A program made the position numbers and the translations under genes. The notes below the pieces were generated by a model, which was not told where the DNA came from, ran no database searches, and was given only the letters and a program-made list of their open reading frames with translations. From Eubacteriales bacterium (GTDB taxonomy: Bacteria; Bacillota; Clostridia; Peptostreptococcales; Anaerovoracaceae), in the NCBI GenBank assembly GCA_029009055.1, contig JAQXJR010000019.1, positions 1 to 33,310 of the forward strand: a stretch of 33,310 nucleotides of DNA, given 5' to 3'. This document shows, piece by piece, positions 1 to 33,310 of the stretch (position 1 is the stretch's first letter; each line of letters starts with the position of its first letter).

Positions 1-282
1 GATCATGTTCTTAACGTAGTCAGCGTGTCCCGGGCAGTCTACATGAGCGTAGTGTCTGTTCGGTGTCTCATACTCTACGTGTGCGGAAGAAATAGTTATT
101 CCTCTAGCCTTCTCTTCCGGCGCCTTATCGATCTGATCGAACGCTACGTCCTCGCCGAGTCCATATCTCTCGTGCAGAACGTATGTGATAGCTGCGGTAA
201 GTGTTGTCTTACCGTGGTCTACGTGGCCGATAGTACCGATATTGATATGCGGCTTAGTCCTATCAAAATGCTCTTTTGCCAT
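1..282 (-). CDS. tuf: Elongation factor Tu, N-terminal 94 residues (cut by window edge)
   Basis: This is the GTPase that delivers aminoacyl-tRNA to the ribosome. The visible 94 residues begin [19 protein letters not shown] and contain the G1 loop GHVDHGKT (about residues 19-26), the switch I stretch [14 protein letters not shown] and the G3 motif DCPGHADY. All are diagnostic of EF-Tu. The start ATG is preceded by an AAAGGAG-type ribosome binding site. The gene follows tRNA-Thr by about 50 bp on the same strand with no terminator between them, so the two are probably co-transcribed. The remainder lies off the left edge. Confidence 0.98.
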
Positions 283-333
283 AGTAAAATCTCCTTTTAC
301 TCTTACAATATCTATTAAAATTTAATAAAAAAA

Positions 334-410
334 TGGAGCTGCTGAGCAGACTTGAACTGCCGAACCTCATCCTTACCAAGGATGCGCTCTACCGACTGAG
401 CTACAACAGC
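334..410 (-). tRNA. tRNA-Thr (anticodon GGT)
   Basis: The reverse strand folds as a full cloverleaf. The acceptor GCTGTTG pairs with CAGCAGC and is followed by an encoded TCCA end. The D arm has GCTC/GAGC, the anticodon stem CATCC/GGATG encloses loop TTGGTAA with anticodon GGT, and the T arm has loop TTCAAGT. The anticodon reads ACC/ACT threonine codons. It stands directly upstream of tuf, reminiscent of the E. coli thrT-tufB transcript. Confidence 0.95.
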
Positions 411-433
411 GCAATTAATCAATTATCGTTATG

Positions 434-462
434 ATTTTAGTATATTTTCCGCCCCATGTCAA
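434..462 (-). promoter_or_regulatory. Promoter of the tRNA-Thr-tuf unit
   Basis: On the minus strand there is a consensus -35 TTGACA, a 17-bp spacer and a -10 TAAAAT, ending about 24 bp before the tRNA 5' end. This is the best sigma-A promoter in the window, as expected for a highly expressed unit. Confidence 0.8.
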
Positions 463-634
463 TTGCAAAGCCCTTCAATTTGATTTTTCACCCCCAGCAA
501 AGCGATCCCGTCCAGCACTTTCTAAGTAAATGTACAACTACCCGTGGATCTCAATGCACCGATCCAGCAGACAGAATCGTCCGGTCCTGTCGTCGAAACA
601 TGCGACAAATAAACAACAACCGCAAATAAATCAG

Positions 635-675
635 AAAGATCCGATCCCAGTGTGTAAACTGGGACCGGATCTTTT
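635..675. terminator. Terminator downstream of the AGCS symporter gene, probably bidirectional
   Basis: AAAGATCCG and TCCCAGT pair with ACTGGGA and CGGATCTTT around a GTGTAA loop, with one mismatch between the two stem blocks. A T run follows on the plus strand, and a shorter TTTCTGATTT follows on the minus strand. It lies 30 bp past the symporter stop codon, so its likely job is ending that minus-strand transcript. The remainder of the 290-bp space between tRNA-Thr and the symporter shows no gene. Confidence 0.8.
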
Positions 676-704
676 TATGCTATCAAGCTTTCAGATACCC
701 CGGG

Positions 705-2126
705 TCAGTCTGTCAGATCCTTACTGGCTTCCAGGTCTTCGATAACTGGAGCGTCGGTGTCGCCGAACTGATCGAGATCGGGCAGGTATTTATCTCCCAG
801 CCTCTTCAGCTCGCCACTGAGGAAGATCATACCGATGACGTTCGGGATGACCATCAGGCCGTTCATGATGTCCGCCAGGTTCCAGACCACCTCTAGCTTC
901 GACACACATCCGATGAAGACGAACATGACGAACAGCGTCTTATATATTTTCATGATCTTCGGGCCGGCCAGATATTCCGCGGCTCGCTCACCATAATATG
1001 ACCAGCCGAGGATCGTCGTGTACGCGAACAAGGAAAGCGCGATGACCAAAAGCGGCTTTCCGATGACCGGTATGTAGGAGAATACGCTGTAGGTCAGGAC
1101 GGCTTTATCATTCATGGAGTTGGAAAGCGCCGGGTATTTCAGCACGGTGGACACGAGGGTCAGACCTGTTATCAGGCAGATGACGACAGTATCCCAGAAT
1201 GTTCCGGTCATGGAGATGAGCGCCTGGCGTACCGGGTTACGGGTCTGCGCCGCCGCCGCCACGATCGGAGCGGAGCCCATGCCGGACTCGTTCGAAAACA
1301 GCCCGCGGGCAGCTCCGAAACGGAGCGCCTGGCTGACGGCGAATCCCGCCGCGCCGCCGAATCCCGCTTGAGGACTGAACGCCGACTTCACGATGACTGC
1401 CAGCGCCTTACCGACGTAGGCTCCGTTCATGACCAGGATGATCAGGCATCCCACGATATAGAAGATCGCCATGAGCGGTACGAGTTTTTCCGCGACTTTC
1501 GCGATGGATTTCACGCCGCCGATGATAACTGCCGCCGTGGCAGCCGCCACGATGATGCCGATGACCCAGGTCGGGACGCCGTAGTTGGCGTTAAACGCGC
1601 CGGCGATGGAGTTAGCCTGCGTCATGCAGCCGATGCCGAACGCTGCGAACGCTGCGAATAACACGAACAGCACCGCGAGCCATTTCGCGTGCAGCCCTCT
1701 CTGCAGAGCGTACATCGCGCCGCCCAGCATCCGCCCGTCCTTCGTCCGGACGCGGTACCTAAGCGACATCAGGGACTCACAGTATTTCGAGGCGATGCCG
1801 AACACGCCGATGATCCACATCCAGAACACCGCGCCAGGGCCGCCTGAGATGATGGCGGTAGCGACGCCGACGATATTACCGGTACCGATAGTGGCCGACA
1901 GCGCCGAGGTCAGCGCGCCGAATCCGGAGATCTCGCCGGATTCCCCATCCAGCTCCGTATCCTTCGTGATCGAAAGGCGAATCCCCTTAAAAATATATCG
2001 CTGGATAAATCCAGTGCGAAACGTCAGGAAAACATGCGTCCCGACGAGAATGATGATGAGCGGCAGGCCCCATAGAAACCCGTCCACCTTAGATACTGCA
2101 TCAGCAAATGCTCCCATACAAACCAA
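705..2126 (-). CDS. Sodium:alanine/glycine symporter family (AGCS) protein
   Basis: This is an integral membrane secondary transporter of the AGCS (AlsT/DagA) family, which imports small neutral amino acids with sodium. It has 473 residues, close to the family norm, with about ten hydrophobic helices. Family hallmarks visible are SALSATIGTGNIVGVA near residue 75, GGPGAVFWMW, ARGLFSNESGMGSAPI and MTGTFWDTVVIC. Substrate (alanine, glycine or another amino acid) cannot be decided from sequence. The start is ambiguous: a TTG at 2126 lies 3-5 bases after GAGAGGGG, while an in-frame ATG at 2117 lies about 12 bases away. The first is preferred on spacing. The gene is monocistronic, with a terminator downstream and palindromic operator-like sequence upstream. 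Confidence 0.93.
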   Translation of the reverse strand: MVCMGAFADAVSKVDGFLWGLPLIIILVGTHVFLTFRTGFIQRYIFKGIRLSITKDTELDGESGEISGFGALTSALSATIGTGNIVGVATAIISGGPGAVFWMWIIGVFGIASKYCESLMSLRYRVRTKDGRMLGGAMYALQRGLHAKWLAVLFVLFAAFAAFGIGCMTQANSIAGAFNANYGVPTWVIGIIVAAATAAVIIGGVKSIAKVAEKLVPLMAIFYIVGCLIILVMNGAYVGKALAVIVKSAFSPQAGFGGAAGFAVSQALRFGAARGLFSNESGMGSAPIVAAAAQTRNPVRQALISMTGTFWDTVVICLITGLTLVSTVLKYPALSNSMNDKAVLTYSVFSYIPVIGKPLLVIALSLFAYTTILGWSYYGERAAEYLAGPKIMKIYKTLFVMFVFIGCVSKLEVVWNLADIMNGLMVIPNVIGMIFLSGELKRLGDKYLPDLDQFGDTDAPVIEDLEASKDLTD

Positions 2127-2232
2127 CTTCCCCTCTCTACCATTTCATGCTCTGTGAGACCGGGCACTTCCGGATCCCGATTCATCGAAACTTTCTTAAT
2201 TTTCGAATTTATCTAAATTATGGTCCGTTAAT

Positions 2233-2258
2233 TTGGTTTTACCAACATATTAATTGGT
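2233..2258. promoter_or_regulatory. Overlapping operator-like palindromes upstream of the AGCS gene
   Basis: TTGGTTTTACCAA (2233-2245) is a perfect 5-bp inverted repeat around TTT. It overlaps ACCAACATATTAATTGGT (2241-2258), a 5-bp inverted repeat around 8 bases. They lie about 110-130 bp upstream of the symporter start, so they may be a repressor or activator site. The cognate regulator is unknown. Confidence 0.35.
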
Positions 2259-2421
2259 TATTTTTTGTGTTTATCGCTTAAGTGTTTTTCGCCCCACGCA
2301 TTTCATTGCCATCGCCTGCTGCTGACGGAGCCGTACCAATCGTATGAGTGGTGTATACATCCTCGAACACACCAACACTCAACCAGCATCCGACAGATCG
2401 TATACAATCTAAGGAGGCATT

Positions 2422-2457
2422 ATGAAAATTTCGGCGAAACTGCAATATAATTTTTAA
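2422..2457 (+). pseudogene. Eleven-codon micro-ORF with consensus Shine-Dalgarno; possible Rrf2-regulator start remnant
   Basis: AAGGAGG lies four bases before an ATG that opens MKISAKLQYNF and then stops. The ribosome binding site is one of the strongest in the window, yet the frame is only 11 codons. The peptide resembles the usual opening of Rrf2-family iron-sulfur regulators (MKIS-[TA]-[KR]-x-x-Y). It may be a decayed gene start, or a true leader peptide or small protein. I found no continuation of Rrf2 sequence in the following bases. Confidence 0.25.
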
Positions 2458-2944
2458 GTGTCTGAAAAATTTTAGCATTCGAGTTGTTTTATTCTTAACG
2501 GCTACCGACGAAGGATGAGAATTGCCAGCCGGATCGTGGTTAGCCTGCTTACCCATATAGAAATGCACTTTGATACAAACGAAAACTATGGAGAATGTGC
2601 ATGAACATGCGTGTCGCTGCGAATATATACGGAGATGACAAGGCCATGTCGGCTTTGCTGATGGAAAGGAGCTGGAATCTATGTATCATTCAGAAAAATA
2701 ACAGCTGTTATCCGAAATCTTTCAGAGACTATGAAAATATCAGTAAATATCGCCGATTTTTTCAGAATGAGTTTTCGATGGCGACCGTCCACGGTGAGGC
2801 AAATTCGTTAGGTAATACATGCACAGTAAATCTTGCTCGAAACAACAAAAAGGAGGACAGCTTTCGCCATCCCCCTGAAATACGTGAAGAGTTTTCTTAT
2901 TTAGAATTATTCTCAAAACAAATCCAAAACTAATACGATTATGT

Positions 2945-3589
2945 TCATTTACTCAGTATTCCGCGGATCTTCCGGCGGATGCGCTGAGAGGCGTTATCTA
3001 TGGACTTCCCGGACTTACCGAGAGCCTCGGCGGCTTCGGCCTGGCTCATGCCCAGGGCCAGGAGCTCCCAGACCTGACGCTCGAACGGGCTCAGGACACC
3101 TGACTCGCTATCCAGCAGGCGGGAAAGCGCCTCATTACTTATAGCCGCGAGCTCAGGGTCACCCTCATGGCTGACAGAAACCAGACCGGAAACCTGACCT
3201 TGATCCGAGTCGGCCTCTTCCATAGACTCATCGAATGATAGAGAATCGTTAAGGATCTTATGCTTCTTCCGGCTGGCCCGCTCAACAGCGTTCAGGATCT
3301 GCCGATTGATACATAGAGCCGCGAAAGTCCGGAAAGCCGCGCCCCTATCAGGCGTGTAGTCGCGGATAGACTCGAATAGGCCGATCATGCCCTCCTGGAC
3401 CACATCATCCCTGTCGGCGCCTTCTATATAATAATTAGAAGCCGCGGCGAGGACCAGACCCTTAAAACGGCGGAGAAGGACCTCCTCAGCCCTGGTGTCG
3501 CCCGACTGGGCTAGAGCCGTCAGATCCTCATCCGCCGCCATATCATACGCGAAAGCGCTATGCGATTTTAATTTGCTAGAATCAGCCAC
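2945..3589 (-). CDS. sigH: RNA polymerase sigma factor SigH
   Basis: Alternative sigma-70-family factor of the SigH/Spo0H group, which directs RNA polymerase to early sporulation, competence or stationary-phase promoters. Region 2 is clear: GADRDDVVQEGMIGLFESIRDY followed by AAFRTFAALCINRQI. The C-terminal region 4 helix-turn-helix contains LSPFERQVWELLALGMSQ and ends in SIDNASQRIRRKI. The start is taken as GTG at 3589, five bases after CAGGAGACAGC. This gives 214 residues, near the usual length of about 218, and overlaps the rlmB stop by 8 bp. ATG codons farther upstream would need longer overlap and lack a ribosome binding site. It is last in the cysE-sigH operon, in the same rlmB-sigH order as other Firmicutes. 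It does not show whether the organism sporulates. Confidence 0.92.
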   Translation of the reverse strand: MADSSKLKSHSAFAYDMAADEDLTALAQSGDTRAEEVLLRRFKGLVLAAASNYYIEGADRDDVVQEGMIGLFESIRDYTPDRGAAFRTFAALCINRQILNAVERASRKKHKILNDSLSFDESMEEADSDQGQVSGLVSVSHEGDPELAAISNEALSRLLDSESGVLSPFERQVWELLALGMSQAEAAEALGKSGKSIDNASQRIRRKIRGILSK

Positions 3590-4562
3590 GCTGTCTCCTG
3601 ACTTCATACATAATAGCTGTAGCCGCATTCGCCGCGTTAAGCGACTGGATCTTCCCGCGCATCGGGAGGGAGATCACGAAGTCCGACTTCTCGCGGACCA
3701 GGCGGCTCACGCCCTTACCTTCCGCCCCGATGACGAATGTCGCCGGCGACGTCAGGTCCACATCCGTGTAGTTCTCGCCGCCGAAATCGCAGGCGTAGAT
3801 CCACAGACCCTCTTCCTTCAGCTTTTCCAGAGTCTGAGCCACATTAACGACCTTCGCGACCGGTATGTACTCGAGCGCTCCGACGGACGCTCTGTCCACA
3901 GCCGCTGTCAGGCCTGCCGCGCGGTTCTTCGGGATTATGACTCCGTGAGCTCCGACGCACTCGGCGCTCCTGATGATAGAGCCCAGGTTCTGCGGATCCT
4001 CTATGCCATCCAGCACGATGACGAAAGGCGCCTCGCCCTTAGACTTAGCGTTCTCCAGGATATCCTCGACCTCAGCGTACTTAGCGGCCGAAACCACAGC
4101 GGCGACCCCTTGGTCGTTCATGTCGCCGGTCAGCCTGTCTATCTTCTCACGGTCGGCCTTCTCTACCACGATGCCGCGGTCCTTAGCTAAAGCGGCGATC
4201 TTAGTGATGGAGCCTGTCGCGCCCGGGATCACGTAGATCTTCTCTATATTGCGGCCGCTCTTAAGGGCCTCCATGACCGGATTCCTGCCGGCTATGACGT
4301 TCTCAGGAATGAATCCCGACTGGCGGCTGCTCGAGCCCTCGCCATGTCCGAAACCCCTGTCCCGGTTATCGGAACCGTATCCGCGTCCGCCCCTGCTGCC
4401 GCGGCTCCCTGACTCATATCCTCTTCTGTCTTTGCTGCCTCGCCCGTAGCCGTAGCTTCCGGATCCTTCACGCCTTCCGCGCTGCCCGTCCGAAGCTTCC
4501 CGGCGTCCCGAGCCACTGCGGCCCGGCTGATAGCTACTGCTGCTCTGTCTCTTTCTTCTCAT
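3582..4562 (-). CDS. rlmB: 23S rRNA (guanosine-2'-O-)-methyltransferase RlmB with an RG/GY-rich N-terminal extension
   Basis: SPOUT-class methyltransferase that 2'-O-methylates a guanosine in 23S rRNA domain V using S-adenosylmethionine. After the extension there is an L30e-like substrate-binding domain from about residue 88 (ENVIAGRNPVMEAL). The knotted SPOUT domain holds motif 1 DPQNLGSIIRSAECVGA (189-205), motif 2 FVIGAEGKGVSRLV (276-289) and motif 3 SLPMRGKIQSLNAANAA (298-314). The first 85 residues are low-complexity Arg, Gly, Ser and Tyr (for example SRGSRGGRGYG), absent from textbook RlmB of about 245 residues. The start ATG overlaps the folA end by 29 bp and has no clear ribosome binding site, so translation may be coupled. 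Confidence 0.93.
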   Translation of the reverse strand: MRRKRQSSSSYQPGRSGSGRREASDGQRGRREGSGSYGYGRGSKDRRGYESGSRGSRGGRGYGSDNRDRGFGHGEGSSSRQSGFIPENVIAGRNPVMEALKSGRNIEKIYVIPGATGSITKIAALAKDRGIVVEKADREKIDRLTGDMNDQGVAAVVSAAKYAEVEDILENAKSKGEAPFVIVLDGIEDPQNLGSIIRSAECVGAHGVIIPKNRAAGLTAAVDRASVGALEYIPVAKVVNVAQTLEKLKEEGLWIYACDFGGENYTDVDLTSPATFVIGAEGKGVSRLVREKSDFVISLPMRGKIQSLNAANAATAIMYEVRRQRG

Positions 4563-5037
4563 ATATCAAGAAACGGTATCTTAGCCCGTTCTCCTCCCTG
4601 ATCTTACTCTGCTCCACGACACGAAAATCATCATCCACGTCCAAGTCGCGGAAATACCTGTCCGCCTCGAACGCCCTGTAGACCTTCGTAACATAAACAT
4701 TTTTATAATACTTAAACAGCTGAGCGTATATCTCAGCCCCGCCTATGCTGAAAACATCCGGCGACTCCACGTCCACGATCTGCTCGAGCTCCTCCAGGGA
4801 ATGCACGACCTCGACACCCTCCGGCGCCTCGTAATCCTCATTCCTGGTCAGAACTATGTTCCTCCTGTCCTTAAGCGGCCTTCCGCCCGGCAGGCTCTCC
4901 AGAGTCTTACGCCCCATGACGACCGTCTTCCCCAGCGTGCAGCCGCGGAAGAAGATCATGTCCTCTTTAAGATGGCAAAGCAGTTTGCCCCTGTATCCAA
5001 TCGCCCAGTTGTTATCTGCGCATAATATCGCGTTCAT
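4534..5037 (-). CDS. folA: Dihydrofolate reductase
   Basis: Reduces dihydrofolate to tetrahydrofolate with NADPH. It has 167 residues, the usual size. Family signatures are MNAILCADNNWAIGYRGKL at the start, the substrate-binding acid D26 in HLKEDMIFF, the NADPH-binding VVMGRKTLESLPGGRPL (about 39-55), IVLTRN and FSIGGAEIYAQL. The position equivalent to E. coli Trp22 appears to be Cys21. The gene lies 19 bp after thyA. The pairing is logical because ThyA oxidises methylene-THF to DHF and FolA recycles it. The ribosome binding site is GGAG seven bases before the ATG. Confidence 0.96.
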   Translation of the reverse strand: MNAILCADNNWAIGYRGKLLCHLKEDMIFFRGCTLGKTVVMGRKTLESLPGGRPLKDRRNIVLTRNEDYEAPEGVEVVHSLEELEQIVDVESPDVFSIGGAEIYAQLFKYYKNVYVTKVYRAFEADRYFRDLDVDDDFRVVEQSKIREENGLRYRFLIYEKKETEQQ

Positions 5038-5056
5038 TATTACACTCCATTAATTT

Positions 5057-5887
5057 TTATATCGCCACCGGTATGTTCTTAATCTGCGGATTCGTCTTAT
5101 AATCCTCGATGATGATGTCGTCGGTGGTAAAGTCATAGAAATCCTTCACATCCGGATTCAGCCTGAACTTCGGCGCCGGGTACTGCGGGCGCTTTATCAT
5201 CTCCTCTACGACAGGTATGTGCTTATCGTAGATGTGCGCGTCCGAGATCACGTGGATCAACTCGCCCGGCTTATAACCGCAGACCTGAGCCAGCATGTAG
5301 ACGAGGACAGAATACTGGACCACGTTCCAGTTGTTAGCCGTAAGTATGTCCTGAGACCTCTGGTTCAGGATGGCATTTAGTTTATCGCCCGTCACATTGA
5401 AGGTCATGCTGTAAGCGCAAGGCTCCAGCCCCATCTCGCTTAAGTCAGCGAAGTTATAAATATTCGTCAGGATCCTCCTGGAAGACGGCTTATTCTTCAG
5501 CTGCCAGATGACGTTATCGACCTGGTCCATGACGCCCTGGGCGAACTTATACTTCAGACCCAGCTGGTAGCCGTAAGCCTTACCGATGGTCCCGTTCTCG
5601 TCAGCCCACTCGTCCCAGATGTGGGAATGGAGGTCAGCCACCCTGTTCGACTTCTTCTGCCATATCCACAGAAGCTCGTCCACGCAGGACTTAATGGCCG
5701 TCGGCCTCAGCGTTATCGCCGGGAACTCCTCGGACAGGTCATACCTGTTCACGACGCCGAACGTCTTAATAGTGTAGGCAGGAGAACCGTCAGCCCAGTG
5801 AGCCCTGACATCCTGTCCTTCTGTAGAATAGCCTTCGTTTAGGACCTTATTACACATATCCACGAATAACTTATCAGCCTTACTCAT
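5057..5887 (-). CDS. thyA: Thymidylate synthase (ThyA type)
   Basis: Methylates dUMP to dTMP using methylenetetrahydrofolate. The 276-residue protein has the ThyA layout: phosphate-binding Arg pair SSRR (135-138), nucleophile C157 in EPCAYSMTFNV, LNQRSQD (174-180) and the dUMP-orienting Asn188 in NNWNVVQYS. C-terminal HIYDKHI follows at about 218. The catalytic loop reads EPCAYS rather than the commoner PPCH, but the cysteine is intact. The start ATG overlaps the mrnC stop by 8 bp and follows GGGGAG. With folA it forms a folate-cycle insertion between mrnC and rlmB, which are neighbours in Bacillus. Confidence 0.97.
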   Translation of the reverse strand: MSKADKLFVDMCNKVLNEGYSTEGQDVRAHWADGSPAYTIKTFGVVNRYDLSEEFPAITLRPTAIKSCVDELLWIWQKKSNRVADLHSHIWDEWADENGTIGKAYGYQLGLKYKFAQGVMDQVDNVIWQLKNKPSSRRILTNIYNFADLSEMGLEPCAYSMTFNVTGDKLNAILNQRSQDILTANNWNVVQYSVLVYMLAQVCGYKPGELIHVISDAHIYDKHIPVVEEMIKRPQYPAPKFRLNPDVKDFYDFTTDDIIIEDYKTNPQIKNIPVAI

Positions 5888-6329
5888 GGCGCTCCCCTTC
5901 TCCTTTCACGCTTCCAGCCTTCGGCGCCTCATGGATCGCCTTCCTGGAAAATTCCATTATCATATCCAGCCTGTCCGTATCCCCACCGAGATACAGCCAA
6001 CCCAGTAGAGCCTCGAAGCCCGTCGCCATCTTATAATGGGCAGGCGTCGTCCCCCGAGGCCTCGTCGTGTTCGTCCTGTTCCTGGCTCTCTTAAAAAGCC
6101 TCTCTTCCTCTTCCGTGAGGATGCCCTGGTCCATGAGAGCCTTAGCCGCTAGAGCCTGGGAATCGGCCCGGACGTAGCCTATGGCCTCCCTGTTTATCTT
6201 ATCGGCGCTCACCCTCCGGCTCGTTCTAATCACGAACTTCCTGATGAATAGCTCGAACACAGCATCTCCGATATATGCCAGCTTCGTCGTGTCCGCAGTC
6301 CTCGGATCTATGCTGTTATTCTCACTCAT
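5880..6329 (-). CDS. mrnC: Mini-ribonuclease III
   Basis: A stand-alone RNase III catalytic domain without a dsRNA-binding domain. In Bacillus this enzyme trims 23S rRNA ends. It has 149 residues, as usual. The signature LAYIGDAVFELFIR carries catalytic Asp22, and the later acidic residue is Glu106 in GFEALLGWLYL. Between them is the basic stretch RARNRTNTTRPRG. The start overlaps the cysS stop by 8 bp, with an AGGAG-type site inside cysS. Location directly after cysS is the conserved Firmicutes order. Confidence 0.96.
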   Translation of the reverse strand: MSENNSIDPRTADTTKLAYIGDAVFELFIRKFVIRTSRRVSADKINREAIGYVRADSQALAAKALMDQGILTEEEERLFKRARNRTNTTRPRGTTPAHYKMATGFEALLGWLYLGGDTDRLDMIMEFSRKAIHEAPKAGSVKGEGERHE

Positions 6330-7743
6330 TCGTCTTATCCTGCTCCTTAGTGATCTGAACGCCCTGAGGTGTATCCTTCAGGATATAGCCCCTAGCCTGG
6401 ATCTCGTCCCTGATCGCGTCAGCGCGGGCGTAATCCTTATTCTTCCTGGCTTCCTGACGTTCCTCGACCAGCTTCTTAATGTCTTCCTCTATGTCGTTCT
6501 CAGCGTCCTTCTGCAGGAGTCCCAGCACATCGCAAAGCTCCATCAGCATGTCCATGGCTCTGCCGGCGAATTCCTTAGTAGCGTCGCTTCCTATAGCCGT
6601 GTTTATCTCAGAGATCAGCTCGAAAACAGCGGAGATGGCGTCAGCCGTGTTAGCGTCATCGTCCATAGAATCTATGAACTTCTGCCTGTATGTGTCGAAA
6701 GCGTCTACAGCCTTCTGCTCAGCATCAGTCATGTCCCCGTCAGCGCCCTTAGCCTTAAGGTATGTGAGGTTCTCCTTACAATTCCTCATCCTCTCCAGGC
6801 CGTTCCTGGATGAAGCCAGGAGGTCGTCGCTGAAGTCTATAGGGCTTCTGTACTGGCCGGACAGCAGGAGGAATCTCAAGACTTCTCCGTCGTACTTCTT
6901 AAGCAGCTCTCTAACAGTGAAGAAATTGCCCTCAGACTTAGACATCTTCTCCTTGTTAACCGTAATATAAGCGTTATGCATCCAATAGTGAGCGAATGGA
7001 ACGCCGTTGCATGCCTCTGACTGAGCTATCTCATTCTCGTGGTGCGGGAATATCAGGTCCTGGCCGCCTCCGTGGATATCTATGGTCTCGCCCAGGTGCT
7101 TCTTAGACATGGTGGAGCACTCTATGTGCCAGCCAGGTCTTCCCAGGCCCCATGGAGACTCCCAGGCTATCTCGCTCTCTTCCTTACGAGCCTTCCAGAG
7201 CGCGAAGTCCAGAGGATCCTTCTTAACATCGCCTACAGCGATCCTGGCTCCCGACTCCAGGTCATCCACGTTCTGCCAGGAAAGCTTTCCATAGCCATTG
7301 AACTTCCTGGTGGAGTAATACACGTCTCCGTCCGCTTCATAAGCGTATCCCTTATCTATGAGGGTCTGGATGAAGTTTATGATATCAGGTATGTGCTCGG
7401 AAACCTTAGGATGGACCGTAGCCCTCTTAACGTTCAGAGCCTCGGCGTCCTTAAAGAACTCGCCGATGAAGCGCTCCGAAAGCTCCAGAGCCGGCACCCC
7501 TTCTGCCTTCGCGGCGTTAATGATCTTATCGTCTACGTCCGTAAAGTTCTGGACGAACTTCACCTTATAGCCCCTGTACTCCAGGTACTTCCTGAACGTG
7601 TCGAAGAAGACCAGAGGCCTGGCGTTTCCTAAGTGGATGTAGTTATAGACCGTAGGGCCGCAGACATACATCAATACCTCGCCCTCATGTATCGGCTTGA
7701 ATTCTTCAGATTTCCTAGTTAAGGTATTATAGATCTTAATCAT
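6322..7743 (-). CDS. cysS: Cysteinyl-tRNA synthetase
   Basis: Class I synthetase charging tRNA-Cys. It has 473 residues, near the family norm. The HIGH-like motif is in YNYIHLGNARP (about 33-42) and KMSKS is at 266-270. Zinc ligands are C28, C209, H234 and E238. The tRNA-binding helical C-terminal domain includes the typical ARADAIRDEIQARGYILKDTPQG. It begins in a TAATG overlap with the cysE stop, behind a GGGGGGAG site, so the two are translationally coupled. No T-box leader was found upstream of cysE. Confidence 0.98.
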   Translation of the reverse strand: MIKIYNTLTRKSEEFKPIHEGEVLMYVCGPTVYNYIHLGNARPLVFFDTFRKYLEYRGYKVKFVQNFTDVDDKIINAAKAEGVPALELSERFIGEFFKDAEALNVKRATVHPKVSEHIPDIINFIQTLIDKGYAYEADGDVYYSTRKFNGYGKLSWQNVDDLESGARIAVGDVKKDPLDFALWKARKEESEIAWESPWGLGRPGWHIECSTMSKKHLGETIDIHGGGQDLIFPHHENEIAQSEACNGVPFAHYWMHNAYITVNKEKMSKSEGNFFTVRELLKKYDGEVLRFLLLSGQYRSPIDFSDDLLASSRNGLERMRNCKENLTYLKAKGADGDMTDAEQKAVDAFDTYRQKFIDSMDDDANTADAISAVFELISEINTAIGSDATKEFAGRAMDMLMELCDVLGLLQKDAENDIEEDIKKLVEERQEARKNKDYARADAIRDEIQARGYILKDTPQGVQITKEQDKTNE

Positions 7744-8507
7744 TATCTCCCCCCGCGGTCTTCCCCGCTCTCTGACCCAGCCGGCTTGCGGCGGGTCCTC
7801 TTACCCCTCCTGCGGCTGTCCTCATCATTCTCTCTTTCTTTACGCAGCTCCAGCTCCGCGTGTTCCAGCGTCTTCGTCATGTATTCGAGTTTCTTCTCCA
7901 TGACTTCTATACGTCTTCTCAGGCACTCCATCTCGTTGCTGACTGGGTCCGGGATGTTCACCTGGTTCACCTCGGCCGTGGACTCACCGTAACGCCTTAC
8001 GACTCTTCCCGGCACACCTACTACAGTGCAGCCGTTCGGTATCTCCTTCAGCACTACAGAGCCGGCTCCGATCTTAACATCGTCCCCGACCTTAAACGGT
8101 CCCAGAACCTTAGCTCCGGAGCTGACGATGACCCTGTTCCCCAGGGTCGGATGCCTCTTACCTACGTCCTTACCTGTTCCGCCTAAGGTCACGTTCTGGT
8201 AGAGCAGACAGTCATCGCCGATCTCAGTGGTCTCGCCGATAACTATTCCCATGCCGTGGTCTATCATACAGCGCCGCCCGATCTTAGCGCCCGGATGGAT
8301 CTCCACGCCCGTCGTCTTCCTTATGTGCTGGGAAAGCATTCTCGCCATAAGCTTCATGTGGTGGTTATACATCCAGTGCGCCGGTTTATGCCATATCAAA
8401 GCCCAAACGCCAGGGTAACAGAGTAAAACCTCGAGTCTGTTCCTGGCCGCCGGGTCCTTCTGGACTACGACGTCTATATCTTCACGGATCTCACTCAATA
8501 AATTCAT
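7743..8507 (-). CDS. cysE: Serine O-acetyltransferase
   Basis: Makes O-acetylserine from serine and acetyl-CoA, the first step of cysteine synthesis. An N-terminal helical part is followed by left-handed beta-helix hexapeptide repeats from about residue 68 to 165 (VEIHPGAKIGRRCMIDHGMGIVIGE). Catalytic His84 sits in MIDHGMG. The C-terminus has a heptad-like coiled-coil stretch (about 190-225) and a basic, Arg-rich tail of about 30 residues. The start follows GGGAGG by five bases. It opens the cysE-sigH operon. Coupling to cysS links cysteine supply with tRNA-Cys charging, as in Bacillus. Confidence 0.95.
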   Translation of the reverse strand: MNLLSEIREDIDVVVQKDPAARNRLEVLLCYPGVWALIWHKPAHWMYNHHMKLMARMLSQHIRKTTGVEIHPGAKIGRRCMIDHGMGIVIGETTEIGDDCLLYQNVTLGGTGKDVGKRHPTLGNRVIVSSGAKVLGPFKVGDDVKIGAGSVVLKEIPNGCTVVGVPGRVVRRYGESTAEVNQVNIPDPVSNEMECLRRRIEVMEKKLEYMTKTLEHAELELRKERENDEDSRRRGKRTRRKPAGSESGEDRGGR

Positions 8508-8715
8508 TTCTGCCTCCCGTGTGACCTCATTCTAAAATAAAATCAACAGGTCAATAAGCCTCTTCCGAGGCGCGATAGTTTAAATACCTTTTACCACGAA
8601 TACTGCCCCGCAAAGCATCCCCGCCATATTTCGCCCCGCGGATCCGAAGATTCCCTCCGGCATGTCCCCCGGCCGGGGCGCGGAGCGAGGCACGAGCATA
8701 TGGCTTTGCTAGATG

Positions 8716-9201
8716 CTACTCGGCGTCTGTAACTCTGATGGACTTAATAACTACAGGCTCGAGCGGCATATCGTTATAGTCTCTATCTACCTGAGCGATC
8801 TTATGAGCTGCCTCCAGACCCTCTGTGATCTTACCGAAAGCGGCGTACTGGCCGTCGAGGTGCGGCGCGTCAGCTACCATGATGAAGAACTGGGAGCTGG
8901 CTGAGTTAGGGAACATGGTCCTAGCCATGGACATAACGCCGTCCGCGTGCTTCAGGTCGTTCTTATAGCCGTTGGAAGCGAACTCGCCGACTATAGTCTC
9001 CTCAGAGCCGCCCATGCCCGTTCCTTCAGGGTCTCCGCCCTGGATCATGAAGCCCGGGATGACCCTGTGGAATGTGAGCCCGTCGTAGAACTCGCTGTTA
9101 GCCAGCTTCTCGAAGTTAGCGACTGTAATCGGAGCTACGTCCTCGTAGAGCTCGCCCTTCATAACGTCGCCGTCAACCATTTCTATAGTTACGTATTTCA
9201 T
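8716..9201 (-). CDS. Cyclophilin-type peptidyl-prolyl cis-trans isomerase
   Basis: Catalyses proline isomerisation during protein folding. There is no signal peptide, so it is cytoplasmic. The cyclophilin core includes FYDGLTFHRVIPGFMIQGGDP with catalytic Arg46, then SQFFIMVADAPHLDGQYAAFGKITEG. The start is set at MKYVTIEM because AGGAGA lies six bases ahead. An extension upstream in frame would read through GC-rich spacer with no ribosome binding site. The result is 161 residues, normal for a small bacterial cyclophilin. It is flanked by GC-rich spacers on both sides. Confidence 0.94.
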   Translation of the reverse strand: MKYVTIEMVDGDVMKGELYEDVAPITVANFEKLANSEFYDGLTFHRVIPGFMIQGGDPEGTGMGGSEETIVGEFASNGYKNDLKHADGVMSMARTMFPNSASSQFFIMVADAPHLDGQYAAFGKITEGLEAAHKIAQVDRDYNDMPLEPVVIKSIRVTDAE

Positions 9202-9330
9202 AATATCTCTCCTGATTTTATATATTGCGCGCGTTTTCCGCCCAGCAAAGCCCGTTGCTTGTATTCGGCTCTGCCCCAGCCTGCTTAATGCTGGACCTTG
9301 CAAATCCGGGCAAGCCGGTCAAGCGAAATT

Positions 9331-11070
9331 TTAGCCTCTTCTCTCAGCGTTGATGAGCTCTACAGCCTGCTTTACAGCCTCTTCAGCCGTAAGCTCTGTC
9401 TTCTCATCTTCGCGGCGCAGCTTATACTCTACCTTACCTTCACCTGCCAGACGGCCGACAGTGATCCTTACAGGGATGCCGAGAAGGTCAGCGTCCTTGA
9501 ATTTAACGCCCGGGCGCTCGTTCCTGTCATCCATCATGACCTCTATGCCCTGAGCCGTAAGGTCGTCATACATCTTCTGGGCCAGAGCCATCTGCGTCTC
9601 GTCCTTCGCTTTCATGACGACAATCTCCACATGGTATGGAGCGACGGAAACAGGCCAGATTATGCCGTTATCATCGTGGTTCTGCTCTACGACAGCGGCT
9701 AGTGTACGGGTAACTCCTATACCATAGCAGCCCATCCAGATCGGGTGCTCCTTCTGCTGCTCGTCAGCGTAGACAGCGTGCATAGGAACGGAATACTTAG
9801 TTCCGAGCTTGAAAACCTGGCCGACCTCTATGCCGCGGGTGTGCTTGACCGGTGCTCCGCAGACAGGGCAAGGGTCTCCTTCTTTCAGTGTCTTAATGTC
9901 GGCTACTATGTCTCCCTTATAATCTCTGCCGTAGTTAACATTCAGCAAATGGAAATTCTCTTCGCACGCTCCTGCGCAGAGGTTCTTAAGCCCCGGAAGC
10001 TCTGAGTCCACTACTATAGTGCAGTCATGCAGGCCGACAGGACCGGTGAAACCGCCGACACAGCCTGTGGCCTGGCTCATCTCAGCCTCGTCAGCGAACT
10101 CTATCTGGTGCTCGCCGATTCCGAGAGCGTTAACGAGCTTTATCATGTTAAGCTCCCTGTCGCCCCTTACGAAGGCAGCTACGAAGCCTGTCTTCTCCTT
10201 ACATTCCTCGTCGTATGTGACGAAGAGCAGAGCCTTAATGGTCTGGATCGGGTCGAGGTCCAGGTATTTACAAACTTCTTCTATGGTCTTAGTTCCCGGA
10301 GTGTTTATCTTCTCCATAGGCTTCATGGCCACTTCGTCCTGCGGCGTAGCGTCCACGCACTCGGCTCTCTCTGTCGTAGCCGCGTATTTACAATGGTCGC
10401 AGTAAGCGATCTCTGACTCGCCGACTTCTGACAGGGCCGTAAACTCGTGTGAGTTGCTTCCGCCGATGGCTCCTGTGTCAGCCTCTACAGGGCGGGCGTC
10501 CAGGCCGCAGCGCTTGAATATCTTCGTGTAAGCGTCGTACATCTGCTTATAGCTCTCGTCCAGGCCCTCAGGATCCTTATCGAATGAGTAAGCGTCCTTC
10601 ATGATGAACTCGCGGGATCTGATGAGGCCGAAGCGAGGTCTGGCCTCATCTCTGTACTTAGTCTGGATCTGGTAGAGGTTCTGCGGGAGCTGTCTGTATG
10701 AGGATATGCTGTTCCTGATCAGGTCTGTGAATATCTCCTCGTGTGTAGGTCCGAGACAGAAGTCCCTGCCGTTCCTATCCTTAATACGCCAAAGCTCCGG
10801 TCCGTAGGCGTTCCATCTACCTGACTCTTCCCAAAGCTCTGCCGGCTGGATGGCTGACATGTGGATCTCTTCGGCGCCCTTAGCGTCCATCTCTTCTCTT
10901 ACTATGTTCTCTATCTTCCTGACGGATCTCCATCCCATAGGCATGAAGCCGTAAACGCCTGAGACCAGTTTTACGATCATTCCCGATCTCAGGAGCAGGA
11001 TGTGTGACGGGATCTCAGCCTCGTTAGGCACTTCCCTGAGCGTCTTTAAATGCATGTGCGACATCTTCAT
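9331..11070 (-). CDS. proS: Prolyl-tRNA synthetase (bacterial type, with editing domain)
   Basis: Class II synthetase charging tRNA-Pro. It has 579 residues, typical of the bacterial form. Motif 1 region is GVYGFMPMGWRSVRKIENIVREEM, motif 2 region is TKYRDEARPRFGLIRSREFIMKDAYSF and motif 3 is MGCYGIGVTRTLAAVVEQ. The YbaK-like editing insert lies between motifs 2 and 3 (about residues 225-405; TIKALLFV and the GCVGGFTGPVGL stretch), implying deacylation of Ala-tRNA-Pro. An anticodon-binding domain follows. AAAGGAG lies nine bases before the chosen ATG. No T-box motif was seen upstream. Confidence 0.97.
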   Translation of the reverse strand: MKMSHMHLKTLREVPNEAEIPSHILLLRSGMIVKLVSGVYGFMPMGWRSVRKIENIVREEMDAKGAEEIHMSAIQPAELWEESGRWNAYGPELWRIKDRNGRDFCLGPTHEEIFTDLIRNSISSYRQLPQNLYQIQTKYRDEARPRFGLIRSREFIMKDAYSFDKDPEGLDESYKQMYDAYTKIFKRCGLDARPVEADTGAIGGSNSHEFTALSEVGESEIAYCDHCKYAATTERAECVDATPQDEVAMKPMEKINTPGTKTIEEVCKYLDLDPIQTIKALLFVTYDEECKEKTGFVAAFVRGDRELNMIKLVNALGIGEHQIEFADEAEMSQATGCVGGFTGPVGLHDCTIVVDSELPGLKNLCAGACEENFHLLNVNYGRDYKGDIVADIKTLKEGDPCPVCGAPVKHTRGIEVGQVFKLGTKYSVPMHAVYADEQQKEHPIWMGCYGIGVTRTLAAVVEQNHDDNGIIWPVSVAPYHVEIVVMKAKDETQMALAQKMYDDLTAQGIEVMMDDRNERPGVKFKDADLLGIPVRITVGRLAGEGKVEYKLRREDEKTELTAEEAVKQAVELINAERRG

Positions 11071-11238
11071 GATGCGGCTCTCCTTTCAATATCTGATGTT
11101 TATTATCTAGCAAATTCTCTCCGCGGCACTTTCGGCTCTGCCGGCCAGGCTTTGCTGCCGAGCTGCCCGGCGCCTTGCCTCGCGGCGGGTCCTTATGCTC
11201 GGCGTTTTGCTTTCGGCGCGGGACGCGGAAGCTTTATC

Positions 11239-11778
11239 TTACTTTGCTATCAAGGTGCAGACGGCTTCGGCTGCTATGCCTTCGCCTCTTCCTGTGAAGC
11301 CCAGCTTCTCTGTGGTCGTCGCCTTAACGCTGACCCTGGACGGGGTCACGCTTGCAGCCTGAGCTATATTTCCTCTCATGACGTCTATGTAGTCGGCCAG
11401 GCGAGGCTTCTGGCATATTATAGTCAGATCGCAGTTTCCGACTATGTAACCCGCGTCGGATATGAGCTTCACGACTTCACCCAGGAGCTTCATGCTGTCA
11501 GCCCCCTCGTAGTTCGGGTCGTCAGGCGGGAAATACTTACCTATGTCTCCCATGGCAGCGGCTCCGAGCAGCGCGTCCATAAGAGCGTGCAGGGCTACGT
11601 CGGCGTCTGAGTGGCCTTCGAGCCCCATCTCGAATGGGATCTCGCAGCCTCCCAGTATGAGCCTCCTGCCCTCTACCAGTCTGTGCACGTCGAAGCCGGT
11701 CCCGACCCTTACAGCCGGCTCAGCGTCATAATGCTCACAGTTTATATCTACAGCGACCTGTTTGACTTTTTCTTCCAT
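11239..11778 (-). CDS. ispF: 2-C-methyl-D-erythritol 2,4-cyclodiphosphate synthase
   Basis: Fifth enzyme of the MEP isoprenoid pathway, forming MEcPP. Conserved features are VGTGFDVHRL with zinc ligands D30 and H32, LEGHSDADVALHALMDALLGA with H64, GDIGKYFPPDDP and the C-terminal TTTEKLGFTGRGEGIAAEA. At 179 residues it carries about 20 extra N-terminal residues compared with the usual 157-160. The context yacL-ispF matches Bacillus except that ispD is missing between them. ispD must be elsewhere or replaced. Confidence 0.96.
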   Translation of the reverse strand: MEEKVKQVAVDINCEHYDAEPAVRVGTGFDVHRLVEGRRLILGGCEIPFEMGLEGHSDADVALHALMDALLGAAAMGDIGKYFPPDDPNYEGADSMKLLGEVVKLISDAGYIVGNCDLTIICQKPRLADYIDVMRGNIAQAASVTPSRVSVKATTTEKLGFTGRGEGIAAEAVCTLIAK

Positions 11779-11996
11779 AATGTTCCCAGATTCCTCTTAA
11801 AATTTAGTTACTGAGTAAATCACAACTCTAGCAAATGCCTTCCGCTATTGGCGCCGCGCGGCGATCGGCCTTCGCGGCAAAAGCCTTACAGTGATTGCTT
11901 TCGCGGCGATTGCGGCGATCAGCTTTTGCGGCCATCGCACCTTGCCTTTGACGCGCAGCGGCGTAGTCAGAGACGAATACGACGGACGGGCTTTTG

Positions 11997-13160
11997 CTAA
12001 TCTTCAACTATCTCGGCTCCGGACTCGTTCACCCTGCCGAAAATCATCCTCCCGGCGGATGTCTGGATCACGCTGGTAACCTTAATGATCACGGTCTTCC
12101 CGATCACGTCGGCGCCGTTCTCGACTACGATCATCGTGCCGTCGTCCAGGTAGCCGATAGACTGTTCGTGCCCCTTACCCTGCTTAACCGGATGGACTTT
12201 CATGGTCTCGCCCGGGATGACGACAGGCTTCAGGCAGTTAGCCAGCTCGTTTATGTTCAGGACCGGCACTTCGTCTATGGCAGCGACTTTATTCAGGTTG
12301 TAATCGTTAGTCACGACTTTACCGTTCATGATCTGCGCCAGGCGGAGCAGTTTCACGTCCACTTCCGGGATCTCCTTCAGGGCCTTCTCGCCTTCTGTGT
12401 TATATATCTCGACGCCGTAATCCTTCTGGATCCTGTTCAAGATGTCGAGCCCGCGTCTGCCTCGCGTTCTCTTAAGCGAGTCTGCGGAGTCGGCTATGTG
12501 CCTGAGTTCCACGAGCACGAAATCCGGGATGACTATCGGCCCTTCTAGGAAGCCGGCGTCCATGATATCGGCGACCCTGCCGTCTATGATGACGCTGGTG
12601 TCGAGAACCTTAGGGATGGCCGTGTCCTTATGCCTTCTGGATGTCCTTCCCGAAGCGCTTGGCACCGCGCCCTGACCGTCCTGATTCTGGCTCCTAAGCA
12701 AGGATCTCATGCCGCTCACGTAGTCTCTTCCCTTAACCGAGGCCACGACTATCCCTATGTAGCCGAAACCCAGGTAGAGGGCGATGACGACTATGTCGAA
12801 AATGTACCGATTCTTAATGACGGACTTAAAGAGCTGAGTCAGAAGTGACGCTATGGCCAGTCCCGCGACCAGTCCTATCGTTCCTGACACTATGGTGCTC
12901 ATGGACACGTCCTTCAGGTCGTGGCTGACATTGCTCGAGAATTTCGCGGTCCTCCTCACGAAAGCCGGGTATGAAATAAAAAATATAATTGCGAATAATA
13001 CTATGGCCAGGATCCGGAACAACATTCTCTCTCTGTTAGGAAGCGATTTATCGAAATCGTATCCCGCGAGAGCTCCTATGTAAGCGACCAAAGCGTAGAT
13101 CCCGTATCCGGCTAAAGCTCCCATGAGCGCGGAAATTCCCCTCATAAATCTCTTCAGCAT
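11997..13160 (-). CDS. Membrane PIN/TRAM-domain protein (YacL-like putative RNase)
   Basis: Four hydrophobic segments in residues 1-145 anchor the protein. A PIN nuclease domain follows (about 184-305) with the acidic site D187 (VLDTSVIIDGR), E218 (VELRHIADS), D268 and D286 (VTNDYN). A TRAM RNA-binding domain ends the protein (about 312-377, GKGHEQSIGYLDDGTMIVVE). This is the domain order of Bacillus YacL, whose substrate is not well established. AGGAGG lies nine bases before the ATG. The gene diverges from the flavoredoxin gene across a 970-bp gap. Confidence 0.93.
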   Translation of the reverse strand: MLKRFMRGISALMGALAGYGIYALVAYIGALAGYDFDKSLPNRERMLFRILAIVLFAIIFFISYPAFVRRTAKFSSNVSHDLKDVSMSTIVSGTIGLVAGLAIASLLTQLFKSVIKNRYIFDIVVIALYLGFGYIGIVVASVKGRDYVSGMRSLLRSQNQDGQGAVPSASGRTSRRHKDTAIPKVLDTSVIIDGRVADIMDAGFLEGPIVIPDFVLVELRHIADSADSLKRTRGRRGLDILNRIQKDYGVEIYNTEGEKALKEIPEVDVKLLRLAQIMNGKVVTNDYNLNKVAAIDEVPVLNINELANCLKPVVIPGETMKVHPVKQGKGHEQSIGYLDDGTMIVVENGADVIGKTVIIKVTSVIQTSAGRMIFGRVNESGAEIVED

Positions 13161-13641
13161 TTCATTTAACCTCCTTTCCTCTATATTATGTCCAGCAAAT
13201 CAGTCCCTGCGAACCCTGCCTCCGGCTTAGCCCTCTGGGCGCTGCGTGTGCCTCCGGCTAGCTCCGATGGTTCCAGGCGCCAGGCCGATTCAGCCCTCCG
13301 GGCGCTGTGTGCCTCTGGGCGTTCCGGGGTGCCAGGCTCACGCCTTACACTCACAGCTTCAAAGCCCGCTTATCGGCATGATTTTCACCTAATTACCGCC
13401 GAATTCGCATACAAACCCAATTTAATTAGACATTAAATTTAAGTATAGCCGATAGGGCTTGAAGCGTCAAGGTCAGAGCCCGCGGTCCGCGCCGCGTTAA
13501 CAGGGCGCCGGAAACTGAGTTGATATTATCGCGGGCGGCGCGCTCCAGGAATACAGGGGAATATACACCAGGCGGCGTTACCGTAAAATCTATCGGCCGG
13601 GTGGTCGATAGATACCAATCACAAATTCCAATAAATGTCAA

Positions 13642-13969
13642 GTCGATAAAAATTTCAATTTTCTCGTTTTTTGTAGAAAAAATCGATAAAAAATAAAAAA
13701 AGCGTTTGCATAGAAAACAATTGTATCTCCACCTTAAGGTGGATCATATTCAAATTGCATATGCGGGAATACATCAGCCAGCCAGGGTCAATCAATTGCA
13801 CGATATTCCAATGATTTTACGACATTAACCCATTAGCTGCATCGCCTAACTACGATACAAGGGCTTCGCTTCGAGGCAACCCACCCAATGCCACTCCTCT
13901 ATGCAAGACAAAAATTTATTTTTGTAGAATAATTCGATAAAAATCGCGATTTTTAAAATTTTTATCGAC
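13642..13969. repeat. TCGATAAAAA box cluster with a 14-bp inverted repeat and a 25-bp direct repeat
   Basis: GTCGATAAAAATTT (13642-13655) recurs inverted at 13956-13969. A 25-bp unit beginning TTTTTGTAGAA and ending TCGATAAAAA occurs at 13668-13692 and 13919-13943 with 23 of 25 bases identical. Thus TCGATAAAAA occurs four times, three direct and one inverted. This may be a regulator array or the edge of a small non-autonomous element. Confidence 0.6.
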
Positions 13970-14091
13970 CGCCCCGCCAGTGGCTGAACAACAAAAATAC
14001 ACTTTACTGATGGAGACACAGAATCAGCCCCCCGCCGGAATAAAACCATTTACCGAAACCGGCTTTCGGCATAAAATGTTTTCTATGCAAA
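13705..14091. repeat. 15-bp perfect inverted repeat bracketing about 360 bp
   Basis: TTTGCATAGAAAACA at 13705-13719 matches in reverse complement TGTTTTCTATGCAAA at 14077-14091. The arms are staggered relative to the TCGATAAAAA inverted pair rather than nested. The right arm ends 39 bp before the flavoredoxin start and overlaps a GCAAAGC heptamer. Confidence 0.55.
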
Positions 14092-14130
14092 GCCCGCCTA
14101 AATATCAGGCGCCTGCCACAGGAGGATAAA

Positions 14131-14979
14131 ATGGCCAATCACAAATCAAACCATAATTTTAAGATAAAGAAAGCCAGAAAGCCGAGCCAGCGGAAGAATT
14201 CGGAAGATTTAACGAGCAGCCCGAAAAGTCCGCGCCGCGGTAAGCCGCATAATAATAAGGAAGCATTTAACGAAAAGCCCGGCAAAACAAGCCACAGCAA
14301 GCCGGGCAGCAAGGGCAACAAGCCAGTTCCAGCGGCGTCCACGCTGAAGCCTCATCGGAAGACCGCCTTCCCGAAGCCCGGAAACGCCCTCTACCCGGCG
14401 CCGGCAGTCATGGTGACCTGCCGCGACCCTAAGACCGGCGAAAACGACATAGTTACAGTGGGCTGGGCCGGAAACGTATGCACGAACCCACCGATGCTGT
14501 CCATATCCCTACGAAAATCCCGCTGGTCCTACCACATGATCCGCGAATCCGGCGAATTCACCGTGAACCTGACCACCCGCGCCACCTGCAAGGCCGCCGA
14601 CTTCTGCGGCGTCCGCTCAGGCCGCGACGTAGATAAATTCCGCGAGACCGGCCTCACAGCCGCGCCTGGCGAGAAAGTCTCCTGCCCATCCATCCTGGAA
14701 TCACCTGTTTCCATAGAGTGCAAAGTCAGACAGGTTATAGAGCTAGGCTCGCACGACCTCTTCATAGCGGATGTCGTGAACGTGATCGTCGACGAGGCTT
14801 ATTTCGATGAGTCAGGCGCCTTCCGACTGGACTGGGCAGAGCCAGCCGCCTGGTCGCATGGGAAATACTACGCTCTGGGCGAGGAGCTCGGTAAGTTCGG
14901 CTTTTCCATCCAGAAAGCGGCTAAGAAAGCAAAGAAGAAACACAGGCTCAGGCGCGAAGGCGCTTCTTCAGGAGAATAA
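14131..14979 (+). CDS. Flavoredoxin-like flavin reductase domain protein with basic N- and C-terminal tails
   Basis: The core (about residues 78-255) is an FMN-binding split-barrel flavin reductase domain. It includes PGNALYPAPAVMVTCRDP, VTVGWAGNVCTNPPMLSISLRKSRWSYHMI, GEFTVNLTT and the late AWSHGKYYALGE. Proteins of this family bind FMN and act in electron transfer or flavin reduction; the partner is unknown here. Residues 1-75 are a Lys, Ser, Pro and Asn-rich disordered extension, and residues 262-276 form a Lys/Arg tail (KAAKKAKKKHRLRR). Normal relatives are about 170-190 residues. The AGGAGG site five bases before the ATG supports the long N-terminus as truly translated. Confidence 0.88.
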   Translation: MANHKSNHNFKIKKARKPSQRKNSEDLTSSPKSPRRGKPHNNKEAFNEKPGKTSHSKPGSKGNKPVPAASTLKPHRKTAFPKPGNALYPAPAVMVTCRDPKTGENDIVTVGWAGNVCTNPPMLSISLRKSRWSYHMIRESGEFTVNLTTRATCKAADFCGVRSGRDVDKFRETGLTAAPGEKVSCPSILESPVSIECKVRQVIELGSHDLFIADVVNVIVDEAYFDESGAFRLDWAEPAAWSHGKYYALGEELGKFGFSIQKAAKKAKKKHRLRREGASSGE

Positions 14980-14990
14980 AAGCAACATAA

Positions 14991-15045
14991 AAGAAGCGCC
15001 CGTAGGCGCCCGAAATTCGGGCGCCGGCCGTGACGCTTCTTTTTC
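14991..15045 (+). terminator. Intrinsic terminator of the flavoredoxin gene
   Basis: An outer stem AAGAAGCG/CGCTTCTT encloses an inner stem GGCGCCCG/CGGGCGCC with loop AAATT. A TTTTT run follows. It begins 12 bases after the stop codon. Confidence 0.85.
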
Positions 15046-15161
15046 AATGTGTATTCAGTTGTCAGGCAGCCCATGGCCGCCATTTTATTTATCAGTGCGG
15101 GAGATAAATCGCTTAATTACTACATTGATGTGTTATCACATGGATAAATCATCGAGAGAGC

Positions 15162-15201
15162 GTGGTTCGGGCTGCCGGTGCGGGCCAACAGCCGGAACCA
15201 C
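15162..15201 (-). terminator. Probable terminator of the HAD phosphatase gene
   Basis: GTGGTTC and GGCTG pair with CAGCC and GAACCAC around a 14-base loop, with one-base asymmetry. It lies about 45 bp past the phosphatase stop codon on the minus strand. The T tract after it is poor, so confidence is moderate. A second small hairpin GAAAGC/GCTTTC lies at about 15206-15228. Confidence 0.45.
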
Positions 15202-15244
15202 TTCCGAAAGCCATTCAAGACCGCTTTCGGTATCACATTCCCAA

Positions 15245-16879
15245 TTACTTCAGTGAATGATATCCTGTGAATGTAGTAGATGGATCGTTATTATTAGTAA
15301 GAGCGCTGGCCTTAGTGATAGGATCTGTGAATCCGTACTTAAATCCGAGGATGTTAGTATCACTAGCAGGTGTCTTAACAGCGAATGTGTTGATGACATC
15401 CTTAGTCGTCATCTTATTCTCGATCATGTATGTCAGCTGAGTCCAGTTATCTGTTCCTCTGAACATCTTCTGAACTATAGCGCCCCATCTCATGGTCATC
15501 ATGGAGTTTCTGAATGTGCGTGTGCCATTCTCATTACGTCCCTGGAGGACATACAGTGTATCGCCCTTCTTATTAGCCTTCTTCAGGTCATACTTAAGAT
15601 GATACTTCTGATAGTACGCGAGCTCAGCGATGAGTCCGCCGCCGTCTGTAACCTTACGTGTAGCGCGGTTGAAGCAGATGACGAGCTTCAGAGTCTTATA
15701 CTCTGTGCAGAACTGGAAGTCGCCTGTGGAATCCATGAACGCGGCTATAGGTCCATGACCGTACTTCTTAACGAGTACGTTATTGATAGCTGTAACCTTA
15801 CCTGCTCCCTGTGTCTGAGCCTTAGTAGCTACCTTACCCTTAGACCATTTACCCTTATCCTTAGCGTAAGCGGCATAGCCCTTCTTATAGTCGTAAGCGT
15901 TGATGTACTTACCATCAGCTCCTACCTGGTTCGTCATAGCCATAACGCCTGTTACATATTTATGGAGTCCGAACTCATCTACGGCTGCCCTTACTACGTC
16001 GATATCGGAGGCTGAGCAAATCCATACCTTGATATTATTCTTACTAAGTGTCTTATAGAGCTCGACGATATTCTTAGTAACCTGGATACCGTCGTTATAC
16101 TCTATAGTTACCTGACCTGTCTTAGTCTCTCTTCCGAGCTCGTCCTTATCAGGTGATTTCCATTCCTTAATGGATGTCTTAATGGACTTATTAGCGTGGT
16201 GGGACTTCTTAGCGAGATTGTACTTCTCTGTAGGTGTCATGCCTGTGAACCAGTAGAGGATCCACGGGTATGATGTAGCAGCGGAGAAGTTATCACCGAT
16301 GAGGTCATACATAGCTCTCATCTTAGTGGAGAATTCCTTCCACTCAGGATCTGCCTGGAGTTTAGCGAGCGTATCAGCGTCTGTTATACCCTTAGCTGTG
16401 AATGGACCATACTTAGTGTAGAGGGCATCGTATGCTGTGTAGATGTCGTCAGCCCAGTCAGCGAATGTAGCGTCATTAGCGCTGTAGTCTGTTCCACCCT
16501 TATCGTTTACGTTATCTTCGATTCCTGTTTCGAGGATACCCTTGATCTGATCAGGCTTGAAGGCGAATGCCATGTGCTGCAGCTGATAGATAGCCAGCTG
16601 CTCCTCTACGTCGAAGATAGAGGATGTGTTATCGAAATCGAATACAGCGTATGAATTCTTATACGCCTTCTTCTTAGCGTTCTTCGTTCCCTTACCGTAT
16701 GTAGAAACGAGGGAGTTGATAGCCTTCTTAGAATCTGTGTTCCAGGAAGTCATCTTAACTACAGTACGTTTAGGCTTCTTAGCTTTCTTAGTCTTAGCGA
16801 AAGTCGTCATAGGCATAGCCATAGTTCCGAAAACCATAGCAGCTGACAGTGTGACCGCCGCGAATTTCTTTCCGAACAT
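15245..16879 (-). CDS. Secreted HAD-superfamily phosphatase, phosphorylcholine-phosphatase-like
   Basis: An N-terminal signal peptide (hydrophobic AAVTLSAAMVFGTMAMPM, cleavage likely after TTFA at residue 28) exports it; a Lys-rich stretch follows. HAD motifs are DFDNT (81-85, nucleophile D81 and acid D83), ICSASD (287-292, motif II Ser289) and MDSTGDF (382-388, motif IV acids). A large cap insertion lies between motifs I and II. The pattern fits the PchP-like branch of HAD phosphatases; the true substrate is unknown. The start is set at the third ATG (MFGKK) because AAGGAG lies ten bases ahead. Upstream ATGs overlap or abut that site. The Pho-box-like repeats upstream suggest phosphate-responsive expression. 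Confidence 0.85.
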   Translation of the reverse strand: MFGKKFAAVTLSAAMVFGTMAMPMTTFAKTKKAKKPKRTVVKMTSWNTDSKKAINSLVSTYGKGTKNAKKKAYKNSYAVFDFDNTSSIFDVEEQLAIYQLQHMAFAFKPDQIKGILETGIEDNVNDKGGTDYSANDATFADWADDIYTAYDALYTKYGPFTAKGITDADTLAKLQADPEWKEFSTKMRAMYDLIGDNFSAATSYPWILYWFTGMTPTEKYNLAKKSHHANKSIKTSIKEWKSPDKDELGRETKTGQVTIEYNDGIQVTKNIVELYKTLSKNNIKVWICSASDIDVVRAAVDEFGLHKYVTGVMAMTNQVGADGKYINAYDYKKGYAAYAKDKGKWSKGKVATKAQTQGAGKVTAINNVLVKKYGHGPIAAFMDSTGDFQFCTEYKTLKLVICFNRATRKVTDGGGLIAELAYYQKYHLKYDLKKANKKGDTLYVLQGRNENGTRTFRNSMMTMRWGAIVQKMFRGTDNWTQLTYMIENKMTTKDVINTFAVKTPASDTNILGFKYGFTDPITKASALTNNNDPSTTFTGYHSLK

Positions 16880-17025
16880 TATTTTCATGCTCCTTTCATC
16901 GAGATTCATCCCGCGCTGTACTTACCGCCTGCGTCATTCATTCTGAAATTCATTCAGACCCCGGTGCTCGTCCGGCACCGCCATATATAAGACGCGAGCG
17001 TTTAGTGACTGAATGTGAATCCTGT

Positions 17026-17042
17026 TTGTAATATTTTTGTAA
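17026..17042 (-). promoter_or_regulatory. Pho-box-like direct repeat facing the phosphatase gene
   Basis: On the minus strand TTACAA-N5-TTACAA is spaced at exactly 11 bp. This resembles the TTAACA-type 11-bp-period boxes bound by PhoP of Bacillus. It lies about 150 bp upstream of the phosphatase start and about 35-45 bp before a possible -10. Confidence 0.5.
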
Positions 17043-17152
17043 ATTTTATCATCTTTTCGGGTCATAGTAAACACTATTAAACTATCCGAACTTTCGTTAA
17101 TTTAGCAAAACCAAATCTTAATATTTCGAATTTTCGATATTTTAATATGATT

Positions 17153-17169
17153 TTACAAATATTTTACAA
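17153..17169 (+). promoter_or_regulatory. Pho-box-like direct repeat facing the two-component operon
   Basis: On the plus strand TTACAA-N5-TTACAA has the same sequence and 11-bp spacing as the site facing the phosphatase, but in opposite orientation. Each site therefore points toward its own gene. This suggests autoregulation of the two-component operon. Confidence 0.5.
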
Positions 17170-17439
17170 AAGTTCCATCACTTTCCGATGCTCCAAAAAT
17201 ACATTTCTGAAATTTATTTAACTTAACATAAAAACGCACCTGTTCACCACTAGGTCTTCATTCCTTTTTCAAGGGAATTATGGTAATATTTCCTTGATAA
17301 ATGTAATTTATTATACATTGATCGGTTTTGGCGGTCTGGCCCGGAGGAACCCGGCGCCCGGACTGGCTGTGAAGCCCAGAGGGAGGAACGGCCGGGGTGG
17401 CTTTGCTGTATGGGACAGGCATGATATGGAGGTGCGCTT

Positions 17440-18123
17440 ATGTATAGGATGCTCATCGTAGATGACGAACAGAAGATCCGCGAGGTCATTAGGGAGTACG
17501 CGGAGTTTAACGGTTACGAGGTCACAGAGGCGGCCGACGGCATGGAAGCTGTCAGCCTTTGCAAAGATAAAGAGTTCGATATCATCATTCTGGATATCAT
17601 GATGCCGAAGCTGGACGGCTACTCTACATGTAAAGAAATTAAGAAGATACATAAGGACGTGCCTATCATCATGCTTTCTGCGCGCGGCGAGGAGTACGAT
17701 AAGCTGTTCGGTTTCGAGCTCGGGATCGACGACTACATAGTGAAGCCTTTCAGCCCTAAGGAGCTCATGGCCAGGGTGCGCGCTGTCCTGAACCGCCGTA
17801 ACGCCGGCGAGCCAGCTAAGAAGAGCGTCATGAAGTTCGGAGGCTTGGAGATAAACATCCCGGCCAGAACGGTGAGCGTGGACGGTAAGCGCGTCGACCT
17901 GACCCCTAAGGAATATGAGCTGCTGTTCTATCTCATAGAGAACAGGGGCGTGGCTCTCTCCCGCGACAGGCTGCTGCAGGACATCTGGGGCTATGACTTC
18001 TTCGGAGACGACAGGACCATAGACACGCACATTAAGAATCTGAGAGTCGCTCTCGGGCCTTACAGAGACTATATCGTGACACTGAGAGGCGTGGGATATA
18101 AGTTCGAATATAACGAAGAATAA
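17440..18123 (+). CDS. OmpR/PhoB-family response regulator
   Basis: The receiver domain has acidic residues D8/D9, phosphoacceptor D52 (ILDIMMPKLDG), S80 and K102 (VKPFSPKEL). A winged-helix DNA-binding domain (about 125-225) follows, with VDLTPKEYELLFYLIENRG and the recognition segment DDRTIDTHIKNLRVAL, ending in RGVGYKFE. It has 227 residues, the family norm. GGAGG lies seven bases before the ATG. It is followed after 3 bp by its histidine kinase. Flanking TTACAA boxes and the divergent phosphatase hint at a PhoP-like role, but VanR/WalR-like roles are possible. Confidence 0.95.
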   Translation: MYRMLIVDDEQKIREVIREYAEFNGYEVTEAADGMEAVSLCKDKEFDIIILDIMMPKLDGYSTCKEIKKIHKDVPIIMLSARGEEYDKLFGFELGIDDYIVKPFSPKELMARVRAVLNRRNAGEPAKKSVMKFGGLEINIPARTVSVDGKRVDLTPKEYELLFYLIENRGVALSRDRLLQDIWGYDFFGDDRTIDTHIKNLRVALGPYRDYIVTLRGVGYKFEYNEE

Positions 18124-18126
18124 GAC

Positions 18127-19998
18127 ATGAGTGAAAAAAACAATAAATTCAGTTTTCACAGCATAAACTTCCACCTGTGGATGTATTTCACGCTTTTCGC
18201 CGTACTGGTAGTGGCGCTGATCGGCGGCCTGCTCTACTTCATGATCACGAATTACTATGGCGACCTGAAGGAGAAGGATACGGAGCGCATGTCCGCGGAA
18301 ATAAAGCAGCTATATCGCGACTCCGGCAGCAGCACCGGCTTCGCTTCCCAGCTCTACGCCATAGCTTCGGCGAACGACGTAAACATATATATAACCCGTA
18401 AGACCAGCTCATCGGAATGGACAGGCCAGTTTAAGGGCATGAACCCTATGTACAGCCAGCTCTTGAACGAGAGTTCCATCATAGACAGGCTGTCCAATAA
18501 GCTGACTCTTAATAACAGGTTGAAGAGGAAGGCTTATAAGGACTCGACGAGCAGCGGCGATTCGAGCGATTCCAAGAGTTCGGACAGCAGCGGCAGATCA
18601 AGCAGTTCTGACAGTTCTGGCAGTTCTGGCAGTTCGAATAACAGCTCCGAGCAAAGCTCAGCTGATACGACGGGAGCTACCGCCCACTCCGGCAGCCGGA
18701 TATCTGACGAATCTGCAGATGAGTCCGATGAACAGACGACTAACGATGTGGAAAACCAGACGGACGGCCAGACCAATGACAATGTAGATAACCAGGAAGA
18801 CAGCCAAGACCCTTCCGATAATTCCCGCCCTGTTATTTCAGCGGCGGAGCCAGAGGAATCAGACCGGCCGTCCATCCGCGGGCTTAAATCCTCATCCGCC
18901 CGCATCACTACCACAGTCGGAAACGGCATGAGCGTTTTAGCTTACGCGACAGAAATAACCAGCAGAGACGACATGCTCCAGGACACGAGCACGGTGCTTT
19001 ACATATTCGCGCCGCTCTACCCTGCCACGTCGACGCTGAGGATACTATCAAAAGTTCTGGGAACTACGCTATTCATAGCTTTGCTCATGGCTCTCGCGAT
19101 AGCCATGATCATATCGAACCGCATCTCCAGGCCTATAGATAAGATCACGAAGTCGGCGGCCAAGCTTTCGCACGGGGATTACGACGTGAAGTTCGAGGGC
19201 CAGCCGTACGATGAGACCATGGAACTGGCTCACACCCTGACCGTGGCTGAGAACGAGATGAAGAAGACGGACGAGTACCACCGCGACCTCATCGCTAACG
19301 TCTCACACGACCTGCGCACGCCTCTGACCATGATAAAGTCCTACGCTGAGATGATCCGCGACCTGTCCGGTGATTTCCCGGAGAAGCGTAATCGGCACCT
19401 GGGCGTCATCATAGAGGAGTCCGACAGGCTGAATAACATGGTGAGCGACCTTCTTAACCTGTCCCGCCTCCAGTCGCATAAGATAGAGCTGGAGAAGAAG
19501 GATTTCGACCTGAACGAGGCCGTGGATAACATGCTGTCGACATATAAGCTGATGCAGGAGAGCGAGGGCTATTCCATCTCATTTAAGAAGTGCAAAGGCC
19601 CATCTGTGATTTCTGCCGATCCGGCCAGGATAGATCAGATCATGAATAACCTTCTATCTAACGCGATCAAGTATTGCGGCGAGGATAAGCAGGTGATCAT
19701 AGAGACTGTTAAGGAAGATAATAATAAGGCCATCCGTTTCTCAGTGACGGATCACGGCCAGGGCATAAAGCCTGAGGAACTGCCTCACGTTTGGGACAGG
19801 TACTATAAGTCCAGCACCCACCACGTCCGCGAGACTAAGGGAAGCGGCATCGGCCTCTCGATCTGTAAGGAACTCCTGAAACTGCACGACGCTGATTACG
19901 GCGTGGTGAGCGAGGTCGGTAAGGGCTCGACCTTCTGGTTCAAGCTGCCTCTAGTCCAGCAGCAAAGAAGTCTCCTCGGCCTCAGTAAATCGAAATAG
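18127..19998 (+). CDS. Sensor histidine kinase with Ser/Asp-rich extracytoplasmic insert
   Basis: Partner kinase of the preceding regulator. TM1 is at about 18-40 and TM2 at about 308-330, with an external region between. HAMP follows (about 331-382), then HisKA with phosphoacceptor H394 (NVSHDLRTPLTMIKSYAEM) and HATPase_c with the N box (MNNLLSNAIKY), DHGQG (542-546) and GSGIGL (572-577). Residues about 138-250 in the external region are low complexity, first Ser/Asp/Gly and then Asn/Gln/Asp/Glu. This makes the protein 623 residues, longer than usual relatives of about 450-590. The external folded parts on both sides (about 45-137 and 256-305) could be one sensor domain split by the insert. 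Confidence 0.94.
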   Translation: MSEKNNKFSFHSINFHLWMYFTLFAVLVVALIGGLLYFMITNYYGDLKEKDTERMSAEIKQLYRDSGSSTGFASQLYAIASANDVNIYITRKTSSSEWTGQFKGMNPMYSQLLNESSIIDRLSNKLTLNNRLKRKAYKDSTSSGDSSDSKSSDSSGRSSSSDSSGSSGSSNNSSEQSSADTTGATAHSGSRISDESADESDEQTTNDVENQTDGQTNDNVDNQEDSQDPSDNSRPVISAAEPEESDRPSIRGLKSSSARITTTVGNGMSVLAYATEITSRDDMLQDTSTVLYIFAPLYPATSTLRILSKVLGTTLFIALLMALAIAMIISNRISRPIDKITKSAAKLSHGDYDVKFEGQPYDETMELAHTLTVAENEMKKTDEYHRDLIANVSHDLRTPLTMIKSYAEMIRDLSGDFPEKRNRHLGVIIEESDRLNNMVSDLLNLSRLQSHKIELEKKDFDLNEAVDNMLSTYKLMQESEGYSISFKKCKGPSVISADPARIDQIMNNLLSNAIKYCGEDKQVIIETVKEDNNKAIRFSVTDHGQGIKPEELPHVWDRYYKSSTHHVRETKGSGIGLSICKELLKLHDADYGVVSEVGKGSTFWFKLPLVQQQRSLLGLSKSK

Positions 19999-20284
19999 CC
20001 CTGCCGGGCCCCGCCCGGGTCGCGGACGTTATATAGTTAGATGTGGGCTTCCGGCAGGAAGGTCGATATGGATGAAATGAGGGAGCCCAGCGCATTATAG
20101 GATTATTGAACACGGCCACGACGCGAATTAAGATTGTAACAAATATGAGCCGGCGTGTTTGGAAATTTACGTTTAGTAACAAATTTAGATATTTGAGGGA
20201 TTATTGTAATATTTTTCACTGAGAAATCGGATTAGTTTACGAAATGTAAAATTAACATGCCTAACTACAAGATTTGATTACAAA

Positions 20285-20384
20285 GCCCCTGCGTCAGCCA
20301 GTCCCATCAACTCAAATCCCCCTGCTCGGCCAGCGGCCGCACCCCAAGGACTGCAAGCGTCCGGCGACGCGCCTCCGCAGGGGC
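20285..20384. ncRNA. Candidate structured RNA with a three-way-junction fold
   Basis: Four mutually compatible helices are visible. P1 is GCCCCTGCG (20285-20293) with CGCAGGGGC (20376-20384). P3 is CAGTCC (20299-20304) with GGACTG (20348-20353), enclosing P4 CGGCC/GGCCG (20327-20331/20335-20339). P2 is GCGTC/GACGC (20357-20361/20366-20370) with a four-base loop. It is non-coding and matches no RNA family I can recognise. Either strand could be transcribed. Confidence 0.4.
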
Positions 20385-20401
20385 GACTTAGGAAGGAACG
20401 T

Positions 20402-20470
20402 AAAGAACAGAAAAACCCGTGGAATTGTCCGAGCGCCTTAGGCGCGAGTTTTCCACGGGTTCTGTTCTTT
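20402..20470. terminator. Large hairpin between convergent genes, probable bidirectional terminator
   Basis: AAAGAACAGA (20402-20411) pairs with TCTGTTCTTT (20461-20470), and ACCCGTGGAA (20415-20424) with TTCCACGGGT (20451-20460). An internal GCGCC-TTA-GGCGC hairpin caps it. The AAAG/CTTT ends give short T runs in both directions. It is 50 bp past the metI stop. Confidence 0.7.
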
Positions 20471-20520
20471 GTGAGTGACTTATGCTGCCCCGAGGACAGC
20501 GCGGAGGCGGACGAAGCGGG

Positions 20521-21228
20521 CTAGCGCTTCAGTCGCTTATCCGACTTAATAGCCCAGTGGGTGCCCACCGACTGGAAGATTTGCACCAGAACGATAAGCA
20601 GGATCACGGCTATGATCATGATCAAGTACTGGTAGCGGTAGTAGCCATAGTTTATGGCGATCTTACCCAGACCGCCGCCGCCGATGATGCCGGACATAGC
20701 CGAGTAGCCGAGAATCGTCGTGATGGCGATCGTGATGTTAGAGATCAGCGACGGAACGCTTTCCGGAATCATGACCTTCATTATTATCTGCATCGGTGAC
20801 GCGCCCATGCTGACCGCCGCCTCGATGACATTACCATCCACATCGCGCAGCGAACTCTCAACCAGCCTTGCCACGAACGGGAAGGACGCGATGACGAGAG
20901 GCACGATAGACGCGACCGTTCCAACTACTGTGCCGACGATGGCCCTGGTCAGCGGGAACACCACGATCATCAGGATCAGGAACGGAATGGACCTCAGTAA
21001 ATTTATGATAACGTTTATCACTGCCATAAGCGCCTTAGGAAGCGGCAGCACACCGTTCTTCTCGCCGGTCACCAGGATGACACCCAGTGGCAGACCAATC
21101 AGCAGCGACAGAGCCGTCGCGATAATAGTAACGTAAACAGTTTCCCAGGTCGCCAGAGGGATCTCGTTCTGCAGAACGTAGATGGCCTCCTCGACCTTCT
21201 CAGGATCGAACATACTAGCCAGAACCAT
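20521..21228 (-). CDS. metI: D/L-methionine ABC transporter permease MetI
   Basis: The membrane subunit of the methionine importer. It has 235 residues with five to six helices. The cytoplasmic coupling (EAA) segment reads EAAVSMGASPMQIIMKVMIPESVPSL, and GYSAMSGIIGGGGLGKIAINYGYYRY is a MetI-family signature. The start is in a TAATG overlap with the metN stop, indicating translational coupling. Confidence 0.97.
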   Translation of the reverse strand: MVLASMFDPEKVEEAIYVLQNEIPLATWETVYVTIIATALSLLIGLPLGVILVTGEKNGVLPLPKALMAVINVIINLLRSIPFLILMIVVFPLTRAIVGTVVGTVASIVPLVIASFPFVARLVESSLRDVDGNVIEAAVSMGASPMQIIMKVMIPESVPSLISNITIAITTILGYSAMSGIIGGGGLGKIAINYGYYRYQYLIMIIAVILLIVLVQIFQSVGTHWAIKSDKRLKR

Positions 21229-22439
21229 TATTTATCCCCCTTTTCAACTTCAGATTTCGCAACATCAGACGCCGCAACGCCTGTATCCACAGCAATTTCG
21301 GACGCAACAACTTCGGACGCAGCAAAGCCGGAACCAGCTTCGGCGTCTGCCTCAACTCTGGTATCAGCCTCAGACGCCGCAAAGCCAGAACCAGCTTCGT
21401 CGGCGTCCTCGTCCTCATCATCATCCGACGCCGGCTTCAGCTCTATGACCCGGGCGGTGATGCCCTGGCGGCCGTTCATGAAGTCGAGCGTCTGCTCCAC
21501 ACTATCACCCTCGTCAGGAATAGAAAGCAGCATCTTACCATAGGCCTTGCCACCGACATTACGGGTGGAGGCGTAGAGGATGTTCGCCGCTATACCTTTC
21601 TTAAGAGCAAGGTCAGCTATCAGCGGCGAATCCGTGGTCTCGGAATCATTGAAGGAAACTGAGACGCACTTCATGCCTTCGCCCACCGTGAGCTGGGTCT
21701 CATCGCTGTCCGGGTTCACCAGCCTCTTCGCCGCCTCAGACTGAGGATTCTCGAAAATAGCCGACATATCGCCTTGCTCCTTCACTTCGCCCTTATCTAT
21801 GATGGCGACACGGTTACAGATCCTCTCAACTACCGACATCTGGTGAGTTATGATGATGACCGTGATGCCCATCTCCGTGTTTATCTTCTTTATCAAGTCC
21901 AGGATCTGGTTGGTCGTCTTCGGGTCCAGGGCGCTGGTCGCCTCATCGCAGAGAAGGACCTTCGGGTCAGTCGCCAGAGCGCGAGCTATGGCTACTCTTT
22001 GCTGCTGGCCACCGGAAAGCTGAGCCGGATACGCGTCCGCCTTACTCTTAAGTCCGACTATGTCGAGCAGTTCGAGTGCCCGCTTCCGCGCCTTCGCCTT
22101 ATCCACGCCGGAAATCTCCATCGGGAAGCAGACGTTCTTCAGGCAGGTCCTCTGCATGAGAAGGTTGAAGCTCTGGAATATCATGGTCACGTCGCGGCGC
22201 AGGTTTCTGAGCTCCTTCGGCGGGAGTGTCCCGATGTCGACGCCGTCTATGATGACCGCGCCCTCTGTCGGCCGCTCGATCATGTTTATGCAGCGCACCA
22301 GGGTGGATTTCCCGGCGCCGCTCATGCCGATTATGCCGAATATATCTCCGTCATTTACTCTAATATTAATGTCCTTCAAGGCTTCGACCCGGCCGGCGGC
22401 TGTTTCGAATGTCTTAGACAGGTGGCTGATCTCTATCAT
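21228..22439 (-). CDS. metN: Methionine ABC transporter ATP-binding protein MetN with NIL domain and acidic repeat tail
   Basis: ATPase subunit of methionine uptake. Walker A is GMSGAGKST (38-46), Q-loop Q89, signature LSGGQQQ (141-147), Walker B VLLCDE (161-166) and switch H199. Residues about 245-335 form the ACT-like NIL domain, which in E. coli MetN binds methionine for transinhibition. Normal MetN ends near 340-345. Here about 65 further residues follow, beginning [12 protein letters not shown] and containing an AGSGFAASE unit twice (349-357 and 368-376), then more Ala/Val/Glu/Asp. The tail is likely disordered and looks like expanded repeat sequence. Confidence 0.96.
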
Positions 22440-22788
22440 TTTATCTCCAATTCGGGAATTAACGGCGGGGCTAGGCCTCGCCCGGCTGACTTTACCATTA
22501 TAGCACGAACCCGGGACTTCCGCTCAGCCGCAAAGCCTTTCCGCCTTATTCGGCTCCGCCCGCCGCGATTTCTGCCGCAAACGCCGACCGCAATGCCCGG
22601 TTACAGTTGACCGGCGCAAGTGCCGGCTGCGAATTTTGGCATTGCGGGCGCAGGCTCCGCCCGCCGGGGAAATACGAAGAGCCCCCCGGCGCCTTAACGT
22701 GACCGGGGGACCCTGATATCCGGGCTGTGGTTCGCTTTGCTGGACCACATGAAGCGGTCTCACCTGGCTATGCCTCGCCCTGAATCAA
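22440..22788. other. 350-bp GC-rich spacer between metQ and metN
   Basis: There is no gene here. It contains a -10 element for metN, a CCCCCGG/CCGGGGG hairpin (22683-22709) that could terminate metQ, several CCGCCC/GGGCGG-type short repeats and two GCTTTGC heptamers. Spacers of similar composition flank ppi, proS, ispF and the yacL-like gene. Confidence 0.5.
22497..22502 (-). promoter_or_regulatory. -10 element of the metN-metI promoter
   Basis: A perfect TATAAT on the minus strand preceded by TGC makes an extended -10 (TGCTATAAT). It lies about 58 bp before the metN ATG. No good -35 is visible, which is acceptable for an extended -10 promoter. It implies metNI can be transcribed independently of metQ. 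Confidence 0.6.
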
Positions 22789-23655
22789 CTATTTAAGCTT
22801 GGAAACTCCGTCCAGACTCTTAGTCTTTCCTGGGTAGAGTCCCATAGGCTCGTTGTGGATGGCAGCTACAGATACGACCTTAGTTCCGTTCTCCTTATTG
22901 AAGTCATCCAGATATGGCTGGTGCTGGAAGTAGTTAGCGAAGATCTCGCCGCTGTCTACGACCTTATTAGGCTGAACGTAATCTGTGAACTCCTTAATGT
23001 CGAGCGTGATGCCCTTCTTAGCCAGGATCTTCTTCGCTTCTCTAAGAATTACAGCGTGCGGAGCAGGTGAAGCGGCTACTGTGATCTTAGTTCCCTTAAG
23101 CTTAGAATAATCAACGTCTGGATCATATCCGTCTCCCGGCTTCTCTACTGTGGAAACGATGGAGCCCTTATACTTCTTCTCTATGAACTCCTTAACCTGC
23201 TTACTCTCCAGGGCAGCTACGAGAGCCTTAGTCTTAGGGTCATTCTCGTTACCCTTCTTAACCGCTACGATGTTAGCGTACTTAGCGGCGCTTCCCTCTA
23301 TGATGAGTGAATCGTCTACAGGGTTCAGCCCAGCGTCGATAGCGAAGTTGGAGTTAGCGATGCCGAAGTCTACGTCCTTAAGTGTGTTAGGGACCTGAGC
23401 GGCTTCAACTTCCTTAAATGTGATGCCGTTAGAATCTTCGATGTCCTTAACCCTGGCTGTGATGCCGGCTCCGTCCTTCAGCTTAATGTAGCCGTTATCC
23501 TGGAGCAGGAGCAAAGCTCTGGCTTCGTTGGTCGTATCGTTAGGAATGGCGATAGTTACGTCGTTTTCTTTACTGGATGATCCGCAAGCTGAAAGCGCTA
23601 CAGCCGATACGGCGAGCGTCAGCGCTAAAACTACTGATAATACCTTCTTCTTCAT
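22789..23655 (-). CDS. metQ: Methionine-binding lipoprotein MetQ, circularly permuted
   Basis: Substrate-binding lipoprotein of the MetNI importer (NlpA/MetQ family). Signal peptide MKKKVLSVVLALTLAVSAVA ends in lipobox LSAC with lipidated C24. The mature order is reversed relative to canonical MetQ. Residues about 31-167 (VTIAIPNDTTNEARALLLL to EFIEKKYKGSIV) match the normal C-terminal half. A linker of about 20 residues follows (TVEKPGDGYDPDVDYSKLKG). Residues about 189-288 (ITVAASPAPHAVIL, FTDYVQPN, FQHQPYLDDFNKENG, NEPMGLYPGKTKSLD) match the normal N-terminal half and end the protein exactly where the canonical chain would continue into AIPND. Both halves are well conserved, so it is probably functional. 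The start MKKK is preferred, with GGAGG ten bases ahead. Confidence 0.95.
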   Translation of the reverse strand: MKKKVLSVVLALTLAVSAVALSACGSSSKENDVTIAIPNDTTNEARALLLLQDNGYIKLKDGAGITARVKDIEDSNGITFKEVEAAQVPNTLKDVDFGIANSNFAIDAGLNPVDDSLIIEGSAAKYANIVAVKKGNENDPKTKALVAALESKQVKEFIEKKYKGSIVSTVEKPGDGYDPDVDYSKLKGTKITVAASPAPHAVILREAKKILAKKGITLDIKEFTDYVQPNKVVDSGEIFANYFQHQPYLDDFNKENGTKVVSVAAIHNEPMGLYPGKTKSLDGVSKLK

Positions 23656-23755
23656 ATTTATATTTCCTCCCATAATATTTATATCGAACTAAGCGATACT
23701 TACATTCGCGTTACGTGCTCTTTTCGAAAAGGTGTCTCTTTGTTTGACAATGACA

Positions 23756-23784
23756 ATACTAACATCTTAATTTCATGTTTTCAA
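23756..23784 (-). promoter_or_regulatory. metQ promoter
   Basis: The minus strand has -35 TTGAAA, a 17-bp spacer and -10 TAGTAT, giving a leader of about 95 nt before the metQ ATG. No S-box or T-box consensus is visible in the leader. Confidence 0.6.
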
Positions 23785-24080
23785 CAAAAACAGCCCATTT
23801 TCAGGTCATGCACTTTTCTATGCTGTGTCATTAATATATTTTATATCTAATCCGCCAATTTAAAGTCTGTTTATATAGCAAAGCGATCCCGCATTAGCAG
23901 CCTTCTGGCTTTTGCGATCGAAGCCTCAGGCTATTGCGGTCAGGGCCTTCGGCCGTTCCAGGTAAGGTGGGAGGTCAGGACTGGCTAGCCAGTCCTTACG
24001 ATTATAATTACATGGTGGCAGCCTGCGCCGGGCTGCTTCATTTATCTCTGAATGGTAGAAACCCGAAGCGGGTTTCTGAT

Positions 24081-24135
24081 AAAAAAATCGGAGGCGCCCC
24101 AGTTTATCGCTCGTATGGTCCAGGGGAGCGCCTCC
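24081..24135 (-). terminator. Terminator of the pilus operon
   Basis: On the minus strand GGAGGCGCTCCCC pairs with GGGGCGCCTCC (one asymmetry) around a loop of about 22 bases, and is followed by a run of seven T. It lies about 140 bp past the last sortase. A second compact hairpin AGAAACCCG/CGGGTTTCT follows immediately (24056-24076 region). Confidence 0.85.
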
Positions 24136-24277
24136 TAAAAAGAAGTGTGAAAGAAACTTGTATTCAATTATCATGTGGCATCAATTGCAACCCAAACCCA
24201 ATCGCCGATCGCAATAGTATATCGCAATTGCAACCTCGCAATTCCCAACATCTAATCATGAGTTGCAATCACCGCAA

Positions 24278-25231
24278 TTACCGCTCGTCTAGGTCTTTCC
24301 TCCGTCTTCCGAACCGGATCAGAAGCGCCAGAATCAGTAATGCCAATGGGAGCAGGATCCACCACCAGAACGGGAGCATGCGTATGAAATTTTTACCCGG
24401 GCCCTCGAGGAAGGTCTTATTCTCCTCAGGCGGGAACGGATCCGCCTGGACCTTATCGGTGATCTTCGCTGCCAACAGGTAGCGGCCGTTCGTATCGCCC
24501 GCGCAGGTCGACATGAGGACGATGTGGTCGCTCGGCTTAACACCCAAGTCCCTGTACCAGATGGCTTTGCGCCTGACAAGATCGAGGAAGCTTCGAGCCG
24601 CCGCCCGGTCGCCCGAGATCACGCTATAGATGGCGTCGTCGTAAGCATCACCTTGGAAGTAGGCGAAAATCTCTAGGCCGTGGTATTTCCCGCCATAATA
24701 GATTTTCCCATAGCGGCGCGACCTAAAGAATTTCTTCGACCGGAACTTATCCAGGTCACCGAACATGAGCCCGTCCTCCATGTGGTGGCCATAGATAATA
24801 GTCTTAAAATCCCCGAAGTCCGGCGCGTTCTTATAGTCCAGGAAAACACTCCCAGCGAGAGAAAACTTCCCCTCAGGGTCCTTGTTAATATAAGCGTCGA
24901 ACTCATTCGAGTAGAGCAGCGGATAGTCTATGCCCGTGCCGTAGACCTTAAGCCAGCCGATGACGTCATCGTTCTTCGCCTGCAGCTCCCGAAAGCTCAG
25001 GTTCCGCCCCCGGGACTCAGGCCTGTAGGTCTGGAAATTCGCCACATCCGCAGCCTTATAGATTTTATTCGTATCGTAAATAGTGTAGGCGGAGTAGAGG
25101 GCTGTTACGACGAAGAAGGCTATTATGGCGAGCTCGACCAAGACATTCGCGCCCCGAAGCAGACCCTGAAGCAAGCCTCGGAGCAAGGTCCGTGATTCCT
25201 TCCCGGATCCGTTCCCGCGTCCGTTATCCAC
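24278..25231 (-). CDS. Class B pilus sortase (second copy)
   Basis: Membrane transpeptidase that joins sorting-signal threonines to lysines or the cell wall. It has 317 residues with an N-terminal TM (about 31-52) and, unusually, a C-terminal TM (LPFWWWILLPLALLILALLI) with a basic end. Catalytic residues are H149 (IIYGHHMEDG), C243 (LMSTCAGDTNG) and R250. It aligns without gaps around all three with the other sortase of the operon, so they are duplicates. The GTG start overlaps the preceding pilin stop by 8 bp, with AAGGAG just two bases ahead. It is the last gene of the operon. Confidence 0.93.
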   Translation of the reverse strand: MDNGRGNGSGKESRTLLRGLLQGLLRGANVLVELAIIAFFVVTALYSAYTIYDTNKIYKAADVANFQTYRPESRGRNLSFRELQAKNDDVIGWLKVYGTGIDYPLLYSNEFDAYINKDPEGKFSLAGSVFLDYKNAPDFGDFKTIIYGHHMEDGLMFGDLDKFRSKKFFRSRRYGKIYYGGKYHGLEIFAYFQGDAYDDAIYSVISGDRAAARSFLDLVRRKAIWYRDLGVKPSDHIVLMSTCAGDTNGRYLLAAKITDKVQADPFPPEENKTFLEGPGKNFIRMLPFWWWILLPLALLILALLIRFGRRRKDLDER

Positions 25232-26297
25232 GTCTCCTTCTCCTGATCATGATGACCACGAGCGCAGCCACAGCCGCCGCCAGCACGATGCCCCAGAGCA
25301 TGATCTTACTCGTGTCACCCGTGATCGCGATGCCGCCTTTATATTTATTCGTGAACACGACCGCGTCAGCAGCCTTCCACGGCTTCCCGGAGCCCAGGAG
25401 CCTCTGGATGGAAGCGTCCGCCTTCAGCCCGGCGCCCTGCCTGTACACCTGATACGTCACCCGATATACGCTGCTATCGTAATTATAATTCTTATCACTC
25501 CCGGCCTCTTCCCTTATCTCGTAAGTGTATGATCCAGCCTTAGTGAATTTGATTTTCCCAAACGAGCAAAGCCCTTCGCCTGTGACTTTCGTCTCTGACT
25601 TCCCCGGCATCGGCATCTTCTTAGCGTTCATGGCGCTGGATTCCAAAGCCTTAAGCGTGAAGTAGAACGTCGAATCCTTCTTAGGATTTCCCTTAATCTT
25701 CTTCTCCACCTTAAGGAAATCGACCGTTACCGGGTCTGGCGGATATTCCTTGCCAAAGACATGATTAAATTCAACGTCTTTCGGCTTCTCACCCTCGCTG
25801 TCGACGACTACCATCTTCTCGAGTGTCACGCCATCCTTAGAGTTCAGGGCCTGGACCTTCACGGTGAAAACTTCTGAATCGTATGTGTAATCTCCGTGCT
25901 CGCCCTGGACCGCGCTCCTCACCTCGTAGGCGTAAATGCCGGCGTGCTGGAAGCTTATAGCGTTATCAGCTTTGCTGTTGAATGGGAATTTCACTTCCGC
26001 GTCCTTCCCCTTAAGCGTGAACTCGTAAGTTCCGCCTACCCGGCCGCCCGGCATAGGAGTCTCTGCTGCGTCAGTCGTTTCCGAATCTATGGCTTTTATC
26101 TCATATTTAACGGCGCTGTCGAAAGCCGGGTCCTTCTCTGCCTTAGGGTCTAGCTTCCACGTCTGTTTCACCGTCAGGTCCGTCGGATGCGCTGTCTCCA
26201 CAGCGAATGCCGTGTACGAAGCTCCGCCCGCGAGCGCCATGACCCAGGCGAGGACTATCGCTACCGTGAATCGAACTGCTCTATTCGCCAGCTTCAT
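25224..26297 (-). CDS. Minor (possibly basal) pilin with two FctA/Spy0128-like domains
   Basis: A signal peptide (cleavage near TAFA, residue 32) precedes two related pilin isopeptide domains of about 145 residues, 40-182 and 191-319. Domain 2 has the expected bond set: K196 or K199, catalytic E263 (YTYEIREE) and N317 (FTNKY). Domain 1 has N178 and lysines but Ser128 at the catalytic Glu position (YAYEVRS). The C-terminus is a sorting signal: IAITG (323-327), hydrophobic helix and RRRRR. This is not a standard LPXTG. Lying between two sortases, it may be the base or a minor subunit, like FctB position in streptococcal FCT loci. Confidence 0.88.
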   Translation of the reverse strand: MKLANRAVRFTVAIVLAWVMALAGGASYTAFAVETAHPTDLTVKQTWKLDPKAEKDPAFDSAVKYEIKAIDSETTDAAETPMPGGRVGGTYEFTLKGKDAEVKFPFNSKADNAISFQHAGIYAYEVRSAVQGEHGDYTYDSEVFTVKVQALNSKDGVTLEKMVVVDSEGEKPKDVEFNHVFGKEYPPDPVTVDFLKVEKKIKGNPKKDSTFYFTLKALESSAMNAKKMPMPGKSETKVTGEGLCSFGKIKFTKAGSYTYEIREEAGSDKNYNYDSSVYRVTYQVYRQGAGLKADASIQRLLGSGKPWKAADAVVFTNKYKGGIAITGDTSKIMLWGIVLAAAVAALVVIMIRRRRRG

Positions 26298-26312
26298 CTT
26301 ACTACCTCCGTT

Positions 26313-27290
26313 TTACTCTATCTCATCAGGCTTGGCTGCCTGCTTCATTCGTCTTTGTTTACGCTTTCTCCCCCGGCCTATAGCAAAGCCGAGCAGGATC
26401 AGAAGCGCTGCTCCTAGGAGGATCCACCACCAGAACGGAAGCTTTGCTAAGAAAGAACTTCCTCCGCCTAAATAAGGCTGCTCCTCCGCAGGGAAAGGAT
26501 CCCTATATGTCTTATCTGTTATCTTACCGGCCAGAATGTAACGCCCGTTCGTATCGCCCGCGCATGTGGAGAGCAGGACCACAGTGTCGCCCGTGTCTAC
26601 GCTTACATGCCTCGTGTACATGGCGATCCTCTTCATATACCGAAGGAACTCTGCCTTCTGATCGTCGGTCGTCAGATTAACGTCGTATATGCCGTTATCA
26701 TAGGCGTCGCCCTCGAAATAGGCGAAGAATTCTATGCCGTGGTTTTTATCGTTATAGTAAATGTTTCCGTATTTATGGTCATCGAAGTAGCCGCGGTCAG
26801 CGAACTTATCGATGTCGCCGAACATCATGGAGTGCTCCATGTGATGTCCGTAAATTATGTTCTTAAAATCCTTAAATTTCGGATCGTTCTTATAATCCAG
26901 GAATATAGACCCTGCCAGGGTGAACTTACCTGTCGGATCTGTGTTTATGTAGGCGTCGAATTTATCGGAATACACCAACGGATAGTCGATGTTAGTCCCG
27001 TAAACCGTGAGCCAGCCTATGACATCCGGATTTATCGCCCGAAGGTCCTGGAATGACAGGTTTCCCGTCCCGTTCTCTTCCGGCTTATATGTTTCGAACT
27101 CGGTTCCTTCCGCTTCCTGGTAGATCCGGTGCGTATCGTAGAGCGTGTAGGCGCCGAACAGCAGCATAATAAGGAGTATGACCAGTATGACCATATCCAC
27201 GCATCTGCTTATAAAGCGGATAAGCTTCCCGGCCAGGGAATCTGACCGGGAAGTATCTCTATCTTTCTTCTGAGTATCGTACTCTTCCAT
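26313..27290 (-). CDS. Class B pilus sortase (first copy)
   Basis: Pilus-assembly transpeptidase of 325 residues. TM1 is at about 32-50 and a C-terminal TM (LPFWWWILLGAALLILLGF) is followed by a strongly basic tail. Catalytic H149 (IIYGHHMEHS), C243 (LLSTCAGDTNG) and R250 are present. It lies directly after the backbone pilin gene, the usual place of the polymerising sortase. A hairpin lies between them, which may lower sortase expression relative to pilin. A 15-bp gap separates it from the minor pilin gene. Confidence 0.94.
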   Translation of the reverse strand: MEEYDTQKKDRDTSRSDSLAGKLIRFISRCVDMVILVILLIMLLFGAYTLYDTHRIYQEAEGTEFETYKPEENGTGNLSFQDLRAINPDVIGWLTVYGTNIDYPLVYSDKFDAYINTDPTGKFTLAGSIFLDYKNDPKFKDFKNIIYGHHMEHSMMFGDIDKFADRGYFDDHKYGNIYYNDKNHGIEFFAYFEGDAYDNGIYDVNLTTDDQKAEFLRYMKRIAMYTRHVSVDTGDTVVLLSTCAGDTNGRYILAGKITDKTYRDPFPAEEQPYLGGGSSFLAKLPFWWWILLGAALLILLGFAIGRGRKRKQRRMKQAAKPDEIE

Positions 27291-27310
27291 AAGATCCTAA
27301 ACAGTTTTAC

Positions 27311-27345
27311 AGAAAATCATTTATCGATCGCTTTCATGATTTTCT
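27311..27345 (-). terminator. Weak hairpin between backbone pilin and sortase, possible attenuator
   Basis: AGAAAATCAT pairs with ATGATTTTCT around 15 bases, just after the pilin stop. The stem is AT-rich and lacks a T tract, so it probably reduces readthrough or protects the pilin mRNA 3' end instead of stopping transcription fully. Confidence 0.4.
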
Positions 27346-27349
27346 TCTA

Positions 27350-28384
27350 TTAGCGGTTGAATTTTCTTCTGCCGACTACGAAGAGAGCGATTCCCGCGAT
27401 CGCGATGAGGATCATCGTTACGTATGGCAGTGAGTTAGTGATGATACCGGTGATGGTAACTGGTGTGTAATCGTTAGTAACTGCTACGATATTATCGCCT
27501 TCGCTTCCGAGCTTCTGCTCACCTGTTTCGAGCTTCTTTCCCTGATCGACTTTCGTTGCTGCTGCCTGTTTTCCGTCAGTAGTAACCTGATATGTAGCTG
27601 TGAAGTTCTTACCGCCATCCTCAGTTACGACGTACTTAGTTCCGGCAGGAACATCGCTGAAGACGAGCTTCTCGCCGTCCTGAAGTTCGAAGGAAGTTGC
27701 TTCTCCAACCTTGCATGTAACCTCGGTCTCACCGATTTTTCCTGTGTATGTGTCCTTATTTACGGCAGCGTTCTTGTCGTCGTTAGTGAAAGTGATAGTG
27801 AACTTATATGGAGATTCACTCTCGTATTCCTTATTAGTTACGGTCTTGCTGACTTCGAGAGTTGAAGTCTTAGTATATTTGTTAGTGAAGTCGATGCTGT
27901 CGACCTTCTCCTTCTTACTGTTTTCAACTGTGTATGACAGACCATCTGTTGTCTTATATACACGGAGTGTGTATGTCTCTCCGCCTACAGCCCATCCATA
28001 TCCATTTGCTGCCGCTTTTGGAGAAGTCTCAGCCACATTGTATGTGTAGAGGCCAGGCTTAGCATTTGCGAAATTATCGACTACGATCTTACCGAGGTCT
28101 ACCTTAGTTCCGGAAGCGAAGTTAGCGTTAGTCGCGTCCTTAGTAACAGCTGGGATAGCTACGTCAGCTACCTTGACCGGCTGGCCCGCGCCATTATCCT
28201 TCTGTGTGAAAGTGATGGTCACAGCGTCGCCCGGAAGTGTGACTCCGTCAGCGTATGTGATGGTCTTATTAACGTTAGGCGCTTCTGTGAGCGGTGTCGT
28301 GTCCGCGAAGGAAACGAGTGACATGCTCATTACAGTAGCCGCGCCGATGGCTACTACGAGTGCTTTCTTAAGAAAGTTCTTCAT
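27350..28384 (-). CDS. Backbone (major) pilin, Spy0128/FctA-like
   Basis: Predicted shaft subunit. A signal peptide is cleaved near SFA (27). Domain 1 (about 30-170) has isopeptide residues K40, E119 (YTYNVAE) and N168 (DFTNKY). Domain 2 (about 173-306) has K180, E255 (YVVTE) and N304 (VTNDY). Those positions nearly coincide with the bonds I recall for streptococcal Spy0128, implying the same two-domain pilin. Candidate polymerisation lysines are K157, K158 and K160, just before N168. The sorting signal is VTITG (309-313) with hydrophobic helix and GRRKFNR. The AAGGAGG site five bases before the ATG is the strongest in the operon, fitting high expression. Confidence 0.92.
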   Translation of the reverse strand: MKNFLKKALVVAIGAATVMSMSLVSFADTTPLTEAPNVNKTITYADGVTLPGDAVTITFTQKDNGAGQPVKVADVAIPAVTKDATNANFASGTKVDLGKIVVDNFANAKPGLYTYNVAETSPKAAANGYGWAVGGETYTLRVYKTTDGLSYTVENSKKEKVDSIDFTNKYTKTSTLEVSKTVTNKEYESESPYKFTITFTNDDKNAAVNKDTYTGKIGETEVTCKVGEATSFELQDGEKLVFSDVPAGTKYVVTEDGGKNFTATYQVTTDGKQAAATKVDQGKKLETGEQKLGSEGDNIVAVTNDYTPVTITGIITNSLPYVTMILIAIAGIALFVVGRRKFNR

Positions 28385-28471
28385 AACATCCTCCTTGAAA
28401 TTGAATAATATTGATTTTCTATCTCAACTGTTTCGTCCTTATTTAGCGATCGTTTGAAAATAGTTTAGAAC

Positions 28472-28999
28472 TTATATGCCGCGCCGGCGGATGATCGTCA
28501 TGACCTTACCGTGGGTGGCGCTTATATCGACCGGGCCGTAGAGACGGCTGTCTATAGGTGTGTTTCTGTCGTCCGCGAGCACGAAGACCTGGCCTGACTT
28601 CACCTTCACCGGGAATTTTATCCCCTGCTTATATGGCAAAGTCTCGACGTATATGTTATCTTCGATCTGCGAGTAACCGTTTATTTCCAAATGTCCGTCG
28701 GCTGTGATGTCGACTGTGTCTCCGGCCACAGCCACGACTCTCCTTACCTGGGTCTCGTCCTTATACTCGACCGTGATCACATCTCCTGCCACGTAGTTCT
28801 TCTGCAGCCTGTAGAATATGGTCAGGTCTCCTTCCTTAATGGCCGGCTTCATGGTGTTATCAGGCATCTGCACTATCCCGAATAATAGGGTGAACATTAA
28901 CACCATGACTATGGCTATGAATCCGATCTTCAGAAAAAGGAATTCCAGGTCCATGAGTATGGATGGCTGTTTCTTCTTCTCAGCTTCCTGTTTCTTCAT
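28472..28999 (-). CDS. Signal peptidase I homologue lacking the Ser-Lys dyad (SipA-like pilus assembly factor)
   Basis: A 175-residue type I signal peptidase fold with one N-terminal TM (about 21-43). In active enzymes the nucleophile sits in a G-[DS]-SM-x-P motif; here it reads PDNTMKPAIKEGD with Thr49. The general base lysine in V-K-R-V/I is Arg86 in TQVRRVVAVAGDTV. The later box LADDRNTPIDSRLYGPV is recognisable, with changes from GDNR. Both catalytic positions are thus substituted. In streptococcal FCT loci, catalytically dead SipA at the same gene position is needed for pilus polymerisation. It starts 9 bp after the tip adhesin stop with a GGGGG-type site. Confidence 0.9.
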   Translation of the reverse strand: MKKQEAEKKKQPSILMDLEFLFLKIGFIAIVMVLMFTLLFGIVQMPDNTMKPAIKEGDLTIFYRLQKNYVAGDVITVEYKDETQVRRVVAVAGDTVDITADGHLEINGYSQIEDNIYVETLPYKQGIKFPVKVKSGQVFVLADDRNTPIDSRLYGPVDISATHGKVMTIIRRRGI

Positions 29000-29008
29000 G
29001 GGCGCCCC

Positions 29009-31624
29009 CTAATGCTTATACCGTCTTCTCGACCGGTGCTCGAGGAAGTAGACCATGAGGCCGAGGACCGCGATCAGTCCGACCACACCGGCTCCTACCC
29101 ACCATTTATCATCGCCTTTAAAGAGTCCGGTAAATGGGATGTCTTTAGCCTCATTAGTGACCGTTACTGTCGTATCTCCGGCTATAGTCACCGTGTATGT
29201 GCCATCCGCGAATGTTCCTACGGCTGTCTCTTCACCATTCTCACCTTTCGCCTTGCCTTCCATGCTCTTAAGCGTGTAAGTCGGCGAGTAATCCGCCTCG
29301 GTGATGGTCACCTCAGCTCCATACGGAACCTTAACAGTGCCTGAGGCGCCGTTCTTAAGGCTGAATTTCTGTGTCTTATCCTGGCCATTCTCCGTAAAGG
29401 CGCAAGTGATGTCGAACTCCTTAGACTCATCAGCGAAACTGCCAATCGTTTTCTTCACTACAGTGATGTCATGGCCTCTCTGGGTGTTCGTAACAGTAGC
29501 CTCCGGATTCTCCTGACTGTTAACGTCTCCTGTTATTGAAACATCGAATCCCGGTGTCTCCGGATCCTCTGCCACCTCATAAGTGAAGTAGTTCTTCGGA
29601 ACAGTGATGGTCTTCGTCCAACCCTCCCCGCTCTTAACGTCGAATGGCTTCGTGACGTCTGCCTGACCCTCGTGCTTTCCGGTCAGCTTCATGGAAACCG
29701 ACTCCGGAAGGCCTACCGTAAGGTCGTTCCCATTCATGTCCTTCCAAGCCTTATTCACGGTTATCTGCTTAGTCGCCAGCGCGAACACTGGCTTCTCATC
29801 ATAATTGACATTCACACCTTTCTGGTTTCCGAAATCATAGCTGATATAGGCGCCATAGTTGGAGAAGTAACCCGTTCCGTCGCCTGCCGGGTTCTTATAG
29901 CAATCCTCGCCATTCTCCAGCAGCTCCTTATACGCGTCGTGACTCGGCTTGATGTCAAAGCTTATCGAGTATGTGTAATTCGGATTCAATGCGTAATTCT
30001 GTTTGAACTTAAGCGTGAGCTGCTTCCCATTCAGCGTGGCTTCGTCGAAGGCTTTAGCGGCTTCTCCCTCCACTTCATTACCATTCGCGTCTTTCACATG
30101 CAAAGTGTAATCATCGCCGGCGTCGAAGGTACTTCCGTCTATGACCACGTCAGCGTATTTACTCATGGTATCGTGTATGGACGCGCCAGTGAGCGATGTT
30201 ATGGATCTTCCGATCTCTTTAAACGCGTCTATAACGCCCTGTATGTCAGTGCCGCTGTAGGCAGCTTTATGCGTAGCGTCTGTATGATCTAACATTCCTG
30301 TAGTGAAGTCCGTGCTTCCGGCACTGGAGAAGGCTATGGAGTAGAAGCCAGTCAGGCCTTTAATAGCCGCCAGCTGGTCATATGCTCTCTGGGAACAGCA
30401 ACCATCGCCTAATAATTTCCCAGTTTTATCATCGTATATATAGTCATAACGACCATTCGATCCAGCCCCATCTTCATTTCCATGTCCAAGGGTCACTCCC
30501 GCAGTATACTTATGATAGTCATATCGATTGTTATATCCGTAATCGCTACCGTTTGCGTAGAAAAGCGTAGGCTCACCATCTGTGAGGAATATCACATATT
30601 TAGCCGCATCTGTTCTAGCTGAGCCAAGTGTTTCGGCGCCTGTTCTTAAACCCGCTTCGCAGTTGGTACCGCCGTTTGCGGTGATTCCATTTATAGCGCT
30701 ATCTACTGTGGTTTTTCTGTCCGTCCAACCTAGTACCTGGGTGGCGTCGTTATGTGGCGTATCATATTCCGGATTGTTATATTTATCTCCGCTGTAGCTG
30801 ACTACCGCTATCCTGGCGTCCAGGTTCTCCTTTGCCGCTGTGCCGAGGAGGGTATCCGTTAGGCCGCCCGCTCCGGTAACGACACCCTTCAGGATCTGCA
30901 TCCTGCTGCTCTCGTTTGGACCAGGTTCATTATTATCGCTCATCCGGTATCTCATACTGCCTGACTTATCCACGATCAGAAGCACGTCTACCTTAGGCTT
31001 CTCGCTGACTTCGACCATGCCCTTAATGTCCAGGGTCAGAGTGTACATATCCTCGATGACGTTACCATTTTCATCTTTTTTCTGGGTGAGCGTTTTATGG
31101 TGCTCAGGAACGTCCTGGCTCGAAGCTGCCCTAGCCGCCTTACGCAGAGGGCTGGCAGGTCTGGTTAGATTAACTTCATAGGCATTCGCGCCTCCGACCA
31201 GGTAGATCCCTTCCGGCTTAGAGTCGTCTGCGGCGGTTGAACCGTCTACATTAGCTGCTCCATCTGCAGTGGAGGCACCTTCCTCATTCGCCCTTCCATC
31301 CGCAGTAGCGGATTCACCCTCATTAGCTGCGCCATCCGCAGCCTGAGCGTCATCACTTTCGTTCACAGCGCCATTGGCGTTTTCATCTGTTGCAGCAGTA
31401 TTAGTACCAACGGATGAATCGGCAACTTGGTCATTTTCGGTTTGGCCCTGCTCGGCACTGGTAGCTACAGCGTTAGCAGAGCTGGAAGCAGCGGTCTGCT
31501 TTGCTTCGGCGGCATAACTCGCCGGCACTTTATTTCTTCCTGCCAGGGTGAAACCTCCTGCCAGGGATGCGGCGAGCAAAAACGCCATTAAGATTGAAAT
31601 GCTTCTTTTCTTCATCTTTCGCAT
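29009..31624 (-). CDS. VWA-domain pilus tip adhesin
   Basis: An 871-residue surface protein. The signal peptide ends near ASYA (38). Residues about 40-140 are Ala/Asp/Asn/Glu-rich with 12-residue repeats (ADGxANxxGxxT). The von Willebrand A domain (about 212-475) has MIDAS DKSGSM (D219, S221, S223), T320 and D349, with an extra arm at about 355-415 rich in Tyr, Asp and Gly and carrying a Cys pair at 409-410. Flanking beta-rich parts resemble other pilus tips such as RrgA. A Cna_B domain (about 619-715; K625, E686, N713) and another isopeptide-like domain (716-827; K724, E776, N824) form the stalk. Sorting signal is IPFTG (829-833), TM and RSRRRYKH. First gene of the pilus operon. Confidence 0.93.
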   Translation of the reverse strand: MRKMKKRSISILMAFLLAASLAGGFTLAGRNKVPASYAAEAKQTAASSSANAVATSAEQGQTENDQVADSSVGTNTAATDENANGAVNESDDAQAADGAANEGESATADGRANEEGASTADGAANVDGSTAADDSKPEGIYLVGGANAYEVNLTRPASPLRKAARAASSQDVPEHHKTLTQKKDENGNVIEDMYTLTLDIKGMVEVSEKPKVDVLLIVDKSGSMRYRMSDNNEPGPNESSRMQILKGVVTGAGGLTDTLLGTAAKENLDARIAVVSYSGDKYNNPEYDTPHNDATQVLGWTDRKTTVDSAINGITANGGTNCEAGLRTGAETLGSARTDAAKYVIFLTDGEPTLFYANGSDYGYNNRYDYHKYTAGVTLGHGNEDGAGSNGRYDYIYDDKTGKLLGDGCCSQRAYDQLAAIKGLTGFYSIAFSSAGSTDFTTGMLDHTDATHKAAYSGTDIQGVIDAFKEIGRSITSLTGASIHDTMSKYADVVIDGSTFDAGDDYTLHVKDANGNEVEGEAAKAFDEATLNGKQLTLKFKQNYALNPNYTYSISFDIKPSHDAYKELLENGEDCYKNPAGDGTGYFSNYGAYISYDFGNQKGVNVNYDEKPVFALATKQITVNKAWKDMNGNDLTVGLPESVSMKLTGKHEGQADVTKPFDVKSGEGWTKTITVPKNYFTYEVAEDPETPGFDVSITGDVNSQENPEATVTNTQRGHDITVVKKTIGSFADESKEFDITCAFTENGQDKTQKFSLKNGASGTVKVPYGAEVTITEADYSPTYTLKSMEGKAKGENGEETAVGTFADGTYTVTIAGDTTVTVTNEAKDIPFTGLFKGDDKWWVGAGVVGLIAVLGLMVYFLEHRSRRRYKH

Positions 31625-31656
31625 TTGTTCACCTATCCTTCTTTCTATCTCTATAA

Positions 31657-31690
31657 ATATTCTGTATATTCTGAATATTCTGAATATTCC
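31657..31690. repeat. Four 9-bp tandem repeats upstream of the tip adhesin gene
   Basis: The units start at 31657, 31666, 31675 and 31684: ATATTCTGT, ATATTCTGA, ATATTCTGA and ATATTCCGT (the last unit is partly inside the stated interval). They end about 33 bp from the adhesin start codon on its minus-strand upstream side, where promoter elements are expected. Confidence 0.85.
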
Positions 31691-31879
31691 GTTAGTTGCT
31701 AATATTTATTATTTAAGATAGGTATGCAGCGCCAATCGAACGATTCCGCAACATATCAATTGATTCCACTCGATTGCTCTTCGGGTCACCTCGTGGCTCC
31801 GCAGGATGACGCGCGGAGCCTTAAGGGTCCCCTTCGGTGATTAAGTTCGATGATTCAGTGATATACCACTGTCATCTAC

Positions 31880-31905
31880 GGATATTCTAAGAAATCTGAA
31901 TATCC
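31880..31905. promoter_or_regulatory. GGATATTC-N10-GAATATCC inverted repeat
   Basis: A perfect 8-bp inverted repeat with a 10-base spacer, about 120 bp upstream of the LytTR regulator. It shares the ATATTC core with the 9-bp tandem repeats, so one regulator could bind both. LytTR proteins usually prefer direct repeats, so the link is inference. Confidence 0.45.
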
Positions 31906-31977
31906 CCATTCAATCGTTTGGCGTATTCGGCTTTAAGGTGGCGTGAATAGCTATATCCTATATCAATAAATTTGATT

Positions 31978-31983
31978 TATAAT
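31978..31983 (+). promoter_or_regulatory. -10 element of the LytTR regulator gene
   Basis: A perfect TATAAT lies 41 bp before the regulator ATG. No consensus -35 is visible 17 bp upstream, suggesting an activated promoter. Confidence 0.5.
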
Positions 31984-32024
31984 TATGTTGGAATTTAAGA
32001 ACATTTTGAAAGGAGCTTATCGAT

Positions 32025-32756
32025 ATGAGGTTCGCGATCGTGGACGACCGTGAAAATGAAATATATACGCTGACCGAGACCGTAGAGAAGATTTTCCGTG
32101 GGCGCCCGGCTGAAGTGCCGGAGATACGCGCATTCCACTCAGGTGAAGACCTGCTGTCTTATTTGCGGGAGTCCCCGGATGACGCTGCTGAAGAGCACAG
32201 GTTCGACCTGATTTTCCTCGACATAATCATGAAGGGAATGAACGGGATAGATGTGGCCCGTGAGATCCGTAAGGACGATACCAGGACCAAGCTGGTCTTC
32301 ATAACCACCAGTAATGACTTTGCGGCGGAATCATACGAGGTGAAGGCGGAGGGATATCTGCTGAAGCCGTACAGCGACGAGAAGATCGCCGGCCTGCTGG
32401 ATGAGATCATGCCGAAGATCATAGAGGACGCGAATGAGATCACATTCCCGGGCGGGCTCACCGTTAACGTGAGTCAGCTTATGTACTCCGAGTTCCGCAG
32501 CCATTACGCTTACCTGCACCTGAAGAACGAGAGCGAACATAAGGTCCGCATACGGCAAAGCGAGCTCGAGCTGATCCTGACCGAGTCCTTGCATTTCTAT
32601 GTGTGCAACAGGGGCTTGATCGCGAATTTCGATTATGTGCGGAACATCACGGAGAGCGACCTGGAGCTGAAGGACGGGACATTGCTGCCGGTGAGCCGGA
32701 GGAAGCTGCAGGATATTAAGAGAGCCTACGCGGAATATTCGCTGAAGAACATGTGA
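32025..32756 (+). CDS. LytTR-family response regulator
   Basis: The receiver domain has acidic pair D7/D8, phosphoacceptor D66 (IFLDIIMKGMNG), T94/T95 and K114 (YLLKPY). The C-terminal LytTR DNA-binding domain (about 140-240) includes FYVCNRGLIANFDYVRNI and the closing DGTLLPVSRRKLQDIKRAYAEY. AgrA and VirR are known members that control surface proteins and virulence. AGGAG lies about nine bases before the ATG. No histidine kinase is adjacent: a terminator and then an insertion sequence follow, so it is an orphan here. Its divergent position makes it the prime candidate for controlling the pilus operon. Confidence 0.92.
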   Translation: MRFAIVDDRENEIYTLTETVEKIFRGRPAEVPEIRAFHSGEDLLSYLRESPDDAAEEHRFDLIFLDIIMKGMNGIDVAREIRKDDTRTKLVFITTSNDFAAESYEVKAEGYLLKPYSDEKIAGLLDEIMPKIIEDANEITFPGGLTVNVSQLMYSEFRSHYAYLHLKNESEHKVRIRQSELELILTESLHFYVCNRGLIANFDYVRNITESDLELKDGTLLPVSRRKLQDIKRAYAEYSLKNM

Positions 32757-33191
32757 TGGCAGGGATTAGTTGATTGGCTTTCCTCGGATGAGCCACTGTT
32801 TTTGCTGCGCCAGTATTACGCCTGCATTAATTAATATTGAAACATTGAATCGACATATATAAGTGCATTAGCGCCTCCGCTGCCTTCGGGCGGTGGGGGC
32901 GTTTTCATTTTAAATGCTGCTCCGGTAACAGGCTTAGTGGCAATTTGGGCGTGATGCGCATCGTGCGAATTGTCATTCGTATGCCTGTTGGGCTTTGCGG
33001 TCGTGGTTCGCCTGGTGCTCGATGTCGGAATCGCGAAGTCAGGCATGCCGACTGCTGTCGCGATTGTGACAATAATGGCCTATTAGCCTCTGAATTTCAC
33101 GTTTTGTAATAAATCACTCGAAATGGTGATGATTTTTTACAAAACCTGGCCGAGCTGGGTCTATCCGAGTAGGAGCTGGACGGTCGGACTT
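32757..33191. other. Gene-free region between LytTR regulator and insertion sequence end
   Basis: It contains the regulator's terminator and a GC-rich spacer with GCTTTGC. There is also an inverted repeat GTTTTGTAA/TTACAAAAC (33101-33109/33137-33145) about 45 bp before the predicted insertion sequence end. No coding sequence was recognised. Confidence 0.5.
32872..32905 (+). terminator. Terminator of the LytTR regulator gene
   Basis: CGCCTCCGCTGCC pairs with GGCGGTGGGGGCG (three or four G-T pairs) around a TTCG tetraloop, followed by TTTTCATTTT. It is a strong intrinsic terminator. Confidence 0.85.
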
Positions 33192-33310
33192 CATTACGTC
33201 CATATAATGGTGTAAAAAGAAAATAGTATAAGAAAAGCCATGAAGGCTCCTGTATAATGTTTAACGACCAACTAAAACAAAGGAGGAACTATCATGGCTC
33301 AAATAAATAT
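33192..33310 (+). mobile_element. Left end of an IS256-family-like insertion sequence (truncated by window)
   Basis: The segment at 33192-33217 (key part TCCATATAATGGTGTAAAA) resembles the terminal inverted repeat of IS256, recalled as GTCCGTATAATTGTGTAAAA. About 77 bp later an ORF opens with MAQINI, the way many IS256-family transposases begin. The rest of the element is outside the window, so the opposite terminus and target duplication cannot be checked. Confidence 0.55.
33294..33310 (+). CDS. Start of a probable transposase (5 codons visible)
   Basis: ATG preceded by AAAGGAGGAACTATC, an excellent ribosome binding site, and by a TATAAT at 33253-33258. The visible residues are MAQIN and part of the next codon. 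This opening is typical of IS256-family transposases, but five residues alone prove nothing. The call rests mainly on the terminal repeat upstream. Confidence 0.5.

Follow-up and report, generated by a model that had tools for sequence, protein, structure and literature searches.

The metQ-like gene at positions 22789 to 23655 (minus strand) of the window, i.e., the whole 33,310-nt stretch of DNA that was analyzed, raises the question of whether a methionine-binding lipoprotein may carry its two halves in exchanged order, as an initial annotation made from the sequence alone had claimed. The reading frame starts with ATG downstream of a GGGAGG motif, is open throughout, and encodes a 288-aa lipoprotein identified as a permuted MetQ by family profile and rotation test. 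The MetQ/NlpA family profile (PF03180) matched this protein at an E value of 1.4e-74 and 250.7 bits (gathering cut-off, 27) in two stretches that do not follow the canonical half order, since profile positions 97 to 233 precede positions 1 to 96. As delimited by the Pfam profile and alignments, the canonical second half is thus placed first (23155 to 23562, minus strand; residues R46, N101, and N128 lie within it), and the canonical first half, with the FTDYVQPN, FQHQPYLD, and EPMGLY motifs, is placed last (22798 to 23085, minus strand). Alignments of relatives and a structural model set the linker between the old C terminus and the old N terminus at 23086 to 23154 (minus strand), corresponding to residues 168 to 190. 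These are about 23 residues, close to the 20 or so first estimated. A signal peptide (23584 to 23655, minus strand) ending in the lipobox LSAC with Cys24, which places the product among bacterial lipoproteins, was read from the sequence. As first described, the new ends fall where the halves meet: the new N terminus lies directly ahead of VTIAIPND, and the chain ends with GVSKLK.

The alignment to Escherichia coli K-12 MetQ in rotated form that the initial annotation had proposed raised the local score from 236 (unrotated) to 371 at the best rotation of the mature chain. The gain with L074, a relative of canonical order, was from 394 to 684, and the top scores in 200 shuffles were 62 and 64 for E. 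coli MetQ and L074, respectively. Rotations scoring within 5 of the best spanned residues 165 to 215 for E. coli MetQ and 167 to 192 for L074. All 22 PDB sequences found aligned with the protein as two stretches and none as one; hence, there is no permuted order among them. Membership in the family is backed by PF03180 matches above the gathering cut-off in all 53 rows of alignment A2, the window protein included. The NCBIfam MetQ/NlpA model TIGR00363 scored 138.3 bits, also in two stretches, below its cut-off of 228.85, and the protein fell under the cut-offs of all three NCBIfam models that it matched. A split match would give such scores, and whole-protein annotation models can overlook permuted MetQ. 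Together, the swapped profile halves and the rotation gain confirm that the exchanged half order is real in the product of this gene.

Such an order could still be produced by faulty assembly or by a chimeric join near 23150. The assembly of the window consists of 43 contigs, and most relatives retrieved in a scan of named genomes are metagenome-assembled genomes (MAGs). However, the order, linker length, and ends are identical across dozens of assemblies, including one in a single contig (G109) and one in two contigs (G026), and permuted genes are under purifying selection. We consider a misassembly practically out of the question and rule it out by this recurrence in separate assemblies. The genome search behind this statement retrieved the permuted order from three of 17 genomes of the host genus (its own included), where one genome (G010) has the canonical order, another (G004) a weak match, and 12 no match. 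In the host family sample, any match was found in 124 of 296 genomes; inspection of protein sequences assigned the permuted order to at least 32 of the 296 genomes (28 with the main type and 4 with a second type described below), distributed in at least 16 of 92 genera. With the main-type profile, full-length matches were obtained in 10 of 297 genomes of the order sample, 17 of 391 of the class sample (nine families), and two of 398 of the phylum sample, one of the latter being the own genome; these three samples overlap. The named-genome scan used a permuted profile as query, so the finding that the best 80 of 567 relatives were all permuted says nothing on frequency. Among these 80 are [Eubacterium] infirmum NCTC12940, Lachnoclostridium sp. 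An131, Oscillibacter sp. MSJ-31, and two Treponema MAGs. Named-genome loci and sampled genomes coincide in part (L083/G026, L084/G008, and L085/G009), and their counts are not additive. Nor does the other refuting outcome named in the initial annotation hold, namely, that the permuted order is the standard of the family: E. coli MetQ has the canonical order, as do all 22 solved sequences retrieved and the majority of the matches that the family, order, class, and phylum scans listed. At one further locus (L061), the match is a fragment of canonical order that lies at the end of a contig. The permuted order is thus a standing variant in Clostridia, which could not have been known from the window sequence.

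Does the permuted protein serve the methionine importer? Consistently with the neighbors first annotated, both partner genes are present at 20521 to 22439 (minus strand): metN, which encodes an ATPase that carries a NIL domain and ends in an unusual acidic tail with repeats (21228 to 22439, minus strand), and the permease gene metI (20521 to 21228, minus strand). Both were identified by best match and score below the NCBIfam cut-offs (TIGR02314, 345 bits versus 499.7; NF008049, 188 bits versus 212). Among the 83 loci with at least 2,600 nt downstream, drawn from 114 different permuted ORFs, 77 carry metN and metI downstream on the same strand. Visual inspection also located metN and metI at L066 and L101, as well as metN/metI-like genes just upstream of L069 to L071 (second type), but neither gene alongside L117; the divergent permuted binding protein at L265 adjoins metN-metI-like genes. 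The long Ala/Glu-rich acidic tail of the window MetN extends past the NIL domain and includes a tandem repeat (21311 to 21399), while MetN-like ORFs other than this one, in a set of 129 compared that includes it, run at most 26 residues beyond the match. The 349-nt gap that separates metQ from the metN ATG (22440 to 22788) contains short GC-rich repeats. Measured to the stop-to-stop frame, this gap is about 270 nt; by the same measure it is at most 70 nt in 17 of the 20 relatives listed, among which long gaps occur at L087/L088 (345 nt) and L109 (255 nt). No riboswitch, SAM riboswitches included, was detected in the window at the gathering score. Elsewhere in the window, 24278 to 31624 is a probable sortase/pilus cluster with two sortase-like genes (one just below the Pfam cut-off) and genes for FctA-domain, DUF7601, signal peptidase, and VWA proteins.

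Selection and binding residues bear on the same question. For six close pairs of main-type genes, the dN/dS ratio ranged from 0.013 to 0.054; two second-type pairs gave 0.071 and 0.109. Two pairs that involve the window gene were saturated at silent sites. Residues identical to E. coli F86, H88, Y91, R144, N202, and N229 are aligned in the permuted protein; the first five are what we take to be pocket residues. The equivalent of N229 is N128, whose column (N96) is invariant in alignments A1 and A2. According to a study of MetQ, the N229A substitution weakens L-Met binding by over five orders (PMC12357092). The low main-type dN/dS ratios, the preserved N128, and the partner genes in 77 of 83 loci agree with the working receptor initially proposed, and, judged from sequence, the protein is very probably a methionine receptor of the MetNIQ importer, permuted at the hinge between the lobes. 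That it is instead a receptor for some other ligand seems unlikely: although methionine binding is itself deduced from sequence, and the second type (L069 to L072 and L265), without some of the motifs (PxPH and EPMG), may well bind something else, the aligned pocket residues are conserved in the main type and the operon encodes a NIL-domain MetN and MetI. Even less credible is a nonfunctional gene, left as a relic or a duplicate next to a normal MetQ. One genome (G222) does combine a permuted copy with a distant canonical-order homologue, but a profile search of the 1.71-Mb host genome gave no second PF03180 match, the permuted gene is the sole match to the main-type profile A1 (E ≤ 0.001) in all 25 genomes with a full-length match, and the main-type dN/dS values argue against decay.

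The lipobox pattern was found in 110 of the 114 permuted ORFs, and a Cys is also visible in the heads of three of the other four; in a Treponema MAG (L122), the signal peptide is without the lipobox Cys. The linker is 23 or 24 residues long across 100 measured relatives, with G144 and Y151 (A1/A2 numbering) invariant. The structure prediction that had been suggested yielded a confident AlphaFold2 fold in which the linker is ordered. The first part of this model aligns over defined ranges with the second part of MetQs of solved structure; for the other half, the match draws on sequence and on Foldseek rows that are short and give no ranges. Type II proteins such as OpuAC and GlnP domains align across the whole model in sequence order, which is no more than a hint of an exchange of the lobes in the predicted structure.

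To place the permuted proteins among their relatives, we used a quick-method tree of 138 rows (61 permuted and 77 canonical) and 251 columns. Incomplete loci (L046 and L054) and loci with a stop inside the matched stretch (L108 and L144) were left out, and the remaining loci were subsampled as fixed sets plus 12 random draws. The 57 main-type proteins form one clade (SH-aLRT, 92), which canonical L074 joins at 96 (starred). L074 belongs to G042, in genus g27, and a congener (G164) is permuted (L066). Trees of half A and half B each set the main type on one side of a branch (96, starred, and 89, respectively). In the half B tree, L074 falls with the main type in a starred set (97), whereas in the half A tree its nearest rows are permuted and no starred set contains it. 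Because each half alone sets the main type on one branch side, permutation of a single gene is the simplest reading. A fusion of halves from two metQ genes, or of split half-genes, would find some ground in the runs of two or three successive metQ genes in some Clostridia (L264 and L266), and recently duplicated copies would be indistinguishable from a single gene; it is nevertheless improbable in view of the two half trees and of the shared position of L074, firm in half B and unstarred in half A. We infer that the permuted state is derived and the canonical state ancestral, given that the canonical order is seen in E. coli MetQ, in the solved MetQs retrieved, and in most of the clostridial matches listed.

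The second, divergent permuted type (L069 to L072) occurs in four of six genomes of genus g67 and also in a genome of another family (G747; L265). Its linker is longer than that of the main type. In the free tree, it stands apart from the main type on long branches, of which the tree tool warned. Holding all permuted proteins in one clade improved the likelihood by 4.54 log units over the free tree, and the AU test (P = 0.558) did not reject one clade; therefore, one or two origins are both possible. The main-type proteins of the two Treponema MAGs (L122 and L134) group together (99, starred), and their presence there may reflect transfer or a binning error.

Duplication can yield a permuted gene only by way of tandem copies in one frame. 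Copies arranged in this way exist at L264 (1048 to 2808; G593, of another family), where two canonical metQ genes follow metI in tandem and in one frame with a single stop between them, and G597 (L266) has three metQ genes in a row. As both loci lie outside the permuted lineage, they show only that the tandem step is available. At the loci examined, no fused A-B-A-B intermediate was found, no ORF carrying a half more than once, and visual inspection of 29 genes gave no remnant of a duplicated half past the stop codon. Two kinds of candidate relics were discarded: family-scan matches running past the stop appeared to be alignment overrun, and the L066 protein, matched at profile positions 62 to 233 in the family scan, has no second copy of a half. 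The origin by tandem duplication and trimming put forward in the initial annotation thus stands as plausible with respect to the tandem step, whereas the expected intermediate and remnants did not turn up. The permuted gene likely arose when metQ was duplicated in tandem and in frame, the copies fused, and the outer halves were trimmed away.

Once made, the permuted MetQ would be exported and lipidated at Cys24, adopt the usual fold of MetQ, its old ends tied by an ordered strap, bind methionine in the cleft, and dock on MetI. The exchange of the lobes would set the lipid anchor on the other lobe. Given that a type II binding protein has two pseudo-symmetric lobes and that MetI forms a homodimer, it is probably near-neutral to shift the anchor from where one lobe starts to where the other does, which would explain why the permutation is tolerated. 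Tentatively, and at somewhat below even confidence, we propose that a lobe-exchanged class replaces ordinary MetQ in many Clostridia, that it arose beside a surviving canonical sister, possibly with a second origin for the divergent type of g67 and G747, and that it works because the lobes are pseudo-symmetric, the transporter is homodimeric, and the anchor may sit on either lobe.

It is rare for a natural circular permutation to have a close canonical sister, and such cases are good material on the passage between chain orders. A literature search with subscription papers mostly outside its reach found no description of a permuted MetQ; other families are known to include permuted binding proteins, and this one is apparently undescribed. 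The report on TpMglB-2 (Tp0684) of Treponema pallidum describes a naturally permuted "Type Ic" binding protein, likewise a lipoprotein that serves an ABC importer as receptor, and the authors propose a connection with anchoring; unlike permuted MetQ, TpMglB-2 adopts a type I fold and binds glucose (PMC4990184). It is absent among the sequence and fold matches listed for permuted MetQ. Glycine betaine-binding proteins are permuted relative to each other at low sequence identity, as stated in the CPSARST paper (PMC2395249), whereas permuted and canonical MetQ are close kin; five terms for permutation were all absent from a paper on OpuA (PMC2861598). With canonical MetQ/NlpA proteins (PF03180; E. 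coli MetQ, 4yah; Ruminococcus gnavus RUMGNA_00858, 4ib2), the permuted form has in common both half sequences, the aligned binding residues, the lipoprotein signal, and the metN/metI neighbors. It differs in the half order, the extra linker, and the placement of the anchor ahead of the other half. Because they are close kin and the permuted form sits in the usual operon, the two are directly comparable. Lipidation is reported to matter for the MetQ-MetNI interaction (PMC8416018), and the permuted/canonical pair thus tests whether the place of the anchor is important.
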